Source: Janthinobacterium sp.
GTDB taxonomy: Bacteria; Pseudomonadota; Gammaproteobacteria; Burkholderiales; Burkholderiaceae_D
DNA: 64,000 nucleotides
Assembly: GCF_009923995.1 (NCBI RefSeq)
Contig: NZ_RFSK01000014.1
Location: 1-64,000 of the forward strand
Direction of reading: 5' to 3'
The translations under genes were made by a program, and so were the position numbers. Under the pieces are notes generated by a model that was given only the letters and a program-made list of their open reading frames with translations, was not told the DNA's origin and did not search any database. Shown in pieces: positions 1 through 64,000 of the stretch (position 1 is its first letter; each line of letters opens with the position of its first letter).

Positions 1-92
1 GGCGTGAGCAGCAGCGCCCGGTCGATTGGCGCTGCATAGCGTGGTACCGTGTTCATGATGAGGGTGTCGCGCGTGCCGCCCATGACGCTCAT
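1..92 (-). CDS. phage tail-module protein, N-terminus only
   Basis: The first 30 codons of a gene that continues beyond the left window edge. Its ATG (92-90) overlaps the TGA of the upstream tail protein in an ATGA arrangement, so it is the next gene of the leftward tail operon. The visible residues begin MSVMGGTRDTLIMN and show no recognisable motif. By position after the tail-tip protein it should be another tail-tip or host-specificity component; that is inferred from gene order only. Confidence 0.6.
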   Translation of the reverse strand, partial: MSVMGGTRDTLIMNTVPRYAAPIDRALLLT

Positions 93-1558
93 ACCAGCAC
101 TCCCACGGTGACACGGCCCGTCAGCCAGAAGCGCGACAGCATCACCACCACGCCCGGCATCCCCTCCTGCAGGCCGAAGCGCTCGTCGCGCAGGGTCACA
201 GCCTGTCCCAGTTCCAGCAGCATCATTTCCGGCTCTCCGTCAAATTCATAAATGGTGCGCGGCACGCTGTTCAACGCCAGGCGCCGCGCCGCTTCCGCAT
301 GCGCGTCGGCACGGGTTTTCAGGCAGGTGTCGATCTGCACCGGGTCGTCGCTCAGCCGGTAGCGCGTGCGCACCGCCTCGTCGACCACCGTCTCCGTCAG
401 CCACTCGGTGGCATACAGGTCGGCATGCTCCGGGGGGATGCTGGTCGTCAGGCCAGCCTGCACGGTCCAATTCTTGTCGAAGCCGATTTTCACGGCCGCC
501 ACGACGGGCAGGCACTGCACCGGGTGCAGCGAATGCTCCTTCATCTGGTCCGGGCCGATGTCCACGGGCACGCCGGTGCCCGGCAGCGCGATCTGCACCA
601 GGCGCAGCTGGCCGGCGCGCGACATGATCGCCTGGGCGCCCACGCTGGCCGCCAGTTGCTGGATGGCCAGCGCCTGGTTGCCCCGGTCCGCCAGGTAGAG
701 GCCCACCAACTGCGGGTGCGCCGCGTCGAAGGCGGCCAGATTGGCCAGGTCCAGGTCGTCCAGGGTGAAGCGGTCCGTTTCCTTGCCAAAGCCCGTGGCG
801 ATGCGCTGCACCAGCGGGGCGATGCGTGGCGCGTAGCCAGCGCCCTTATCGCCCTGCACGCTGACGGTGATCACCTGGGCCTGCGGGTTGGTGATGGGCT
901 GGAAGCGCCCGGTGGCGTTGTCGACGGCCACAGCGACCGGCTTGCCATTGGCGCGCACCTCGGCGATGGACTCCACGCTGCCGAGAAAGCCGTATTCCAG
1001 GGTGGCCGGATTGGTCAGCAGCGGCGACACGTTGTGGCATTCGCCAAACGGGATAGGCAGGATGGCGTCCTTGTTGGGCGACGCGCCGCCCAGCTTTGCT
1101 TCCGTGATCTGCGTATTGAGGCGCTGCAGCTTGTCGCGCAGCACCATGGTCAACGACTCGCGGCTGGTACTGACCACGCTGTCGAGGATGCCATCGAAAA
1201 CCAGGCGGAAGTCCGCACGCGGCCAGGATGGGTCGCCGGTCCAGACCTTGATCGCGCGATTGCGCCACACATCGGCCAGCCAGCAGTCGAGTCCGCCATC
1301 CGCATTGTCCAGCTCGATATCGCCGCCGGACAGGCCCGCCTCGCCCGACAGGCTGACCTGTTCGGTGAAAGCCAGGCCGCCGGTGGCCCACGGCATGTAC
1401 TCGATGCTGGCCGGCACGTCGCCCTCCCCCGTGACGTACGGCTTGGAGGAAAGGTAGCGGGTCGTTTCCTGGCCCGCCACGTTGACCTGCGCCTCGATCA
1501 GCACCATACGCGCGGCAGCCGGGTGCTGCAGCCACTCCAAAAACTGCATTTCCGTCAT
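89..1558 (-). CDS. phage tail-tip / distal tail protein
   Basis: A 489-residue protein directly downstream of the tape-measure gene, with an ATGA overlap at its start (ATG at 1558, tape-measure TGA at 1557-1555). In siphoviruses this slot holds distal tail and baseplate-hub proteins that close the tail tube and carry fibres. The sequence is soluble-looking, without signal peptide or membrane segment, and rich in beta-type segments. The function rests on position and general resemblance to tail proteins of beta- and gammaproteobacterial phages; I see no enzymatic motif. Confidence 0.65.
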   Translation of the reverse strand: MTEMQFLEWLQHPAAARMVLIEAQVNVAGQETTRYLSSKPYVTGEGDVPASIEYMPWATGGLAFTEQVSLSGEAGLSGGDIELDNADGGLDCWLADVWRNRAIKVWTGDPSWPRADFRLVFDGILDSVVSTSRESLTMVLRDKLQRLNTQITEAKLGGASPNKDAILPIPFGECHNVSPLLTNPATLEYGFLGSVESIAEVRANGKPVAVAVDNATGRFQPITNPQAQVITVSVQGDKGAGYAPRIAPLVQRIATGFGKETDRFTLDDLDLANLAAFDAAHPQLVGLYLADRGNQALAIQQLAASVGAQAIMSRAGQLRLVQIALPGTGVPVDIGPDQMKEHSLHPVQCLPVVAAVKIGFDKNWTVQAGLTTSIPPEHADLYATEWLTETVVDEAVRTRYRLSDDPVQIDTCLKTRADAHAEAARRLALNSVPRTIYEFDGEPEMMLLELGQAVTLRDERFGLQEGMPGVVVMLSRFWLTGRVTVGVLV

Positions 1559-4500
1559 TTTTCATACTCCGGTTGTTTTGCCCAGGCATATGCCTTGGTG
1601 GATTTGTCGATGCCGGCGACCACGCGATTGGCGGCCTTGTCGTTCGATTCGACGGTGGCGCGGATTGCGGCGCCAGTCTGCTTATCCTGGTCGGCACGCA
1701 AGCCTTTGACCTCCTCGCGCAGGCTCTTGATCTCGACTACCAGGGCATCGGTATTGCCGCCGCCCTGGCTTGGCGCGCCACCGAAATAGCGGCGCATGGC
1801 CGCCGCCGCTGGCGCATCGACCACCACCTCGCCCCGGTGCAGCTCGGCCGCATACCCATCGAACGGCACGCTGGCCAGGCCGCCGGCATGGGAACCGTCG
1901 AACTGCACGCCGAGGCCAGTCGCCGTACCCATCGCCGCATGCAGGTTGGCGATGGCTTGCGCCACCGTCAGCACGCTGTCGTTGATGGTGATCAGGCCCG
2001 ATACCTGCGCCGTCAGGGCATCCAGGCTGGCCTGCTGCACGTCGACCTGCATGCCCGCCCATTTCAGCGCCTCGTCGTTGGCCGCCATCACGCGGGCGTA
2101 ATCGGCCACATACTTGGCATCCGAGGCGTTGACCACCTGCGAGGCAGTCAGGAACGCCTGTTCGGCAGCCGACAGGCCCGACTGCGCCGTCGTGTCGCCG
2201 GCATTCGCTGCCGCCAGGGTCTTCTCGAACTGGGCCCGTGCCTCGGCATACTTCTGCTCCGGCGTCAGCGTCGACTGCGCACCCAGGGCCATGCTGGCGT
2301 TCAGGCCGTTGAGCGTGGTCACCCACGACTTCGACTTGTCCAGCGCCGTCTTGGCCGCCGCCGATTCCGTGTCGTAGGCCTTGGCCAGTGCATCCTTGGC
2401 CGATACCACGGCCTTGGCTGCCTGCACCTGGTCGAACAGTGCACGGTTGACGTCGGCGATGCCGGCGCGCTGGATGGCCAGCAGCTGCGTTTCGCTTTTC
2501 GTCAATTCATTCAGCTGTTGCTGCAGGTCGCGCCGCTCGCTGGCGATTTCACTGGCTGTTTTCTCAACGGCAACAAAATCACCAGTCGCCGCAGCAAGCG
2601 CGGCGGTATATTCAGCATATTTTTTGAATGGTTCAGCCAACGAGATCAGCTGCGCATACATCGCCTGGCCTGCGGCCGTATTCAGGTCCTGCGCCAACAC
2701 CAGGGCCTTGAACTGCTCGACCGTGGTCACGCCCGACTGCCCCAGCTTGCCCATGGCGTCGTTCACCGATTTGGTAATCGGCGCCATGCGCTCGGCCTCG
2801 GTCAGGAAGTTCTCGACGAAGAAGCCGGTACCGCTGGTCAGCTTGTCGAGACCGCCGGCCGCAGCGATCAGGCTTTCGCTGAGGGCCACCGCGCCCAGGC
2901 CGGTGGTGTTGAACGACTTGCCCAACACGACCAGCACGTCGGACACCTGCATGTAATCGTTGGTGACGCGCACCAACGTCTCCAGGTAGCCCTCGCCCAC
3001 CGCCTGATACTGCTGCAGGCCGGCCACACCAAACTTGGCCATGTCGTCGCCCAGCTTGGAAAAGGCCGTTTCCAGGGCTTTTTGCTGTTCCTCGCCAGTC
3101 AAATCCTTCAGGCTGATCTTGCCCAGGTCGACCACAAAGGTATTGAGCTTGGCGTTGAAGGCTTCGCCGCCCAGGCCCAGCACGCCGGCCGCGCTGCGGA
3201 TGGTGTCGCCCATGCTGCTGATGATCATGCTGAACTGCTGATTCATTTCATCCGACAGCGCGGTGGTCTCGGTGCTATTTTTGCTGCTGTACGAAATACC
3301 AAACGCCTTTTTTGTTTTGTTGACGTCGGCGTAGGCCTGGGCAGTGAAGCCAACGGCATCTACATTGCCAAGCGACGTTGCCTTGCCGGTAATACCCTGG
3401 TCGAGTATCGACGTCTTGGTATTGAATAGTTTCGATACGACAGACCCGATCAACGCGCCTGCAATCGTGCCGGCAATGGTACCTACTGGCCCGAACACCG
3501 AACCCAGGCCGCCGCCAATCGACGCACCGCCGGCGGCGCCAAGTAACGTACCGACCGTGCCGCCAAGCACATTCGTGCCTGTCTGCACGCCAGCAGCGGC
3601 ACCACCGCCTTCGGCAACCACACCGGAGCGCGCCAAAAGTCCGGCCAGGTTGCCGATGCCGGCCACCATCTGCTTGAGGGATGAATCCATCGAAATGGTG
3701 TGCGCCAGGCCAAGACCGCTGTTTTTCTCCATGATGGCCAGCGAGTGGGCAATCGATTCCGATTTTGCGGACGAGTCGCCCAGCACCGTGCCGGTGCCCG
3801 TGGCAGCCTGACGGTCCTTGGCTGTCGTGTCCGATCCGCCGCTGACGCCGCCGATGGCGACGCCGAGCCCGGCAACAATTGCCGCCATGGCCGCCATTCG
3901 GGCAAAGGCCGAGTAAGGATCGCCCTCCCCTTGCGTCAGCACGGCATTAATACCCTTGACGACCGTCAATGCCACTTCCGCCGCATGCATTACCTGCGAG
4001 GCAGCCGCCATAGCCTGGTAGCCTTTTGATCCCTCGCTGAAAAAGCCTTGAGCCGCCGTGGTCATATCCGCGTACGACTTCAGTTGCGCAGTGGTGCCGG
4101 ACAGGTGCGCCTGGTTAATAGCATCGATCTTGTCTGGATTGTCGTCGCTCAGTTTCTTAGCCTCGCGCAGCTCTTTCTGCGCACGCAATTGCCCTGCGAC
4201 ACCTTCGCTATAGGCCTTGAACATTTGGCCGATTGCCTTACCTCCACTGCCGAATGCCGTGGACAGGCTGTCAGCAATAGACTTCCCAGCGCGGTCCCAG
4301 TCCTTGATGGCTTGGTTGGCGAGGTTTTCCATGTGCTTTGCGTCGCTTTGCGCGTCCAGCCCTTGCGCCAGACGCGCGCGCGCAGTGCGCTGGTCCTCCA
4401 GATACTTCAAGATGGCAGGCGCCTGCGCCAGCTCCGCGTCCGTCGCACCTGCTGCGGCTTGGCCGGCCATGAACTGCTTCTGGTATGCGATGGCCAGGTC

Positions 4501-7119
4501 CAGCTGCGCTACCGCCTCGCGCTCGATTGAGCCGCGCGAGACTTCGCGGCCACGATTTGCCTCCTCGATCTTTTGCGCTTCCTGGCTCAGGCCGGAAATG
4601 TATTTATTAATGGCTGCATCAGATGCCTCGCCGATGGCCTCCTTGCGCAGCATTTCTTCTGCGTTGAGCAACTGGATCGCCCTATCCGATTGCGCCTCGG
4701 CAGCCGCGCGCTTGCCGATCAGGTCATTGATCTGCTTGGCATGTTTTGCAGCCTCAGCTTCCGTTGCACTGTGATGCGCGCGCAAAGCGGCAATCTGTAC
4801 CGTGTAGCCGCCAATTTCCTCGGCGGCGGTAGCTTTTGCATAATCGCGCTTATTTTTAAAATATTCCTCATCGCCCAAACGACCGGCGTTGTGGAACATC
4901 TCGTTATATTTGGCCAGTTGGTCAATCATGGCCTTTTCGGCATTGACATCATCCTGGACGCGCGCCAAGCGATCCGCCATTTCGGTGTTCTCGACCTGAT
5001 TGACCTTCGTTGCGGTGGGCTTTTTGGAGAATTCCTTGATGGTGGCAAAGCGGCGCGCCTCGATGGCTTCCGGCGTGATCATCGCTTGAATAAGCGGATC
5101 ATTCGATTTCAAATCGATGAGCCCTTGCTCAGTCCTCCGATTTTTCTCCAGTTCGACATTCAGCCGTCCAAGCGACTCCTCTTTGCGCTTATCGTCAGCG
5201 GCTTGCATACGTTGCATGTCATGCATCAGAGCCGATTTTTTCTGCTGCTCATCGCCCTGCGCAATAGCTTGCGCTTCGGCAATATTCAGTTTTTCAACAG
5301 CTGCCGTTAATCCCAGGACAATTTTAGTGCGCGTCGCATCCATTTCTGGCGAGATGGTTCCCGGCGCCCGGCCAAGGCGAACATTGCTTTCTTCCAGTTG
5401 CTGGTCGAAGTGACTCAGGCGGAAACTGTAAGCGTCCACATCCTTGGCTAATGAACCTTTCTTGGCGAAGTCACCGATTGCGGACATAGCCTCACCAATA
5501 GCCTCGGTGACACCATGCCAAGCGGTTGCCACCGATCCAAGATTTTTTACCATCTTCTCAGCACCGTCTTTTGTTGCCTTTGCAAATTCTTCTGTTGCCA
5601 AAGCGGATGCTGCCTTTTGCTCCCCTTCTTTTTCCAAGGCGCGAATATGCGCAAATACTTCGATGGTCAAAAAGTGATAAGTGTCGTCAAGCTTCAGTGC
5701 AGCACGAGTAATTGCTTCCGTCGAGCGGGCACCATTGCCCGTCATTTGCACAGCCAGCGACTCAAATTCTGCAATGGTCTTTTTAATGGAACTGCTCCCG
5801 GCATGCTCAAGTGCAATGACGGCATCGGAGATATAGGCAATCTGGTCTCCGGTAAATTTACCGGTACCAGCCAGCTCAGTGACGACCTTTTTTGCTTCGC
5901 GAATACTTCCGCCAGCCTCGGTCGCCGCATGCGCCATCTCATTCAGCCTATCGCTCGTCACGCCGGCATAGTTGTTGGTCGAGATCAGGGCATTGTTCAT
6001 TTCGCGCTGCTCGCTGGCACCTTTAATCATCGCGTAGGCAACCGTGCCAAGTGCGCCAGCAAAGGTCAGCGCAGCCAAGCCGGCGGCGCTGAACAGGAGG
6101 CCTGCAGCGCCGGTCTGCTCACCTAGCACCATCATCGACCCGCCGAAACGCTGGAATTGCCCCTGGCTCAGCTCATGGGCGAGCACCAGCAGTTCGCGCT
6201 TAGCGCTCGCCGATTGAAAACTCAGGCCCTCCATGTGGCCGCCCGCCGACTTCGCGCCGGCGCCCGCCTCGGCCAGCTTATTGATCAGCGGTGAAGCGGC
6301 TTCGGATACACCCAACTGGGCGGCACGGTAGATCTGTAGCTGCTGGGTCGTCATGCCTAGCGTGGCAACCTGGTCTTGCAGGCTTTTGATAAAGCGATCA
6401 CCTGCCTGGGCGGCGCGGTCCTGCGCACCGGCAGCATCGCGAGCAGCCCGCTCTTCGCGGTGCATCGCATCGATGCTATTGCCCAGGGCTGCCGCCTTGG
6501 TCTGAGCTGCGCTGCCCAAGCCCAATTCGGCGGCGCGATAGCGCTCCAGTTCGCCGCGCGCCATGCCGAAAGTGTCGATCTCGCGCTGCAGCTCAAGCAA
6601 CATTCGGTGGTTGGACTCTTCCAGAGTGCGCGCAGCGTCGGCGGCCTGCCGCATGATGCGGGTCGTGTCGGCCATCGCACCGTTGTAGTCAGCCTGCTTC
6701 TTCCAGGTGCGTTCAGCTGCGTTACCGAGACCATCAATTCCAGCGGCGGCCGCCTCGCTGCTACGCCAGACTCCCATCGACGAACCCATGAACCCGTCGA
6801 GCGTGTTGCTGCCGCCGAGGAAGACAGTGCGAATGCGGGTGGCGGTAGCGCCCATCGCGTCGATAGAAGCGGTCGCAGCATCCACCTTTTGGACCACGCG
6901 CGCGCCTGCCTCGCCCACAGCATCGACAGCGGCTGCGCCTTCCGTAGTTTTGCCCTTGGCGTCCGCGCTCGCCTTGCCAAGTTTGTCTATGGCCGTCGTC
7001 GCGCTGTCGACCTTCTTCTCGACACTCTCACTGGCGGCGCCGAGGCGATCCATGGCCTGGGCGCCCTGCTCCAGTTGGCGCGTGTCAATCGAAAGGCCAA
7101 GCTCGGCGATATCAGGCAT
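1555..7119 (-). CDS. phage tail tape measure protein
   Basis: At 1854 residues this is the largest gene of the window, the usual signature of the tape measure. It fixes tail length during assembly and is thought to be extruded with the DNA. The sequence is Ala/Lys/Gln/Glu-rich and mainly helical, with long heptad-like stretches (about residues 1-300 and 600-950), a hydrophobic Gly/Ala segment near residues 330-370, another Gly-rich hydrophobic segment near 1050-1250, and a coiled C-terminal part. The common rule of about 0.15 nm per residue would give a long flexible tail of roughly 270 nm (inference). It starts at ATG 7119, overlapping the TAA of the tail chaperone GT frame by one base (TAATG). 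Confidence 0.93.
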   Translation of the reverse strand: MPDIAELGLSIDTRQLEQGAQAMDRLGAASESVEKKVDSATTAIDKLGKASADAKGKTTEGAAAVDAVGEAGARVVQKVDAATASIDAMGATATRIRTVFLGGSNTLDGFMGSSMGVWRSSEAAAAGIDGLGNAAERTWKKQADYNGAMADTTRIMRQAADAARTLEESNHRMLLELQREIDTFGMARGELERYRAAELGLGSAAQTKAAALGNSIDAMHREERAARDAAGAQDRAAQAGDRFIKSLQDQVATLGMTTQQLQIYRAAQLGVSEAASPLINKLAEAGAGAKSAGGHMEGLSFQSASAKRELLVLAHELSQGQFQRFGGSMMVLGEQTGAAGLLFSAAGLAALTFAGALGTVAYAMIKGASEQREMNNALISTNNYAGVTSDRLNEMAHAATEAGGSIREAKKVVTELAGTGKFTGDQIAYISDAVIALEHAGSSSIKKTIAEFESLAVQMTGNGARSTEAITRAALKLDDTYHFLTIEVFAHIRALEKEGEQKAASALATEEFAKATKDGAEKMVKNLGSVATAWHGVTEAIGEAMSAIGDFAKKGSLAKDVDAYSFRLSHFDQQLEESNVRLGRAPGTISPEMDATRTKIVLGLTAAVEKLNIAEAQAIAQGDEQQKKSALMHDMQRMQAADDKRKEESLGRLNVELEKNRRTEQGLIDLKSNDPLIQAMITPEAIEARRFATIKEFSKKPTATKVNQVENTEMADRLARVQDDVNAEKAMIDQLAKYNEMFHNAGRLGDEEYFKNKRDYAKATAAEEIGGYTVQIAALRAHHSATEAEAAKHAKQINDLIGKRAAAEAQSDRAIQLLNAEEMLRKEAIGEASDAAINKYISGLSQEAQKIEEANRGREVSRGSIEREAVAQLDLAIAYQKQFMAGQAAAGATDAELAQAPAILKYLEDQRTARARLAQGLDAQSDAKHMENLANQAIKDWDRAGKSIADSLSTAFGSGGKAIGQMFKAYSEGVAGQLRAQKELREAKKLSDDNPDKIDAINQAHLSGTTAQLKSYADMTTAAQGFFSEGSKGYQAMAAASQVMHAAEVALTVVKGINAVLTQGEGDPYSAFARMAAMAAIVAGLGVAIGGVSGGSDTTAKDRQAATGTGTVLGDSSAKSESIAHSLAIMEKNSGLGLAHTISMDSSLKQMVAGIGNLAGLLARSGVVAEGGGAAAGVQTGTNVLGGTVGTLLGAAGGASIGGGLGSVFGPVGTIAGTIAGALIGSVVSKLFNTKTSILDQGITGKATSLGNVDAVGFTAQAYADVNKTKKAFGISYSSKNSTETTALSDEMNQQFSMIISSMGDTIRSAAGVLGLGGEAFNAKLNTFVVDLGKISLKDLTGEEQQKALETAFSKLGDDMAKFGVAGLQQYQAVGEGYLETLVRVTNDYMQVSDVLVVLGKSFNTTGLGAVALSESLIAAAGGLDKLTSGTGFFVENFLTEAERMAPITKSVNDAMGKLGQSGVTTVEQFKALVLAQDLNTAAGQAMYAQLISLAEPFKKYAEYTAALAAATGDFVAVEKTASEIASERRDLQQQLNELTKSETQLLAIQRAGIADVNRALFDQVQAAKAVVSAKDALAKAYDTESAAAKTALDKSKSWVTTLNGLNASMALGAQSTLTPEQKYAEARAQFEKTLAAANAGDTTAQSGLSAAEQAFLTASQVVNASDAKYVADYARVMAANDEALKWAGMQVDVQQASLDALTAQVSGLITINDSVLTVAQAIANLHAAMGTATGLGVQFDGSHAGGLASVPFDGYAAELHRGEVVVDAPAAAAMRRYFGGAPSQGGGNTDALVVEIKSLREEVKGLRADQDKQTGAAIRATVESNDKAANRVVAGIDKSTKAYAWAKQPEYEK

Positions 7120-7475
7120 TATTTTTCCTTCTTGTTTTGGTGATAAATAAACAGCGCATCGAGGCGATCGATCACGCCCTCTTCGAACGGATCGAAGCGG
7201 ACACCGTGGCGCGCCTGCCAGGCTAGTATTTCAGCGCTGGTGAGCGCGTTCACGGCCATACCGCACTGGCGCTTCTGGTTTATCTGGGTGAACCAGGTCC
7301 AGATGTAGGCCAGCTCGGGCGGCAGCTGCGGCACCGCTGGCGCCTCGGGCGCCCGGTAAAGCGGGTTTTGCCGGGCCGTATCCAGGTGGTCGCCCTTGGC
7401 ATTGCCATCGCCTGCCGCTGCCGCACGATCAAACAAGTGATCGGCGTACAGCAGCAGGGCCTGGGTTAGACCTTC
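7119..7475 (-). CDS. tail assembly chaperone, GT (frameshift) part
   Basis: Downstream half of a lambda G/GT-type chaperone pair. The frame is open from the slippery heptamer at 7481-7475 to the TAA at 7121-7119 and lies exactly -1 relative to the upstream G gene. Slippage would give a G-T fusion of about 271 residues: 153 from G plus 118 from this frame. There is no ATG and no good ribosome site at the head of the frame (the only start-like codon, TTG at 7436, lacks one), which argues for production by frameshift. In lambda the T part binds the tail tube protein while G binds the tape measure; the gene order here (tube, G, GT, tape measure) is the same. Confidence 0.85.
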   Translation of the reverse strand, partial: EGLTQALLLYADHLFDRAAAAGDGNAKGDHLDTARQNPLYRAPEAPAVPQLPPELAYIWTWFTQINQKRQCGMAVNALTSAEILAWQARHGVRFDPFEEGVIDRLDALFIYHQNKKEK

Positions 7476-7933
7476 AAAAAATTGGCGTCGTTTTCCAGGG
7501 CGGCCGTAACACGGTCCTGCCAGGTCGGGTATTTGTCGAACGCCGTGGCGATCAGGCCCTTGTCGAACGGCACGACGGCGCCGTTGCTGGTGAAGCCGTA
7601 CCAGTCGACGGCCACGGCCAGCGCCAGGCGCTTCTGGTTGTCATCGATGACGTGCACCAGCTGATCCGCACCTTCGTCCGTCGAGGCATCGATGGCGGTC
7701 TTGCGCTTGGCCGACTTCTTGTAGCCTTCGGCGCGCACGGCGTGGCTTTCCTTGCGGTACTCGTCGGAGTTCTTGCCGACGATGCGGATACCGGCCACAG
7801 GCTCGCCGTCGGCGTCGAAGATCACGGGCACGTCGAAGGTCACGCGCGCGGCTGGCGCGGACAGGTTGGCGATATCGAAACCGACGACTGCCAAGGCTTG
7901 AGCGGCGTTCAGGGATGTTTGGGTGGTGTTCAT
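7466..7933 (-). CDS. tail assembly chaperone, G part
   Basis: A 155-residue protein from ATG 7933 to TAA 7468-7466. A longer reading to 8179 would run back into the tail-tube gene and has no ribosome site, so the start at 7933, after the tube-gene terminator, is preferred. Size, position between tail tube and tape measure, and the slippery heptamer three codons before its stop identify it as the G-type tail assembly chaperone. These proteins coat the tape measure before tube polymerisation and are absent from the virion. Sequence resemblance to any named family is low, as is usual for this group. Confidence 0.85.
   Translation of the reverse strand: MNTTQTSLNAAQALAVVGFDIANLSAPAARVTFDVPVIFDADGEPVAGIRIVGKNSDEYRKESHAVRAEGYKKSAKRKTAIDASTDEGADQLVHVIDDNQKRLALAVAVDWYGFTSNGAVVPFDKGLIATAFDKYPTWQDRVTAALENDANFLKV
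7475..7481 (-). promoter_or_regulatory. programmed -1 ribosomal frameshift site
   Basis: On the minus strand the end of the G gene reads AAT TTT TTG AAG GTC TAA. The heptamer T-TTT-TTG fits the X-XXY-YYZ slippery rule in the zero frame and sits three codons before the stop. The -1 frame is then open through the whole downstream T frame, so the arrangement works like the lambda G/GT switch (which uses GGGAAAG). No strong pseudoknot is obvious downstream. Confidence 0.85.
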
Positions 7934-8031
7934 GGGTAATGCCTTTCGTGGGGTGGAGATATGTGCCCGTGCCGGCCGCCGCGCCCACGAAGGCGACAGC
8001 GACCGGTCGGTGCTGGGGTGGCGCTTGCGCC

Positions 8032-8059
8032 AAAAAGAAAGCCCGGCGCGCGGCCGGGC
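8032..8059 (-). terminator. rho-independent terminator after tail tube gene
   Basis: On the minus strand a GCCCGG / CCGGGC hairpin (8059-8041, 7-base loop) is followed by a T-rich run (8040-8032). It lies between the tail tube stop (8067) and the tail chaperone start (7933). A partial terminator here would keep tube protein in excess over the chaperone and tape measure. Confidence 0.75.
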
Positions 8060-8066
8060 GGGAGGG

Positions 8067-9269
8067 TTACAGGCTGGTGTCTTGAAACGCCACGGTCGTC
8101 GCCTCGTGCTGCGCGTCGGCGCCCTGATAGCGCAGGATGTCGAACGCGCAGGTGACGATCTTGTTTTTCTCGCCATCATCGACTTTCGCCGAAGTGATCT
8201 TGATGCGGCCCATGGCGATCGTCATAACCTCGGCCAACGGCGCCGTGCTGGCCGCCATGGCATAGGCCAGCGACAGTTCGACTTCCTGTTTGAAGTAGTC
8301 AATGTATGCCGAGTCCTGCATCAACACCGTGAACTGGCCACTGCCCAGCACCTTGCCGCGCGAGGCGGCCGTAGCGAACTTGGAGCCGATCACGGGATCG
8401 ATCTTGACTTGGCCATCCAGCGACAGCGACATGCCGGTGCAGATCTGCGACGGGATGCCCCCAACCGACAGCATTGCGGTGGCGCCGGAGAACTTGCCGG
8501 TACCGGGCGTGGACGCTGGCGCCGCGAAATACGCCGCCGGCGTGGTCGGGCCTTCCAGCTTGCCCATCAGGGTAAAGTCCATGCTCGTGATGCCGTTCGG
8601 CTGAACGGCGATATCGACCTTGCTCACCAGCTGGTCGATGAAGCAACGATTCACGGCGATGCCCGGATCCTGCACTTCTGCGGTGAACCAGTCCGTGGTG
8701 TGCCCGGTCAGCGGCGTGAAGCTGCGCTTGCCGGTTGCGGTCACGGTCACCGGATCGCCTTCTACCTTCACCGTCATGGCGCTGCCATCCATGAACTGCC
8801 CCGTCAGCTTCAGCGCCGTGGCCGAGGTGACGAAGAAGTTCTTGCCGTTGTTGGCCGCGCCAGTGGTCAGAAAGCCGCCGATGCGCACCACTGTGCCGGC
8901 GCGGTGGCCATCAGCCAGCCAGGAGCCAGCGCTGCGCGTCAGGCCCGTTGCACCCGATGCGATGGTATTTTGCGCTGCGGTGGTACCGCCGGCCGTGAAG
9001 TCACGGCGCAGCAGTGCAGCCAGCAGCGCGGCGTAGGTGCCGCAGCTGGCCTCGCCCTTGATGGCGCCGGAAGTACGGAAGTTGCCCAGGCGCGTATCGC
9101 TTTGCTGCTGGCTTGGGTCGATCTCATTGCTCGAGTACTTGTCGGCGTCCGTGTCGAACGTAGCGGTCACGCGCGGATAAAGGCGGCCGGCGGCGGCCAA
9201 GGCCTTCGTGCCTTCCGCTGGTTGCTTGCCAATAACGAGCAGGCTGTCGATGCCGTTTGCAGTGGTCAT
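8067..9269 (-). CDS. phage major tail tube protein
   Basis: A 400-residue protein in the slot between tail terminator and tail chaperones, which is the position of the major tail tube subunit. It is rich in Thr, Ser, Gly and beta-prone segments and lacks membrane segments or catalytic motifs. It is larger than lambda gpV, so it may carry an extra surface domain. A hairpin terminator precedes the gene (9317-9295) and another follows it (8059-8032), consistent with a separately tuned, highly expressed structural gene. Start at ATG 9269. Confidence 0.8.
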   Translation of the reverse strand: MTTANGIDSLLVIGKQPAEGTKALAAAGRLYPRVTATFDTDADKYSSNEIDPSQQQSDTRLGNFRTSGAIKGEASCGTYAALLAALLRRDFTAGGTTAAQNTIASGATGLTRSAGSWLADGHRAGTVVRIGGFLTTGAANNGKNFFVTSATALKLTGQFMDGSAMTVKVEGDPVTVTATGKRSFTPLTGHTTDWFTAEVQDPGIAVNRCFIDQLVSKVDIAVQPNGITSMDFTLMGKLEGPTTPAAYFAAPASTPGTGKFSGATAMLSVGGIPSQICTGMSLSLDGQVKIDPVIGSKFATAASRGKVLGSGQFTVLMQDSAYIDYFKQEVELSLAYAMAASTAPLAEVMTIAMGRIKITSAKVDDGEKNKIVTCAFDILRYQGADAQHEATTVAFQDTSL

Positions 9270-9294
9270 GGTGTGGATTGCCTTTCTTTGGTCG

Positions 9295-9317
9295 AAAAAA
9301 AGACCGCCGAGGCGATC
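9295..9317 (-). terminator. rho-independent terminator
   Basis: Minus-strand hairpin GATCGC-CTCG-GCGGTC (9317-9302) followed by seven T (9301-9295). It lies between the tail terminator gene (stop 9336) and the tail tube start (9269), so it would attenuate transcription from the connector genes into the tube gene, or requires late antitermination to be passed. Confidence 0.75.
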
Positions 9318-9335
9318 TGTGTGGGGTGATGCGGG

Positions 9336-9737
9336 TTACAGGTTGCAGAAATACCTGATCTTGACAGGGACCATCCAGCGGTCGCCGTCCTCGCGGCCGT
9401 CCGCGATTTCGGGCGTGCGCTCGATCTGCACGGTCACATCGCCCTTCGTGAAGCTTGCGCCGCGCTTAAATAGCGCCGCGATCATTTCGGCGCGCGCACC
9501 GGCCGCCGCGGTGCCCTGCCCTGGCGGATAGAGCAAGCTGACCTGAAAGATGCCGCGCTCCTGGCGTGCGCCATCGCCCATGGAATGGTTGTTCGGCTCC
9601 GCTGGCAGCAGGTAAGCGGCTTGATACGGCCGGCCGGTGACTGGTGCGTACGGCACGTTCTGCCAAGCGGTATCGATGGTCGGCGCGAGGCTGGCCAGCG
9701 CTGCTTCCAGCGCCGCGCGTATTGTTGGTTGGCTCAT
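9336..9737 (-). CDS. tail terminator protein, DUF4128 family
   Basis: A 133-residue protein of the DUF4128 type, small phage proteins related to lambda gpU that cap the tail tube and join it to the head. The Ile-Arg-Ala-Ala-Leu-Glu N-terminus, the Pro-Tyr-Gln-Ala-Ala-Tyr-Leu region near residue 40 and the beta-strand C-terminus fit. Its ATG (9737) overlaps the TAA of the upstream gp10-like gene (9736-9734). It follows the head-tail connector genes and precedes the tail tube, the expected place. Confidence 0.85.
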   Translation of the reverse strand: MSQPTIRAALEAALASLAPTIDTAWQNVPYAPVTGRPYQAAYLLPAEPNNHSMGDGARQERGIFQVSLLYPPGQGTAAAGARAEMIAALFKRGASFTKGDVTVQIERTPEIADGREDGDRWMVPVKIRYFCNL

Positions 9738-10231
9738 AATTTATATGTCGAATATCCTTGTGCGAACTCGCTAGCGGTGGTGCCGTCGCGCACGCCGTTC
9801 ACCGCGTTGTCCACGATGGTGCGAAATTCCACGACCGTCAGGGCAACCACACCGACGGGCGCCTGGCGAGACCAGCCCTCCTCGATGCGCTTCGCATACG
9901 GCAGGTTGTTGACTAGGTAGATCACGTCACCTGCCTTCGCCGCGTTGATCGTGCTGCCGTGCGCGGCAATCGTGGCGCTGCCGTCCTTGTCGATCAGGTC
10001 CCGCACGCCCGCAGCCGGCGAGCCGATGGAAAGCTGCCAGTTGGCGCGGAAGCGGCCGCCGGTGTAGCCAGGCGGTGGTTTGTGCTTCCAGAACTTGGCA
10101 TCACCTACTGGCGAGCGCTGGACCAGCTTGTTGTCGATCTTCATGGTGATGGCGCGCACAACCAGATCCTGATTGGCCTTCGTCTTGGCGATGAATTCGG
10201 CGATCTGCATGGAAAACGACATACTGGCCAT
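9734..10231 (-). CDS. HK97 gp10-like head-tail component
   Basis: A 165-residue protein from ATG 10231, overlapping the upstream TGA (TGATG). A longer in-frame reading up to 10648 overlaps the preceding genes and looks like shadow translation, so the short start is chosen. The N-terminal helix followed by a Thr-Pro/Ser-Pro-Val-Gly-type segment (residues 38-44) and a basic patch resembles the HK97 gp10 family, which forms the joint between connector and tail. Confidence 0.75.
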   Translation of the reverse strand: MASMSFSMQIAEFIAKTKANQDLVVRAITMKIDNKLVQRSPVGDAKFWKHKPPPGYTGGRFRANWQLSIGSPAAGVRDLIDKDGSATIAAHGSTINAAKAGDVIYLVNNLPYAKRIEEGWSRQAPVGVVALTVVEFRTIVDNAVNGVRDGTTASEFAQGYSTYKL

Positions 10232-10605
10232 CAAATCCCCCTGAGTTGCAGCGTGTGCAGCACGGCCACGTCGACCGGTGCCGTGGTTTCGACTGCCTTC
10301 ACTGTGTAGCTGGCGCCGCCGAACAGCACCAGGTCGGCCGCCGTCGGCGCCGGCATGGCCTGGCCATTGCGCTGCAGTGGCGACAGCAGCAGCTTCTGGT
10401 CGCCAGCTTGGATCAGCGTGCCATCGATGTTCTCGGCCTCGTAGGCGGTCTTCACGCCCGTACCTTCGTAGTCCGTGGTGATGGTGGGCGCCGCGCCCAG
10501 GTCCGGGTAGTATTCGCCGGTCACGACCTGGCGCAGAACCACGATGCCGCCCTTGCGGCGCAGGGACTGGTCGGCGCGCGCGGCGGTTTTGGTGTAGTCG
10601 ATCAT
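10231..10605 (-). CDS. phage head-tail joining protein (putative)
   Basis: A 124-residue protein between the Ntn-hydrolase-like gene and the gp10-like gene, with ATGA overlap at its start (10605) and a TGATG junction at its end. It is mainly beta-type, with several Thr/Val/Ala strands. Position suggests a head-closure or stopper protein such as SPP1 gp16 or lambda gpFII. The sequence itself does not let me name the family. Confidence 0.6.
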   Translation of the reverse strand: MIDYTKTAARADQSLRRKGGIVVLRQVVTGEYYPDLGAAPTITTDYEGTGVKTAYEAENIDGTLIQAGDQKLLLSPLQRNGQAMPAPTAADLVLFGGASYTVKAVETTAPVDVAVLHTLQLRGI

Positions 10606-11033
10606 TCGATCTCCAGCACGTCGATGCCTTTGCCGCAGGACGTATCAAAAAAGCATGCTACTTCCACCGCCTCGCGTGCACTTTTCCCTAAATGCATTGC
10701 AGCCAAGGCGTAGTCGCGAACGGCACCACGCGCGAAGAACCTCTCCTCGATTAATTCAGGGTGCGGTCCGTTGTGGGCAAATATGAATATTTTCCGATCC
10801 GAGGCGATGAACATGCTGCCCGCTCCGTTTTCTTCGGTGCCAACTGGATAAGCATCGGCAGGCCGGCCAGCCTCGAACCATTTCAAAAGCTCGGCGGCAT
10901 GCGAGCCGGAGCCGCTGAACGCCACCAGGCCTCCTGGTACCCGATGGATTTTCGTGACAGCGTAAGCACAGCCGTAATTGGTGCCCTGCTTGTCTGCGGC
11001 GAGGGTCTGGCCGTCCCAGGCGATGATTGTCAT
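10602..11033 (-). CDS. phage Ntn-hydrolase / proteasome-like protein
   Basis: A 143-residue protein whose N-terminus (MTIIAWDGQTLAADKQGT) matches the HslV/proteasome beta-like proteins common in phage head clusters. In these a Thr after the initiator Met can act as N-terminal nucleophile, and Thr2 is present here. A Gly-Ser-Gly turn near residue 42 and the Ala-Ser-Asp strand in the second half fit the Ntn fold. Whether it processes structural proteins is unknown. It overlaps both neighbours by ATGA, so it belongs to the connector operon. Confidence 0.75.
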   Translation of the reverse strand: MTIIAWDGQTLAADKQGTNYGCAYAVTKIHRVPGGLVAFSGSGSHAAELLKWFEAGRPADAYPVGTEENGAGSMFIASDRKIFIFAHNGPHPELIEERFFARGAVRDYALAAMHLGKSAREAVEVACFFDTSCGKGIDVLEIE

Positions 11034-11539
11034 GCTCGTATCACCTTTATCGAGTTGCCGCCGCCGGCCGAGCCGAAGTAAGGCGTCAGGAGCGCATCCA
11101 CTGCCACAAAGCGCTCGCGCGCATCAGTGGTATTCTGGAAGTACTCCGTCTCCAGCGGGCCGGTCTTGTCTTTTTTGATCGCGTTCGAGCCGGTATCAAG
11201 GTCCGGCAGCAGATCCTCGCCGCGCCCCGCCCGCACGGCCAGGTCGATGCAGGCATTGACCACTTCCACCGGCACGATGGTGCCGGGCACGGTGAAGCCG
11301 TCAACCACGACGTTGTAGCGCGGCCAGTCCAGCGCCTGGTGTTGATAGACGCGACGGCCGGCCCAGCGCGTGCGGTAGGTGGCCATGAAGATCATCGCCT
11401 TGCGCAGGGCGATTTCCTTGTCGGCTTCGATCAGCGCCGCCCAGGCGGTCAGGCCCAGGCTGGCGCAGCGCGCGTCTGCCGCGGCGACGCTGGCATAGGA
11501 TTCGGCGTCGGGCAGTCCAACGCCAGGTTCGACCAGCAT
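11030..11539 (-). CDS. DnaT-like head-tail connector protein
   Basis: A 169-residue protein starting at ATG 11539, preceded by a strong AAGGAG. An earlier in-frame ATG at 11563 lacks this site. It resembles the 'putative DnaT-like ssDNA-binding protein' family of phages, which despite the name sits next to the major capsid gene and behaves like a head-tail connector. Typical features are the Gly-Leu-Pro-Asp-Ala-Glu-Ser-Tyr start, the Leu-Arg-Lys-Ala helix near residue 50 and Trp-Pro-Arg near 75. Confidence 0.75.
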   Translation of the reverse strand: MLVEPGVGLPDAESYASVAAADARCASLGLTAWAALIEADKEIALRKAMIFMATYRTRWAGRRVYQHQALDWPRYNVVVDGFTVPGTIVPVEVVNACIDLAVRAGRGEDLLPDLDTGSNAIKKDKTGPLETEYFQNTTDARERFVAVDALLTPYFGSAGGGNSIKVIRA

Positions 11540-11607
11540 ATTTGTGCTCCTTTGATTTAGCATTTGAGAATATGTTTAAATAGCAAGTTCAACTCTAGGA
11601 GCAATGA

Positions 11608-12495
11608 ATGTCCGCCACGTCATCACAGTATGTACATAGACAACAATGTGCTTTTTGCAAAAGCGAAGCGAACAGCGATGAGCATGTACTCCCGCAGTGG
11701 TTCGATAAAGTACTAGCCCCTCGTAGACACGAGGATCGCACTTTTCAATGCAAAATAAGTACCAAGGCCAGCGGTGTGAGCTCTACAGTGGTTAAGCAAA
11801 GAAACGGTAGCCCAAGATCAAAGCGCCTTAAAGTTGTTTGCACCAAATGCAACAATGAGTGGATGAGTGTGCTTCAGGATCGAACATCATCGATCATTAC
11901 AAAAATGCTAGAGGATGTGAATTTTTTAATTACGACAAAGGATCAAGCAATCCTTGCTGCTTGGGCGACCATGACAGCAATGACATATGAATTCGACGAT
12001 CCAGATACCATGGCGATACTAGAAACGGAGCGGTTTTGGTTCCGTAGCCTGCGACTTCCACCGCAAGGAGAATGGAGAATTTTTGTAGGGAGGCACAGTG
12101 GGGGTTCTTGGAAATGCAGACTATTTCACCTCGGATACAATGCGTTTCGCGTGGATAATATGCCGCTGGTTCTAGAGGCAAATTCTCAAAAGACAATCAT
12201 CGGCATTGAGAATCTGGACTTCATGATATTTAGCACTAGACTGGAAAGTTCCAGCGTAAGTCCTTTTGACCAATCTCCCTCAGATTTTTCTAAGTATCAC
12301 GGATTGATTCAACTACATCCTCCAACCGGGGAGGACATCGAGTGGCATAAATCAAAGATGCGCCCTGATGCCGAGGTTACGCAGGTCGCTTTCAAACATG
12401 CCGACAATGCGACTTTAATTGGCCAACTTCGGATTTTTGAACTTCAGCGTCGTTATTCTGAAAAAACTGCCAAGGCCAAGGTCGACAAGAGTTAA
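11608..12495 (+). CDS. HNH-type nuclease-like moron protein
   Basis: A 295-residue gene on the opposite strand, inserted between two leftward head genes and A+T-rich compared with both. Near the N-terminus Cys-x2-Cys (CAFC), then Asp-Glu-His-Val-Leu-Pro-Gln-Trp, then Cys-Thr-Lys-Cys-Asn-Asn-Glu-Trp form the C-x2-C / E-H / C-x2-C-N pattern of HNH nucleases. The C-terminal two thirds have no motif I recognise. The start is preceded by AGGAG. It has no obvious virion role, so it is best read as a moron, possibly a lysogenic defence gene; that role is inference from position and nuclease motif. Confidence 0.75.
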   Translation: MSATSSQYVHRQQCAFCKSEANSDEHVLPQWFDKVLAPRRHEDRTFQCKISTKASGVSSTVVKQRNGSPRSKRLKVVCTKCNNEWMSVLQDRTSSIITKMLEDVNFLITTKDQAILAAWATMTAMTYEFDDPDTMAILETERFWFRSLRLPPQGEWRIFVGRHSGGSWKCRLFHLGYNAFRVDNMPLVLEANSQKTIIGIENLDFMIFSTRLESSSVSPFDQSPSDFSKYHGLIQLHPPTGEDIEWHKSKMRPDAEVTQVAFKHADNATLIGQLRIFELQRRYSEKTAKAKVDKS

Positions 12496-12647
12496 CATTT
12501 AGAACCGGATACCAGCGATAACGCTGATATTCAGGAATTTGTCCGCGGCAAGCGTGATGGTTTACTACGTGCGGCAGGCGACAAATTTTGGCATGATAAT
12601 CCTACGGTGTTGAGGTGAATGGTATAACTCTGGCCACTAACGAGCGA

Positions 12648-13133
12648 TTAAGTGGTTTTCCCAGGCTTGGCAGGTTTTTCAGTCGACGCTAACGCCGCTG
12701 CAGCAGCCACCTCTTTGATGGCCTCCAGGCCTACGGCCTCGGTGCGCAGGCGCTTGGCCTCGGCTTGGTTTGCGGCGGCCTGCTCCGCGTTGCGGGCGGC
12801 AGCGAACTCATTTTCTTGCGCCTGCTTAGCAACGCGCTCTTTCTCGGCCGCCAGCTCGCGTTCGCGTTGCTGCAAATCATCGTGCGCAGCCAGAAGATCA
12901 GCGCGAGCAGCCATCAACTCGGCCGGGGTCGGCACGCGCTCGCCCGCGCCTTGATCAATATATTCGGCCTTGATCGTGACTTCCGGCACGTCGTCAGCGG
13001 CATTGGCCCGGCCAATAGCCACGTTTGCATCGATGATCTTGAGGCCAGCCTGGCGCGCAAGCGCCTTGACGTCCTCGTTATATTGGAACATCGGTCCCGC
13101 GAGATACCAGATGTTGTTCTGATCATTTTCCAT
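12648..13133 (-). CDS. phage head-module protein with coiled coil
   Basis: A 161-residue protein just downstream of the capsid gene. The N-terminal ~80 residues are compact (MENDQNNIWYLAGPM start). Residues about 85-145 form a charged Ala/Glu/Arg/Lys coiled coil, and the C-terminus is Lys/Pro-rich. ATG 13133 is chosen because a GGAG lies six bases before it; an ATG at 13145 lacks a comparable site. It could be a minor head or head-decoration protein. No family recognised. Confidence 0.65.
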   Translation of the reverse strand: MENDQNNIWYLAGPMFQYNEDVKALARQAGLKIIDANVAIGRANAADDVPEVTIKAEYIDQGAGERVPTPAELMAARADLLAAHDDLQQRERELAAEKERVAKQAQENEFAAARNAEQAAANQAEAKRLRTEAVGLEAIKEVAAAAALASTEKPAKPGKTT

Positions 13134-13164
13134 TTGATACTCCATTTTCTGCTTGATGGAAGAT

Positions 13165-13189
13165 GCCGCGCCCCGCTTGGAGGCGCGGC
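13165..13189 (-). terminator. GC-rich hairpin after major capsid gene
   Basis: GCCGCGCC / GGCGCGGC, eight pairs around a nine-base loop, immediately after the capsid stop (13196). There is no T-run, so it is more likely an mRNA-stabilising 3' hairpin or a weak terminator than a full rho-independent terminator. Confidence 0.5.
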
Positions 13190-13195
13190 GCCGAC

Positions 13196-14188
13196 TTACT
13201 TGGTCGCGTCGCCGATGGTGATCACCCCAGCCGTGTGCTTATCGCTGGTGGCAACCTTGTCCCAGTTGGAGCCGGTGGCAAGGGCTGCATCACTTGGCGA
13301 TTTGCCGCCCGAGGCTTCATCCCAGGTATATCCTTTCAAGCCCAGGCCGAAGGTGTAGTCGACCTGCATCGTGGTTTCGATGCGCTGGTTACCGTTGGTC
13401 GTTTCGATGTTGCTGATGATGTCGGAACCGTCGGTAACGGTTGCAGCACCTTCAGCCAGCGACAAGACGCGCAGCTTCGCGGGGGCGGTAGGACCGGGCG
13501 ATGCGCCCACGGCGGCCGAGTACAGCGCCGGGGCGTCGGTAACGACCACTGCCTTGCCCAGGATATCGACAACACGGACGTTTTGGGCCTGGAACAGCTG
13601 CTTGGCATTGGCCAGGTTGGCGCCGATCAGTTTGTGGAACGTCGTACCGTTCATGATCTGCGCAACCAGGTTGCCGCTGTGGTCACCAAACTTGCCATGG
13701 GCTTCGTTCATGGCGATATAGTCCACGCCTTGGGTCGCGCTCACGTCGTTGACCGTGTTGGCGTTGTTGCTGATGGCCGCAACCAGTGCTGCAATGGCGG
13801 TATTCAGCTGGTCCGCCATCATCGCTTCGGCGAAATTCCGCGAGGCGACCTCGATACCTTCAGCCGTCGGCTTGTGCAGCCAGGTCATTTGCGATGGCTC
13901 GAAGCGGATCGGGCCGAAGCCACCCGCGATCTTGACCGAGCTGTGTTTCAGCTGGGTCAAATCCGTCGCGGCAGCCGCGCTGTTGGTGCCGTAGCGATTC
14001 ACACGGCGCTGCGCCGAATGGATGGCAGCGAAGAACGATTCTTGCAGGAAGTCGCCTTCAAAGCCTTCGGTGGTCAAGCGGATGGCACCATTGCTGGCCG
14101 CGTTGAACTTTTCCACCATCTGCGCCAGCGTCTCGATGGTCGCCGGCATGATGTACTTGTTGAAAACTTGCATTTGGGAGAGGGACAT
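13196..14188 (-). CDS. phage major capsid protein
   Basis: A 330-residue protein immediately downstream of the scaffold gene and upstream of the connector genes, the standard place of the major capsid protein. The N-terminus (MSLSQMQVFNKYIMPATIET) and the mixed alpha/beta body resemble coat proteins of other beta- and gammaproteobacterial siphoviruses with a DUF4055 portal. There is no leader peptide to be removed by a protease, in line with the separate scaffold gene. A stable hairpin follows the gene. Confidence 0.85.
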   Translation of the reverse strand: MSLSQMQVFNKYIMPATIETLAQMVEKFNAASNGAIRLTTEGFEGDFLQESFFAAIHSAQRRVNRYGTNSAAAATDLTQLKHSSVKIAGGFGPIRFEPSQMTWLHKPTAEGIEVASRNFAEAMMADQLNTAIAALVAAISNNANTVNDVSATQGVDYIAMNEAHGKFGDHSGNLVAQIMNGTTFHKLIGANLANAKQLFQAQNVRVVDILGKAVVVTDAPALYSAAVGASPGPTAPAKLRVLSLAEGAATVTDGSDIISNIETTNGNQRIETTMQVDYTFGLGLKGYTWDEASGGKSPSDAALATGSNWDKVATSDKHTAGVITIGDATK

Positions 14189-14190
14189 TT

Positions 14191-14976
14191 TTAGCCTTTC
14201 GCTAATTCAGGATATTGAGCAGCAAAAGCAGCGGCACGCTCTTCGCGTGTACCACCGAGATTGCCAGTTTGTTTTTGGCCGCCACCGGCGCCATTCGGTT
14301 GTTGCGCACCACCGCCGGATGCGCCCGAGCCCTTGAGGATCTGATCCTTGTAGGGATACTGATCCACCAGGGTTTCGAGCGCTTCGTCAAAGTCGGCTAC
14401 ATCGCCAGGCCGGGCGCGCGAGAAAATCTTGTTGCCGGCACCGTCATACGCAACGATCTTGCCGGCCTCCACCTTGAAGGCCTGACCGAAGCGCGCCTGG
14501 ACCAGGTCGACCGGGATGGCGAACTTTTCGGAGATGAGTTTCGAGCGATTGAAGCTGCCGCCGATCATTTCCGAATACAGGTTGCCGGTGATGGCGTCCA
14601 GTTCGGTCTTGGTTCGGGCCAGCTCGTCGGCGTGGGCCTTGTTGGCGGCGGCGACCTGCTCTTCTGCTGCCTTCTTCGCTGCCAGCTTGATTTCTTCAAC
14701 CTTGCCGGCCGCGACCAACTTGCCTTCATCGACGTTCTTCATCAGTTCGATCGCTTTCGTTGCAGCGGCAGGGTCGTCAATGCCAACGAACGCTTGCAGC
14801 TTTGCTTCGGCAGCCTCCTTTGCTTCGCGATGAGACTTTGCCTCACCGTTCAGGCCTTGGATTTTCTGCACGGCGGCAACCGCATCGAACGGGACTTCCT
14901 TCCCGTCGTCATGTACGTAGACCGGCTTGCCATCCTGGACAACGACATTGCCATTTGCATCGAGTTTGAGTTTCAT
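14191..14976 (-). CDS. capsid scaffolding protein
   Basis: A 261-residue protein directly upstream of the capsid gene (two-base gap). It starts MKLKLDANGNVVVQDGKPVY, is followed by a long charged helix (residues 40-110, Ala/Glu/Lys-rich, coiled-coil-like), a globular middle and a Gly/Gln/Ser-rich C-terminal linker ending in a basic helix. This layout, and position between portal-side genes and capsid, is that of internal scaffolding proteins that leave the head during maturation. The longer reading to 15090 crosses a terminator and is rejected. Confidence 0.8.
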   Translation of the reverse strand: MKLKLDANGNVVVQDGKPVYVHDDGKEVPFDAVAAVQKIQGLNGEAKSHREAKEAAEAKLQAFVGIDDPAAATKAIELMKNVDEGKLVAAGKVEEIKLAAKKAAEEQVAAANKAHADELARTKTELDAITGNLYSEMIGGSFNRSKLISEKFAIPVDLVQARFGQAFKVEAGKIVAYDGAGNKIFSRARPGDVADFDEALETLVDQYPYKDQILKGSGASGGGAQQPNGAGGGQKQTGNLGGTREERAAAFAAQYPELAKG

Positions 14977-15050
14977 TTGGTGGCTTTCTGGGCATCCGCC
15001 CTTGTGAGTGGCCTTCTGGCCATGCACCGCGTCGCGTCCGCTTGCGGCAT

Positions 15051-15079
15051 AAAAAAAGCCGCCAGGTTGCCCGGGCGGC
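15051..15079 (-). terminator. rho-independent terminator of moron gene
   Basis: Minus-strand hairpin GCCGCC/GGCGGC (15079-15058) followed by seven T (15057-15051). It directly follows the stop of the 15112-16110 gene and precedes the scaffold start (14976), so it closes the inserted gene from the structural genes behind it. Confidence 0.75.
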
Positions 15080-15111
15080 CTCAAAATCATTGATCTAATA
15101 TTTGCTTGTGC

Positions 15112-16110
15112 TTACTTTGTAGTCAGCGGCTCAAGCTTTGCGCTGATACTGAGCCATTCAGGGAATAGGAATCCCAAAGTGCTTTTCACGCGGAACAACG
15201 CGCCCTGAATTCGCACAATACACTCACCCGCCTCAATCTGTTTGCGCGCCCATGTTACTTCGTCAATATCGCCCTTAACGTCAAATTGAAGACTACCATT
15301 TCCGAGCTGTACTTTAGATAGCGCCGGGATACCGCCATTCAAACGCATGCGCAACGATAAAAATTCGACATCACCGGCAACTTTTGGCAACTCCTGTTGT
15401 TCGTCCGCTGCACGATTTGAAACGCGCGTCGGGCTACTGACCTGCCCGCGAGAGGCGCGCGATATCTGCTCGTTTAACTCACGCCAGGCCTCGGCAGGCA
15501 TATTGCCCTCCGTTATATACGAGTTTTGATAAGAGTTTGTGCGGAATGTCTTACTATATTTATCGATCACTTCGCTGGAACGCCATAGCTTCTCAGCACG
15601 TATGATAATCAACACTGCCCCACGATTCACAGCTGCTTCCGCCAAGGCAATCTGACCTTTTCGACTTGGTAAGTTCAGTCTCTCGTCGTACTCCGTACTC
15701 GCCCAAGGATTAATTTGAAGCGCTGCAACGTTAGACGCAATAGTTCGCTCTCCATGTATTTCACAGAGCTTTCGTAATCGTGGCCGCCACCAATCACGCA
15801 TGCCAGAAGGGGCACTTGGATGCATTCCGGCAAGTGGCCAGCCGTCGACCTTAAAATGGTGATCGTCGACAGATGAATTTTTATCAAAGCTTGGATTTGC
15901 CAAAAGCAAAACTACTGGGCTGCTATGGATATTGCCCTCGAATGGACTTGGCCCCATGTTGGTTTGCAAAACATGATGCGCCTTAGCCTTTAGGTTATAC
16001 CGCTCAACTGCAGCCATATCCTGCTCAATAATCTGCTCAATCAATTTTCGACTCGTTTGTAATAGATCAATTTCGCCAGTCTTTACAGCCAAATTGATGA
16101 TTAAAAACAT
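15112..16110 (-). CDS. moron protein, possible uracil-DNA-glycosylase-like fold
   Basis: A 332-residue, A+T-rich gene between the gpF-like head gene and the scaffold gene, on the same strand but with its own terminator. Leu-Leu-Leu-Ala-Asn-Pro-Ser-Phe-Asp near residue 70 and Ala-Leu-Gln-Ile-Asn-Pro-Trp near 130 recall the first motifs of uracil-DNA-glycosylase-like proteins, and a hydrophobic strand ending in Glu-Lys-Leu-Trp follows near residue 170. The assignment is tentative. The C-terminal part is beta-rich. It is unlike the neighbouring structural genes in base composition and is absent from the usual order, so I read it as a transferred cargo gene. Confidence 0.6.
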   Translation of the reverse strand: MFLIINLAVKTGEIDLLQTSRKLIEQIIEQDMAAVERYNLKAKAHHVLQTNMGPSPFEGNIHSSPVVLLLANPSFDKNSSVDDHHFKVDGWPLAGMHPSAPSGMRDWWRPRLRKLCEIHGERTIASNVAALQINPWASTEYDERLNLPSRKGQIALAEAAVNRGAVLIIIRAEKLWRSSEVIDKYSKTFRTNSYQNSYITEGNMPAEAWRELNEQISRASRGQVSSPTRVSNRAADEQQELPKVAGDVEFLSLRMRLNGGIPALSKVQLGNGSLQFDVKGDIDEVTWARKQIEAGECIVRIQGALFRVKSTLGFLFPEWLSISAKLEPLTTK

Positions 16111-16118
16111 ATCTTAAC

Positions 16119-17207
16119 TTATCGAGCATACTTCGCCTGCAATTCCTCCAAGGTCAACTTGCGCCCCTTGAGATTCATCAGGTCGTTCAGCGTGATCTTG
16201 CCAGCCTCATACATCTCGGCGCGACCCGGCCCCAAATACTCAGCCCGCCAGGCCTTGTCCTTGCTGGCCAGGAAATCTTTGAAGTTCATCTTGCTGCTGA
16301 CCGCGCCGCCGTCGCTCGGCCGCGTGCTCTCGCCCGGCTCGTCCAGTTCGATGCCCAGATCCTTGAATGTCTTGGTTCGCGTGCTGAGCACGCATCTGCA
16401 ACTGAAATGGATGGTGCCCGGTCCACCCGCCCACTCGTGGGTATGGTTGATCGGTTCCTGATCGTCCAGCGAGTACTCGTGCAGGTCGCGCATCGCGCAT
16501 AACAGGCAGGTATGCGAATCCAGCGTGGCCAGCCAGACCAGGCACTCGATCAGGTCTGCATTCTCCTGGAATGAGGCCAGCCGCGCCGCGTTGGCCACGG
16601 CCTGCACCGAACTGTGCACCAGCGCGCGCGCATTCGCTTCGGACGTCTTCAAGATGCCGGGCATGACCTCCGTATCACCGCCGGCGGCCTTGGCATTGGT
16701 ACCGACAACGCGCGCAACGATCGTTGATGTCGTTTCACCCTGTGCCGCGCCGAGCCGGACCTGGCTGGCGAAGCGGAATTGCGTGTCGAGTGCCTGGCGC
16801 TTCCACCAGTTGGCTGACGACGCGCCCTTGATCAGGGTGTCGCCGACCAGCTTTTCGAGATAGGTGGCCGGCGGCAACTTGGCGCCCAACTCGATCTTGA
16901 GCCCCTGCGTCAGCACCTTGGCCGTGTAGTCCGCCTCGATGCGGGTCATGCCCAATAGGTTGCGCATGGCTTCCGCTTCCATGCCGCTGTAATGCGAGGA
17001 AATCACCGCATTCGATTCGCGCAGCAGCGCGGCCAGCCGCTGTTTCCCATAACTCGACACCTCCCCCTCGCCCAGCTTGGCAGCCAGCTCCTTCGACATG
17101 GCGCCCATCAGCGCAACGATCTTGCCCTGCACATCCGCCGAGAATCGCAGCAGGTTCAGCGAGTGCACGAGGAACATCTCGGCAATCCACTCTTCGAGCG
17201 CGCCCAT
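16119..17207 (-). CDS. Mu gpF-like head morphogenesis protein
   Basis: A 362-residue protein directly after the portal gene (ATG 17207, portal stop 17208). The C-terminal half carries the family signature: Leu-Asp-Ser-His-Thr-Cys-x2-Cys near residue 235, then His-x-Trp-Ala-Gly-Gly-Pro-Gly-Thr-Ile-His-Phe-Ser-Cys-Arg-Cys near 265. This matches the minor head proteins related to Mu gpF and SPP1 gp7, which bind the portal and sit inside the head. The Cys/His set suggests metal binding. Confidence 0.9.
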   Translation of the reverse strand: MGALEEWIAEMFLVHSLNLLRFSADVQGKIVALMGAMSKELAAKLGEGEVSSYGKQRLAALLRESNAVISSHYSGMEAEAMRNLLGMTRIEADYTAKVLTQGLKIELGAKLPPATYLEKLVGDTLIKGASSANWWKRQALDTQFRFASQVRLGAAQGETTSTIVARVVGTNAKAAGGDTEVMPGILKTSEANARALVHSSVQAVANAARLASFQENADLIECLVWLATLDSHTCLLCAMRDLHEYSLDDQEPINHTHEWAGGPGTIHFSCRCVLSTRTKTFKDLGIELDEPGESTRPSDGGAVSSKMNFKDFLASKDKAWRAEYLGPGRAEMYEAGKITLNDLMNLKGRKLTLEELQAKYAR

Positions 17208-18572
17208 TTATGCCCCCGCCAAGTCGGGCGGAGCCGACTGAATGCGCTCCTGTTCCGTTTCCCAGTCCAGATCCGGAGAAAGGATGCCGCGGCGCTGCAG
17301 CTCGTTGAAGTACGTCTCGCCCGAGATTTTCCCGCCAGCGGCGCTCTTGAACAGCAGCTCTGCACTGGCCTCGGCGAGCGATGCGGCGCCGAAGTCTTTG
17401 AAAATGGTGATGTGACCGCCTTCGGCCTCCCCCACCCATTCAGCCATGAACTGCAGGGCCTGGTCGCCAGCGTCCTCGACGTTGCCCGCGATCTTCTGCA
17501 GCGCGCATGCGCCCTGCTCGTTGTCCGCCAGGGTCTGCGATTCGGTCACGTTGCCCGGCTTGATCACCAGCAGCTCGGCGCCAGCCTGGCGCATGCGGTC
17601 TTCCAGGTCGAGGATGGATAGGCGACCGGCCTCAATGGCCTTTCCGCCGTGTTCCACGAATTTCAGGTCACCATCGGGCGAATCCGACTTTACTGCCGTC
17701 CCGGCGCCGACCGAGATGCCGCCCTCGCCCAGCATCTTGGAGAACAGGATCGGCACGCGCGCGACGTGCAAGATGTTCTGCTGGTCGCTCTTGCTCTGCC
17801 AGTGCTCGATGTTGCTGTGCGCCAGCTCGAGCAGCGGCGGCGTGGCCTGCATATAACCCAGGCGTTTGCCGTAGACGGGCACGAAGGGAATTGTCCCCAG
17901 CGTAGTGACACCTTCCTCGTGCAGCGCCCATTCTTTCTTGCTGCCAGTCTCACGCTGGCGCCAGGTCTGCCAGGTGCCACGCCCTAGGACACGAACCTGC
18001 TCGATTTCCTTGGTGTCGAAGTCGCCATTCGGCTCGGACACGCTTTCCAACAGTCGCAACTGGGTCAGCCCGTTCAGGCTGGTCGCATTCTTCGGCAGCC
18101 AGCCCAGGACGTTCTGCACGTGCACTTGGACGAAGTACGGGCGCACACCGGCGGCCTGCTCGTCGGCCTTCGTGACCAGATTGCCCGCCTTGGGAAAGTC
18201 GACCAGGATGCCAGCGAAGCCGTAGCCCATCGCCTCTTGGGTGATTTCCGAGAGGAAGCTATGCAGGTCGCGGCCGGACAGGTCGACATTTTGCAGCCAG
18301 GGCTTGAGCCGCTCCGGCACGTCCTCTCCTAGCGTCACCGGCTTGCTGAACGGCTTGGCCGACAGCACGTCGATGGTGCGGGCGTATGCCGGAAACAGCG
18401 TGGCCACGGCCAATCGCAGATCGTAGCTTCCGGTGTCCTCACCCGGCCACTGCGGCAAATACTTCTTGCCGGCCGCCCGCATGGTCTTCGTGCCACCCAG
18501 CAGCGCGGCAATCAACGCGCAGTCCTCGTTCAGCTTGGCCGCTTCGGCTGATTGTGTGCGTACATCGGTCAT
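17208..18572 (-). CDS. portal protein, DUF4055 family
   Basis: A 454-residue protein between large terminase and the gpF-like protein. It matches the DUF4055 portal group: Tyr-Leu-Pro-x-Trp-Pro-Gly-Glu near residue 40, Arg-Thr-Ile-Asp-Val-Leu-Ser-Ala-Lys-Pro-Phe near 65, a long helical segment near residues 260-290 (stem region) and a helical C-terminus. Portals form the dodecameric ring through which DNA is packaged. Start ATG 18572 lies 15 bases after the terminase stop. Confidence 0.92.
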   Translation of the reverse strand: MTDVRTQSAEAAKLNEDCALIAALLGGTKTMRAAGKKYLPQWPGEDTGSYDLRLAVATLFPAYARTIDVLSAKPFSKPVTLGEDVPERLKPWLQNVDLSGRDLHSFLSEITQEAMGYGFAGILVDFPKAGNLVTKADEQAAGVRPYFVQVHVQNVLGWLPKNATSLNGLTQLRLLESVSEPNGDFDTKEIEQVRVLGRGTWQTWRQRETGSKKEWALHEEGVTTLGTIPFVPVYGKRLGYMQATPPLLELAHSNIEHWQSKSDQQNILHVARVPILFSKMLGEGGISVGAGTAVKSDSPDGDLKFVEHGGKAIEAGRLSILDLEDRMRQAGAELLVIKPGNVTESQTLADNEQGACALQKIAGNVEDAGDQALQFMAEWVGEAEGGHITIFKDFGAASLAEASAELLFKSAAGGKISGETYFNELQRRGILSPDLDWETEQERIQSAPPDLAGA

Positions 18573-18586
18573 GGAAATCCTTGTTG

Positions 18587-19873
18587 TTACATGCGCAGCG
18601 GCGCGGTGGTCGTCGTGCTCTTCACGATCGGATAGCGTTTCACAAGGAAGTAGCCGTTCGCGTCATTCGGGTGATCATGGCCAGATTTCTTGTCTGGCTG
18701 GCCGTCGGCGCCCCACACCTGCTGCTCCAGCGCCTCGGTCGTCGTCGGGCATTGATCGGTGTTGATCTTCCAGCGGCGCTCGCCCTGGGCATTCAGGATC
18801 ATCGCGTTATAGGCGTTGACCCTGTCCTTGACCGCAGGGTTTGAGTGGTTCACTTCGAGCAGAAAGCCCGCCTGGCGCAAAATGGACAGGTCGGACTCGC
18901 TGGCGTTCTTGCTGCTGGTGTTCTGGCCGGATGCATCCGGGAAAATCTTCACCTGGTGCCCCTTGTCCTTGAAGTCTTCCTTCAAGAGCTTGGCCATGGC
19001 TGGCGTATCACGCACTTGCACGCGCTCAGCCAGTGTGCGCGGTAGGCCGTCGCGCACCACGTTGACACAGGCGGTCATGTTCTGGACGTTGAAGTCCAGG
19101 CCCACCATCAGCGGCTCGCCCGGCAAGATGATCTCGTTCGTGTGGTTCAGCGCGCGGTCGAAGTCGGCATACACGCTGCCGCTGGTCAGGTTGGTGAACT
19201 TGCCGCGCAGGTAAGCATCGATCAACGCCGGCGGATAGCTGGCCATCAGCGACGGGATATAGTCGTCTGGAAGGTTCAGCTCGTTGTCGAAGGTGCTGGC
19301 CTGGATCAGGCCGTACAGGCTGGCCAGCTCAGGCTTGTCCCGGATGGCCTTCACGAACTGCTGATAGACGAACTTGAAGCCCTCGGGCGTCGTCGTCACG
19401 TCGATGCCGTTCATCAGGCCCGGCACCTTGTAGCGCATGCGGGCGATGATCTTGCGCCAGGCCATCTGCGCCTTTTTCAGCGGCATCACGTCCAGCTCAT
19501 CGATCAGCGCGTGGCCGATCTTGAAGCCAACGATGGTTTCCGGCTTCTCCATCGAGCGGCAGATGACCGTGCCACGGTACCTGCGGCCCTCGTACACCTC
19601 GACCTCGTGGTCGCCCTGCTTCACCTTGATGCGCAGGCCCATCGCATAGGCCACCTCCTCCATCGTCGGATAGAAGATGTCGCGGATCTGCGGATAGGTC
19701 GGCGCGAAGTAGCCCTGGTTGATGCCTGGCCATTGCCAAAAGTGGGCGCAGATGCCCGCGCAGCCCACAAACGTCTTGCCCGAACCGAACCCGGCCACGT
19801 AAGCCTTGAACTTGTGCGGCAGCTGCAGGAAGCTCGCTTGCGGGACGTTCAGGTCAAACTGGATTGTCGTCAT
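18587..19873 (-). CDS. terL: terminase large subunit
   Basis: A 428-residue packaging motor. The ATPase half has a Walker A-type loop (GFGSGKT, residues 28-34) and a Walker B-like Leu-Ile-Asp-Glu (Asp125-Glu126). The nuclease half has Val-Gly-Leu-Asp-Phe-Asn near residue 245 and Pro-Asp-Ala-Ser-Gly near 305 as candidate metal ligands. It overlaps the small subunit gene by 20 bases and precedes the portal gene, the normal order. Confidence 0.95.
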   Translation of the reverse strand: MTTIQFDLNVPQASFLQLPHKFKAYVAGFGSGKTFVGCAGICAHFWQWPGINQGYFAPTYPQIRDIFYPTMEEVAYAMGLRIKVKQGDHEVEVYEGRRYRGTVICRSMEKPETIVGFKIGHALIDELDVMPLKKAQMAWRKIIARMRYKVPGLMNGIDVTTTPEGFKFVYQQFVKAIRDKPELASLYGLIQASTFDNELNLPDDYIPSLMASYPPALIDAYLRGKFTNLTSGSVYADFDRALNHTNEIILPGEPLMVGLDFNVQNMTACVNVVRDGLPRTLAERVQVRDTPAMAKLLKEDFKDKGHQVKIFPDASGQNTSSKNASESDLSILRQAGFLLEVNHSNPAVKDRVNAYNAMILNAQGERRWKINTDQCPTTTEALEQQVWGADGQPDKKSGHDHPNDANGYFLVKRYPIVKSTTTTAPLRM

Positions 19874-20315
19874 GGCGCTTGGCGTCTTTCACGCCGAAGG
19901 AAATGGCGACAGGTGTGGGCGCCTGGTCGGCCTGCTCGGCCTTGCCCTTGTTCACATAAATGTCGCCCACTTCCTTGGCGGCCTGCTCGTAGAGGCTGGC
20001 CACCAGAGATAAGTTGCGCATGTTTTCGGCCTTCTGCGCCAGCCTGGCCAGGCCGCGTAGGCGGAATGCCTTGCTGGCGATCGGGATTTCCTCGGCCTTG
20101 GCACGGAAGCTCGCCCGCGTTTCTTCGAAGATCGTTCGCCATTTCTGGCTCAGGTTGCGACCGACGTATGTGTTTGGATCGTAGAGCGACACCTGTTGGC
20201 GCGGCACATCGAGGCCAAATTCTTCCTTTACTGCCAGCGAAACCTGCGTCGGCGAGTCGAAACAGGCCAGCGCGGTGACGATGTACAGCTTCACCTCGTC
20301 CTTGAGTGCGGCCAT
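19854..20315 (-). CDS. terS: terminase small subunit, DUF2280 family
   Basis: A 153-residue protein just upstream of, and overlapping, the large terminase gene. It fits DUF2280: N-terminal HTH-like segment with Phe-Gly-Leu-Asp-Val-Pro-Arg-Gln-Gln-Val (residues 33-42), followed by Tyr-Asp-Pro and a long helical region. Such proteins select the phage DNA for packaging. Start ATG 20315. Confidence 0.88.
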   Translation of the reverse strand: MAALKDEVKLYIVTALACFDSPTQVSLAVKEEFGLDVPRQQVSLYDPNTYVGRNLSQKWRTIFEETRASFRAKAEEIPIASKAFRLRGLARLAQKAENMRNLSLVASLYEQAAKEVGDIYVNKGKAEQADQAPTPVAISFGVKDAKRHDDNPV

Positions 20316-20345
20316 GTTTTAGTTTCCTGTAAAGCAACGTAAAGC

Positions 20346-20987
20346 CTACGCGGCCTTCAGCAGACACGTTCCGCACGCCCTCGCTATGTTGATTTTCGCC
20401 ACTTCTGGCGGTGTCTTTGCTGCGTCAATCATGCGCTGCACGTCCTCGCTTGCGCCGTAGCGCCGGACCACGCCGATGAACTCCTCGACGTCATGGCCGC
20501 GCATGCACAGCTTCGGCAGCCCGTACTTGTTGAAGGCCGGCGCGCCGAATTCATCCTGCTCCTGGGCGATGTGGTAAAGCTCGTGCTCGAGCAGCGCGCA
20601 GAACTCAGCGTCACTGCAGGTAAGGCAATACGATGCGTCCAGAGTAATGAGGAAGTCCGGCACCGCGCCGAACCAGTCGGCCATCTGCTGTTGCTGGCGG
20701 CCTTTCTGCCACGGCCCACAGCGGAATGTGACTTCCTCGCACTGTCCCAGCACCGTGCGACCGGCCTTCACAAAGCCCATCGGCGCCCACAGGAACTGCA
20801 CGTCGGCATATTCCAAGTGCGCGTGGTCTTCGTTGTACAGCGTGCCGCCTTCGGTGAGGATGGTTGCGCGCGCCCACTTGAGCACCTCGGGCGCGGGCAT
20901 GTAACGGTTGTTCAGCGGGTCGACAAATTCAGCAGGTGGCAACGGGCGCGCTGAGGTGGGCGCAGCGGAATTTCGGCTTTTCTTCAT
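20346..20987 (-). CDS. putative phage metallopeptidase
   Basis: A 213-residue protein carrying HELYH (His-Glu-x2-His) inside Leu-Leu-Glu-His-Glu-Leu-Tyr-His-Ile-Ala near residue 135, the zinc-protease signature of the phage metallopeptidase family. His-Asp-Val-Glu-Glu-Phe near residue 165 could supply the third ligand. Members are regularly found just upstream of the terminase genes, as here; their substrate is unknown. The ATG (20987) lies immediately after one of two 20-base direct repeats that may control this late block. Confidence 0.85.
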   Translation of the reverse strand: MKKSRNSAAPTSARPLPPAEFVDPLNNRYMPAPEVLKWARATILTEGGTLYNEDHAHLEYADVQFLWAPMGFVKAGRTVLGQCEEVTFRCGPWQKGRQQQQMADWFGAVPDFLITLDASYCLTCSDAEFCALLEHELYHIAQEQDEFGAPAFNKYGLPKLCMRGHDVEEFIGVVRRYGASEDVQRMIDAAKTPPEVAKINIARACGTCLLKAA

Positions 20988-20989
20988 TC

Positions 20990-21081
20990 CGACCTACTAG
21001 ATGTAGTGTTTGACGGCAACTCTAGCGGTCTCAGCCCGGCAATTTTTGACACTTTTGCTCGCGACCTACTAAATGTAGTGT
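20990..21081. repeat. 20-bp direct repeats with dyad symmetry upstream of late genes
   Basis: CGACCTACTAGATGTAGTGT (20990-21009) and CGACCTACTAAATGTAGTGT (21062-21081), identical except for one base, start to start 72 bp. Each contains the inverted repeat CTAC-N4-5-GTAG. They lie between a small phage gene and the metallopeptidase/terminase block, so they may be binding sites of a late regulator. The core also loosely resembles an NrdR box, but the gene context does not support that. Confidence 0.6.
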
Positions 21082-21082
21082 C

Positions 21083-21520
21083 TCACGCGCCTTCGATGCT
21101 TAAATTGACCGGTGGCATGCTCGCGCCCAGCACCCACAGTGCGATAGAGCCGCCGGAATTCAGCACGGCCAGTTCCTCGACGCTCGGGCGCCAGTACGAC
21201 ACCACAGCAGGCAGATCGCCAACTTGCGTGCGCGTGATCGGCAATGCGCCACACGGCAACTCGGCCTGGTCCCAGCCTGCAGGTGCGCCGAGCACACCGT
21301 TGTTCGATGCGTGTTGTATTTTCTGCATTTCGGCTTTCGATATGTCACCGCCCGCCCCCAGCAGGCGCCGCGATGCATCGCGGCTGGAGTCCTCTGGATC
21401 TTTGCTACGTCGGTGAGCTGCGCCCGTTTTTGTAAGCCCTGCCACTGGAGCGCGCTGGCAGCCGCAAAATAAGCTAAAAATAAATAGTTTCGTACCACGA
21501 ACTGCAAGGTAAGATTTCAT
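21083..21520 (-). CDS. conserved phage protein, unknown function
   Basis: The C-terminal ~80 residues (Gly-Val-Leu-Gly-Ala-Pro-x-Gly-Trp-Asp-Gln and Tyr-Trp-Arg-Pro-Ser-Val-Glu-Glu-Leu-Ala-Val-Leu-Asn-Ser-Gly-Gly) look like a small protein I know only as 'hypothetical' from phages. The N-terminal ~60 residues are unlike it: they begin with a hydrophobic Cys-rich stretch and have different base composition. The true start may therefore be an internal ATG near residue 65, giving a protein of about 80 residues. It ends at the second direct repeat. Confidence 0.6.
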   Translation of the reverse strand: MKSYLAVRGTKLFIFSLFCGCQRAPVAGLTKTGAAHRRSKDPEDSSRDASRRLLGAGGDISKAEMQKIQHASNNGVLGAPAGWDQAELPCGALPITRTQVGDLPAVVSYWRPSVEELAVLNSGGSIALWVLGASMPPVNLSIEGA

Positions 21521-21554
21521 TTATCAATTAATCAATGCCCATTTGGAGGAAATC

Positions 21555-21839
21555 ATGCCTGGAATTGAAGATATTAAATTAGCACTTGCGCTCTTGGTCA
21601 ATGACCTCGCAGAGAAGGCGCCCAATGCTGTGCAGGATGTTGGCCTCTTGCTGGCATCAATTGCGGGACGCTCGGAAAGTGAACTCTGGGACAAAGCCGG
21701 AGACCAGCTTTTCGAAAAAGCAAAATCAGCGAAATACAAGGATGAAACAAGTTATTACGTATTTTTTGCATGTGTCTTTCGCGGCGGCGCAGTTGACCTT
21801 GCCCAGGCTGAGCGAGCAAAAGAGCAGGCCGCTATCTAG
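21555..21839 (+). CDS. small moron protein, unknown
   Basis: A 94-residue protein on the strand opposite to the late operon. ATG 21555 has a strong GGAGG five bases upstream; the in-frame ATG at 21543 does not. The protein is helical and acidic, without motif or membrane segment. It overlaps the 3' end of the convergent 21832-22143 gene by eight bases. I do not recognise it. Confidence 0.6.
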   Translation: MPGIEDIKLALALLVNDLAEKAPNAVQDVGLLLASIAGRSESELWDKAGDQLFEKAKSAKYKDETSYYVFFACVFRGGAVDLAQAERAKEQAAI

Positions 21840-22143
21840 CCTTATGACATAACCGGGCGTGCTTCATCATGGCTTGGTGCGCAGCCTCGGTGCGCTCGCG
21901 CATCCAGGCATCAAAGCCGTCGTCAGCGTGGCATTGAGCGATAAATACCGACACGCTCCCGTGCGCGGTCTCAGCCAGCGCATCGCCGGTTGCCTCGCTG
22001 ATGAGAATGCGCCCGGTTCGATCCGTCGCGTAGACGGTGACCTCGCCTCGCTCCTCATCGGCCATCGTGCACATGGTGATCGGCGCGCCGTTGAAAAATA
22101 CTGTAGCCCGGTATGCGTCCGGGTCGCCTACTGTGATACGCAT
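21832..22143 (-). CDS. small phage protein, unknown
   Basis: A 103-residue protein with AAGGAG before ATG 22143. N-terminal beta-strands (MRITVGDPDAYRATVFFNG) are followed by an acidic helix and a C-terminal helix rich in His and Ala. It lies ten bases after the small membrane gene 22153-22299 and probably forms an operon with it. Function not recognised. Confidence 0.6.
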   Translation of the reverse strand: MRITVGDPDAYRATVFFNGAPITMCTMADEERGEVTVYATDRTGRILISEATGDALAETAHGSVSVFIAQCHADDGFDAWMRERTEAAHQAMMKHARLCHKAR

Positions 22144-22152
22144 GGAGACTCC

Positions 22153-22299
22153 TTATGCGGTGAATGCGTGCCGCGCCGGCTTGGCCATGGCCCACAACCA
22201 GGGCCAGGCCAGCAGCACGAGTGCGACGATGGCGCCGCCGATCAGCGCGCCCATCAGAATCAAGGTGATGATCATCTGGCGGAAGTCGATATCGAACAT
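22153..22299 (-). CDS. small single-pass membrane protein
   Basis: A 48-residue protein starting MFDIDFRQMIITLIL, with one long hydrophobic segment (residues about 9-37, ending in Trp-Pro-Trp-Leu-Trp) and a short basic tail. GAGGTG precedes the ATG and a terminator lies just upstream, so it begins a transcription unit with 21832-22143. A holin or pinholin role is conceivable for a small membrane protein in a late-gene junction, but there is no endolysin beside it. Confidence 0.55.
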   Translation of the reverse strand: MFDIDFRQMIITLILMGALIGGAIVALVLLAWPWLWAMAKPARHAFTA

Positions 22300-22313
22300 G
22301 TGGCACCTCAAAT

Positions 22314-22348
22314 AGAAAAGCCGCCAGCGCAGTAATGCGGTCGGCGGC
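22314..22348 (-). terminator. rho-independent terminator
   Basis: Minus-strand hairpin with arms GCCGCC/GGCGGC and an inner stem CGCA/TGCG (22348-22320), followed by TTTTCTATTT. It ends leftward transcription before the small membrane gene, marking a boundary between early/middle and late leftward units. Confidence 0.75.
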
Positions 22349-22440
22349 GAAACCCGGCGTGCCGGGCAAGGAGAATTGGAGCGGGATGTTGGACTTATTG
22401 CGATATAATTAAATTATTACTTAAATAACCAAATACAACG

Positions 22441-22815
22441 ATGACACAAGAAGAAATGAATAACCTGCTACTCGAAAATGTAGCTTTGATCTCGGGTGTT
22501 GTGGCGTCTTTAGGCGAGACGATTAACGAGCAGGCGCAGTCGATAGCCGCGCTTGAAACGAGACTGGACGCACGTAGCGCATTGCCTGATCTGTTTTCTC
22601 TAGCTCTTTTTAATCAGTTGTCATCGACTTTCCCTGAGTTGCCAGACGAGTTGCTGCGCGTCCTGCGAAACTTTTCCGAACAGCCGGAAATCAGTCCCGA
22701 GTGGAAAGAAACGGCAAATGCCCTCATCAACATCGTTGGCGCCAACACGAATAGCGGTGAACCAGACCAATCGGCGCGAAACCTTACGCTAGTGTATAGC
22801 AGCGAGAAAACGTAA
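22441..22815 (+). CDS. moron protein, unknown, N-terminal helix
   Basis: A 124-residue, A+T-rich gene antisense to the operon. Its upstream region is A+T-rich (TTGGACTTATTGCGATATAATTAAA) and contains a good -10 (TATAAT, 22415-22420). The protein begins MTQEEMNNLLLENVALISG, is mostly helical with a coiled-coil-like N-terminus, and has a disordered polar tail. No recognised domain. Confidence 0.55.
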   Translation: MTQEEMNNLLLENVALISGVVASLGETINEQAQSIAALETRLDARSALPDLFSLALFNQLSSTFPELPDELLRVLRNFSEQPEISPEWKETANALINIVGANTNSGEPDQSARNLTLVYSSEKT

Positions 22816-22860
22816 TCTTTAGCGACATGGATCTAGAACACTATGTTGGCGCTGTCACAA

Positions 22861-23037
22861 TTAGTCGCGCTCCGAATCCAGCATGCGCTGGAACTGGCGC
22901 ACCACGTCAACGTCGAGTTTGTCGATGATCTCTTGCTGTGTAGGCGATTCGGCTGGCGCCGCGTCTGCAACAATGGCGGCCATTTCCTGCTGTGTGCGGC
23001 GCCAGCGGAAGCGGCTGAGAGACTCGGTAGTGGACAT
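22861..23037 (-). CDS. small helical phage protein
   Basis: A 58-residue protein from ATG 23037, with GAGG nine bases upstream. A longer reading to 23370 would run through a terminator and is rejected. It is acidic and helical (…DKLDVDVVRQFQRMLDSERD). Function unknown. Confidence 0.5.
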   Translation of the reverse strand: MSTTESLSRFRWRRTQQEMAAIVADAAPAESPTQQEIIDKLDVDVVRQFQRMLDSERD

Positions 23038-23066
23038 GATCGCCTCGTAACGTGGCGCCAGAAAAC

Positions 23067-23097
23067 AAAAAAGCCCGCATCGCTTGCGCGCCGGGCC
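23067..23097 (-). terminator. rho-independent terminator
   Basis: Minus-strand hairpin GCCCG/CGGGC with an inner CGC/GCG step, followed by TTTTTTGTTTTC (23072-23061). It directly follows the stop of the small reading frame 23097-23240 and precedes the 22861-23037 gene. Confidence 0.75.
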
Positions 23098-23240
23098 TAA
23101 TGATTTTTCTCCCTTGCTAACTGCGAAGTGAGCCGTGCAAAAACTCGCTCGAACAGACCCAGCAACGGGTGGGGTATTCGGCGAATCCCTGCTATCGGTG
23201 CCGCCGAAGCGATCATTACGAGTGCAGGAAGTGTATTCAT
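23097..23240 (-). CDS. possible 47-residue protein
   Basis: ATG 23240 to TAG 23099-23097, 47 residues, N-terminus hydrophobic (MNTLPALVMIASAAPIAG) and C-terminus basic and amphipathic. The stop abuts a terminator, and TTGTTT-16-TACAGT lies upstream as a promoter candidate. There is no clear ribosome site, so expression is doubtful. Confidence 0.35.
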   Translation of the reverse strand: MNTLPALVMIASAAPIAGIRRIPHPLLGLFERVFARLTSQLAREKNH

Positions 23241-23343
23241 GTAAGCATACTGTATTTTCGACTGTCTTACAAACAAAAAACAAAATTACAAGAAATAATT
23301 TCTGCGAGGTAAAATATATTTTTATAACTTTTTGGGGTAATTG

Positions 23344-24366
23344 ATGGCAGAGATAACATTCATTGAGCAAAATGCTCCCGTGGATGAATATGGGCGCGCC
23401 CTTTATGCTGTTTCCCGTTCAATACTTAGAGCCCATATAGACTCTCTGTCCGATGAGGATTTACGTGACATCAATACCCCCCTCGACCGAGTAAATATGC
23501 GGCAATTATCAAAGATTGCACGGCTCGAACGCGACAAAGGCATGCGAGGCGATGGTTTCGAATGGGCTGTTCACGAGGCGATCTTAGGTAAGGAACCCAG
23601 CGTCATAAATCCAATTTCACAAGCAATGCGTCGGGCTTCAAAATATCTGAAAGATGATGTGCCCACCTCCCTGTTATTTGGACAAGAGCGTGCGAAGTAT
23701 CTTGGATTTCTCGACGCGGTTGTTGACGAAGCTGGAGCCGACTCTTTTTTGCTTCCGCATGGGAACGGCCGCCCGTTTAACTTCGGCCCCTGGGTATCAG
23801 TTGCAGCGCAAGGTCACACTGCTGAGCACTTGCTCAACGAACGTATTAAAAAAATTTGGAAAACGGATCTCTTTCTATCTACGCTTGACGGCCGAAAACA
23901 TCTTGCAGCTACCGTAAAATCAAATGTGCTCCAACTTGAGGGCGGTAAAGGCTTGCGCATTGGCATTGTCCCGGAATCAGCCCACTTCGCAAACAAATCT
24001 GGGGTTATACATGACGCAAATACTGGCTTATGGGTAGTGTCATTAGCTGATCCAAACGGATTTATGGGTCTTTTCAACGATGCGTACAATGCTGTTGCGC
24101 GTGCAATCTGCACTTTGGGAAAACATGAGAAACCGCCCTACTTCACGAAGCCTAGCGCGAAGGCAGAGCGACTCCAACTGCAGCTCGAAAAGTACCCAGA
24201 TGCAACGGCACTTGAGGTTGAGGATGCGTTAAACGATGCGGCGCAACAGGACCTTGTCACCAACACCCAAAAGCTCTTAAGTGTAAATGCCCCTGACTGG
24301 CTACACATAAAAAAAATGGCACCAAAAATTATTTCGCCAAAACCGAAATTTATTAAGTTAGACTAA
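23344..24366 (+). CDS. moron protein, possible PD-(D/E)XK-like nuclease fold
   Basis: A 340-residue, A+T-rich gene antisense to the flanking operon, with GGGG six bases before ATG 23344. Gly-Asp-Gly-Phe-Glu-Trp-Ala-Val-His-Glu-Ala-Ile (about residue 67), then Lys-Thr-Asp-Leu-Phe-Leu (about 173) and Ala-Ala-Thr-Val-Lys-Ser-Asn (about 188) have the spacing of the helix-Glu, Asp and (E)xK elements of restriction-type nucleases, with Thr where Glu is usual. I therefore treat the nuclease fold as a lead only. It lies in the junction between early and late genes, a common place for cargo. Its stop overlaps the convergent zinc-finger gene by four bases. Confidence 0.6.
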   Translation: MAEITFIEQNAPVDEYGRALYAVSRSILRAHIDSLSDEDLRDINTPLDRVNMRQLSKIARLERDKGMRGDGFEWAVHEAILGKEPSVINPISQAMRRASKYLKDDVPTSLLFGQERAKYLGFLDAVVDEAGADSFLLPHGNGRPFNFGPWVSVAAQGHTAEHLLNERIKKIWKTDLFLSTLDGRKHLAATVKSNVLQLEGGKGLRIGIVPESAHFANKSGVIHDANTGLWVVSLADPNGFMGLFNDAYNAVARAICTLGKHEKPPYFTKPSAKAERLQLQLEKYPDATALEVEDALNDAAQQDLVTNTQKLLSVNAPDWLHIKKMAPKIISPKPKFIKLD

Positions 24367-24968
24367 AAATCAGCGAGCCGCCGGGATGCACGCGCACTAT
24401 GCGATTGAACCAATCCCTCCAATTCGCTGACCATGTCTAGTGCCTTCTCGCGCTCGAAACCACCGCCACCGATCTCGCCACGACCGCTCCCCTTGCACGA
24501 CTGGCAGATCATTCGGTTTGCAGTCCCTGTGCCATTGCATGTGTTGCACTTGCCGTCCAGCCAGTACGCCAGTGAGCGCTCCGCTACGCGTCGATACAAC
24601 GCTTGGGCAGCCTGCGCATCCCATGCGGCCCGCTCATTCACCCATTTACGTTCACGGCCCTTTTGCACAACACGGGCTGTCCAGATACGCAGCAATTGCG
24701 CCAAATTTCCCGAATTACCCTCGAAGAGTTTGTTGATCGTGCCATCCGCGTACTTAACGCGGCAAAGCAGCGACCCGAGATCGCCGGCCATCGCTGCTGC
24801 CGCGATCGCATCCAAGTCGTGATGAAACGCATCATCCCTGAGATTTGACGATTGCAACGATGCTACAAATTTATCCGCGAAACCCATGAATTCCCTTTCA
24901 TTCCGTAAGTCAACGTTAACACCCTTTTTTGCCCTGCACCAGCCCTGCCACTCCTCGGGGCTGCTCAC
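24363..24968 (-). CDS. zinc-finger protein in late antiterminator position
   Basis: Up to 201 residues, start GTG 24968 (GTGA overlap) or more conservatively ATG 24887, which has a better ribosome site (AAAGGGAATTC). Residues about 140-165 form a DnaJ-like zinc finger: Cys-x2-Cys-x-Gly-Thr-Gly, then Cys-x2-Cys-x-Gly-Ser-Gly. It is the last gene of the leftward early/replication operon and precedes the late block, as lambda Q does, and lambda Q also carries a zinc finger. An antiterminator role is inferred from these two facts only. Confidence 0.65.
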   Translation of the reverse strand: MSSPEEWQGWCRAKKGVNVDLRNEREFMGFADKFVASLQSSNLRDDAFHHDLDAIAAAAMAGDLGSLLCRVKYADGTINKLFEGNSGNLAQLLRIWTARVVQKGRERKWVNERAAWDAQAAQALYRRVAERSLAYWLDGKCNTCNGTGTANRMICQSCKGSGRGEIGGGGFEREKALDMVSELEGLVQSHSARASRRLADF

Positions 24969-25390
24969 ACACGCAGCACGCCGGTCCGATTGAATTCGCG
25001 CACCGCTGCTAGGCCAGCGCGCGCAATTGCTACGTTCGGTACGCCGCGCAGGAAGACCATAGTCTTACCGACGCCATAGCGCAGCACGCGCATTTCGTCG
25101 CCGTTGACGCCGAAGGTACCCGTACGCTGGGCCCGCGCCTGGATCTCGGCAATCGCCTCGACCATGGCCTGGGCGACCGGCAGGATGGCATGGCCAGCTG
25201 GCGCAATGCGGCGCGCCATATCGGCGTTGCTCAGTAGGTCGTAGACGTGTTGCTCCTGGAAGTGGCCCTTGCCCACGGCCTCGCTGGCCTGGAAGCCAGG
25301 CATTTCGAAAGCGATGTCCTTGCGCAGGCCTGCCGGCAGCACGGCCGGCTTCTGCACGTACCGCTTGCGCGGCTTCTTGTTCGCAGCCAT
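24965..25390 (-). CDS. phage protein, unknown
   Basis: A 141-residue protein from ATG 25390, overlapping the DUF1064 stop (TGATG). The basic N-terminus (MAANKKPRKRYVQKP) suggests nucleic-acid binding; the rest is helical. It lies between the DUF1064 nuclease and the Q-position protein. Not recognised. Confidence 0.65.
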   Translation of the reverse strand: MAANKKPRKRYVQKPAVLPAGLRKDIAFEMPGFQASEAVGKGHFQEQHVYDLLSNADMARRIAPAGHAILPVAQAMVEAIAEIQARAQRTGTFGVNGDEMRVLRYGVGKTMVFLRGVPNVAIARAGLAAVREFNRTGVLRV

Positions 25391-25737
25391 CAGAATTCCT
25401 CCACTTTCCATCCGCCGCCCAGCTTCTTCGGCAGCGCCTGCACGGCGATGAAGCGCAGCGGGTACATGTCGGCCGCGATCTTGATCTTCGCGCGTGCGTC
25501 TTCTTGCCAGTGCCCTTTCACTTCGTGCGCCTCCAGCGCGCCGTCGGCCAGCTGCACGGCAAAGTCCGGCGTGTAAAAAGTGTTATCGGCCAGGCGGAAT
25601 TTCAGGCCTTCGAACTTGTACCAGGCCACCTCGCCGGCAGCCTTGCGCAGCTCCAGCGTCCTGGCGTACGCCGCCTCCGTCTGGTTCATGGCGCCGACCT
25701 TGAGGCGGCCCAGGGCCTGCAAGCCACGGGCCATCAT
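25390..25737 (-). CDS. DUF1064 family nuclease-like protein
   Basis: A 115-residue protein starting at ATG 25737 with ATGA overlap. Asn-Gln-Thr-Glu-Ala-Ala-Tyr-Ala near residue 18, Tyr-Thr-Pro-Asp-Phe near 56 and Glu-Ala-His-Glu-Val-Lys-Gly near 70 give the E / PD / ExK arrangement of PD-(D/E)XK enzymes and match DUF1064. Members are thought to be phage Holliday-junction or structure-specific nucleases and usually lie among ninG/rusA-type genes, which is the setting here. Confidence 0.88.
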   Translation of the reverse strand: MMARGLQALGRLKVGAMNQTEAAYARTLELRKAAGEVAWYKFEGLKFRLADNTFYTPDFAVQLADGALEAHEVKGHWQEDARAKIKIAADMYPLRFIAVQALPKKLGGGWKVEEF

Positions 25738-26066
25738 TGCGCTTTCTCCAAGCGATGCGTGACCGCCTTGACGATTGCGGCGCGCGCCGCAGCATCCCTG
25801 TCCTGATAGCAACGGTACCGCGCCAGAAAACCGCTGGCATCGACGCACGTCGACGCGGGCGTCAGGCGGATCTCGAATCGCGCGAGCAGCGGCCCGGCCG
25901 CCGCCCAGTCGCCCAGCCAGTCCGGTGCCAGCGCCTGGCCGCGACTTGCGGCGGCGCCGGCCGGCGGCGTGCCGACCAGGGCGCCGCCCACCTCGACAAT
26001 CCTGGTCCAGCCCAGCAGCTCGGCCAGGCGTTTGTTTGCTGCGATTTCGTTTTCTTGATTTTTCAT
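25734..26066 (-). CDS. conserved phage protein, unknown
   Basis: A 110-residue protein with N-terminal helix (MKNQENEIAANKRLAELLGW), a Gly/Pro-rich middle, Pro-Asp-Trp-Leu-Gly-Asp-Trp near residue 48 and a C-terminal helix. I know this layout only from unnamed phage proteins. It sits in the replication operon and overlaps the DUF1064 gene by ATGA. Confidence 0.65.
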   Translation of the reverse strand: MKNQENEIAANKRLAELLGWTRIVEVGGALVGTPPAGAAASRGQALAPDWLGDWAAAGPLLARFEIRLTPASTCVDASGFLARYRCYQDRDAAARAAIVKAVTHRLEKAQ

Positions 26067-26102
26067 TTGAAGCCTTTTAAGCCGTTTTTTCTGATGGGTA
26101 CG

Positions 26103-26918
26103 TCACTTCGTAGCAGCCATGGCCCTTGCGCAGTGCGGCGGTGCCTCTGGCAAATCCTGAGCGGCATTTGCGCTTGCCGGGCCGGGTGCATTTCTTCCGC
26201 CAGCCAGGTAAAGCTGCACGCGCTCGGCGGTCGACCGTTTGAATTCTTCGTCCGCCAGGCGCTGCCGCTCGACACGCTCCAAGCGCGCCGCTTCCTTTGC
26301 GGCCGCGCCGTCGGAAATCAATTTCTTGATCGCAGCGAGTTGCGCGCGAGCGGCATCGTCCGGCGTCTGGTCCTGCTTGCCCTGCAGCAGGCCCGCCACG
26401 GCCGGTGCCGGCAGCAGCCCTGCCCTCACCGCACTACTCAGCACCTCGACGTGCCGGGTCTTGTCCCAGCCCACCGAGGCCACCCACTCCGCAGGGCGAC
26501 GACCCAGGCGCGCCGCCGCGACGATGCGCTCGTATGCCTCCAGGAACGGCTTGCGCGCGCTGATGGCGCCACTGGAGTCGAGCACTGGCCGGCAGATGCG
26601 GAAGGCCTCAGCAATCTCGGCCGTCCAGACCACGCTGGCCATTTCGTCCTGGCTGGTCAGCGCGATAGCCCATGCCTCCTCCGCGCCCGGGCGGCCGTCC
26701 ATGAGCTTGCAGCGCTTGGCGATGCCGGCCGGCACCGGCGCAAATTCGCCGTTCTCGTCGCGATAGGCCTGCAAGGCGACTGCCACCGTGGGCAGCGGGT
26801 ACGGTTCAAGATTGGCCAGCCAGGCGCGCGCCATCGCGGCCTCCGGCAATGGCTTGCCGTAGGCAGCCAAGGTCTCGGCCAGCAGCTGCATGAAGCGCGG
26901 CGTGTCGACGGCGTTCAT
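26103..26918 (-). CDS. P-like helicase loader (putative)
   Basis: A 271-residue protein immediately downstream of, and overlapping by four bases (ATGA), the O-like gene. The N-terminal helical region (residues 1-70, Leu-Ala-Glu-Thr-Leu-Ala-Ala-Tyr and Trp-Leu-Ala-Asn-Leu-Glu-Pro-Tyr-Pro-Leu) resembles the G39P/P-type helicase-loading proteins. It then becomes a charged helical protein with an Arg/Glu-rich coiled coil near 215-235. No DnaB or DnaC gene is present, so this phage probably recruits the host helicase. Function is inferred from order and N-terminal type. Confidence 0.65.
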   Translation of the reverse strand: MNAVDTPRFMQLLAETLAAYGKPLPEAAMARAWLANLEPYPLPTVAVALQAYRDENGEFAPVPAGIAKRCKLMDGRPGAEEAWAIALTSQDEMASVVWTAEIAEAFRICRPVLDSSGAISARKPFLEAYERIVAAARLGRRPAEWVASVGWDKTRHVEVLSSAVRAGLLPAPAVAGLLQGKQDQTPDDAARAQLAAIKKLISDGAAAKEAARLERVERQRLADEEFKRSTAERVQLYLAGGRNAPGPASANAAQDLPEAPPHCARAMAATK

Positions 26919-27787
26919 GCCGGCACCATGTCGATGATGTCGCCAGCTGGCGCGGAGGCGCCCATCAACTCGCGCATGACCCGCTCATTCGTCTGCTCGA
27001 TAGTCTCGTTGCCTGCGTTGGCGCGGGCCTGGCCAGCATCGTTGCGGATGAAGCGGTCGATGTGGTCGGCATCGCGCAGGATCAGGCCCAGGCCGTTGTA
27101 CTTCGTTCTAGCATCGTTCTGGCCCATGTTGTGAGGCGTCTTCGAGCAGCCACGGATGGCTTTGCAGATGTCGGCCGGCGAGTAACCCCTCAGCGCCTTG
27201 ACGATCAGCCGCTTGCGCTTGTCGTCCAGAACTGACTTGGGCGAGTCCATGACTTTTTGCCAGAACGCGAAGATCGTCGTCACGGGGTCGAGCTGGGTTT
27301 GCTCGACAAGAGTCTCCTTCCCTTCCTGTTCCCCTTCCCTTCCTTTCCCTTCCTTTCCCTTCCCTTCCACTTGAGCATGCTTAAGGGGCGTGACTGTCGC
27401 GTCATCCACGCGTGCCGCACGCGTCGAAGTCATTGATATATATAAGGATTCGTCCGGTGCTGGCAATTCCGAGTCAGATTCACGATTATTTATGACTTGG
27501 TGCTTGGAAAACGTCGGAATGAAGCCGAAAAACTCGCCTTCGACCTCATATTTCACTACAAATCCACGCGTCATCAACGCGTCAAGCACGCGTGAAAAAT
27601 CAATTTCGTCGTATGGAAGAATATCGAGCTTGAGCGCGCGCGGGCGCCATTTAAAGCGCCCTTCCTTGTCGCAGCAGGTGAAAAGGCCCATGAATGCGGT
27701 GCGGATTGGAAGCCCGGACTGCTGCTCAAGGTCAAACAGGTCTTCATGCTTAAACAGCTCCGGTTTTACAGTGCGAATGCGGCCCAT
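26915..27787 (-). CDS. O-like replication initiator
   Basis: A 290-residue protein beginning MGRIRTVKPELFKHEDLFDL, the winged-helix N-terminus of phage replication initiators (residues 1-100). A low-complexity Lys/Gly/Glu linker follows (residues 140-155), then a helical C-terminal domain of the helicase-binding type. As in lambda O, the gene carries what look like iterons within its coding sequence (27408-27593) and a purine-rich tract (27320-27372), so the replication origin probably lies inside the gene. It precedes the P-like gene. Confidence 0.78.
   Translation of the reverse strand: MGRIRTVKPELFKHEDLFDLEQQSGLPIRTAFMGLFTCCDKEGRFKWRPRALKLDILPYDEIDFSRVLDALMTRGFVVKYEVEGEFFGFIPTFSKHQVINNRESDSELPAPDESLYISMTSTRAARVDDATVTPLKHAQVEGKGKEGKGREGEQEGKETLVEQTQLDPVTTIFAFWQKVMDSPKSVLDDKRKRLIVKALRGYSPADICKAIRGCSKTPHNMGQNDARTKYNGLGLILRDADHIDRFIRNDAGQARANAGNETIEQTNERVMRELMGASAPAGDIIDMVPA
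27320..27372 (-). repeat. GGGAA/GGGAAAGGAA purine tract within O-like gene
   Basis: On the minus strand about 50 bases of GGAAGGGAAAGGAAGGG-type repeats encode the Gly-Lys/Glu-Gly linker of the O-like protein. Such purine tracts can adopt unusual structures and vary in length; here it lies beside the putative iterons. Confidence 0.7.
27408..27593. other. putative phage replication origin with ACGCGT iterons
   Basis: Five copies of ACGCGT inside the O-like gene: 27408, 27419 and then 27566, 27577, 27588. Within each group the copies are exactly 11 bp apart, one helical turn, which is not a multiple of three and so is not explained by codon repetition. The two groups flank A+T-rich segments (ATTGATATATATAAGG, ATTATTTATGAC). 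Lambda has the same design, iterons plus A+T-rich DNA within the O gene. Function is inferred. Confidence 0.55.
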
Positions 27788-27978
27788 CAGCGAGCCTCCT
27801 GCGCATGCGCCGCGCCGAACAAGGCAGCGACTAGCGGCTCACCCTCGGGTTTGAGCTTTCGCGCCTGGCTACGGGCCTTGTGACGGTCACACAGTTCGGT
27901 GTCGTCCCTGAGGCGCAGAACATGAGTGGTGGTACAGGCCACAATGCGGCGCATGCTCACGGGGGGTGTCGGTATCAT
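27787..27978 (-). CDS. small basic phage protein
   Basis: A 63-residue protein from ATG 27978 with AGGAGAAAGGCC upstream; its stop overlaps the O-like start. It is Arg/His-rich with Cys-Asp-Arg-His (residues 30-33). Function unknown; basic character suggests nucleic-acid binding. Confidence 0.55.
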   Translation of the reverse strand: MIPTPPVSMRRIVACTTTHVLRLRDDTELCDRHKARSQARKLKPEGEPLVAALFGAAHAQEAR

Positions 27979-28217
27979 GGCCTTTCTCCTATTGTTTTAG
28001 CGGCGCCAACGGCGCGCAGGCAAGTCAAAGATGCCAGAAAATGAGGGGCGTCACGGGCGCCTGTCGTTGACCTCACAATGTCGCGAGCAGCCACAGCAAT
28101 GGGAGGTGCTGTCAAAACAAGCTTGTTACGCGACGTTGACATCCCAGAAGAAATTGAGCGAGATTTCGGGTCAGGCATCGAGCCCAGCACGGCTTCCCGG
28201 AAATTTGCGCGCGTCAC
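27975..28217 (-). CDS. possible small protein, GTG start
   Basis: An 80-residue reading frame that fills the space between the helicase-methyltransferase and the 63-residue gene, with GTGA overlap at the start and ATGA overlap at the end. These junctions favour a real gene, but the composition (Ser/Arg/Ala-rich, no clear hydrophobic core) is unconvincing. Confidence 0.4.
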   Translation of the reverse strand: MTRANFREAVLGSMPDPKSRSISSGMSTSRNKLVLTAPPIAVAARDIVRSTTGARDAPHFLASLTCLRAVGAAKTIGERP

Positions 28218-30841
28218 TTCGCATTCTCCTCGTCCATCAGTTCCATATCGAACAACGTAGGCATGCTGACTTCGCGCTCCATCGCTTGGCAGTAGTGCAC
28301 CTGGTCAGCGAAATATGCCGGGTTCAGCTCGCTGCCGCGGCCGTGGCGGCCCAGTTTCATGGCGCGCACGGGCACGGTGCCCAGGCCGCAGAACGGGTCG
28401 TAGATCACCTCGCCCGGGTTGCTGTAGCGGCCAATCAGGCGATCAACAATATCGATCTGGAAGGGGCAAACGTGCTTTTCGACCGCGCGCGCCGACTGCT
28501 CACCGTTCAAGGTGCGCATGCGCACGATGTCGTGCCACACGGCCGGGTCGGCGCTGCCCGGCGCCAGGCTGAGGTAATCGGCTGGCAGCGCCTTGCCGGC
28601 CAGCAGCGCCTCGCCCACCTCGACGTGGTATTCGTAGTTGTAGACGTTCTCCAGCGACATACTGGTGAACAGCTTTGCCAGCTTGCCAGGGCCGAAGCTG
28701 GCCAGCTCGGCCGCGCCCAGCAGGCGATCGCCGCTGGAGCGCCAGAAGGCATGCGCGTCGACCTGCCAGCGCGCCACGCTGTAACCGGTACCGGGAATCG
28801 GCGCGGCCTTGCGATCAAACGGGATCCGGTCGCCGGCATCGTCCAGACACATCGGCTTGGCCTTGGTCACGGGCGTATCGGCATAGCCGCGCGAGCGATC
28901 CGTCTGCGGCTTGTGGAACAACAGAATGTATTCCGGAGAGCCGACGCCCATCTTCGTGCCGTCCTTGCACACCTCGGAATAGCCCAGGCGGTAGGTCTGG
29001 TTGTTCTCGCGCACCACATCGGTCACGACGGTGATCATGCCCATGTAGTCGAAGCCGTGCTTGATACCGTGGAACAGCGCCTCGGCGTGGAACGGGCTGA
29101 CCGTTGGGATGCCCGCGCCGGTCACGTTGCCGAAGTTGATGCGGTCCTTGACGTGGCAGGCATAGATGCGGCCCGGCTGCAGGATGCGCAGCAGCTCCGG
29201 TGTCAGGAAATCCATCTGCGCCCAGAAGTGGTCGTTGTCCTGGGTATGGCCGAAGTCGTTGTAGCTGGGCGTGTATTCGTAATGGTTGGCGAACGGGACG
29301 CTGGTGATGATCATGCCCACCGAGTTGTTCGCCTGCTGCATGGCTTCGAGCACGCAGTCGTTATTGGCCACCGAAAAGCGCTCACCGGCCACCGCGGCGC
29401 GCTCGACGCCGATGGTGCGCGCCAGGGAATCCTGCATCGACAGCTGGTCCAGGCCATAGGCGCGGATGATCTGGCCCATCTTGGCCTGCATTTCGTCGTG
29501 GCGGCGCCATTTCTCCATGAGGTCGGCCAGCACCTTGCGCTCGACCTCCGTGTGGATGATGTCGATGCGCACGGCGCGCTGCTGCTGGAAGCGCTGCACG
29601 CGGTGAACGGCCTGGATAAAATCGTTGAACTTGAAGCCAATGCCCGCGAAAATCTCCCGATGGCAATGCACCTGGAAGTTGCAGCCGCTGCCGGCGATGA
29701 TTGGCTTGGTCGACAGATCCTTGATCTTGCCGTCGCTGAAATCGGCGATGCGCTGCTCGCGCTGGTCCAGGTCCTGCGTGCCCCACACGCTGACCACGCC
29801 GGGCACGGACGCCTGGATGGCGTGGCGCTCGTCCTCCAGGTCGTGCCAGATCAGGAAATGATCCTCAGGATCCTCGGCCATGATCTCGACCACCTTGGCG
29901 ACGCGCGCGGCCATGCTGTCGCGCTTCTCGCCGGCGGCGGCCGACAGGCCCATGGCCACGTTCGGGATCAGCAGGCCTTGACCGTTCTTCTCGGCGCCGG
30001 CCGTGTCGTAGTTGCTCGGTACCTCGTGGAAGCGCACGTCGAGCGCCGGCAGGTCGTATCCTTCGTCCGAATGGCCCAGGTCGCTCGGGCGCTGGATGAA
30101 GACAGCCCAGCTGGCCACCCACAGCCAGAATTCCTGCTCCTTGTGCGGGTACAGCGTCAGGTTGCCGGCCTTCTCGCTGTCGCGCTGGAAGAAGCGCGTC
30201 AGGGCCTGGCCGGTGTCCATCACACCCAGGAAGCCGGCATAGTGGATCAATTCCTTGAAACGGTTCGGCGACGGCGTGGCCGTGTAGACGAATTTGAACT
30301 CGACTTGCTCGAACAGCGGCAGGAACTCCTGATAGGTCTTGCTGCCATAGCTGCGCAGCACACTGGCCTCGTCCAGGCCGACGGCGCGGAACTTGCGTAC
30401 ATCGATCTTGCCCTCGCGCACGGATTCGTAATTGGTCAAGTAGACGACATCCTGGCCGTCGATCTCGGCGTCCGTGCGGATAAAGCGCACCTTCACTTCG
30501 AATTCGCCGGTAAAGCGCTTCGCGGCCTCGCGGATGAACTCCTGGCGCACGCCCAGGGGCAGTACGATCAGGCGCAGGCCTGGCCGGTGGATGCCGATCT
30601 GGCGCATCACTTCCAAGTTGGTGCTGGTCTTGTGCAGGCCGAACGAGGCGAAGATGGCGCGCTGGCCGCCGGCCAGGGCCCAGCGCACGATGTCGCGGGT
30701 GTGTGGCTTCAAGCCAGGATGGATATCGGCCAGCGGCACGTCGAAGCCCTTGCGCTGGGCCAGCTTGATCTTGGCGCGCAGGAATTCGCTGTACGCGGCT
30801 TCTTTCAGGTGTTTTTGCTCTTGCGGGCTAAAGGCGCTCAT
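28214..30841 (-). CDS. SNF2-type helicase fused to DNA methyltransferase
   Basis: An 875-residue protein from ATG 30841 (ATGA overlap). Residues 1-430 form an SF2 helicase: Phe-Gly-Leu-His-Lys-Thr (68-72) in place of the usual GLGKT, Asp-Glu-Ala-Ser (157-160) as the DEAH equivalent, Thr-Ala-Thr-Pro-Ser near 180 and Val-His-Arg-Val-Gln-Arg near 425. From about 500 an amino-methyltransferase follows, with Thr-Ser-Val-Pro-Phe where (D/N/S)PP(Y/F) is usual and Asp-Pro-Phe-Cys-Gly-Leu-Gly-Thr near 820 as the SAM loop. This architecture is known from phages as unnamed helicase/methylases and may protect phage DNA from restriction. Both key motifs are atypical, so activity is uncertain. Confidence 0.85.
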   Translation of the reverse strand: MSAFSPQEQKHLKEAAYSEFLRAKIKLAQRKGFDVPLADIHPGLKPHTRDIVRWALAGGQRAIFASFGLHKTSTNLEVMRQIGIHRPGLRLIVLPLGVRQEFIREAAKRFTGEFEVKVRFIRTDAEIDGQDVVYLTNYESVREGKIDVRKFRAVGLDEASVLRSYGSKTYQEFLPLFEQVEFKFVYTATPSPNRFKELIHYAGFLGVMDTGQALTRFFQRDSEKAGNLTLYPHKEQEFWLWVASWAVFIQRPSDLGHSDEGYDLPALDVRFHEVPSNYDTAGAEKNGQGLLIPNVAMGLSAAAGEKRDSMAARVAKVVEIMAEDPEDHFLIWHDLEDERHAIQASVPGVVSVWGTQDLDQREQRIADFSDGKIKDLSTKPIIAGSGCNFQVHCHREIFAGIGFKFNDFIQAVHRVQRFQQQRAVRIDIIHTEVERKVLADLMEKWRRHDEMQAKMGQIIRAYGLDQLSMQDSLARTIGVERAAVAGERFSVANNDCVLEAMQQANNSVGMIITSVPFANHYEYTPSYNDFGHTQDNDHFWAQMDFLTPELLRILQPGRIYACHVKDRINFGNVTGAGIPTVSPFHAEALFHGIKHGFDYMGMITVVTDVVRENNQTYRLGYSEVCKDGTKMGVGSPEYILLFHKPQTDRSRGYADTPVTKAKPMCLDDAGDRIPFDRKAAPIPGTGYSVARWQVDAHAFWRSSGDRLLGAAELASFGPGKLAKLFTSMSLENVYNYEYHVEVGEALLAGKALPADYLSLAPGSADPAVWHDIVRMRTLNGEQSARAVEKHVCPFQIDIVDRLIGRYSNPGEVIYDPFCGLGTVPVRAMKLGRHGRGSELNPAYFADQVHYCQAMEREVSMPTLFDMELMDEENAK

Positions 30842-31326
30842 GGGTGTTCCAATGTAGGTTGAATGGCGACAGGCGCTGCATCGAGCAGGCCCGCCGACCG
30901 TAAGATTTCGTGTGTGCGGTCGACGGCGGTGCGAAACGCGACCTCCAGGCCTGCCTGCGACAGATCGGCCGGGCGCGGGCGCCTGCCGTCTAGCACGTCG
31001 TGGCAGGCGCTGCAGCCGAACGCGGCGGCCGTGTCTGGCGCTTTCAGGCCCATGCCCTTCCCGTCCGCCAGGAAATTGCTGTGGCAAAGCACGGTGGTGT
31101 CAGGGTCAAAGTTGCAGACGGCCAGGCGCAGCGTGCAGTCCTGGCCGCGCGCGGCGCGCCGGATTGGCGTCGAGCGCGGGCCTTTGGTCTTCAAGCCGGC
31201 CTTGCGCTTCGACGCCGTGCGCTGGTGCGACTGCACGGAGAGCATGCCGGTGCTGGGCATGGGAGATGTGCGCTTGAATGGCGTGCAAGCCAAGGGCTTG
31301 CCGGGCTTCATAGGTGATCGTTTCAT
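30838..31326 (-). CDS. YbcO-like nuclease, DUF1364 family
   Basis: A 162-residue protein. The basic N-terminal ~45 residues precede the DUF1364 core: Ala-Arg-Gly-Gln-Asp-Cys-Thr-Leu-Arg, Val-Leu-Cys-His-Ser, Gly-Met-Gly-Leu-Lys-Ala-Pro-Asp, and Cys-Ser-Ala-Cys-His-Asp-x2-Asp-Gly-Arg. The Cys and His residues fit the metal and catalytic sites proposed for E. coli YbcO. These proteins stand in for NinG in phage recombination clusters. ATG 31326; ATGA overlap with the helicase-methyltransferase. Confidence 0.9.
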   Translation of the reverse strand: MKRSPMKPGKPLACTPFKRTSPMPSTGMLSVQSHQRTASKRKAGLKTKGPRSTPIRRAARGQDCTLRLAVCNFDPDTTVLCHSNFLADGKGMGLKAPDTAAAFGCSACHDVLDGRRPRPADLSQAGLEVAFRTAVDRTHEILRSAGLLDAAPVAIQPTLEHP

Positions 31327-31382
31327 TTCCCGCCACCGACTTTTACCATGTTACGATTACGCCAATAACAAATTGGACCAAA

Positions 31383-32039
31383 ATGAAGACTTGGCAAACA
31401 TGTTGCTGCATCGCAATCGCGAGTTTTGGGGTTGGGTACATTGCAGCGAATCTCAATTGGGCACACAGTAACGCTCCTGCTTGGGTTCAAGCAGTCGGTT
31501 CTATAGTTGCTATTTTCATCGCCGTCTGGGTTCCTTGGCATCAGCATCGCCTGGCTATCCAAAATGCTGAACATATTGCCGCCAATGAAATGCGTGCCTT
31601 GCTTGGGCTCTTGGAAATCGAACTCCTGATGAATTTGGAGGCAATACAAAAAAATGCCGGGCCAATCCTCGAGGCGAACCAGCAGAACGGAGCTTTCTTG
31701 AACGAATATCCAGTGCCTGCAAACCCTGTCGAGATCTTTAGCGCTCTTCTCCCCAAAATAGGTGCTGTCCAACCCGCTGAGTTGCGCGCTCAAATCGTCC
31801 GCGCATCGCATGCATGTAGCGGGCTTGCAATGAATTTCTCTTGTAACAATCGACTCGCAATTGCTTGGAATCAATTGAATGTGCAGGCGCGTCGTACGCA
31901 AAATACCGAGGACGTTCGTGCAGAAGCGGATGCGCGGCAAGAACTGGAGTCGTATGGTCCGTCGCTGAGGAGTCAATGGCTGCTTACCAAGGAAGAGATT
32001 GGCAAGACCTTGTTGCAGCTCAATGCCGCGCTGAGATAG
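31383..32039 (+). CDS. membrane moron protein, type A
   Basis: A 218-residue protein antisense to the replication operon, A+T-richer than its neighbours. Two membrane segments at the N-terminus (about 8-22 and 35-53) are separated by a short loop containing Trp-Val-Gln-Ala-Val-Gly-Ser-Ile; a soluble helical domain of about 150 residues follows. The start at 31383 keeps the hydrophobic segment near the N-terminus. It shares this design and the WVQA(V/L)GSI motif with 34058-34708. Such proteins occur singly in prophages and I know no function; superinfection exclusion or defence is a guess from topology. Confidence 0.7.
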   Translation: MKTWQTCCCIAIASFGVGYIAANLNWAHSNAPAWVQAVGSIVAIFIAVWVPWHQHRLAIQNAEHIAANEMRALLGLLEIELLMNLEAIQKNAGPILEANQQNGAFLNEYPVPANPVEIFSALLPKIGAVQPAELRAQIVRASHACSGLAMNFSCNNRLAIAWNQLNVQARRTQNTEDVRAEADARQELESYGPSLRSQWLLTKEEIGKTLLQLNAALR

Positions 32040-32047
32040 TTGTCGCT

Positions 32048-33277
32048 TCATATGTCGCCCTCAGCGAATAACCGCGGCTGTACGGCGCCATTAGCGTAGA
32101 CGGTGTCCATAATGGTCGTGGCGATCGGCTCGTCACCGTCCCATCCATGCGGCCACGTCTGCAGCGCGATGAGCTCACGGATGCGCGCTTCCTCCTCGGC
32201 ATTGATCAGGTCGATCTCCGGCCGGCCGGTGGCGCGCGCCACCGCGTTGACCGTGGCCTGGATAGTCAGGATGCGATCCAAGCCCATCAGTCGCGCTTCG
32301 AACGTCAGCGGCCCCATGCGCTGCGGGTTTGCTGCTACTGCACCGGACTTGAGGATCTCGCGCCCCGCTTTGCGCAGGCGGTGCTGCGGCTCGCGCAGTT
32401 CGCGCCACAGCGGCTTGATGCCTTTGAGTGGCGCCAGGTAGGCCCATTGCGGGTTCAGCAGGATGGTATCGAGCGCCTTGTCTTCGGCCGCCAGCGGGCA
32501 ACCGATGCAGCCGGTGCGTGCATTGACCTCTTCGGCCTCGTCGCCGCCGTAGGCGTCGGCAATGATGGCCGTGCTCCAGTCGCCGAACTCGGCCTGTGGC
32601 GCCCAGTGGCGCAGCCATTCCCACACATGGCAGACGCGCCAGTGCAGCAGCGGCGCCAGCGTGGACAGACGGCCGCGCAGCCCTTTGGCGTTCGGCAGCA
32701 CCTGCTGATACCAGCCTTGCCCGCACTCGGCACCGTCTTTGCTGCAGCTCATTTCGATGCGGCGGTCGCGGATGGCGCTTTCGCCCTGGCGCACGCCGGT
32801 GATCATCAGGATCTGGCCGTCGAGTTCATCCAGACGGTCGCGTAGTGCCTGCTCCATCGGGTCGATCTTGATCTGGCGCGTGCACCAGCGCAGCGTGTTG
32901 TTGTTCGGCGGCGGCACGCCCCGGCCAAGGATGTAGACCATGAAGCGCTTGTCCATCGGCGCCGTGACGACCTCGACGCGAATGCCGCGCTCTTCCAGCT
33001 CGTCCATGATCTGGCGCGCCGCGATGGCCAGCGGCGGCAGCTCTTGGCGCGTGTCGGCGTAAAACACCGTCAGCGACTTCGGGTGCGCGATCTTGCCGGT
33101 GTCGAGCAGGTTGGTGATCAATGTCAGCGTTGCGCTGCTGTCCTTGCCCCCCGACCAAGCAATGCCCCAGTGCTCATGCGTGGCGCCATAGGCCAACAGG
33201 GACTGGATAGTCAGATCGATGGAATCAGTCATTTGCAGGCGTGTGGTGCCTGTCGAAAAAATATCAATTTGGTTCAT
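32048..33277 (-). CDS. PAPS-reductase/DndC-like PP-loop sulfurtransferase
   Basis: A 409-residue protein. Ser-Gly-Gly-Lys-Asp-Ser (42-47) is the PP-loop of ATP pyrophosphatases. Asp-Thr-Arg-Gln-Glu-Leu follows at 75-80, Leu-Arg-Trp-Cys-Thr-Arg at 129-134 and Cys-Ile-Gly-Cys at 257-260, so Cys residues suitable for an iron-sulfur cluster are present. The family includes sulfate-assimilation PAPS reductases and DndC of DNA phosphorothioation. A phage copy next to a DNA methyltransferase favours nucleic-acid modification over assimilation, but no dndA/B/D/E partners are here. ATG 33277; a longer reading upstream is rejected because it crosses a well-formed small gene. Confidence 0.85.
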   Translation of the reverse strand: MNQIDIFSTGTTRLQMTDSIDLTIQSLLAYGATHEHWGIAWSGGKDSSATLTLITNLLDTGKIAHPKSLTVFYADTRQELPPLAIAARQIMDELEERGIRVEVVTAPMDKRFMVYILGRGVPPPNNNTLRWCTRQIKIDPMEQALRDRLDELDGQILMITGVRQGESAIRDRRIEMSCSKDGAECGQGWYQQVLPNAKGLRGRLSTLAPLLHWRVCHVWEWLRHWAPQAEFGDWSTAIIADAYGGDEAEEVNARTGCIGCPLAAEDKALDTILLNPQWAYLAPLKGIKPLWRELREPQHRLRKAGREILKSGAVAANPQRMGPLTFEARLMGLDRILTIQATVNAVARATGRPEIDLINAEEEARIRELIALQTWPHGWDGDEPIATTIMDTVYANGAVQPRLFAEGDI

Positions 33278-33612
33278 GCTAATATCCCATTTTTGCATGG
33301 GAGAATCACATGATTCCGGCAATGAAAGCCTACTATGAAGGCTGGGAAATCTGCACCGCTTGCTGGGATGAGCTTGTGGATGCCCACCACGACTCCCTGA
33401 CGCAATACTGCGCCAGTGGATACGCCATTCTTGTCCAGCCCAAGACATACGCTGGCGGATGGCTCAGCAAAGTGCGGCAAACCGTCCCGGCCAATAAAGA
33501 CATGCTTTTCAGCGACTTCAACGTTGCGCATGTCACGATTGCGGCTGTGCTGCGAAGTCAAATTGACGCCTTGAAGGTTCGTTAGGTCAATGACAAATGC
33601 AAGAGCTGTCAT
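33274..33612 (-). CDS. possible small protein (competes with antisense frame)
   Basis: A 112-residue frame that fits between two operon genes with ATGA overlaps at both ends and a strong GGAGG before ATG 33612. An antisense frame (33310-33585) occupies most of the same DNA, so only one may be real. Junction geometry favours this strand; third-position G+C (about 57%, lower than the first position) does not. Function unknown. Confidence 0.45.
   Translation of the reverse strand: MTALAFVIDLTNLQGVNLTSQHSRNRDMRNVEVAEKHVFIGRDGLPHFAEPSASVCLGLDKNGVSTGAVLRQGVVVGIHKLIPASGADFPAFIVGFHCRNHVILPCKNGILA
33310..33585 (+). CDS. possible moron protein, antisense frame
   Basis: A 91-residue frame from ATG 33310 with GGGAG seven bases upstream, opposite the frame 33274-33612. 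It has Cys-Thr-Ala-Cys near residue 15, several Trp and Tyr, and about 64% G+C at third positions, more gene-like than the opposite frame. Other rightward morons sit in this leftward operon at 31383 and 34058, so an antisense gene here would not be exceptional. Confidence 0.45.
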   Translation: MIPAMKAYYEGWEICTACWDELVDAHHDSLTQYCASGYAILVQPKTYAGGWLSKVRQTVPANKDMLFSDFNVAHVTIAAVLRSQIDALKVR

Positions 33613-34043
33613 GATTGACCCTCCATGGCGCGCTTGATGCCAGCGGCGTCGAGGCCAGCAGACTTGCAGCCCAGTCGGGTGGCGTGAAAGTAGGCCTGTG
33701 TTTCGCTTTCGTGGCCGGCAGTGACCAACCCGGCATCAGCCAAGCGCTGCATGGCCTCCCGTGCGGCGCCGGTGGCGTTCGCGCAATAGTAATTACGCAA
33801 GCCCCACTGTCTTTTCAGGTTGTTCGGCACGGCGCCCAGCATGTGCTGCAGCTTGGCGAAGTCGCCTGGCATGATCGCGTCGCGGATAGCAGCCAGCGCG
33901 CAGGCGGCGCATTTGCCGTGCTGGGCCAGTTGCTTGGCGGTGCTGGCTTTGCCGCAGGCGCAGGCCTTGCGGATCAGCAAATAGGCGGGCGCGGCCTGGT
34001 TCAACAAATGATGGCGGGTGATTTGGGCAGGATTGGCGATCAT
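33609..34043 (-). CDS. phage protein with Cys-rich N-terminus
   Basis: A 144-residue protein with Cys-Ala-Cys-Gly near residue 28 and Cys-Ala-Ala-Cys near 46, a likely zinc site, followed by a helical C-terminal half ending Lys-Arg-Ala-Met-Glu-Gly-Gln-Ser. Its stop carries the ribosome site of the next frame. Unknown, possibly DNA-binding. Confidence 0.6.
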   Translation of the reverse strand: MIANPAQITRHHLLNQAAPAYLLIRKACACGKASTAKQLAQHGKCAACALAAIRDAIMPGDFAKLQHMLGAVPNNLKRQWGLRNYYCANATGAAREAMQRLADAGLVTAGHESETQAYFHATRLGCKSAGLDAAGIKRAMEGQS

Positions 34044-34057
34044 GATAAGATTCCTTG

Positions 34058-34708
34058 ATGGAAACTATTAAGAAGTGGGCAAATAGCCCTTTTGTGATTG
34101 GGACACTCATTGTCATTTGCTTGATTACGGCATTGATCTCTACTGGTTTGCTGTGCGATCTCAACAAGTCGGAATGGGCCTATTGGGTTCAAGCTCTGGG
34201 ATCGATCGGTGCAATCTTTGGAGCATACTTTTTGGGAGAGCGCCAAAGCACTAAAGCAGCCGAAGCAGCCATAAATCTTCGGGACAAAGATCGAAGCACA
34301 AAGCTCGATTCCATTTTTGCCATATGCACCGCAGCATTGAACCGCGCAGAATTGGTCGAGCGCATATTCTGTCGAACAGAAACTGAGCGTGATCGAAGGT
34401 TCTTTGACTATGACCACTCTCTTCTGACTGGTGTGGCTGCAGCACTTGATGCAATCCCACTCCATGAAATTGGCCAGGCCGATGCTGTCATTGCTACACT
34501 CGAACTGAAGGATCAAGTGCGCTTTCTGATTCCATGCATAGACGCTTTCGATCAACCTACTGAGGCTGATGATATTGATGTCGCGATTGCTAGGAAAGTC
34601 CTCCGAGGACAGTACCTCTCGTCCTGTCGAGCGAATGTATACAACCACGTGCTGATAATCCGAGATCGCCACGAGACAATAAGAAAGAATTTCTACCCTG
34701 AACCTTGA
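34058..34708 (+). CDS. membrane moron protein, type A (second copy)
   Basis: A 216-residue protein antisense to the operon. Two N-terminal membrane segments (about 13-31 and 41-60), the second in Trp-Val-Gln-Ala-Leu-Gly-Ser-Ile-Gly-Ala-Ile-Phe, precede a soluble helical domain. Same size, topology and motif as 31383-32039, 2.7 kb away, although the soluble parts differ strongly. They look like two members of one diverged family inserted separately. Start ATG 34058. Confidence 0.7.
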   Translation: METIKKWANSPFVIGTLIVICLITALISTGLLCDLNKSEWAYWVQALGSIGAIFGAYFLGERQSTKAAEAAINLRDKDRSTKLDSIFAICTAALNRAELVERIFCRTETERDRRFFDYDHSLLTGVAAALDAIPLHEIGQADAVIATLELKDQVRFLIPCIDAFDQPTEADDIDVAIARKVLRGQYLSSCRANVYNHVLIIRDRHETIRKNFYPEP

Positions 34709-34836
34709 TGGGGTCACGCCACCCTCACAATCTTGCGCTCATGCGCGAAGTTGGCGAGACCATCCATTTGACTGGCAAATAGCAAGATGCAGTGCTGCCT
34801 AAGCGGTTCAAGAAAACAATTAACAGAAAGAGCAGT

Positions 34837-35103
34837 ATGGACATTGAATTCCCAAGGACCTCTTCTTATGACCCGGACAGATGTAGTGTGTGGTTCCGCG
34901 CTACAGTGAATAATCAAGTAATCAGTTGTTTCGTCACGGAAGAAGCCCTCAGAGACCACTTCGGCTTGAATGGAAGAGATGCGCGCGCGTATCCCGCAAA
35001 ATTTGAGGAGAATCGTGCGGCAATCGAAAGTGTGGCGAAGACATTGATTCTGCAACGGCGCCCAGATTCTGAACTCGTTTTGCATTCTCAGGACTTCTCC
35101 TAA
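34837..35103 (+). CDS. DUF1488 family protein
   Basis: An 88-residue protein beginning MDIEFPRTSSYDPDR, with Val-Trp-Phe-Arg-Ala-Thr-Val near residue 18, Cys-Phe-Val-Thr-Glu-Glu-Ala-Leu-x2-His-Phe near 30 and Phe-x3-Arg-x3-Glu near 56. This is the DUF1488 pattern of small proteobacterial proteins without known function. It is on the strand opposite the operon, with AGAAAGAG upstream, so it is another moron. Confidence 0.7.
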   Translation: MDIEFPRTSSYDPDRCSVWFRATVNNQVISCFVTEEALRDHFGLNGRDARAYPAKFEENRAAIESVAKTLILQRRPDSELVLHSQDFS

Positions 35104-35144
35104 GTTGCATACCCTCGCGGCTTTCGACTTCTCAGAGGGGCACT

Positions 35145-35549
35145 TCACGGCCGCACCTCCGGAGATGGTCGGCGAACTATCACGACAGGCATTGCGCCCG
35201 CCGTGCCACGAAAGTGCGGTGTAGCCACCTGGCCAGGCTGTTCGGGCTCAGCGCCCTGCATAGCCGCGAGCGAGGCGTCTTTCAACACGTAGCGAATGCC
35301 CACCATCCGCACATTGCCCTGGATGAAGCGCGAGAAAATCATGCGCAAGCGGTGCTCCATGCCCGCTTCTTCGATATCGAAGCCGGCGCGCTCGCAGATT
35401 TGGTAGAAGGTGCCGGGACCGGCCAGCATCGCCTGCAGCAGGGCGTACGACCGGGAGCCTTGTTTCGGGAGCGTGACGCCAGAATGGCGGCGCTTTGTCT
35501 TATTTACGCTAAAAGTCGGGCGCGGGCTATTATCAGTTTGGCTATTCAT
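35145..35549 (-). CDS. small phage protein, possible winged helix
   Basis: A 134-residue protein; residues 30-100 could form a winged helix (Tyr-Ala-Leu-Leu-Gln-Ala-Met-Leu-Ala-Gly-Pro-Gly-Thr-Phe then a basic second helix). N- and C-termini are polar. ATGA overlap with the GIY-YIG gene. Function unknown, possibly regulatory. Confidence 0.6.
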   Translation of the reverse strand: MNSQTDNSPRPTFSVNKTKRRHSGVTLPKQGSRSYALLQAMLAGPGTFYQICERAGFDIEEAGMEHRLRMIFSRFIQGNVRMVGIRYVLKDASLAAMQGAEPEQPGQVATPHFRGTAGAMPVVIVRRPSPEVRP

Positions 35550-36340
35550 ACGGCCACCTCGCCAGATCCGATATCGACGCCTTCAATTGGTGCGAGATAA
35601 AGCGCACCGTCGTCCATTTCACGCCAAAAATTCCACACATCAGTGACGGAAAGCAGCATGTCCGCCTCATCAAAGTTTTTGTCGAGAGCGAGAAATGCCA
35701 TTTCAATGAATTTGTCGGCTGGCAGTTCGGCGCCGCGCAGTTGATGAAGCTCGTTGACGGCGCCAGCAGCCATGTGCGAAATCATCTGCGCGTGTGTTAC
35801 GCGCTGATCAGTAACAAGGCGCAAGAAAAGGAATTGAGCAGAGGAAACATCGCAACCATCTGCGACTCCCCACAGTCGAACCAGGTATTGCATAGTGGAG
35901 TTCATTACTTCGGCCGCATATAGCGCCATACGCAAATGGCTTGCAGCACGAGCAATCATCCCTTCCATGCGCGCGCCACTAAGCATCTTTTCGCAGATGG
36001 CATTGGACATTTGCCTTTGGCGCACAAGCCGCTCAGCGTGAGCTACGGCATCAAACAGCGAAAACGATGGGAGCATGGCCTCGACCACAGTTACGGCTAC
36101 TGAGTAATCACAAGCGAACCATTCCCCAACTACTCGACATGATGCGAGGGCCGCGTGAGCGCGCGCCTCCAAGGCTGACGAATCGTCAATCTTAGGACTG
36201 AGCCAGGTGCGCATTTCACGAATGCCGCCCATCGCTTGGATGGCCTTAAATCGGGCGGAAGGCGTGTTTGTGCGCCCTATTTTTATCAGTCCGTGCCCAC
36301 CGTCGACCACGTAGGCGTGGCCTGGCGTCAGGCGCCTCAT
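35546..36340 (-). CDS. GIY-YIG nuclease-like protein (T5orf172 type)
   Basis: A 264-residue protein. Gly-His-Ala-Tyr-Val-Val-Asp near residue 7, Ile-Lys-Ile-Gly-Arg-Thr near 18, Arg-Phe-Lys-Ala near 29, Ala-Leu-Glu-Ala-Arg-Ala-His near 54 and Gly-Glu-Trp-Phe near 71 match the T5orf172 branch of the GIY-YIG superfamily. The C-terminal ~170 residues are helical and unassigned. ATG 36340 is chosen because GGAG lies six bases upstream; an ATG at 36361 lacks such a site. Phage members are poorly understood and may cut DNA or act as regulators. Confidence 0.78.
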   Translation of the reverse strand: MRRLTPGHAYVVDGGHGLIKIGRTNTPSARFKAIQAMGGIREMRTWLSPKIDDSSALEARAHAALASCRVVGEWFACDYSVAVTVVEAMLPSFSLFDAVAHAERLVRQRQMSNAICEKMLSGARMEGMIARAASHLRMALYAAEVMNSTMQYLVRLWGVADGCDVSSAQFLFLRLVTDQRVTHAQMISHMAAGAVNELHQLRGAELPADKFIEMAFLALDKNFDEADMLLSVTDVWNFWREMDDGALYLAPIEGVDIGSGEVAV

Positions 36341-36445
36341 GACCTGCTCCAAACGACACATTTCAGCGTATCCGCTATGTTGCTACTTTTCTGTTGTACA
36401 ATTTCGGTCATAAATTCTTTCGCGAATTTTTGTTGTTTCAAGGAA

Positions 36446-36469
36446 GCCCGCCTGCAAGCGGGCTTTTTT
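36446..36469 (+). terminator. terminator with T-run on plus strand
   Basis: GCCCGC-CTGCAA-GCGGGC followed by six T (36464-36469). The T-run is on the plus strand although neighbouring genes read leftward. It could end a short rightward transcript starting near 36380, comparable in place to lambda OOP RNA beside cII, and would act weakly in the other direction. Confidence 0.75.
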
Positions 36470-36638
36470 ATTGGCTGGCGCGCTGCTCTTCGAGCATTGC
36501 TTCGTAGTGCTGACGCGTCCGGACGTGGCCGGGATCAACAGGCAACGCGCCATCGTGCGGATCTTGCTGGGCGTCACCGCCCTGCTCGCCCTGCGTCGTG
36601 CTTGCGCCGGGCGCCGGCCGCAATGTCGTCCAGGTCAA
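36468..36638 (-). CDS. 56-residue protein, TTG start
   Basis: The frame begins at TTG 36638, sharing TTGA with the stop of the upstream HTH gene, and ends in TAA at 36470-36468 directly before the terminator stem. The product is acidic and hydrophilic, ending His-Tyr-Glu-Ala-Met-Leu-Glu-Glu-Gln-Arg-Ala-Ser-Gln. Translational coupling to the HTH gene would be needed. The exact fit between stop overlap and terminator favours a real gene. Confidence 0.5.
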   Translation of the reverse strand: MTWTTLRPAPGASTTQGEQGGDAQQDPHDGALPVDPGHVRTRQHYEAMLEEQRASQ

Positions 36639-36898
36639 GCCGTCACCTCGGCGCGCGCGATGCGCTTGAGCTCGCGGATCGACACGTCGAACACCTCGTG
36701 CATGCGAATCAGCAGCGAGGCGCCGATCGGCAGGCGGCCGTGGCGAATCTTGGAAATCACGGGCGGCGCCACTTCCAGCGCGCGGGCCAGTGCTGCATCG
36801 TTCTTCGGGCCTTTGGCCAGCAGCATGTCGAGCAATTCGTTGTTGCCGTGGGCATCGTCCAGCGAGCGATACGGCGATGTGGCTGTTGTTTGCGTCAT
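36635..36898 (-). CDS. HTH regulator in CII position
   Basis: An 87-residue protein with a central helix-turn-helix: Asp-Ala-Ala-Leu-Ala-Arg-Ala-Leu-Glu-Val (recognition of Cro/C1 type) then Pro-Pro-Val-Ile-Ser-Lys-Ile-Arg-His-Gly. It is an early leftward regulatory gene after cro and two small genes, which is the place of cII, but the fold is XRE-like. It could be the activator that sets lysogeny or a second repressor. Confidence 0.75.
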   Translation of the reverse strand: MTQTTATSPYRSLDDAHGNNELLDMLLAKGPKNDAALARALEVAPPVISKIRHGRLPIGASLLIRMHEVFDVSIRELKRIARAEVTA

Positions 36899-36974
36899 GT
36901 CATATTCCTAATTGATGGTGATTAAAGTGGCCGATTCCGGCCATGCAATGCTGTAGCTGTCGGGTGCGGGTTCG

Positions 36975-37190
36975 TTATGGCGGTTCGCGCCGCGGCACCT
37001 CGTGTTTCTTCGCCACCCGGTCGGTGGCATCGCGCCATTTCTGGCGCGCTTCCTTGTGCGCAGCCTTCGCCGCGCTCTCGCCCTCCCCGTCCTTGGCGCC
37101 CTGCAGCTCTTTCTCGGCCTGGCGGTAAATCATCGAACGCTGGAAGACCAGCTCCTTTTCCTCGGCTGTGACCTCGGCTGGTTTATTCAA
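36975..37190 (-). CDS. small charged early protein, TTG start
   Basis: A 71-residue protein. TTG 37190 has GGAGG six bases upstream (37201-37197) and gives MNKPAEVTAEEKELVFQ as N-terminus; the alternative reading further upstream lacks a site. The rest is a charged helix rich in Lys, Glu and Ala. Unknown function. Confidence 0.55.
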   Translation of the reverse strand: MNKPAEVTAEEKELVFQRSMIYRQAEKELQGAKDGEGESAAKAAHKEARQKWRDATDRVAKKHEVPRREPP

Positions 37191-37207
37191 TAGCTGCCTC
37201 CATGCCG

Positions 37208-37498
37208 TTAAACCCGCATCCGCACGACGCGCGGGACGACGCCAAAGCACGGGCGCGGTGCGGGCAAAACTTGGGCCCTGTTATTTACTGATTTGGGCCT
37301 AGCTCCGCTGGAAAACGGCGGCGTATCATTCCGTTTCGGCCTGGCGTCCAGGTGATTGCGGATGATCACGATCGTGCATTCGTTCAGCACGTCGCTGACG
37401 GTCTTGCGCATCGCGGTGCATGCGGCTTGCAAGGCATCCTTGTTGTCGTCCGTGATGTAGCCCTTGACGAGCGCGGTGCGTTTTTGCTTCTGTTTCAT
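37208..37498 (-). CDS. small early protein, possible ribbon-helix-helix
   Basis: A 96-residue protein from ATG 37498 (AGGAG upstream), beginning MKQKQKRTALVKGYITDD. The segment Val-Lys-Gly-Tyr-Ile then two helices (Asn-Lys-Asp-Ala-Leu-Gln-Ala-Ala… Thr-Val-Ser-Asp-Val-Leu) resembles a ribbon-helix-helix DNA-binding domain. The C-terminal half is basic and disordered. Likely an early regulator; inferred. Confidence 0.55.
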   Translation of the reverse strand: MKQKQKRTALVKGYITDDNKDALQAACTAMRKTVSDVLNECTIVIIRNHLDARPKRNDTPPFSSGARPKSVNNRAQVLPAPRPCFGVVPRVVRMRV

Positions 37499-37568
37499 GG
37501 TTTTCTCCTGGTGGTCGGTGTTACAGGGTTTGGGTACAGCGAAATGCAGGTTGGTACTTGGTGCTGCC

Positions 37569-37706
37569 TTACGGCGGACGCTCACTCGCAGGCAATGCGC
37601 ACCCCTCAAGCGGCACGCCGGGCGGCAGTTGGTGCGGGTCGAGCAGCGGGATGCGCACGATGTCGTCCGCCGGGCGCGGCGGGGAAATGGGGATAAGGCG
37701 GATCAT
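37569..37706 (-). CDS. 45-residue early protein
   Basis: ATG 37706 overlaps the cro-like stop in ATGA; TAA at 37571-37569. The product is proline-rich (MIRLIPISPPRPADDIVRIP). Exact coupling to cro makes translation likely. Function unknown. Confidence 0.55.
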   Translation of the reverse strand: MIRLIPISPPRPADDIVRIPLLDPHQLPPGVPLEGCALPASERPP

Positions 37707-38023
37707 GGCTTGGCGCCCACATCGAAGATGACGTTGTTGGTGTGCGGTTGGTGGCCGACGTGGCCTGGGTCGGGCGCGGGGTCGCTGGCGCGGCGAGTAA
37801 TTGCGCGAGCAAGCGAGCCATCCTCAGGTTTCGCTGTGCGGTCTGCCTCAAGAGAATCGAACACTTTTGGGCGCGCCAGGCGCAAAAACATCAACCTCGC
37901 TGGAGGTATGCCCTCCTTCCGCCACTCCGAGACAGATGGGTCTTTCACGCCACAAAGGCGCGCGGTTTTCGACGTCCCGCCCAGGGCGTCAATGATCTCA
38001 TCGGGCGTTAATTCTTTAGTCAT
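37703..38023 (-). CDS. Cro-like repressor
   Basis: A 106-residue protein divergent from the CI-type repressor. Its first 45 residues form an HTH of Cro/YdaS type: Glu-Ile-Ile-Asp-Ala-Leu-Gly-Gly-Thr-Ser-Lys-Thr-Ala-Arg-Leu-Cys-Gly-Val, then Pro-Ser-Val-Ser-Glu-Trp-Arg-Lys and a buried Pro-Pro-Ala-Arg-Leu. The C-terminal half is polar and may be disordered. Its promoter (38057-38029) contains an operator, and the predicted transcription start falls at or next to the ATG, so the message is probably leaderless. Confidence 0.85.
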   Translation of the reverse strand: MTKELTPDEIIDALGGTSKTARLCGVKDPSVSEWRKEGIPPARLMFLRLARPKVFDSLEADRTAKPEDGSLARAITRRASDPAPDPGHVGHQPHTNNVIFDVGAKP

Positions 38024-38028
38024 GCCTT

Positions 38029-38057
38029 ATTTTAGGCATTCCTAAATTTATTTGCAA
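38029..38057 (-). promoter_or_regulatory. promoter of leftward early operon (PR-like)
   Basis: On the minus strand TTGCAA (38057-38052), 17-base spacer, TAAAAT (38034-38029). The spacer and -10 contain operator 1 (TTAGG-N4-CCTAA). Only five bases separate the -10 from the cro ATG (38023). Confidence 0.75.
38032..38045. promoter_or_regulatory. operator 1, TTAGGCATTCCTAA
   Basis: Perfect palindrome TTAGG-CATT-CCTAA inside the leftward promoter. The same sequence in inverted orientation occurs 4.2 kb away at 42277-42290 inside the rightward early promoter, so both early promoters should answer to the same repressor. Confidence 0.8.
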
Positions 38058-38064
38058 GACATAT

Positions 38065-38078
38065 TTAGGCATAGCTTT
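38065..38078. promoter_or_regulatory. operator 2, half-conserved
   Basis: TTAGG-CATA-GCTTT: one intact half-site, the other degenerate. It lies 33 bp from operator 1 and in the spacer of the presumed repressor promoter (-10 TATAAT at 38082-38087, no good -35). Confidence 0.6.
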
Positions 38079-38089
38079 TCATATAATTG

Positions 38090-38103
38090 TTAGGATTGCC
38101 TAA
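38090..38103. promoter_or_regulatory. operator 3 overlapping repressor start
   Basis: TTAGG-ATTG-CCTAA, a perfect palindrome whose last base is the A of the repressor ATG. It covers the ribosome site (AGGA) and predicted transcription start of the repressor gene, so binding here would give autorepression, as OR3 does in lambda. Confidence 0.75.
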
Positions 38104-38798
38104 TGAATTGGCACAAACGACTTACGCAGGCCCGAGAGGCCAAGGGAATCAAAAAATCAGCTTTTGCGAAGCTGGTAGGGGTGTCCGCGCCCACCGTCAC
38201 GGATTGGGAAAACGGCGATACCAAGATGATCGAGGGCGCCAACCTGATAAAGGTATGCGCGGCATTGGCGATTTCACCTGAGTGGCTGCTCAATGGAATT
38301 GGCGAGCCGAGCAGCAACGCGCTCGCGATCTCGATGGAGCCCCCTAGCAATTTCGACCGAAACGCTACGCCAGCAGCGCTTGGAAGTCGGGCTATACCCA
38401 TCATTTCGGCCATTCAGGCTGGGGCCATGAGGGAAATATCTGTTCCATATCCAGTTGGTAGTGGATATGCCACCGTATTCGTAGATGACAGCTATTCAGG
38501 ATGGGCATTCGGGCTTGAGATCGAGGGCGATTCGATGCTCCCAGATTTCCGTCCGGGCGACATAGTTATCATCGAGCCAGAGTGGGAACCACGGCCAGGA
38601 GAGTGTGTGGCGGCCAAAAATGGCAAGGAAGAGGCAACCTTTAAGAAATATCGCCAACGTGGCACCGATGCGGCCGGCAACGATATTTTTGAATTGGTTC
38701 CATTGAATGAGGACTACCCAACCCTGCGCAGTGATGAGACGCCCCTGAAAATTATCGGTGTCATGGCGGAACACAGAAGAAAAGCTCGTCGGCGATGA
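38103..38798 (+). CDS. cI: CI/LexA-type phage repressor
   Basis: A 231-residue protein. Residues 1-65 are an XRE HTH (Phe-Ala-Lys-Leu-Val-Gly-Val-Ser-Ala-Pro-Thr-Val-Thr-Asp-Trp-Glu-Asn-Gly). The C-terminal half is a Peptidase S24 autoprotease: cleavage site Ala106-Gly107 in Ile-Gln-Ala-Gly-Ala-Met, nucleophile Ser144 in Gly-Asp-Ser-Met, general-base Lys181 in Thr-Phe-Lys-Lys-Tyr. RecA-stimulated cleavage should therefore link induction to DNA damage. The gene diverges from cro over three operator sites and has only an eight- or nine-base predicted leader. Confidence 0.95.
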   Translation: MNWHKRLTQAREAKGIKKSAFAKLVGVSAPTVTDWENGDTKMIEGANLIKVCAALAISPEWLLNGIGEPSSNALAISMEPPSNFDRNATPAALGSRAIPIISAIQAGAMREISVPYPVGSGYATVFVDDSYSGWAFGLEIEGDSMLPDFRPGDIVIIEPEWEPRPGECVAAKNGKEEATFKKYRQRGTDAAGNDIFELVPLNEDYPTLRSDETPLKIIGVMAEHRRKARRR

Positions 38799-38807
38799 CA
38801 GATAAAT

Positions 38808-38848
38808 GACAATTTGCTAGATTTGCAATTGTCGAAATTTCATATAAT
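38808..38848 (+). promoter_or_regulatory. promoter with inverted repeat before secreted-protein gene
   Basis: GACAATT (38808-38814) and AATTGTC (38827-38833) form an inverted repeat with 12-base spacing, ten bases before a perfect TATAAT (38843-38848). The repeat lies where a -35 would be, which is poor, so it may be an operator or activator site giving this cassette its own control. Confidence 0.6.
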
Positions 38849-38889
38849 GATGCGGTGCAACGGCACGTTTTACCGAATTTAGGACGGAA

Positions 38890-39759
38890 ATGAAAAAAAT
38901 ATTACTTATTTTGCTACTCTTGAGTAGTTACCACGAACGTCTGAAGGCACAAGATGCGCCGAACGCAAACGCAAAAAAATCAACCGCAGGCAAAAAGACT
39001 TCAGAGCTAAAGCATCCTCAAAAAAAGGCAGGCGACTTCGCAATCTTCTCCAAGGAGCCGTTTGATACGAATGTCGACTCCCTTCCAATTGGCTACCGTG
39101 GGCATAGCTGCATTGAAATTTCAAAGAGGCTTAAGTCATTCAAACTGGAAAAGGATGAATTTGAAGCAACCAAGGTCTACGCCGAGCGCGTCGAACACGT
39201 CAAAACTGAAGTGCTCTATGGCGGGCTAAGCGGCTCCAGCATCCTTTCATTTTCGCCTGACAAGCCAATGCTCATACCGCGTTACGATGCCGACACTGAA
39301 ACTATGAATGTTCGCATTCTTTCTCATGGCAGTAGATCTACCAAGGTTGATGGAAATTTTTATGCTTCTGGCTTGATCAATAGTGAGTTGTCGAACTCGC
39401 GAAACTATATGGGTGAAAATGGATACGGAAAAAAGGTCGAGATTAGAAGTACGGCTTATGAAGTTTGCGGCATTACATTCATCAACATAAACTCCATAAG
39501 TCGATCAGTAGTTATCCCATCGGAATTTTCGTTCAAAATATCTGCTGATGATGCCAGGGCTAATAAGGGCGCTATTGGCGTACTTTACATCGCGACACTT
39601 AACTCGCCATTTATCGCACGGTATGGCGATTACGCCAAGCCTACAATGGATAGCCCTATTGAAATCGTTTGGTCCGGCGACTCCATCGTAACGAGGTTGT
39701 CGCAAGTTTGGCTGTACAGCACTAAAACGGGTCAAATTTTCTCAAAAGAAACTCTGTAA
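38890..39759 (+). CDS. secreted protein in rex position, unknown
   Basis: A 289-residue, A+T-rich gene after the repressor. The N-terminus (MKKILLILLLLSSYHERLKA) is a good Sec signal peptide with likely cleavage after Lys-Ala at 18-20, so the mature part should be periplasmic or exported. Residues 24-50 are Lys/Ala-rich; the rest is a beta-rich domain without Cys pairs or known catalytic motif. AGGACGG precedes the ATG. Together with the kinase pair downstream it occupies the slot of lambda rexAB, where exclusion functions are often found. Function unknown. Confidence 0.7.
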   Translation: MKKILLILLLLSSYHERLKAQDAPNANAKKSTAGKKTSELKHPQKKAGDFAIFSKEPFDTNVDSLPIGYRGHSCIEISKRLKSFKLEKDEFEATKVYAERVEHVKTEVLYGGLSGSSILSFSPDKPMLIPRYDADTETMNVRILSHGSRSTKVDGNFYASGLINSELSNSRNYMGENGYGKKVEIRSTAYEVCGITFININSISRSVVIPSEFSFKISADDARANKGAIGVLYIATLNSPFIARYGDYAKPTMDSPIEIVWSGDSIVTRLSQVWLYSTKTGQIFSKETL

Positions 39760-39967
39760 AAATTCTGCAACGATGCTCGCCCACCATGCGCGCCGTGTGA
39801 TGGGTGCCTGGCCGGCGGCGCCCGCAAGGCCGCGCCCCACCGCAAAAGCAAGCTCACCGCATCGCTCGCGCCGGCGGGTGTGCGGCTGGTGACGCGATTG
39901 CGTGGCTGAAGGTAGTTGCGACTTTGAAAACTGGAAGCCGGGAAATGTGGCATAACAAGAAACAATC
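39760..39967. other. G+C-rich intergenic stretch inside moron cassette
   Basis: About 208 bases without a gene. The first two thirds are markedly G+C-rich (GCGCGCC, GCCGGCGGCGCCCGC), unlike the A+T-rich genes on both sides, with a CCGGCGG/CGCCGGC-type symmetry. There is no clear terminator; a weak promoter for the kinase gene may lie near 39925-39960. The change of composition suggests a recombination joint. Confidence 0.4.
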
Positions 39968-40795
39968 ATGATTACAGTACTTACACAGGATTCGTATAGG
40001 GGGTTTTCTGCTCCATTAACAACTGCGGGCGGCTCGGTAAATGTTGGGGTTCAACCAATCTTTATTGGCCGCGTGCTGTGGCCTGGCAGTTCGTCGCCCG
40101 AGGATGCGGTAATTAAGCTATACCGGAGCGATACGTGCGGTCCAGCAAACGAAGTTATAGGTTACGCAGCAAATGCCGAGCGTGCCGTGAATCAACCCAA
40201 AAAAAGCGCAATCCTTCTTCTGTCAAAAAGAGAGCTGCCCGACTTAGGTATTGATCTAGACGATTTTTTAGACTCCCATACCGGCCTGACAGCGTGCTGG
40301 GCAACTTCGCTTGAGCAGGGCACTCAACCGTTTAAGTTCGTCAGACGACTATCTAGTTTCTCATCAAAAAAATTAACGGCATTCTTCAAAAGTCGATTTT
40401 GTCGCATCCTTGCCGCAGTAGATCATGTGACGGGAAATAACGATCGGCACGATGGTAACTACCTCTACCTAGACGATCTGCAATATTTGGCAATAGACCA
40501 GGGCTGTGTTGGCGGCGGCCTCCGATGGCATACAACTTGGCCAGATAGGCATGCGCGAAATGAACTTTTCCACTTTGCACAGAGCGAGCTTAGCGCGCTT
40601 GACTTTGCCGCCTGGAAGGCAGAGGCGATCATGGAGCACGAACGATCCCAACACGCTTGGTCGCTATTCCTTGGTAAACTGCGGGTCGCGTTGACAGGCA
40701 TCCTAGAGTCAGGCGAGATCGATATGATAGTAGAATACATGCAAGAAAGAGCTGACGGCCCAAAGTTTGCCGTTAGCTGCGGAAAGCTAATTTAA
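39968..40795 (+). CDS. HipA-like kinase
   Basis: A 275-residue protein with the landmarks of the short HipA-like (PI3/4K-like) kinases. Ala-Val-Ile-Lys-Leu-Tyr (Lys50) is the ATP-binding strand; Asn61-Glu-Val-Ile-Gly-Tyr-Ala follows; Gly-Asn-Asn-Asp-Arg-His (156-161) and Asn164 form the catalytic loop, and Ala-Ile-Asp-Gln-Gly (Asp177) the metal-binding DFG equivalent. All residues needed for catalysis appear present. It ends in TAATG with the next gene, implying coupled translation and probably a complex. There is no HipB-like HTH partner, so it is not a standard hipBA module. Substrate unknown. Confidence 0.82.
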   Translation: MITVLTQDSYRGFSAPLTTAGGSVNVGVQPIFIGRVLWPGSSSPEDAVIKLYRSDTCGPANEVIGYAANAERAVNQPKKSAILLLSKRELPDLGIDLDDFLDSHTGLTACWATSLEQGTQPFKFVRRLSSFSSKKLTAFFKSRFCRILAAVDHVTGNNDRHDGNYLYLDDLQYLAIDQGCVGGGLRWHTTWPDRHARNELFHFAQSELSALDFAAWKAEAIMEHERSQHAWSLFLGKLRVALTGILESGEIDMIVEYMQERADGPKFAVSCGKLI

Positions 40796-41640
40796 TGAAT
40801 ATTCTTGAGCTATTGAAACAAGCCACCCCTTCGCCTGAGCCCATGGCTACCGGCGAGTGGGCGACGCTTGCCTTTCGACCTGACCTTGGAAGTCAGCAGG
40901 AATTTATAATCGGGGTCGCCGCAGCAATAAAGGGAGAACGAAAGCCATTCGTAAGGTGGCTACCATCCCTTTCAAAGCTATGCTCGCTCTATGGCGATGC
41001 CATCTCAGGATCAGAGACGAAGGAGCTTCTGCGAGGCTCCGAAATCGCGCTGACCGGTAGCACCCACAGCTCATTTTCCAAAGTTGATAGTGGCACACCT
41101 CATGTGCGCGTTGTGCCTTGTGGATACTTCGCGACAAATGACGTTGAGTTCGAACTGGACGAATTGCTCAAGAGGCAGTCAGGTTTTCTATGGGATGAGA
41201 GGGGAACAAGAGAGAGCCCAATGGACGACGATTGGGCATATTCGCTGATGATCAACGCACTGTCGGAAGTACAACTCCCGAGGGATGTTTTTTTGCCAGC
41301 TAGATCTATTTTTCTTGGTGGGAAAACCCTTAAAGTGGCGCTGGATAATAGCCTCAGTTACGGCAATATTGTTTCCGCGCGATATTCACAGTTCCAAACC
41401 GTCGAGCGGCATATTTTCAAGTCTTTGCGCCAAGTTATGTCGGCTCACAAATTCTCTGGCCGCCATGCACTTCCCGCACTTTTTGTGGTTCTGCCCGAGC
41501 AAGGGACTCCGCTAGAATCTTTACTTTCAAAACGTAGTTCTGACTTACTTTTTGAAATTGAGGACATGGGGGCGATACAATTTTGCGACCCAAACCCAAT
41601 CGAGGTCGCAAAGAAAATAGAGGCTTGGGCAGGGATTTAG
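40795..41640 (+). CDS. partner of HipA-like kinase, unknown
   Basis: A 281-residue protein translationally coupled to the kinase (ATG shares the A of TAATG). Its first 60 residues (Trp-Ala-Thr-Leu-Ala-Phe-Arg-Pro-Asp-Leu, then Phe-Ile-Ile-Gly-Val-Ala) recall DUF3037-type proteins, which are often encoded beside short HipA-like kinases; the resemblance is weak. The rest is mixed alpha/beta without catalytic motif. It may be the antitoxin or the substrate of the kinase. A terminator follows about 100 bases after the stop. Confidence 0.7.
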   Translation: MNILELLKQATPSPEPMATGEWATLAFRPDLGSQQEFIIGVAAAIKGERKPFVRWLPSLSKLCSLYGDAISGSETKELLRGSEIALTGSTHSSFSKVDSGTPHVRVVPCGYFATNDVEFELDELLKRQSGFLWDERGTRESPMDDDWAYSLMINALSEVQLPRDVFLPARSIFLGGKTLKVALDNSLSYGNIVSARYSQFQTVERHIFKSLRQVMSAHKFSGRHALPALFVVLPEQGTPLESLLSKRSSDLLFEIEDMGAIQFCDPNPIEVAKKIEAWAGI

Positions 41641-41742
41641 ATCACCTGTTACAGACGCGATAATCAATTCGCAATGCCCCGCGTTCGCAATCGCGAAATG
41701 GTTGCATGGGCTATCACGGATGGATCACCTCATCGCCAACCG

Positions 41743-41766
41743 CCCCGCCAGCCGGGGTCGTTTTTT
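41743..41766 (+). terminator. rho-independent terminator after kinase pair
   Basis: CCCCG-CCAGC-CGGGG followed by TCGTTTTTT on the plus strand. It closes the repressor / secreted protein / kinase transcription unit before the second operator cluster. Confidence 0.8.
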
Positions 41767-42232
41767 GCCCGAGTGGGGCTGAATTACTTTCCACTCTTAT
41801 TTCTCCTCTGCATAGACTAAAAAAGTCCATTATCTTGCCCTTGAGGTAAGCTTTTGATCTTGCACTTCAAGGTCAAGAGCACCGCGTTTTTCTCTATACC
41901 CCTAGGCTTCAGGACCGGGAACAGCACCTCCCAGTAGACAAGCAATAAACTTGACTCCGTGAAGTGCGACATGCCTCCTAAGTATCCAGGGACGCGTTTC
42001 ACATAGGGCAGACGTTCGGCCGTTTCCGGCTCCCGTCGATTGGCGCTCTACCCTCTATCACCCACGCCTGCGGCCACTCAACTCCTTCTTGCCGCCCTAC
42101 ACGCCTTGCTCGTTTCGCTGGTTTCCCCTGGGGTACTGCGAGGCGCTGCCAACTCCATCTATCAGGACTTGCGCAACCCGGCGAGATTTGGTCCGGGGTT
42201 CCGGTCGATTTTTAGGAGGCGAGTCAATTACA
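41767..42232. other. intergenic region before rightward early promoter
   Basis: About 465 bases with no convincing gene. A leftward frame of 61 codons (42002-41817) exists, but its only well-placed ribosome site is one base from an internal ATG. An isolated TTAGG half-site occurs at 42212-42216. I see nothing else. Confidence 0.4.
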
Positions 42233-42256
42233 CCTAAATTATTTAGGTATCCCGAA
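42233..42256. promoter_or_regulatory. second operator site of rightward promoter
   Basis: TTAGG-TATC-CCGAA (42243-42256) has one perfect and one near-perfect half-site; CCTAA at 42233-42237 faces it in the opposite sense. It lies 34 bp from the main operator, nearly the same distance as operators 1 and 2 at cro. Confidence 0.6.
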
Positions 42257-42264
42257 AATACACC

Positions 42265-42293
42265 TTGACACGATATTTAGGAATGCCTAAACT
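42265..42293 (+). promoter_or_regulatory. rightward early promoter (PL-like) with embedded operator
   Basis: TTGACA (42265-42270), 17-base spacer, TAAACT (42288-42293). The palindrome TTAGG-AATG-CCTAA (42277-42290) lies in the spacer and over the -10, as at the cro promoter. Repressor binding would exclude RNA polymerase. Confidence 0.82.
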
Positions 42294-42326
42294 TAACTCC
42301 ATCAAAAGCAAACACAGGAGTACGAC

Positions 42327-42416
42327 ATGTCCCCAGCAGAGCTCGCAGCACTCGAAGCGGTCCTCATCGCCCACGGCGAAGTGATTCCAGCAATCGTCCT
42401 TCCAGCACGCGGCTAA
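42327..42416 (+). CDS. 29-residue early peptide
   Basis: First frame after the rightward early promoter, with AGGAG seven bases before ATG 42327; TAA at 42414-42416. Product MSPAELAALEAVLIAHGEVI plus nine residues. Its position right behind the promoter recalls lambda N, but it is far too short and not Arg-rich. Confidence 0.5.
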   Translation: MSPAELAALEAVLIAHGEVIPAIVLPARG

Positions 42417-42421
42417 TCGCC

Positions 42422-42655
42422 ATGAGCGCCCGAGACGCCCTCCCCGGCCTGTTCACCGCCCTACCGGCGCGCGCAACGCTGCGTAAGTACAACGTATCGA
42501 TCAAGTTTGCAGACGGAATTTTTGAAGCGACAGCTTAGGCGGGCAGCCCGAATCAAGCGCATGAGCTGGCGCGAGTAGATGCGCGCATGGCGTCGTGCAG
42601 CGGCACATTTTATGGCCGCGAGCTGGGCTGGACCGCGGAGCTGGCAAAGGTTTAG
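42422..42655 (+). pseudogene. small early gene interrupted by in-frame TAG
   Basis: ATG 42422 opens a frame that meets TAG at 42536-42538 after 38 codons and then stays open in the same frame for another 38 codons to TAG 42653-42655. Both halves look coding: Tyr-Asn-Val-Ser-Ile-Lys-Phe-Ala-Asp before the amber, and Asp-Ala-Arg-Met-Ala-Ser… Gly-Thr-Phe-Tyr-Gly-Arg after it, typical of one small phage protein of about 77 residues. It is either a point nonsense mutation or an amber readthrough. Confidence 0.55.
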
Positions 42656-42751
42656 CGGTCGCCCGCCGCCGTAGGCAAGGCGGGACAGGCCGGCGGGCCG
42701 GATAAATGCCCTGTGGGATCAGCATGCCCCGATTGATCTTCGTGAGGATCA

Positions 42752-42774
42752 GGCGCCCGGGGAAGCCCGGCGCC
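42752..42774 (+). other. strong leader hairpin before 59-residue gene
   Basis: GGCGCC-(C)-GGG, loop GAAG, CCC-GGCGCC: nine pairs with one bulged base, ending about 15 bases before the ribosome site of the next gene. It lies in a 145-base gap (42656-42800) that also holds CCCGCC/GGCGGG and GATCTTC/GAGGATC pairings and no gene. A regulatory leader is plausible. Confidence 0.55.
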
Positions 42775-42800
42775 ACAACCAACCTTAAAGGAAATACAGC

Positions 42801-42980
42801 ATGTCGAATTTCAAAGAAAACCAGAAAGTGAACGTCAAAGGCACCAAAACCGCCCCGGCGGCGCGCCCCGGCAAGTTCGTGAAGACGCATCCGGGCGTAC
42901 GCGGCGACTTCCTCGAGGTGCTGCTGGACGGCTCGACGCAAAGCCAGCGCTTCCGCCCTTCGCAGGTGTCGGCAGCCTGA
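42801..42980 (+). CDS. 59-residue early protein
   Basis: ATG 42801 with AAAGGA upstream, TGA 42978-42980. The product is basic (MSNFKENQKVNVKGTKTAPA start) with a second half that may form a small beta-barrel (Phe-Val-Lys-Thr… Phe-Leu-Glu-Val-Leu-Leu-Asp-Gly), perhaps nucleic-acid binding. Function unknown. It is followed by the structured non-coding stretch. Confidence 0.55.
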   Translation: MSNFKENQKVNVKGTKTAPAARPGKFVKTHPGVRGDFLEVLLDGSTQSQRFRPSQVSAA

Positions 42981-42988
42981 TTTTAAGC

Positions 42989-43139
42989 ACGGGCTAGTCG
43001 CCCTGGCCCGTCTCGCCGGCGTAACCGGCGGCCAACAAAGCAAGGGATGGGCGTGAACTTCGCCTCGATCTTCGCGCAGTAAAAGCGAAGGCCGGCCTTG
43101 AAGCAGCTGGATTTGTGACCAGCCCCTTGCTTTGTTGGC
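42989..43139 (+). ncRNA. candidate structured RNA element
   Basis: A 150-base non-coding segment with nested symmetry. Hairpin A is ACGGGC/GCCCGT (42989-43011); hairpin B is CGCCGG/CCGGCG (43014-43030). A 16-pair outer stem follows (43031-43046 with 43124-43139, arm GCCAACAAAGCAAGGG), enclosing hairpin D CTTCGC/GCGAAG (43070-43090) and hairpin E GCTGG/CCAGC (43106-43123), the latter stacked directly on the outer stem. There is no T-run, so it is not a terminator. It is transcribed from the early promoter and could act as an antitermination element (as HK022 put RNA does) or as a regulatory RNA; function is inference. Confidence 0.6.
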
Positions 43140-43282
43140 GGCCCACCAGCCGCAGGAATCACACGCCCGACGGATCGACAGGGCCGCCAGCACCATGAAT
43201 TGCGTCAGCGGGCACGCGATGTATCAAGCGCCGGAGTTACGACCCGCACCGGCCGCGCTTCCTGGCGTACGCAGGATTGAAA

Positions 43283-43353
43283 GCCCCGTAGTGGACTGGG
43301 TGCCGGACAGTGCGGCCGGCATCAGCAGGGTTCGATTCCCTGCCGGGGCGCCA
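43283..43353 (+). tRNA. tRNA-like element (degenerate, function uncertain)
   Basis: Acceptor GCCCCGT (43283-43289) pairs with CCGGGGC (43343-43349), six pairs and one mismatch, followed by discriminator G and encoded CCA (43351-43353). The T-arm is canonical, CAGGG-TTCGATT-CCCTG (43326-43342). The anticodon arm is GCCGG/CCGGC but with a nine-base loop ACAGTGCGG (centre GTG), without U33, and the D-arm is missing or very short; length without CCA is 68 rather than about 73. It is either a decayed phage tRNA, a tRNA-like 3' element, or the relic of a tRNA-type attachment site. Confidence 0.5.
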
Positions 43354-43374
43354 ATTAATCAGAGGAGCGGAAAC

Positions 43375-43686
43375 ATGAATTGCGACTGCGTAAAAACAAT
43401 CGAAACCAAGCTGGCCAGCGCCCCGTTCATCGTGGCCAAGGCTGGCAGCGAAATCCAGGTTGAGTGCCGAGCCACCGGCTTCGTCATGGCGGATGACATG
43501 GGGATGCGTAGCGTGATCAATATCCCGTTCCGCATCCGTGGCACCGGCAAGGGATTCACCAGTGCCAAGGGCAAGGAAATGCCGTGCGTCGCCAGCCACT
43601 GCCCGTTCTGCGGCCTGACGACTGGCCGCTACGTGGTCGGCGAAGACGCCGGTATCTCCGCAGCTTTCGCAGGGAGCGCAGCGTGA
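43375..43686 (+). CDS. early protein with Cys motifs
   Basis: A 103-residue protein from ATG 43375 (GAGGAG upstream). Cys-Asp-Cys at 3-5 and Cys-Val-Ala-Ser-His-Cys-Pro-Phe-Cys-Gly near residues 71-80 suggest zinc binding. A longer frame upstream runs through the tRNA-like element and is rejected. Function unknown. Confidence 0.65.
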   Translation: MNCDCVKTIETKLASAPFIVAKAGSEIQVECRATGFVMADDMGMRSVINIPFRIRGTGKGFTSAKGKEMPCVASHCPFCGLTTGRYVVGEDAGISAAFAGSAA

Positions 43687-43907
43687 ACGCCGCCCGCAAT
43701 GTCACCGCCGGCCGCCAGTCACGCCTGGCCGTGTCTGCCGCCCTCGCCTTTGCCCACCAGGACGCTGGCGTCGAATCGGCGCTGAACAGCGGCTGCCTGG
43801 ACGCGACCGACCATATCCCGGCCGGCGCCTGCTACGGAGCCAAGGCCACGACCGCACGTAACGGTATCCGCGTGCTGGTGGCTGGCCGTGAAGGGAGCGC
43901 ATCGTGA
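43683..43907 (+). CDS. small early protein, GTG start
   Basis: A 74-residue protein; GTG 43683 overlaps the previous stop (GTGA), and its own stop overlaps the next GTG. Helical, Ala-rich, no motif. The chain of overlapping starts and stops through 43375-44393 marks a translationally coupled set. Confidence 0.55.
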   Translation: MNAARNVTAGRQSRLAVSAALAFAHQDAGVESALNSGCLDATDHIPAGACYGAKATTARNGIRVLVAGREGSAS

Positions 43908-44035
43908 GCTACATCATCACCATCCGCACCGCCGACGGCGTGCGCAGCTATCCCGCCATTGGCGACCTGGGTGCGCTGCAGGACGCGGCCTATGACGATG
44001 GTGCCCTGGGCGTGACTGCGATGGTGCGCCCATGA
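43904..44035 (+). CDS. 43-residue early protein
   Basis: GTG 43904 to TGA 44033-44035, overlapping both neighbours by four bases. Product MSYIITIRTADGVRSYPAIG then an acidic helix and Val-Thr-Ala-Met-Val-Arg-Pro; a small beta-alpha-beta fold is likely. Function unknown. Confidence 0.55.
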   Translation: MSYIITIRTADGVRSYPAIGDLGALQDAAYDDGALGVTAMVRP

Positions 44036-44277
44036 TTGCCCTCTTCCACCGCCTGCTGGCCGCCCACCGCCACTACCAGGCACAGCACCAGCACCACATG
44101 AACAAGATGCGCCTGACCGGCGTGCGCCGCGAACTGGCCGGGTTGGAAGAAATGCGCAAGGAACTGATCACCGCGCAGATCGAAGCGCTGATCGACCTGG
44201 ACGCATCCGCCGCGCGCGTGAAGCAGCTGGGCCGGGCCCACCGGGAGGCACGGTGGACGTCGGAAGTCAAGCCGTGA
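44032..44277 (+). CDS. small coiled-coil early protein
   Basis: An 81-residue protein, His-rich at the N-terminus (His-Arg-His-Tyr-Gln-Ala-Gln-His-Gln-His-His) and otherwise one long amphipathic helix. ATGA overlap at the start, GTGATG junction at the end. Function unknown. Confidence 0.55.
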   Translation: MIALFHRLLAAHRHYQAQHQHHMNKMRLTGVRRELAGLEEMRKELITAQIEALIDLDASAARVKQLGRAHREARWTSEVKP

Positions 44278-44393
44278 TGGACGTGGCCAGCCAGGCCCTG
44301 CGCAACTGGCATGCCGGCCACGCCATCGTCTACGCCGTCCGCCTGGCGCTGTTGAAGGCAGAAATCATAAAACTAACAAGGAAAAAGTCATGA
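44277..44393 (+). CDS. 38-residue early protein
   Basis: ATG 44277 to TGA 44391-44393, overlapping the recT start by ATGA. Helical with a basic tail (Leu-Thr-Arg-Lys-Lys-Ser). Its main role may be translational coupling into recT. Confidence 0.45.
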   Translation: MDVASQALRNWHAGHAIVYAVRLALLKAEIIKLTRKKS

Positions 44394-45328
44394 ACGCAGT
44401 TACGCAAGAAAGCAGCGCCGCGATGCAGGTTTCGCAAAATGAGCAAGCCGAACTGCCAGTCGTGGCCACCAGCAGCGCCGCCCTGATCCTCGACAGCGCA
44501 AGCATGGACAGCATGATGCGCCTGGCCGACATCATGGCCAAAGGCCGCGCCACCATCCCGGAACACCTGCGCGGTAGCCCGGCCGACTGCGCCGCCGTCA
44601 TCATGCAGGCCATCCAGTGGCGCATGAATCCCTTCGCGGTGGCGCAGAAAACGCACTTGGTCAACGGCGCTCTGGGCTACGAGGCACAGCTGGTCAATGC
44701 CGTGATCCAGTCGAGCGGTGTTACACGGGATCGCTTCAACTATGAGTGGTATGGCCCGTGGGAAAAAATCATCGGCAAGACGCGCGTCTGCAATGCACCG
44801 GCCAAGGGCAAGCCTGGCGAGAACGGTTACAAAAAGGAGTACCAGTACCGCGTGCCGGACTACGACCTCAAGGACGAGGATGGCCTGGGCGTACGCATCT
44901 GGGCAACGTTACGAGGCGAGGCTGAGCCGCGCGTGCTCGAACTGCTACTGGTACAGGCCAGCGTGCGCAATTCGCCGCTGTGGGCGACCGACCCGAAACA
45001 GCAACTGGCGTACCTGGCCGTGAAGCGCTGGACCCGCCTTTACTCCCCCGACGTGATCCTGGGCGTGTACACGCCGGACGAGTTGGACGAAGGCAACCGC
45101 GAGGCCCGCGACATCACGCCGGCTGCCGCGACGACGGATGACCGCACCATCGACCAGCTGCCGGAATGTACTGACGAGCTGTTCAAGCAAAAAACGCCGG
45201 AATGGCGCCAGACCATCCACAGCAAGAAGAAAACGCCGGCGCAGCTGATTGCCATGCTCAGCACCCGGGCGACCTTCACCGAGGCGCAAAAAATGACGAT
45301 CGACAGCTGGGCGCACGAAAACGACTAA
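44390..45328 (+). CDS. recT: RecT family single-strand annealing protein
   Basis: A 312-residue protein. Gln-Trp-Arg-Met-Asn-Pro-Phe-Ala-Val-Ala-Gln-Lys-Thr-His near residue 80, then Leu-Gly-Tyr-Glu-Ala-Gln-Leu-Val-Asn-Ala-Val, and Val-Arg-Ile-Trp-Ala-Thr followed by Leu-Ala-Tyr-Leu-Ala-Val-Lys-Arg-Trp near 210 are typical of RecT/Redbeta-type proteins. RecT anneals single strands made by the exonuclease encoded next. The C-terminal ~70 residues form a separate helical domain (Leu-Phe-Lys-Gln-Lys to the end), perhaps for SSB or partner contacts. Confidence 0.93.
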   Translation: MNAVTQESSAAMQVSQNEQAELPVVATSSAALILDSASMDSMMRLADIMAKGRATIPEHLRGSPADCAAVIMQAIQWRMNPFAVAQKTHLVNGALGYEAQLVNAVIQSSGVTRDRFNYEWYGPWEKIIGKTRVCNAPAKGKPGENGYKKEYQYRVPDYDLKDEDGLGVRIWATLRGEAEPRVLELLLVQASVRNSPLWATDPKQQLAYLAVKRWTRLYSPDVILGVYTPDELDEGNREARDITPAAATTDDRTIDQLPECTDELFKQKTPEWRQTIHSKKKTPAQLIAMLSTRATFTEAQKMTIDSWAHEND

Positions 45329-45363
45329 TCGCCACACCACAAAAAAATCACCAAGGACACATC

Positions 45364-47139
45364 ATGCAACGCGAAAATACTCTCACCCGCGAAATCCACA
45401 ACCTGCTCCAGGGCAGCGACGACTGGCACGCCTTCCGCTTCGATCACCATGGCGCCAGCGAGGCGGCCGCAATGCTCGGACTGTCGAAGAAGGTCACTCG
45501 CAGCGAACTGGTGCGCATGAAGGCCACAGGCCTGGCCAAGGAATTCAGCGACTGGGTACAGGAAAACATCCTGGACTACGGCCATGAAGTCGAAGCGCTG
45601 GCGCGCCCGCTGGCAGAGTGCATCATTGGCGACGACCTTTACCCGGCCACACTGTCGCTGGGCAAGGAAAGCGCATCCTGCGATGGCCTGAACATGGCCG
45701 AAACTATCGGCTTCGAGCACAAGCAGTGGAATGCCGAGCTGGCCGCGTCGGTTGGCGCCGGCGCGCTGCCGGAAGAGCACCTGCCGCAGGTCCAGCAGCA
45801 ACTGCTGGTGACCGGCGCCGAGAAGTGGCTGTTCATGACGTCCGACGGCACTGCGGACAACATGGTGTGGATGTGGGTATATCCGGACACCGCATGGTTC
45901 TCGCGCATCGTGGCTGGCTGGGAGCAGTTCGATATCGACGTCGCCAACTACACGCAGGTGGACATTGTCGAGAAGCCAGCCGCCGAGCCTATCGCCGCCC
46001 TGCCCGCCCTGGTCGTCCAGACCGAAGGCAAGGTCGTCAGCAGCAACCTCGTGGCATACAAGGCCGCCGCCGAGAAGTTCATTGCCAAAATCAACACCAA
46101 GCTGGAAACCGACGAAGACTTCGCCAATGCCGAAAACACAGTGAAATATTGCGGCGAGGCGGAAGACAAGCTGGAACTGGCCAAGGCCGCCGCCCTGGCG
46201 CAAACCGCGACCATTGACGAAGTGATGCGCACGGTCGACCACATCAAGGCGCAGTTCCGCGCCAAGCGCCTGGAACTGGAAAAGCTGGTCAAGACCCGCA
46301 AAGAACAGATCAAGGAAACCATCCTGAACGAAGGCCGGCACGCCTTCACCGCGCACGTGGCCGCGCTCGAAACCGAAATCACGCCGCTGCGCCTGCAGCA
46401 GCCCCAGCCGGATTTCGCCGGCGCCATGAAGAACAAGCGCACCCTGGGCAGCCTGCGCGACGCAGTCAGCACCACGCTGGCCAATGCCAAGATTGCCGCC
46501 AACACGCAAGCTGCCGACTACCGCGCAAAGCAGGCATGGTGCCGCAAGCACGCCGCGACCTACGGTTTCCTGTTCATGGACATGGCCAACATCATCGGCA
46601 AGCCCATGGAAGACTTCCAGCTCGTCATCACCAGCCGCATCGCTGATCACAAGCGCGCCGAGGAGGCGAAGGCCGAAGCCGAGCGGGCACGGATCCGCGA
46701 AGAGGAGCGCGTCAAGGCAGAAAAGGCAGCCGCCGAGAGGATCCGGCTGGCCCAGGTGGAATCGGACCGCGTGGCAGCTGAGGTAGCGCAGGCCGAGCGC
46801 GAGCGCGCGGCAGCCGACACGCAGCGGCAACTGGCGGAGCAAGCCTCGCAGATCGCTGCGGAGCGCGCCGCCGCGCCCGCCGCGCAGGTTGCCGCGCCCG
46901 CGCCGGCCTCCCCTATCGGTCTCCGCCGCGCGCCGGCAGCCGCCGCACCGGCGCCGAGCCGCCCAGCGCCAGCACCTGACCTGCTCGACGCCGCTGCCGA
47001 TGACCTCTACCCATCCGACAGCGACATCCTCGATGTGATGTTCGAGCAGTTCGGCCTGACGCCAGCCGAAGCGATCGACCGCCTGGCCAAGTTCGACTTC
47101 GCCGCCGCGCGCGCCGGCCTGATCACCGAAGCCGCGTAA
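45364..47139 (+). CDS. YqaJ-type exonuclease with long C-terminal extension
   Basis: A 591-residue protein starting at ATG 45364 (AAGGA upstream). Residues about 15-200 match YqaJ/lambda-exonuclease enzymes: Trp-His-Ala-Phe-Arg, Gly-Ala-Ser-Glu-Ala-Ala, then Gly-His-Glu-Val-Glu, Ser-Cys-Asp-Gly-Leu and Phe-Glu-His-Lys-Gln (PD-(D/E)XK acid and lysine). Residues 220-430 are helical, of a type also seen in DUF1351-like phage proteins; 430-520 is a charged coiled coil; 520-560 is Ala/Pro-rich; the last 30 residues form a small helical domain. It works with the RecT encoded just upstream. Confidence 0.9.
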   Translation: MQRENTLTREIHNLLQGSDDWHAFRFDHHGASEAAAMLGLSKKVTRSELVRMKATGLAKEFSDWVQENILDYGHEVEALARPLAECIIGDDLYPATLSLGKESASCDGLNMAETIGFEHKQWNAELAASVGAGALPEEHLPQVQQQLLVTGAEKWLFMTSDGTADNMVWMWVYPDTAWFSRIVAGWEQFDIDVANYTQVDIVEKPAAEPIAALPALVVQTEGKVVSSNLVAYKAAAEKFIAKINTKLETDEDFANAENTVKYCGEAEDKLELAKAAALAQTATIDEVMRTVDHIKAQFRAKRLELEKLVKTRKEQIKETILNEGRHAFTAHVAALETEITPLRLQQPQPDFAGAMKNKRTLGSLRDAVSTTLANAKIAANTQAADYRAKQAWCRKHAATYGFLFMDMANIIGKPMEDFQLVITSRIADHKRAEEAKAEAERARIREEERVKAEKAAAERIRLAQVESDRVAAEVAQAERERAAADTQRQLAEQASQIAAERAAAPAAQVAAPAPASPIGLRRAPAAAAPAPSRPAPAPDLLDAAADDLYPSDSDILDVMFEQFGLTPAEAIDRLAKFDFAAARAGLITEAA

Positions 47140-47166
47140 CACCCCGCCCACCACCTGGAGAAACCA

Positions 47167-47877
47167 ATGAATTCAGCAGTCGCAGCACCACGCATCACCC
47201 TGCAAACCATTCAATCCTCGCAGATCGCCGCCATCGGTCATTGCCCGGCAACCGAGACCCTGGCCGTGCAGTTCTTCCGCAAGGGCGCGCCGGCGGACGT
47301 GTACCACTACGCCAACGTCACGGCCACCGAATATGCCGCCTTCGCTGGCGCCGAATCCATCGGCAAGCACTTCTACGCGCACATCAAGCCGCATGCCGAC
47401 AAGCACCCGTACACGAACATGGGCACGCCGGCCGTCGAGCTGGCGCCGGTCAAGCTGAGCAAGGAACTGCTGGCCGGCATGCTGACGGGCCGCGAATACG
47501 GTAAGGAAATGGTCAAGGAAGAAGAGCAGCAGGCCAAGGCGGCCGGCCTGATCGTTATTTTCGGCGGCAGCGATGACCTGATCGAATTCCGTGGCTTCGT
47601 GCACGACGAGCGCGACGCACCGACCATCGCCCTGCTCGACGCCAAGGGCTTGCTGCCGTTCCGCGAAGATATCGAGCACGACGACGATGCCCTCAAGGAC
47701 TATTTCGCCCGGGCGCCACAGGTGCGCGCCGTGGACGCCCTGTGGAGCAAGGAAGACGGCTACAGCTGGACTTACCGCACCGACGTGCCGCACGCCACCT
47801 TCGAAATCGTGGAAGACGGCGAGCCGTACTGCCGCGGCATCGTGATCGACGTGGCTGACCTGGGCGGTGCCGTATGA
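47167..47877 (+). CDS. KTSC-domain protein
   Basis: A 236-residue protein. Residues 17-80 match the KTSC fold: Ser-Ser-Gln-Ile-Ala-Ala-Ile-Gly-His, Leu-Ala-Val-Gln-Phe, Tyr-His-Tyr-Ala-Asn-Val and Ser-Ile-Gly-Lys-His-Phe. The C-terminal part (Val-Ile-Phe-Gly-Gly-Ser-Asp-Asp-Leu-Ile-Glu-Phe-Arg-Gly) is mixed alpha/beta and unassigned. KTSC domains are frequent beside phage recombination genes, with unknown role. Confidence 0.8.
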   Translation: MNSAVAAPRITLQTIQSSQIAAIGHCPATETLAVQFFRKGAPADVYHYANVTATEYAAFAGAESIGKHFYAHIKPHADKHPYTNMGTPAVELAPVKLSKELLAGMLTGREYGKEMVKEEEQQAKAAGLIVIFGGSDDLIEFRGFVHDERDAPTIALLDAKGLLPFREDIEHDDDALKDYFARAPQVRAVDALWSKEDGYSWTYRTDVPHATFEIVEDGEPYCRGIVIDVADLGGAV

Positions 47878-48140
47878 CCACCCGCGCCGAACGCCAGGCA
47901 CAAGCGACTGCAAAGCTCCAGGCGGCTTGCGACAAGTTCAACGCCGCGCATCAGGTCGGCGTCGCGGTCAGTGTCGAGCTGGATAGCGGCGAAGTCCGCG
48001 AGACGATCACTGTCAGCGAGGCGCAGGTGCTCAGCGGCCACACCGCAGTCATCTGGCTGGATGGCATTCGCGGCTGCTATGACCTGGAACGCGTAACGGC
48101 GCTGCCGGCGGCCAGTACCGCCGCAGGATCGCCACCATGA
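47874..48140 (+). CDS. small phage protein, unknown
   Basis: An 88-residue protein with ATGA overlaps at both ends (KTSC gene before, ninB after). N-terminal helix, then beta-strands (Val-Ser-Val-Glu-Leu-Asp-Ser-Gly-Glu-Val), resembling small phage proteins without name. Confidence 0.6.
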   Translation: MTTRAERQAQATAKLQAACDKFNAAHQVGVAVSVELDSGEVRETITVSEAQVLSGHTAVIWLDGIRGCYDLERVTALPAASTAAGSPP

Positions 48141-48550
48141 CGAAGCAAACCTACTTCCTCGTGCACGACGAGGCGCGGCGCCGGGCGGTGGAATTTGCCA
48201 AGACCGCACCGCCCGGCTGGATGGTGGTGTTTTCCGAGCCGAAGAAGAAGCGCGCCCAGGAAGAAAAGTACCACGCGATGATCGGCGAGATCGCCAAGCA
48301 GGTAGAGCACATCGGGCGAAAGTGGGATGCGGATGACATGAAGCGGCTGCTGGTGGACGAGTTTGCCGACGAAATGCGCCTGGCCGGCACGCCGCTGCAC
48401 CATGACGGGCGCGTGACGCCCAGCTTCGACGGGCGCCGGATCGTGCAGCTGGGCGTCCAGACCAGCGACTTCTACGTGAAGGAAGCCGCGCAGTTCATTG
48501 AATTTTTGTATGCCTTCGGTGCCGCGCGCGGCGTCGTGTTCTCAGAATAA
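48137..48550 (+). CDS. ninB: NinB recombination protein
   Basis: A 137-residue protein of the NinB family: basic helix with Pro-Lys-Lys-Lys-Arg-Ala-Gln-Glu-Glu-Lys-Tyr-His-Ala-Met-Ile near residues 35-50, Trp-Asp-Ala-Asp-Asp-Met-Lys-Arg-Leu-Leu-Val near 64 and a C-terminal Phe-Ile-Glu-Phe-Leu-Tyr-Ala-Phe-Gly. Lambda NinB (Orf) binds SSB and supports recombination in place of RecFOR, fitting the neighbouring recT and exonuclease. Confidence 0.92.
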   Translation: MTKQTYFLVHDEARRRAVEFAKTAPPGWMVVFSEPKKKRAQEEKYHAMIGEIAKQVEHIGRKWDADDMKRLLVDEFADEMRLAGTPLHHDGRVTPSFDGRRIVQLGVQTSDFYVKEAAQFIEFLYAFGAARGVVFSE

Positions 48551-48559
48551 GGAAGCGCC

Positions 48560-49864
48560 ATGTTTTTCAAGAACCTCCAAATTTACCGCCTGCCCGCCCC
48601 TTGGGCCATGTCGGCCGCCGTGCTCGAGCAGGCGCTGGCACAGCAGCTGTTCACGCCCGCCACCAGCATGGACCTGGTGCGCCAGGGCTGGGCCGCGCCG
48701 CGCGGCGCCGGCCAGCCGCTCGTGCATGCCGTCGGCGGCCAGTTCCTGCTGCAGCTGAAAACCGAGAAGAAGCTGCTGCCGTCGACCGTGGTCAACCAGG
48801 TGGCGGCCGCTCGCGCGCTGGAAATGGAAGAAGCCCAGGGCTTCGCGCCCGGCAAGAAGGCCATGAAGGAATTGAAGGAGCGCGTCACCGACGAGCTGCT
48901 GCCGCGCGCGTTCCCGCTGGTCAGCACCACGGCTGTGTGGATCGACCCGGTGAATGGCTGGCTGGTGGTGGACGCGGCCAGCCCGGCAAAGGCGGACGAG
49001 GTGGTCAAGCTGCTGCTCAAATCCGTCGACAAGCTGCCGCTGGAAAGCCTGCGCGTCATGCGCTCGCCCGTGGCGATGATGACGGGCTGGCTGCAGCGCG
49101 ACGAGGCGCCGGCCGGCTTCACGGTCGACCAGGACGCGATCATGCGCGCCACCGGCGAGAGCAAGGCCCAGGTGGCGTACAAGCGCCACACCCTGGAGGC
49201 CGACGATATCCGCCGCCACATCGCCGCCGGCAAGCAGTGCACCCGCCTGGCCATGACCTGGAGCGACAAGATCAGCTTCGTGCTGGACGAGTCTCTGGCC
49301 ATCAAGTCAGTCAAGCCGCTGGAAATTATCAAGGAAAGCGCCACGCGCAACGACGACGAGCGTTTCGACAGTGATTTCGCCCTGATGTCGGGCGAGCTGG
49401 CCAAGCTGCTGGTCGACCTGGTGGAGGCGCTGGGTGGCGAGGCCGAGGTAGATGCGCGGCCGCCGGGCCCGGCCGTTGACGCGGCGCCGGCCAAAGGCCA
49501 CGAACCAGTGCGCGAACAGCGCCAAGTGCTGTCGCTGAATGATCATATCGCCGGCCAACTCGCACAGCGAGGCCTCACGATGCACGACATGGAGCCCAGC
49601 GCCGCCGACGCCGTGCCTCCCGGTGACGGCAGCACGACCGATCCGCTGTACGACCATGCCGTCGAGGTCGTGCGCACTCATCAGCGCGCGTCGATATCGC
49701 TGGTGCAGCGCCATCTGCGTATCGGCTACAACCGGGTAGCGCGGCTGCTGGAGGCGATGGAGATTGCTGGTGTAGTTACTGCGCAGGCTTCGAATGGCTC
49801 ACGACAGGTGCTTCCTGCTTCGCCTTCTTCTCAGCCTGTTGCTCCTTACTCTCTCTCGCCTTAG
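48560..49864 (+). CDS. rdgC: RdgC fused to FtsK gamma domain
   Basis: A 434-residue protein. Residues 1-300 are Rdg[16 protein letters not shown] start, Phe-Val-Pro-type second strand, [11 protein letters not shown] near residue 73, and a C-terminal [14 protein letters not shown]. RdgC is a ring-shaped DNA-binding protein that limits RecA. After a ~60-residue linker, 361-420 is an FtsK gamma winged helix (Asp-Pro-Leu-Tyr-Asp-His-Ala-Val; [10 protein letters not shown]; Asn-Gly-Ser-Arg-Gln-Val-Leu). In FtsK this domain reads KOPS and activates XerD. Cellular RdgC lacks such a tail. Confidence 0.9.
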
Positions 49865-50033
49865 CAGCTTCGCATGACAAGGAGTCGCCATCGTTGGCAT
49901 ATTTTAGAAGCACTCGCTGACAGACTTCGTGCTTGGTCCAATAGGCCAGGATGGCGGGGACAGCGAATCCTAGCCCAACCAACAAAGAAATGCCGCCGAT
50001 AAGTTTGGCGATGTTATCCGGTTCGATTTTCAT
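49776..50033 (-). CDS. small membrane protein, antisense
   Basis: An 85-residue protein opposite to the operon. A membrane segment at about 9-32 ([10 protein letters not shown]) is followed by a Lys/Glu/Ala-rich tail. It overlaps the last 89 bases of the rdgC gene, which encode a non-essential-looking tail behind the gamma domain. A ribosome-like AAGGAAAC lies somewhat far upstream. Plausible moron. Confidence 0.5.
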
Positions 50034-50067
50034 AGTGACTTCATAGTTTCCTTATAGAAATAATATC

Positions 50068-51099
50068 ATGAGCGAAAATACAAAGATAGAGTGGGCTGAC
50101 CACACCTTCAATCCGTGGGAAGGCTGCCAGAAAGTCGGACCTGGCCGCGACCACTGCTACGCCGAAACGCGCAACGCGCGCTTCGCCGGCGGCGCCGCCG
50201 TGAACTGGGGTCCGGGCGCGCCGCGCCGGCGCACCAGTGCGGCGAACTGGCGCAAGCCGTTGGCGTGGGAAAAGGCGCACGCCGAGTTTTTCGCCGCGCA
50301 CGGCCGCCGTCAGCGCGTGTTTTGCGCCAGTTTGGCCGATGTGTTCGACAACTCTGTCGATCCGCAGTGGCGCTTCGACCTGATGCGCCTCATTGAGCAG
50401 ACGCCGAATCTGGATTGGCTGCTGCTGACGAAACGAATCGGCAACGCTGCGGCAATGCTGGATCAGGCCGTGCTGGCGATCAACCACGGCCGCTGGAACT
50501 GGCGCGACAACGCCTTCCCAAACGTTTGGCTCGGCGCCACTGTCGTGAACCAGGCCGAGGCCGACCGTGATGTCCCGAAGCTGCTGGCAGTGCCGGCGGC
50601 GCACCGGTTCCTGAGCATCGAACCGTTACTGGGGCCCGTGAACCTGACACGCATCGATATCGATGGCCACCGCGAAATTTACCCGCTCCCGGGCACAACC
50701 GGCTGCGAAGATGAAGACGGCAATCCCATGCCTGACCTGCCCCGTATCGACTGGGTGATCGTCGGCGGCGAGTCCGGCCCCGGCGCACGGCCAATGCACC
50801 CATTCTGGGCGCGCGAACTGCGCGACCAGTGCGCGGCCGCCGATGTGCCGTTCCTGTTCAAGCAATGGGGCGAGTGGTTGCCAGGTGGCCATTACACCAC
50901 CGAGCTGGCGATCAAGGATTCAAACCCGACCCTGAGCAAGTATCTCTGCGCTCTTTGGGCCGGCACGACCTGGAATTTCGGACGCTTCGGCCCAGACGAT
51001 ATCCATTTCGAGGCTGAGCCGATGTACCTGGTGGGCAAGAAGGCATCCGGCCGCGAATTGTACGGCCGTACTCATGATGAATTTCCGGAGGCAGTATGA
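50068..51099 (+). CDS. Gp37/Gp68 family protein (DUF5131)
   Basis: A 343-residue protein beginning MSENTKIEWADHTFNPWEGC, the standard start of this family. Cys20, Cys30 and the Asp-Val-Phe-Asp near residue 90, and Val-Ile-Val-Gly-Gly-Glu-Ser-Gly near 230 are conserved in the group, which has a radical-SAM-like look but unproven activity. Common in phages and mobile elements. ATG 50068; ATGA overlap with the next gene. Confidence 0.9.
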   Translation: MSENTKIEWADHTFNPWEGCQKVGPGRDHCYAETRNARFAGGAAVNWGPGAPRRRTSAANWRKPLAWEKAHAEFFAAHGRRQRVFCASLADVFDNSVDPQWRFDLMRLIEQTPNLDWLLLTKRIGNAAAMLDQAVLAINHGRWNWRDNAFPNVWLGATVVNQAEADRDVPKLLAVPAAHRFLSIEPLLGPVNLTRIDIDGHREIYPLPGTTGCEDEDGNPMPDLPRIDWVIVGGESGPGARPMHPFWARELRDQCAAADVPFLFKQWGEWLPGGHYTTELAIKDSNPTLSKYLCALWAGTTWNFGRFGPDDIHFEAEPMYLVGKKASGRELYGRTHDEFPEAV

Positions 51100-51812
51100 A
51101 AGAGCGCCCTATTTTGTTCAGCGCCCCGATGGTGCGCGCGCTGCTCGACGGCAGCAAGACGCAGACGCGGCGGGTCATGAAGCCGCAGCCGGAACCCAGC
51201 CCGCACCGCCCAGATGATTACCAGTGGCCTTGCAACGCGTTCCAGTCGATGGTGAGCGTTGCAGATACGCGTGCACCTGGCGCCCACGGCATGGCCGGCG
51301 ACGCGTGTCCACACGGCGGGCATGGTGACGGTCTGCGCGTGCGCGAAACGTTTTTCGCCTACGGCCGCTGGGTGACGCGCTATAGCGAGAAGAAGCGCCG
51401 CGACGAATGGCACTTCATCGACATGACCGCCGAATGCCACCGCGCATACCAGTACGACGTCGAATCCCCGGACGTGCCGCTGGCGGCCAGGCGCGGCAGC
51501 GCACTACCCGGCTGGTACAAGCGCCCCTCTATCTTCATGCCTCGCGCTGCCAGCCGCATCCTGCTGGAGATCGTGTCGGTGCGCGTCGAGCGCCTGCAGG
51601 ACATCAGCGATGCCGACATTGTTGCCGAAGGCATCGATATGGAAGCGCTGGCGGAATCGCAGGAGCGCTACGACGCGATTGCCAAGGATGGCAACGCATC
51701 CGGCCGGGCTACGCTGCGCACGACCTGGCGCGAGCTGTGGGAATCGACCGGCGGCGACTGGGAAGCCAATCCGTGGTGCTGGGCAATCACCTTCAAGCGG
51801 GTGATGCCATGA
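51096..51812 (+). CDS. ASCH-like phage protein
   Basis: A 238-residue protein. MKERPILFSAPMVRALLDGS and Lys-Thr-Gln-Thr-Arg-Arg at residues 21-26 are the start typical of phage ASCH/YqfB-like proteins. Further parts are Val-Arg-Glu-Thr-Phe near 88, Phe-Met-Pro-Arg-Ala-Ala-Ser-Arg-Ile near 147 and a C-terminal Trp-Cys-Trp-Ala-Ile-Thr-Phe. ASCH domains bind RNA or hydrolyse modified nucleosides in other settings; the phage function is unknown. Confidence 0.82.
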   Translation: MKERPILFSAPMVRALLDGSKTQTRRVMKPQPEPSPHRPDDYQWPCNAFQSMVSVADTRAPGAHGMAGDACPHGGHGDGLRVRETFFAYGRWVTRYSEKKRRDEWHFIDMTAECHRAYQYDVESPDVPLAARRGSALPGWYKRPSIFMPRAASRILLEIVSVRVERLQDISDADIVAEGIDMEALAESQERYDAIAKDGNASGRATLRTTWRELWESTGGDWEANPWCWAITFKRVMP

Positions 51813-52420
51813 AGCTCCTAAAGGCGTACCAGGTCAGCGATGGCGACGATACGACCGTGATTCGCTACGCCACCAGCAGCGCGGCGGCGCGCCGCGAAGG
51901 CGGCAACGAAATAGGCTGTGAGTGGGATGGGGTCGATTCGTGCGTGCGCAAACCGGAATACGACCAGTATGCGCCTGGCCCTGTGCCGGCCCGGGCGCTG
52001 ATCGAGGCCGGGTGGCAGTTCGAATGCCGCCGCCACGGCTGCGGCAACTGGGCAAATCGGGACACGGAAGAATTGACGTTCAGCGCTGCCGGCGATCCGT
52101 ATTGCTGCGAAGCCTGTATGGCACGCTACTTCGCCCGGCAGCGCGCGAATGCCGCGGCGCGTGCGGCGCTGCAGGAACTGGTCGAGGCCAAGCTGCCAGG
52201 CTGCCAACTGACCGAGGTGTACGTCTACGGCTGGCAACTGGAGCCAGGATATGGAGGCGGCATGCGGGCTTATGCCGACTTCAGTTTTCCAGGTGGTTGC
52301 TGGCCAGGGCGGTTTGTGTTCGGCGAAGAAGGCTTCCGGGTGCACGGCGACGACTTGCCTGCCTTCCGGGCGCTGTATCCGCCGCCTGCCGACGAAACTG
52401 AAGCCACGGAGGCAATGTGA
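51809..52420 (+). CDS. phage protein with Cys-rich centre, unknown
   Basis: A 203-residue protein from ATG 51809 (ATGA overlap). Cys-Arg-Arg-His-Gly-Cys near residue 73 and Cys-Cys-Glu-Ala-Cys near 100 form a likely zinc site. Longer frames upstream are shadows of the ASCH-like gene. Function not recognised. Confidence 0.65.
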   Translation: MKLLKAYQVSDGDDTTVIRYATSSAAARREGGNEIGCEWDGVDSCVRKPEYDQYAPGPVPARALIEAGWQFECRRHGCGNWANRDTEELTFSAAGDPYCCEACMARYFARQRANAAARAALQELVEAKLPGCQLTEVYVYGWQLEPGYGGGMRAYADFSFPGGCWPGRFVFGEEGFRVHGDDLPAFRALYPPPADETEATEAM

Positions 52421-52539
52421 CCGACAACGACGAAGTGCCGAACAGCGAGCGCAGCCCGGGCGCCGCACGCGTGGCGGCGGCCCTGATCCTGATTTACGTG
52501 GCAGCCACCCTGGCGGGCGTCCTGGCCGCGACAACCTGA
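52417..52539 (+). CDS. 40-residue membrane peptide
   Basis: GTG 52417 overlaps the previous stop. Polar N-terminus, then one hydrophobic helix (Val-Ala-Ala-Ala-Leu-Ile-Leu-Ile-Tyr-Val-Ala-Ala-Thr-Leu-Ala-Gly), so a single-pass membrane peptide. Small membrane proteins of this kind occur beside kil/gam genes in phages; role unknown. Confidence 0.5.
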   Translation: MTDNDEVPNSERSPGAARVAAALILIYVAATLAGVLAATT

Positions 52540-52548
52540 AAGGAAAGT

Positions 52549-52875
52549 ATGAGCAAGCTTATTGAATGGGCGCCAGTCGTGCGCGATGCCGAGGGATGGT
52601 ATAGGCATCCAGATATGCCAGAGTTCGATGAAGATCATGAGGCGGAGTATCTCGCATGGCTTACTGCCCAGGGCCTGGACACTGCCTACGCCACCCTTGA
52701 AGCCGAACATGATACGCATCCGGCCCATATTGTTTACTTCGACCAGGCTGGAACGGACGTCTCCGACTGGCATCCGGAGGAACCGGCCGGTGATGGCTGG
52801 TTCACGCTGTCTATTCACGACTCCGAAGATGGCCCGTACTGGGTATGGGCCCGCCGCCCGGCGACGGCAGCATGA
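52549..52875 (+). CDS. small acidic phage protein
   Basis: A 108-residue protein with GGAAAG just before ATG 52549. Strongly acidic and Trp/Tyr-rich (Glu-Trp-Ala-Pro-Val-Val; Asp-Glu-Asp-His-Glu-Ala-Glu-Tyr; Pro-Tyr-Trp-Val-Trp). The acidity invites comparison with DNA-mimic proteins, but that is speculation. Confidence 0.6.
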   Translation: MSKLIEWAPVVRDAEGWYRHPDMPEFDEDHEAEYLAWLTAQGLDTAYATLEAEHDTHPAHIVYFDQAGTDVSDWHPEEPAGDGWFTLSIHDSEDGPYWVWARRPATAA

Positions 52876-53105
52876 GCGCCCGCAAGCCGGCGCCGGCCGA
52901 AACGCCACGCGAGCTGGCCGACCAGCACGACTTGCGCATTCACCGCGCGAAGCAGCTGGCCAGGCAAGTGAGCTACCAAGGCCTGAATTGCTTTATCGCC
53001 GGATTCTGCTGGCACAAGGGCGATGCCGAAATGACCGTGTACATCGAGGGATTGGCAGAGCCTGTCGAGCCATCCGAAATAACCATACTGGAGCAACCGC
53101 AATGA
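52872..53105 (+). CDS. small phage protein, unknown
   Basis: A 77-residue protein from ATG 52872 (ATGA overlap), with basic N-terminal helices and a beta-strand end (Met-Thr-Val-Tyr-Ile-Glu-Gly-Leu). The stop overlaps the next start. Function unknown. Confidence 0.6.
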   Translation: MSARKPAPAETPRELADQHDLRIHRAKQLARQVSYQGLNCFIAGFCWHKGDAEMTVYIEGLAEPVEPSEITILEQPQ

Positions 53106-54313
53106 TCGACCTCTTAGACCTTGTCCGCAGCATTGCCGCCGCTGCGGCGCGCGCGGCAGAAAACAAGCACTACCCCTCCCCCTGCAGCCAAGGCTCGCCA
53201 CTGCTGGCCAGCGTGCGCCAGGCTTGCGTAGAGCGCGGCTATACCGGCGATGGCCTGGCCTTGCTGGGCGTGACTGCCGACGCAGCGCCCGCCGATTCCT
53301 TCCAGAGCCGCGTGCAGCCCTGGATGATGGCGTGTTTCGGCGCTGAAATCGCGGCCGACGGCGCTGAGCGCAATCACCGCTTCTTGGAAGAATCGCTGGA
53401 ACTGGTGCAGGCGTGCGGCTGCACGGCCAGCGAGGCGCAGCAGCTGGTCGACTATGTGTACGGCCGCCCAATCGGCGAGCGCGCGCAGGAAGTCGGTGGC
53501 GTCATGGTCACGCTGGCCGCCCTGTGCTTGGCCCAGGGCCTGGACATGCATGCGGCCGGCGAGATTGAGCTGGCCAGGATCTGGACCAAGGTCGAGGCTA
53601 TCCGTGCGAAGCAGGCGGCAAAGCCAAAGCACTCACCGCTGCCGGCGGCCGTACCTCAGCCGATCATCGGGCGGCTGATGGATCAAATGTCGGCGCTACC
53701 TGTCCTACGGGGCTTGAATGAGCCGGGCGCGCTGCTGCGCAACAGCGACGTGTTCCACGTGCTGGTTGCTGCTGGCCGCGAGCAAGCCGGCATCGCAGCC
53801 GCCCCTGCTCCGCGGCCTGCCGCCAAGGATACGTGCGCCGAAATGCGCGGCCTGTGCAGCGCCTGCGGCGGCACGGGCGACGTGCACGGGCTGGACGGCG
53901 AGTGGCGCGGCCAATGCACTTGCGTTCACGCGTGGCAACAGCGTGCCGAGAAAGCCGAAGCTCGCGTGAAGGAGGTGGAGGCAAGCAAACGCCAGGTACT
54001 TCAAGCCGAAGGCGGGCACCCGGCGCCATGCGCGCGCGATTGCGAGGCGCCCTCATTCGCGAACCAGGTGCGGGAGCGTGATGCACGGATTGCGCAGCTG
54101 GAGGCCCAGCTCGTTCGTCGCCGCGCCCCGCTCTCACCCGAAATGCAGCAAGCCATCGTCGCCGCGCGCGCCGCTGGCCAGACAATCGCGGCGGCGCCGG
54201 GCGGCCTGGTCTTCTTGAATAACGGCGCCGAGCCGGGCAGCGGCGAGCTGGATTGCCCGGCGTGCGGTGGTAGCGGGCATGCCGGCGACTTGCAGGCCGG
54301 GAGCACGTCATGA
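53102..54313 (+). CDS. MazG-like NTP-pyrophosphatase with zinc-finger extension
   Basis: A 403-residue protein. Residues about 75-160 match all-alpha NTP pyrophosphatases: Phe-Gly-Ala-Glu, Arg-Phe-Leu-Glu-Glu-Ser-Leu-Glu-Leu-Val near 98 (the ExxE metal motif) and Glu-Val-Gly-Gly-Val-Met-Val near 130. It is followed by a Pro/Ala linker, a Cys-x2-Cys-x-Gly-Thr-Gly zinc finger near 255, a coiled coil near 280-345, and a second Cys-x2-Cys-x-Gly-Ser-Gly near 389. MazG-like phage proteins are thought to alter nucleotide pools or alarmones. The two DnaJ-like fingers are an unusual addition. Confidence 0.78.
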   Translation: MIDLLDLVRSIAAAAARAAENKHYPSPCSQGSPLLASVRQACVERGYTGDGLALLGVTADAAPADSFQSRVQPWMMACFGAEIAADGAERNHRFLEESLELVQACGCTASEAQQLVDYVYGRPIGERAQEVGGVMVTLAALCLAQGLDMHAAGEIELARIWTKVEAIRAKQAAKPKHSPLPAAVPQPIIGRLMDQMSALPVLRGLNEPGALLRNSDVFHVLVAAGREQAGIAAAPAPRPAAKDTCAEMRGLCSACGGTGDVHGLDGEWRGQCTCVHAWQQRAEKAEARVKEVEASKRQVLQAEGGHPAPCARDCEAPSFANQVRERDARIAQLEAQLVRRRAPLSPEMQQAIVAARAAGQTIAAAPGGLVFLNNGAEPGSGELDCPACGGSGHAGDLQAGSTS

Positions 54314-54612
54314 ACATGAGCGAGCACGACGTGGTGGCCAGGATGGTTGCCGCAATCGAGCGTGCGCACCAGCCCCTTACCTGGGTGAAGCTGGAGCGTT
54401 ACGTCGAAATATCAGGTGATTCCGTCGATTCCGTGCAGGCCCGCCGCAAGGCTGGCAAATGGCTCGACGGCAATCAATGCAAAATTGTGGATGGCCGGCT
54501 GTGGATCAACCTGCCGGCAGTAGAAGAATGGGTAGCAAAATGGGAACAAGCAAGTCCAGCCCTCCAGGCGTCGAACTCCGGTCGGGCGTCCAAAGCGAAT
54601 CGATCCGCATAA
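54310..54612 (+). CDS. xis: excisionase, DUF1233-like
   Basis: A 100-residue protein just before the integrase. Trp-Val-Lys-Leu-Glu-Arg-Tyr at 25-31, Gly-Asp-Ser-Val-Asp-Ser-Val-Gln-Ala-Arg-Arg-Lys-Ala-Gly-Lys-Trp near 36-51, Val-Asp-Gly-Arg-Leu-Trp-Ile-Asn near 60 and Val-Glu-Glu-Trp-Val near 71 match the winged-helix excisionase family. It would steer the integrase toward excision on induction. The gene overlaps int by about 85 bases. Confidence 0.88.
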   Translation: MNMSEHDVVARMVAAIERAHQPLTWVKLERYVEISGDSVDSVQARRKAGKWLDGNQCKIVDGRLWINLPAVEEWVAKWEQASPALQASNSGRASKANRSA

Positions 54613-55727
54613 AATTCATGTACCGGGGCACCGAGTGCCGGGAAACGCTGAAGCTCGCGCACAGCAAGGCAAACATCAAATACGCCGAGCGCCTGCGCGG
54701 CGAGATCCTGAATGCGATCGCGCTGGGCAATTTCAGCTATGCCAAGTACTTCCCCGAGTCGACGCAGTTGAAGAAGTTCGGATTGCAGCCTCGGGGCAAG
54801 GATGTAACCGTTGGCGACCTGCTTAAACAGCAGTTCGAGATCTATGAGCGCATCCTCGCACCCAGCACGTTGAAAAGCTACAAGCGCGTGCTCAACAAAA
54901 TTCTGTTGGAGCAATGGGGCGACACCCTGCTCACCGAGCTTACGCCGGCCGCGCTGCGCACGTGGATTGTCGATCTTTCGCTGAAGGCCACCTCGGTCCG
55001 TCAAATTCTCATCCCCCTGCGCGGTGCGCTGGAGCTTGCGATAAACGACGACATGATCGACAGCAATCCGCTGGACCGGGTGAAATTGCAAAAAACATTA
55101 GACCGCGACGCGTACAAGGCGGAATACGAGGTGGATCCGTTTTCCGCGCAAGAGATTGCGGCCATCCTTGGGGCGGCTCAGGGTCAGGCCAGGAACGTCT
55201 TTCAGTTTGCCTTCTATACAGGCATGCGCCCCAGCGAATACATCGCGCTTCGCTGGGAATCGATCGATTGGGCCGGCTTCAAAGCAAAGGTTGAGCGTTC
55301 GCGCGTGATGGGGGAATCCCGAGAGGAGCTGAAGACGCGCGCTGGCCGCCGCTTGGTCGACCTGCGGCGTGGTGCCGTCGAGGCGCTGGTTGCGCAGAAA
55401 CAACATAGCTTCCTCGCTGGCGGGCTGGTGTTCTTTGATCCGGCCACTGGCCAGGGCTGGGACAACACGCAGCGCCTGAGCCTCTTCTGGGCGGCTATGA
55501 TCAAGAAGGCCCAGGTCCGCTACCGAAATCCGTATCAAACAAGGCACACCTTCGCGTCGACGCTGCTATCGACGGGCGCCAACGCGATGTACGTGGCAAA
55601 GCAAATGGGGCATACCGATACGACTATGATAACCCGAACGTATGGCCGCTGGGTTGAGCAGGAAGGTGGCGTGTTACCTGATCAGTATTGCAAAATGACT
55701 GATGGGCTAAAGGCAGGGGTTGCCTAG
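54528..55727 (+). CDS. int: tyrosine-type site-specific integrase
   Basis: A ~399-residue recombinase, last gene of the rightward operon and of the prophage. Residues about 15-75 form the arm-site-binding domain (Ile-Arg-Ile-Lys-Phe-Met-Tyr-Arg-Gly); about 90-180 is the core-binding SAM-like domain. In the catalytic domain the Arg lies in Thr-Gly-Met-Arg-Pro-Ser-Glu, Tyr-Gln-Thr-Arg-His replaces His-x2-Arg, Gly-His follows, and the nucleophile Tyr lies in Arg-Thr-Tyr-Gly-Arg-Trp. The start may be ATG 54528 or 54540; neither has a strong ribosome site, so translation may be coupled to xis. Confidence 0.93.
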   Translation: MGSKMGTSKSSPPGVELRSGVQSESIRIKFMYRGTECRETLKLAHSKANIKYAERLRGEILNAIALGNFSYAKYFPESTQLKKFGLQPRGKDVTVGDLLKQQFEIYERILAPSTLKSYKRVLNKILLEQWGDTLLTELTPAALRTWIVDLSLKATSVRQILIPLRGALELAINDDMIDSNPLDRVKLQKTLDRDAYKAEYEVDPFSAQEIAAILGAAQGQARNVFQFAFYTGMRPSEYIALRWESIDWAGFKAKVERSRVMGESREELKTRAGRRLVDLRRGAVEALVAQKQHSFLAGGLVFFDPATGQGWDNTQRLSLFWAAMIKKAQVRYRNPYQTRHTFASTLLSTGANAMYVAKQMGHTDTTMITRTYGRWVEQEGGVLPDQYCKMTDGLKAGVA

Positions 55728-55919
55728 ATTTTCGCCCACGTTTCGCCCATGCTTATTGCGGAATGGCTGTAACCCGCATGGATGCTCGCTTGCGACGGAC
55801 AAAAGCAACTTATACAGAAAAAAGCGCCCTCCGTCCTTGCAGCATAGAAAAGATATTTGGAAATAGCAAAAAAATGTCAGGCCAGGAGCGGCTGGCGGGG
55901 CGTTGCCGCCCTGCTCCGC
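55728..55919. other. probable right attachment region (attR)
   Basis: The 192 bases between the integrase stop and the rnfH stop contain no gene. The prophage must end here because rnfH and the following genes are host. A direct repeat TTCGCCCACG / TTCGCCCATG occurs at 55731-55750. No tRNA or tmRNA end is visible, so the integration site seems intergenic. The left copy is outside the window, so the core cannot be defined. Confidence 0.55.
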
Positions 55920-56216
55920 CTAGGCCTTGGCGGGCCTGTTGCCCGCGCGGCGGCGGCGCGCCTCTTTCGGGTCCGCCTGCAGGGGGCGGTACACCTCGAT
56001 GCGGTCCTGCGCGCGCAAGACCGTGTCGAGCGGTTTGCGCTTGCCATAGATGCCGACCAGATTCACGGCCAGGTCGATGCCGGGCACTTCCTGCAGCAGA
56101 CCGCTCTGCTCGAGCGCCTGCTGGATAGTCGTGCCCGCAGGCACCGTCAGGGCACGCAGGAAGCTGCTATCGGGCAAGGCGTGGCAGACCTGCACCTGGA
56201 TGCTGGCGTCAGCCAT
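55920..56216 (-). CDS. rnfH: RnfH family ubiquitin-like protein
   Basis: A 98-residue protein of the RnfH/UPF0125 family: Ala-Leu-Thr-Val-Pro-Ala-Gly-Thr-Thr near residue 22, Val-Gly-Ile-Tyr-Gly-Lys near 54, Leu-Arg-Ala-Gln-Asp-Arg-Ile-Glu-Val-Tyr-Arg-Pro-Leu near 67, then Asp-Pro-Lys-Glu-Ala-Arg-Arg-Arg-Arg. It overlaps ratA by eight bases, the standard arrangement in proteobacteria, and belongs to the host. Confidence 0.92.
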   Translation of the reverse strand: MADASIQVQVCHALPDSSFLRALTVPAGTTIQQALEQSGLLQEVPGIDLAVNLVGIYGKRKPLDTVLRAQDRIEVYRPLQADPKEARRRRAGNRPAKA

Positions 56217-56640
56217 ACACGGTCTCCGCGCGCTTGCAGAAGGAATCGACCATGCTGTTGGCGATCATGCCGAAGACGGGGCCGATGATCTGTTCCAGCA
56301 CGCGGCTGGAAAACTCGTAATGCAGGTCCAGTTCGATCTTGCAGGCATCCTCGCGCAGGGCCTTGAAAGTCCACACGCCATCGAGGGTCTTGAAAGGACC
56401 GTCCACCAGCTTCATCTTGATGGCGCTGAAAGGCGTGTTCTTGTTGGACGTGGTGAAGCTTTGGCGCACGCCGTGGTACTGTATGCCCACGCTGGCGACG
56501 ACCGTGTTCTCGCCCCGCTCGCGTATCTCGACCGCACCGCACCAGGGCAGGAATTTGGGATAATCCTCCACCGCCGCCACCAGCGCGAACATTTGTTCGG
56601 CGCTGTAGCCGAGAAAAACTGATTTATGTACTACTGCCAT
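56209..56640 (-). CDS. ratA: RatA-type START-domain protein
   Basis: A 143-residue protein of the RatA/Coq10 family (Met-Ala-Val-Val-His-Lys-Ser-Val; Tyr-Pro-Lys-Phe-Leu-Pro-Trp-Cys; Phe-Lys-x-Leu-x-Gly-Val-Trp-Thr-Phe). E. coli RatA has been reported to bind 50S subunits, and relatives bind ubiquinone. ATG 56640; the upstream extension to 56850 overlaps smpB on the other strand and is rejected. It diverges from smpB, a conserved pairing. Confidence 0.92.
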   Translation of the reverse strand: MAVVHKSVFLGYSAEQMFALVAAVEDYPKFLPWCGAVEIRERGENTVVASVGIQYHGVRQSFTTSNKNTPFSAIKMKLVDGPFKTLDGVWTFKALREDACKIELDLHYEFSSRVLEQIIGPVFGMIANSMVDSFCKRAETVYG

Positions 56641-56733
56641 TGAAGAACCATTTGCTATGATGTTGGATACATTTGATTTTATCGCGCTTGCGCGAGACAG
56701 TAGTTTAACCGACCCGCGCACATTTACCATCTC

Positions 56734-57183
56734 ATGACCATAGCAGACAACAGAAAAGCATTCCACGACTACTTTATCGAGGATCGCTACGAAGCGGGTA
56801 TCGCCCTGGAAGGCTGGGAAGTCAAAGCCATCCGTGACGCCCGCGTGCAAATCAAGGAAGCCTACGTCGTCGTCCGCGGCGACGAGCTATTCCTGTTCGG
56901 CGCGCACATCAGCGCCTTGCCGACCGCCTCCACGCATATCCACCCGGAAGCCGTGCGCACGCGCAAGCTGCTGCTGCACCGCGCGGAAATCGACAAACTG
57001 ATCGGCAAGGTGGAACGTTCCGGCTATACCCTGGTGCCGCTCAACCTGCATTTCAAGGGCGGCCGCGTGAAATGCGAGATCGGCCTGGCAAAAGGCAAGA
57101 AGCAGCACGACAAGCGGGCCGCCGAACGCGACCGCGATGGCGCGCGCGAAGTACAGGCGGCAATGAAGACGCACCGCCGCTGA
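56734..57183 (+). CDS. smpB: SmpB, tmRNA-binding protein
   Basis: A 149-residue protein with all family marks: Asn-Arg-Lys-Ala-x-His-Asp-Tyr-Phe near the N-terminus, Gly-Trp-Glu-Val-Lys-Ala-Ile-Arg near 28, Leu-Leu-Leu-His-Arg-x-Glu-Ile near 81, Gly-Leu-Ala-Lys-Gly-Lys-Lys-x-His-Asp-Lys-Arg near 117. It delivers tmRNA to stalled ribosomes in trans-translation. Followed by a terminator. Host gene. Confidence 0.97.
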
Positions 57184-57216
57184 TACGGCAAGGCATCTCG
57201 CGACAATACCAACAGG

Positions 57217-57241
57217 CCCGGCTATATGCCGGGTTTTCTTT
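57217..57241 (+). terminator. rho-independent terminator of smpB
   Basis: CCCGGC-TATAT-GCCGGG followed by TTTTCTTTT, 35 bases after the smpB stop. Confidence 0.85.
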
Positions 57242-57472
57242 TGCCAATTACGGCTGGCAGGCGGAAAATAAAAACAATGTAATGGGGGCGTAACGGAGGG
57301 ATGATACAAAAAGGCGGGAGAAGAAATTGGTATTATTAAAAATACCATGAAGATAAGCGGGAAGAAATCAGGCCGGCGACGGCGAATAAATGGAAAGTTC
57401 CGGATGCTTGCATGCTGCCTTGTATTCCACCTGCACTACCACGCAGGACAAGCATCCGAATGAAGGGGTAGA
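57242..57472. other. intergenic region between smpB and hns
   Basis: About 230 bases without a gene. It holds GGTATT-ATTAA-AATACC (about 57330-57347) and a long-arm pair GGATGCTTG … CAAGCATCC (about 57398-57460), which may form the 3' end structure of the leftward hns message. Confidence 0.5.
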
Positions 57473-57781
57473 TTACACCTTCAGCAGATCACGCGACTTG
57501 CCCGAATCGGTCCATTCCTTGACCCATTTCGGTTGACGGCCACGGCCAGTCCATTGCTGCGTCGGATCATCGGGATTGCGATAACGTACGGCAACAGCGC
57601 CGGTTTTAGCGCGGATACCCGTACCAACGAGGTCTTTTACCGAAACGCCGACGCTTTGTGCAATCGCCAGGATTTGCTCGCGCGCCTTGGACAGGTCGTC
57701 CTGTTCGCGTTTTTTCATCTGCTTCTTGATGTCGTCCTGCAGCGTGCGCAGTTCGGACAGGGATAAGCTGGACAGATCCAT
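57473..57781 (-). CDS. H-NS family nucleoid protein
   Basis: A 102-residue protein of betaproteobacterial H-NS type: N-terminal dimerisation helix (Leu-Ser-Glu-Leu-Arg-Thr-Leu-Gln-Asp-Asp-Ile), linker, and C-terminal DNA-binding motif Tyr-Arg-Asn-Pro-Asp-Asp-Pro-x-Gln-Gln-Trp-Thr-Gly-Arg-Gly-Arg-x-Pro-x-Trp. It should silence A+T-rich DNA, including the A+T-rich prophage cargo nearby. Its own upstream region is A+T-rich, which fits autoregulation. Confidence 0.93.
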   Translation of the reverse strand: MDLSSLSLSELRTLQDDIKKQMKKREQDDLSKAREQILAIAQSVGVSVKDLVGTGIRAKTGAVAVRYRNPDDPTQQWTGRGRQPKWVKEWTDSGKSRDLLKV

Positions 57782-58418
57782 GATATTTCCTTGTATGAGT
57801 TGAAAAATATAACTGAACAGTTAAATTCTATCCAATTGTAACGCGACTGAGGTGATTTTTCTTGAAATTTGATTGTTTTTTACAATTCTTTTAGCAAAAA
57901 ACCTACGTTCCACGGCCATGAGACGATCCCCTTCCCAATTCTGGAGCGGGCACAGCGACAGGATAGTTAGCATATATTCCCTGCTTGGGTGAATACGATA
58001 CGGGACGATACACGGCATTTATTTTGCAGCACTTTTTGTTTCATTGCAATTTATAGTAATTGCAAATGACAATTCAAAATACAGCCGGGAGCAATACTAT
58101 CACCGATTACCGATCCTGCACCGGGAAAAGCCCGAGCAGGCAAACGGATATAACTGCATTGCCTGCCCGGCATGTCCGCAGGCCTCCACTTTAATCGAAA
58201 ACCGTAATAAGCACTGCACCGCAGCACATAATACGGACAGTGGCTGCAGCATAGCATGAAGAGAATCCAGCCACGCATGCATTCAAACACCCTGTCGTCC
58301 ACGGATATTGCCAGGGTACAAATGCAAACCGCCCACCATTTCAGGCGGGCGGCATATCGACAGCGATGCGGCGAACTTACCAGGGACTTACTATTAATTG
58401 ACTAGTCAGGCTGGAAAC
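57782..58418. other. long A+T-rich intergenic region upstream of hns
   Basis: About 640 bases without a convincing gene. The first 300 are strongly A+T-rich with runs of A and T, as expected of an H-NS-bound promoter region. Near 58330-58353 CCGCCC…GGGCGG, with TTTGCATTT following on the minus strand, may be the terminator of the qmcA-nfeD unit. Confidence 0.5.
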
Positions 58419-59363
58419 TCAGGGAATCGCCACGCCGCTTTTCGGCTTCTGGCTTTTGACCACCTGCATCGCCGTCGCGATCAGACCGCTCATGTCGCCC
58501 AGGTTGGCAGGCACGATAATCGAGTTATTCGTTTTTGCCAGTTGCGCAAACGCGCTTACATACTGTTCAGCAACTTTCAGGTTGACCGCATCTTCGCCGC
58601 CCGGCTCGCGGATGGCGGCGCCTACCTGGCGTAGAGCCTCGGCACTGGCTTGCGCCAGGGCCACGATGGCCGTGGCCTGCCCTTCGGCGCGATTGATGGA
58701 GGCCTGCTTCTCGCCTTCCGAGCGGGCAATGGCGGCTTCACGCTCGCCGCTGGCGATATTGATCTGCTCCTGCTTGCGCCCTTCCGAGGCGGCGATCAGG
58801 GCACGCTTTTCGCGTTCTGCAGTGATTTGCGCCTGCATGGCATGCAGGATTTCCTTCGGCGGCGTCAAATCCTTGATTTCATAGCGTAATACCTTGACGC
58901 CCCAATTGGCGGCCGATTCATCGATGGCATTCACGATGGCCGTATTGATATGGTCGCGTTCTTCAAAAGTCTTGTCGAGTTCCATCTTGCCAATGACGGA
59001 ACGCAAAGTGGTCTGCGCCAGCTGCGTAATGGCCGCAATGTAATTCGACGAGCCATATGAGGCGCGCATGGCATCGGTGATCTGGAAATACAGAATCCCG
59101 TCCACCTGCAATTGCGTGTTATCGCGCGTAATGCACACCTGTGGCGGCACATCGAGGGGAATTTCCTTGAGCACGTGCTTGTAAGCGATGCGGTCAACAA
59201 AAGGCACGACGATATTCAAGCCTGGCCCCAGTACCGCGTGGAATTTACCCAACCGCTCCACTACCCAGGCATGCTGCTGCGGCACCACATTGACCGTCTT
59301 GAAGACAAATACCAATGCCAGCAATAACAAGATCAGCGACACGCTTCCGATGCTTACTTCCAT
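58419..59363 (-). CDS. SPFH/Band 7 membrane protein (QmcA/paraslipin type)
   Basis: A 314-residue protein: one N-terminal membrane helix (residues 6-24), Val-Pro-Gln-Gln-His-Ala-Trp-Val-Val-Glu-Arg-Leu-Gly-Lys at 28-41, the SPFH domain with Gly-Leu-Asn-Ile-Val-Val-Pro-Phe-Val-Asp, then a long Ala/Glu/Lys coiled coil. It forms large membrane-bound oligomers. It stands 15 bases after the nfeD gene, the normal partner. Confidence 0.93.
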   Translation of the reverse strand: MEVSIGSVSLILLLLALVFVFKTVNVVPQQHAWVVERLGKFHAVLGPGLNIVVPFVDRIAYKHVLKEIPLDVPPQVCITRDNTQLQVDGILYFQITDAMRASYGSSNYIAAITQLAQTTLRSVIGKMELDKTFEERDHINTAIVNAIDESAANWGVKVLRYEIKDLTPPKEILHAMQAQITAEREKRALIAASEGRKQEQINIASGEREAAIARSEGEKQASINRAEGQATAIVALAQASAEALRQVGAAIREPGGEDAVNLKVAEQYVSAFAQLAKTNNSIIVPANLGDMSGLIATAMQVVKSQKPKSGVAIP

Positions 59364-59378
59364 AATCTACTCTCCAGG

Positions 59379-59795
59379 TTATCCAACAATCAAACGGCTG
59401 CCACGCACGGCACGTATGGTGTAATGACCGGCTTGCGTATCGCTGCCGGGTATCAATTCCACATCCCACAAGGCGCCGCGATACATGACGCGCGCCGCGC
59501 CATCGACCCAATGCGCCACGGCCACGCTTTGGCCGATATCGAGATTCACATTCGGATCCTGGGCCGCATCGCGCCGCGCCGCCTTGCCAAAGCGGCTGCG
59601 CCGCAATAACAAGGTAGCGGCCACGCCGACTATGGCGGCCGTCACGGCCTGCCAGCTGCCATTGCCGCCCGCCAGCGCCACCAATCCGCCCGCACTGATG
59701 CCGATGGCAATCATCAGCAGATAAAACGTGCCAGTAAACAATTCCAGGATCAATACCGCGCCAGCGGCCACAAACCAGCCTACCCATTCAGCCAT
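59379..59795 (-). CDS. NfeD-type membrane protein
   Basis: A 138-residue protein from ATG 59795 (GGAGG upstream). Membrane helices at about 5-45 and 50-65, then a C-terminal OB-fold (Gly-Gln-Ser-Val-Ala-Val… Val-Met-Tyr-Arg-Gly-Ala-Leu-Trp-Asp-Val-Glu-Leu). Short NfeD proteins work with SPFH proteins encoded downstream, as here. Confidence 0.9.
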   Translation of the reverse strand: MAEWVGWFVAAGAVLILELFTGTFYLLMIAIGISAGGLVALAGGNGSWQAVTAAIVGVAATLLLRRSRFGKAARRDAAQDPNVNLDIGQSVAVAHWVDGAARVMYRGALWDVELIPGSDTQAGHYTIRAVRGSRLIVG

Positions 59796-59823
59796 GATGC
59801 CTCCATCTTTTGAATCCAAAAAT

Positions 59824-59858
59824 AAAAAACCCCGCAGCCTATATAAGCGACGGGGTTT
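59824..59858 (-). terminator. terminator downstream of dps
   Basis: Stem CCCCG/CGGGG; on the minus strand it is followed by TTTTTTATT. It separates the dps gene from the nfeD-qmcA unit and lies just upstream of the nfeD start. Confidence 0.8.
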
Positions 59859-59971
59859 GATGCGCAGTACTGCCTGATATTATTCTTGCCACACACCTAT
59901 ATACAAGCAGTCTAACGCAATTCCTGATGGCGTCAATAGTCAGGGGCGAATTAGCGCCGCCGGCCAGGCGT

Positions 59972-60469
59972 TTATTCCTCCAGCAGGCTGCGCAGCATCC
60001 ACGCGGTCTTTTCATGCAGGTCCAGGCGCTGCGTGATCAGGTCGGCCGTCGGCTGGTCATTGGCTTTCTCCAGCAGCGGGAACAGGCGGCGCGCCGTGCG
60101 CGCGGTCGCTTCCTGCGCCACCACCAGGTGGCTGACCATCTCCAGCGCCGGCGGCACGCCGTCGATTTCCTTGATCGAGGCCAGCTTGACGAATTCCTTG
60201 TAGGTGCCCGGCGCCGGGTAGCCGAGGGCGCGGATGCGCTCGGCGATCAGGTCCAGCGCGCCCCACTGTTCCGTGTACTGGGTCATGAACATCAGGTGCA
60301 GGGTGTTGAACATCGGTCCCTTGACGTTCCAGTGGAAATTGTGGGTCATCAGGTACAAGGTGTAGCTGTCGGCCAGCAGGCCGGACAGGCCCTCCGCGAT
60401 CTTCGCGCGGTCCGCTTCCGAAATGCCGATGTCGATCTTTGCAGCTTTGGTCGGTTTCTTGCTTGCCAT
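59972..60469 (-). CDS. dps: Dps ferritin-like DNA-protection protein
   Basis: A 165-residue protein (ATG 60469, GGGAG upstream). Basic N-terminal tail, then the Dps helices with His-Asn-Phe-His-Trp-Asn-Val near residue 43, Met-Phe… Glu-x2-Asp-x-Ile-Ala-Glu-Arg-Ile-Arg-Ala-Leu-Gly near 68-80, the ferroxidase residues. Dps stores iron, binds DNA and protects against peroxide. Confidence 0.95.
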   Translation of the reverse strand: MASKKPTKAAKIDIGISEADRAKIAEGLSGLLADSYTLYLMTHNFHWNVKGPMFNTLHLMFMTQYTEQWGALDLIAERIRALGYPAPGTYKEFVKLASIKEIDGVPPALEMVSHLVVAQEATARTARRLFPLLEKANDQPTADLITQRLDLHEKTAWMLRSLLEE

Positions 60470-60578
60470 ATGAACTCCCGTCAATGTGTTGGTGGAATCA
60501 TTTTAGCTGATCTTGCGCTTCCTCATCATTCATGCGCGTGCGCCATCCGCCGCGGACTTGATGCAGGTGACGGCGCAT

Positions 60579-60616
60579 AAAAAAACCCGCTGCCAGGGAC
60601 CGGCAGCGGGTTTTTT
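60579..60616 (-). terminator. terminator downstream of ppsA
   Basis: CCCGCTGCC-AGGGACC-GGCAGCGGG, nine pairs, with A-run on one side and T-run on the other. It ends the leftward ppsA transcript and could also act in the other direction. Confidence 0.9.
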
Positions 60617-60635
60617 CAGGAAGTGCGAAAGACGC

Positions 60636-63065
<2,430 letters not shown>

Positions 63066-63217
63066 AATGACACCCTTACTGATGATAGAAATCTTTACGC
63101 GAGGCGCACAGACAGTCTTCTTGTTATTCTTGGCGTCGTGCAGCACAATCATACCGTTACAGCCATTTTACCTTGTGCGGCGCAAATTGACGACGCACAA
63201 TCTTGATCCGAAGACCC

Positions 63218-64000
63218 ATGACACAAGAACCACGCCCCCCTCTGCCCTCCGCGGCCCGCACCGTTTTCTTTGTTTCGGACGGTACCGGCATCACCGCCGA
63301 GACTTTCGGCCACTCGGTGCTGACGCAGTTCGAACTGCGTTTCCGCCAGATCCGCCTGCCCTTCATCGACACCATGGACAAGGCCTACGAGGCGGCGCGC
63401 AAGATCAATGAAGCCTTCGCCGCCGATGGCCAGAAGCCCATCATCTTCTCGACCCTGGTGAAAAGCGATTTGTCGGCCGTGATCCGCAAGTCCAGCGGCA
63501 TGCACATGGACCTGATCCAGACCTTCGTCGCCCCGCTGGAGCAGGAGCTGGGCGTGATGTCCACCCACACCATCGGCCGCTCGCACAATATCGTCGACAG
63601 CGAGGAGTACAAGAACCGCATCGAGGCGATCAACTATTCGCTGGCGCATGACGACGGGCAGTCGCACAAGAACCTGTCATCGGCCGATGTCATTCTGGTG
63701 GGTGTTTCCCGCTCTGGCAAGACCCCGACCAGCCTGTATCTGGCGATGCAGTACGGCATCAAGGCGGCCAACTATCCGCTGATTCCTGATGATTTCGAGC
63801 GCGAGAAGCTGCCCACGGCCCTGCACGAATTTAAGAATAAAATTTTCGGATTGAGCATTACGCCCGAACGTTTGTCGGAAATACGCAACGAAAGACGGGC
63901 TGGCAGCAAGTATGCGGCCATTGAAAACTGCCGCTACGAGGTCAACGAGGCGGAAAAGATGATGAAACGCGAAGGCATCCGCTGGCTGTCCTCGACCACC
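63218..64000 (+). CDS. ppsR: PEP synthase regulatory protein, C-terminus missing
   Basis: 261 codons from ATG 63218 run into the window edge with no stop, so the gene is partial. Family landmarks: Val-Ser-Asp-Gly-Thr-Gly-Ile-Thr-Ala-Glu-Thr near residue 19 and Gly-Val-Ser-Arg-Ser-Gly-Lys-Thr-Pro-Thr-Ser near 160 (P-loop). The protein is a bifunctional kinase/phosphorylase that switches PEP synthase off and on by ADP-dependent phosphorylation. Divergent arrangement with ppsA is conserved. Confidence 0.95.
   Translation, partial: MTQEPRPPLPSAARTVFFVSDGTGITAETFGHSVLTQFELRFRQIRLPFIDTMDKAYEAARKINEAFAADGQKPIIFSTLVKSDLSAVIRKSSGMHMDLIQTFVAPLEQELGVMSTHTIGRSHNIVDSEEYKNRIEAINYSLAHDDGQSHKNLSSADVILVGVSRSGKTPTSLYLAMQYGIKAANYPLIPDDFEREKLPTALHEFKNKIFGLSITPERLSEIRNERRAGSKYAAIENCRYEVNEAEKMMKREGIRWLSSTT

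Follow-up and report, generated by a model that had tools for sequence, protein, structure and literature searches.

A probable diverged clade of the HipA_2 and DUF3037 anti-phage pair in the rex position of a Janthinobacterium prophage

A HipA_2 kinase combined with a DUF3037 protein constitutes an experimentally tested anti-phage pair, known as HipAD, DS-6 or, as a PADLOC candidate, PDC-M66 (PMC12548924, PMC13092281). Canonical HipAD defends against Bas51, requires its kinase and is toxic without the DUF3037 protein (PMC12548924). Defence is also lost in a catalytic mutant of DS-6A, and DS-6B is predicted to bind DNA (PMC13092281). These two papers were the only relevant literature that we found on HipAD, HipD, PDC-M66 or DUF3037 in a search that left most subscription journals uncovered, and with the same coverage we found no paper on the rex position of a HipA kinase and DUF3037 pair. 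In the main text of a 2021 survey of HipA kinases, the words "DUF" and "prophage" do not occur (PMC8262856). In lambda and in Pseudomonas putida P1, the position behind CI is taken by the exclusion genes rexAB; in P. putida, two further genes lie between the repressor and rexAB (PMC12894663). Phage-borne kinases proposed or shown to counter superinfection include that of phage 933W and a HipA-family kinase of the 'Gratiaviridae'; by its description, the latter is set apart from the locus studied here, as it lies between portal and capsid genes, together with an ATPase and a glycosyltransferase, and not behind a repressor (PMC8008677). The exclusion genes of phage Fc02 were considered as a possible earlier case and rejected, as they lie upstream of the repressor and the source, in its abstract and passages, names no kinase (PMC9936078); the gut-phage HipA-family kinase of PMC8008677 was likewise set aside, being found among structural genes.

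The locus analyzed here lies within a stretch of 64,000 nucleotides of Janthinobacterium sp. DNA (the window). The secreted protein, kinase and TAATG-coupled partner are all found between the repressor and the second operator cluster, where the original prediction had placed them, in a lambdoid prophage with the order Cro, operators, CI-S24 repressor, secreted protein, HipA-like kinase, partner, terminator-like hairpin and operators:

37703..38023, (-): Cro-like DNA-binding protein, 106 aa (phrog_8008, 5.4e-14; phrog_409, 1.9e-9)
38029..38057, (-): promoter-like site TTGCAA-17-TAAAAT, pointing to cro and overlying an operator
38032..38045, no strand: operator, exact TTAGGNATNCCTAA, from a motif scan allowing at most one mismatch
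38090..38103, no strand: operator, 1 mismatch, abutting the repressor start codon
38103..38798, (+): CI-like repressor, 231 aa (Pfam HTH_3, 8e-12, and Peptidase_S24, 1.3e-16; phrog_4, 3e-41)
38890..39759, (+): secreted or periplasmic protein, 289 aa, with a Sec-type signal-like start, apparently independent cargo of the slot
39968..40795, (+): HipA-like kinase, 275 aa, probable toxin/effector
40795..41640, (+): DUF3037-like partner, 281 aa, probable antitoxin, with an N-terminal DUF3037-like region and a C-terminal PD-(D/E)XK-like fold
41742..41758, (+): terminator-like hairpin, then CGTTTTTTGC, one of six in the region
42243..42256, no strand: operator, 1 mismatch, from the same scan
42265..42293, (+): promoter-like site TTGACA-17-TAAACT, pointing away from the module and overlying an operator
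42277..42290, no strand: operator, exact, within a 36-nt inverted repeat

The surrounding prophage carries terminase, portal, head and tape-measure genes, RecT, NinB and an integrase (10 ORFs scanned, two without a match). With at most one mismatch, the operator motif occurs at four sites in 64 kb, compared to 0.05 expected, and all of them flank the repressor–kinase module; with up to three mismatches, the 10 matches do not exceed the 9.2 obtained by chance. Both clusters are linked by the 36-nt inverted repeat (38031-38066 / 42256-42291), which is 78% complementary. Promoter-like sites, including the two given above, are not more numerous in the region than in shuffled sequence. The module is A+T-rich, as predicted, with GC contents of 44.1% for the secreted gene, 49.8% for the kinase and 49.6% for the partner versus 59.5% for the window. 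A closing terminator had also been claimed, and a hairpin is indeed present, but the evidence for a terminator is weak, since the region has 6 such hairpins versus 5.5 in shuffles. Tight coupling holds for the kinase and partner, whose stop and start codons overlap as TAATG, but is limited to these two, because a gap of 208 nt (62.5% GC) separates the secreted gene from the kinase.

Scans of the kinase and partner against Pfam, NCBIfam and PADLOC gave no informative match: the kinase had nothing at E <= 1 with the Pfam HipA_2 and PADLOC PDC-M66A models, and the partner did not match DUF3037 or PDC-M66B. HipA_2 was likewise absent from the families matched by 20 members of the kinase clade, as was DUF3037 from those matched by 21 members of the partner clade. 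A sequence search against solved structures yielded no result for the pair, and Foldseek returned nothing below E 0.2 for the partner. In phage records, tblastn with the kinase matched only two Moraxella phages, tblastn with the partner or the secreted protein gave no match, and a DNA-level search gave zero matches. Profile comparison without bridge sequences left the link to HipA_2 and DUF3037 weak or absent. With phages as bridges (Moraxella Mcat18/22 and Pseudomonas D14P), the kinase connected to HipA_2 at 1.1e-10 and 6.3e-8 and the partner to DUF3037 at 4.9e-8 and 1.1e-7, with crossed controls at 0.3 and 0.62. The bridges are direct sequence relatives: by BLAST, the window kinase matches the Moraxella kinase (8e-8) and the kinase of locus L057 (4e-6), the window partner matches the L057 partner (0.001), and PHROG matches tie the window pair to the D14P-type pair (phrog_11186 and phrog_14695). 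The Moraxella partner, in turn, matches PDC-M66B at 2.8e-7 and DUF3037 at 3.9e-4, just under the model cut-off. The D14P and Moraxella pairs also have repressor, kinase and partner in a row, but differ from the window in having only ~20% identity and no intervening gene ahead of the kinase; the D14P kinase even begins within the stop of the repressor gene.

The same slot behind the repressor is thus occupied by the pair in D14P and Mcat18/22, and it is likewise occupied in Escherichia phage PhiR5_1, where the annotated order is Cro, cI, "HipA toxin" and "HipD antitoxin" (HipA_2, 9.7e-77; DUF3037, 7.6e-24), with no gene between cI and the kinase. Rex-position placement is therefore already visible in the public annotation of that record. 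In viral contigs, an S24 repressor precedes the DUF3037 pair by 9-750 nt in 21 of 30 clusters versus 1 of 20 cellular genomes, which is an unmatched comparison, as the two samples were not obtained in the same way. The viral scan used a single short DUF3037 motif; 80 of 89 loci were taken and clustered at 80% identity to give the 30, one of each being tested. The gaps of L071, L074, L080 and L093 are approximate, because they rest on a manually chosen kinase start at about 4260-4270 and the kinase ORFs were seen only later. No S24 match was in place in the other nine clusters (L062, L061, L064, L068, L076, L082, L084, L086 and L114). Direct scanning of L086 revealed an S24/HTH repressor adjoining the kinase (28.2 bits vs 23.3), which would raise the total to 22; an HTH match lies 442 nt upstream in L114 and a weak one 908 nt upstream in L082, while an HTH-like ORF in L064 had no Pfam match.

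Based on the bridged homology and the shared slot in PhiR5_1 and the viral clusters, the window pair is, as judged from sequence, a diverged sister clade of the HipAD-type toxin–antitoxin defence in its usual prophage slot. The expectation of a phage-exclusion or toxin–antitoxin pair in the rex position is thereby supported by analogy, as the relatives are the tested HipAD, DS-6 and PDC-M66 pair and the position recurs. The expectation of an undescribed system is not borne out: this kind of system has been described and named, and what is new is a clade undetected by the Pfam and PADLOC models. The window pair resembles HipAD and DS-6 in comprising two genes with the kinase first, in the start/stop overlap, the lack of HipB, the kinase motifs, the DUF3037 motif region and the placement behind CI (PhiR5_1 and 21/30 viral clusters). 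It differs in lying below Pfam and PADLOC detection and in the kinase being only 14-20% identical to the three canonical HipAD kinases aligned. The C-terminus of the window partner, which resembles a nuclease-like fold, may also differ from the DUF1829 of DS-6B.

Six residues of the kinase (E62, D152, N157, D159, R160 and D177) are invariant across seven very distant kinases, PhiR5_1 HipA among them, in agreement with the claim that its catalytic residues are intact. A kinase fold is predicted, the closest folds being CtkA and PI4KII, although the identity to CtkA and PI4K-type kinases is only 11-12%. The HipA-family fold and catalytic residues are shared with HipBA and HipBST, and a growth-arresting role is likely for the window kinase; unlike those systems, however, it has neither a paired HTH protein HipB nor HipS, and its partner is unrelated and located downstream. 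Indeed, as predicted, no HipB-like partner is present: neither the coupled protein nor the members of its clade scanned had an HTH match in Pfam. The upstream phage repressor does give a weak match to couple_hipB (9.2e-5, 22.3 bits vs a cut-off of 71.7), which represents general HTH resemblance; this protein is of the S24 repressor type and has operators of its own. RexAB shares the position behind CI and would share the exclusion role, with no sign of the same proteins; the names RexA and RexB were absent from matches at E <= 1 in Pfam and PADLOC, which may lack good Rex models. The kinase of phage 933W is named Stk. It belongs to another kinase family than the window kinase and is likened to it by description, not sequence.

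We consider it likely that the pair acts as a HipAD-type toxin–antitoxin defence in the rex position, co-transcribed with the repressor during lysogeny and aborting superinfection. For this clade, we infer the co-transcription with the repressor, the toxicity, the neutralization, the trigger and the target. In the lysogen, the two genes would be transcribed together with the repressor, and the coupled partner, made in step with the kinase, would bind and restrain it. Infection by another phage would produce a signal that frees the kinase; the nuclease-like domain at the C-terminus of the partner might, for instance, contact foreign DNA or the processing of such DNA. The freed kinase would then phosphorylate a host (or phage) protein, such that growth stops, the infection is aborted and the lysogen population is protected; the secreted protein would be separate cargo outside this mechanism. 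A bolder version, which we hold to be rather improbable, makes the partner both antitoxin and sensor: its apparently inactive nuclease-like domain would grip DNA ends or replication structures of the incoming phage and thereby free the kinase, whose target, as the closest folds CtkA and PI4KII suggest, would differ from that of HipA. Temperate phages of many lineages would reserve one slot behind CI for the pair, and in the window's lineage an exchangeable secreted protein would add an outer layer of exclusion.

The kinase and partner behave as a unit. They co-occur at every other locus examined, the partner coming directly after the kinase at all 12 (10 distinct kinase sequences, three Cupriavidus records having one identical kinase gene), and the junctions overlap in all 14 listed pairs (ATGA, GTGA, TGATG or TAATG). 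Moreover, 28 of 48 partner clusters agree with a kinase cluster in the length of the longest contig. Such toxin–antitoxin-like coupling in a lysogenic position would also suit an addiction module, in which cells cured of the prophage are killed or stalled by the freed kinase, phage effects being secondary. The presence of relatives on Cupriavidus plasmids fits this, as does Massilia rubra (L037/L048), where the kinase is split and the partner intact, as expected of a costly kinase (or an assembly error). We nevertheless regard addiction as unlikely: the canonical relatives confer phage defence (PMC12548924, PMC13092281), and relatives also occur beside defence-type genes, such as the AAA_21/AAA_15 ATPase in Massilia L045, where addiction gains little.

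The location inside the immunity region raises another alternative, namely that the pair tunes the prophage's own switch, its partner protein binding at operators or promoters and its kinase modulating the repressor or induction, as proposed for lambda RexA, which biases the lambda switch (PMC11077077). The nuclease-like C-terminal fold of the partner suggests contact with DNA, and DNA binding is predicted for DS-6B (PMC13092281). Yet the pair is still recognizable in sister prophages that have lost alignment to the window across the repressor and left operator region, and it also occurs on chromosomes where no nearby repressor was seen by eye (L033, L036 and L037, i.e., L045, L047 and L048); neither is expected of a switch-specific part. 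Tuning of the switch is therefore very unlikely in our judgement.

With the window pair, a newly named anti-phage pair gains a clade overlooked by standard annotation. The analysis further indicates that temperate phages commonly house the pair in the rex position, and that this placement is not a peculiarity of E. coli. It also sets the secreted protein apart as a second, independent line of cargo. This protein starts with a predicted Sec-type signal, MKKILLILLLLSSYHERLKA|QDAP, according to a crude test that also flags 8 of 54 D14P genes. A signal-peptide-like gene lies between repressor and kinase in all five clade loci behind an S24 repressor (the window, L038, L046, L044 and L039), as would be expected if the secreted protein sensed or blocked DNA entry at the envelope and worked with the pair in a three-gene exclusion system. 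We give this scant credence: the intervening proteins are mutually dissimilar, save L038 with L046, PhiR5_1 has no intervening gene, and the repressor–kinase gap is at most 170 nt in 15 of 21 viral clusters. An extra gene fits in the other six, and some of these intervening genes have a membrane-like start (L070, L074). The window's secreted gene was found at none of the 12 other kinase loci (flanks mostly 8-10 kb; upstream only 2.1-2.4 kb in L034 and L035), and its failure to co-occur had been set beforehand as refuting the three-gene cassette of the original prediction. As it was not found there and as no kinase was seen with its two strong relatives, the secreted gene is, on this distribution, separate cargo. 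Its matches in Pfam and PHROG (0.006 and 0.0016) are weak and were set aside. A protein search found five relatives, and the two strong ones (L150 and L151, from the same genus) have the same phage backbone and slot, with no kinase seen; phages that hold the pair in the slot can be set against sister prophages that share their backbone but have different cargo there.

The window carries prophage genes for a tape measure, head, portal, terminase, RecT, NinB and an integrase, and its immunity region is lambda-like in layout:

37703-38023, leftwards: Cro-like gene
38032 and 38090: predicted operators, first cluster
38103-38798: CI-S24 repressor
38890-39759: predicted secreted protein
39968-40795: HipA-like kinase
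40795-41640: partner, with a predicted nuclease-like domain
3' of the partner, before the second operator cluster: terminator-like hairpin
42243 and 42277: predicted operators, second cluster, with a promoter-like site

Operator matches with at most one mismatch number four in the 64 kb, all at these sites, against 0.05 expected. A TATAAT seen by eye 15 nt before the repressor ATG (38082-38103) suggests by its position that the repressor transcript is nearly leaderless, as is that of lambda. Between the secreted gene and the kinase lie 208 nt (39760-39967) with 62.5% GC, much richer than either gene, in which no promoter-like site was found; this stretch may be a recombination scar.

The unit is the pair of kinase and partner. 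Protein searches returned 65 kinase and 48 partner clusters, and for 28 of the latter the longest contig equals in size that of a kinase cluster. ORFs were called in 17 loci, one of which (L041) holds a 50-residue match only; the other 16, including four duplicates, represent 12 distinct loci but 10 kinase sequences, because the kinase gene is identical in three Cupriavidus records. The partner lies directly 3' of the kinase in all 12. The clade is sparse, with the kinase present in 6/392 genomes of the family, the window's own included, and it was detected in Janthinobacterium, Massilia, Telluria, Duganella, Noviherbaspirillum, Pseudoduganella and Cupriavidus. An S24 repressor precedes the pair on the same strand in five of 13 loci (the window, its sister prophages L038 and L046, and loci L044 and L039); in one further locus, L040, on a viral contig, the repressor-like matches are all weak, and the remainder lie on plasmids or chromosomes.

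The secreted gene stands apart from this pair, and the three-gene cassette of the original prediction is not supported: the gene was found in none of the 12 distinct kinase loci. Its product has five relatives in the protein search, one at 98% identity. Matches occurred in 5/40 genomes of the genus, namely the window's own, two weak and two strong, the last in sister prophages L150 (63% protein identity) and L151 (55%). Both share the window's prophage backbone: the left side of L150 matches it at 81% along 1155 nt and the right side at 77-83%, while L151 matches at 89% along 1363 nt and at 90% along 5878 nt. Upstream of the relative, L151 has a different S24 repressor (7.7e-21), and L150 a repressor-like ORF without a Pfam match plus a LysR-type gene. 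No kinase ORF was seen beside either relative, and neither genome is among the six with the kinase in the family-wide search. L038 and L046, whose backbone is common with the window (87-93% over matches >600 nt), retain the kinase pair at 56% protein identity, with a different repressor and a different signal-peptide-like protein. Between the repressor and the second operator cluster there is therefore a mosaic cargo site. In L150 (reverse complement, 6478-8913) it holds the LysR-type gene, the relative of the secreted protein and another ORF whose start, judged by eye, is signal-peptide-like.

The position of the window's pair is a common one for such pairs in temperate phages. Canonical HipA_2 kinase and DUF3037 pairs on viral contigs (80 of 89 loci retained) formed 30 clusters, and in every representative a kinase-sized ORF lies upstream of the DUF3037 gene. 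Of these representatives, 21 have an S24 repressor domain upstream on the same strand at a distance of 9-750 nt, and in 15 of the 21 the gap is <=170 nt; a direct scan added a repressor in one more viral locus, L086. Among cellular genomes with DUF3037, which were sampled differently from the viral set, an S24 gene adjoins the pair in 1/20 (G609). Escherichia phage PhiR5_1, annotated in the order Cro, cI, HipA toxin, HipD antitoxin, Kil, Gam, Bet, is a public precedent. Viral contigs often carry pairs of HipA_2 and DUF3037 genes (L061-L140), for which the rex position looks like a standard home.

Direct profile searches of the clade for models of HipAD, the canonical pair (DS-6, PDC-M66), gave no match. 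Bridging pairs were found in Moraxella phages Mcat18/22, Pseudomonas phage D14P and nine related viral contigs, with repressor, kinase and partner in a row. The window's kinase and partner match phrog_11186 (1.2e-9) and phrog_14695 (8.2e-5), as do those of D14P (1.3e-19 and 3.9e-19). The Moraxella partner matches PDC-M66B (2.8e-7) and, just under the cut-off, DUF3037 (3.9e-4); the kinases of D14P and the related contig L057 reach HipA_2 at ~4e-4, under the cut-off, the L057 partner reaches DUF3037 at 0.021, and the D14P partner has no Pfam match. With the bridges included, profile comparison linked the kinases to HipA_2 (1.1e-10 and 6.3e-8) and the partners to DUF3037 (4.9e-8 and 1.1e-7, one of these two over nearly the full length), and the crossed controls gave 0.3 and 0.62; without the bridges it was weak or non-significant. 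These comparisons point to a diverged sister clade of HipAD that would work like it, and not to a member by curated models. In D14P-type Pseudomonas prophages (L042:4941-4963, L049-L057), the kinase gene begins before the repressor gene has ended, so that translation of the two may be coupled.

For the canonical pair, the parts of PMC12548924 that concern it report that kinase deletion abolishes defence against Bas51 and that deleting DUF3037 is toxic; those of PMC13092281 that concern DS-6 report loss of defence in a DS-6A catalytic mutant and predict kinase-partner and partner-DNA contacts. Because it has homology and layout in common with that pair, the window's pair is most likely an abortive-infection toxin-antitoxin switch. 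By this analogy, it would be expressed in the lysogen together with the repressor.

In Massilia rubra (L037:8001-8686, L048) the kinase is split into two overlapping ORFs beside an intact partner, perhaps as a natural toxin-off allele or through an error of assembly. On a Massilia chromosome the pair has a defence-like neighbourhood, adjoining a gene for a 644-aa AAA_15/AAA_21 ATPase (L045:4494-6428; Pfam 3e-15 and 1.5e-14). Near the pair on a Cupriavidus taiwanensis plasmid (L002:13250-20545), the annotation lists an ImmA/IrrE peptidase with an HTH regulator, multiubiquitin, ThiF and DUF6527 genes, and an SNF2 protein.
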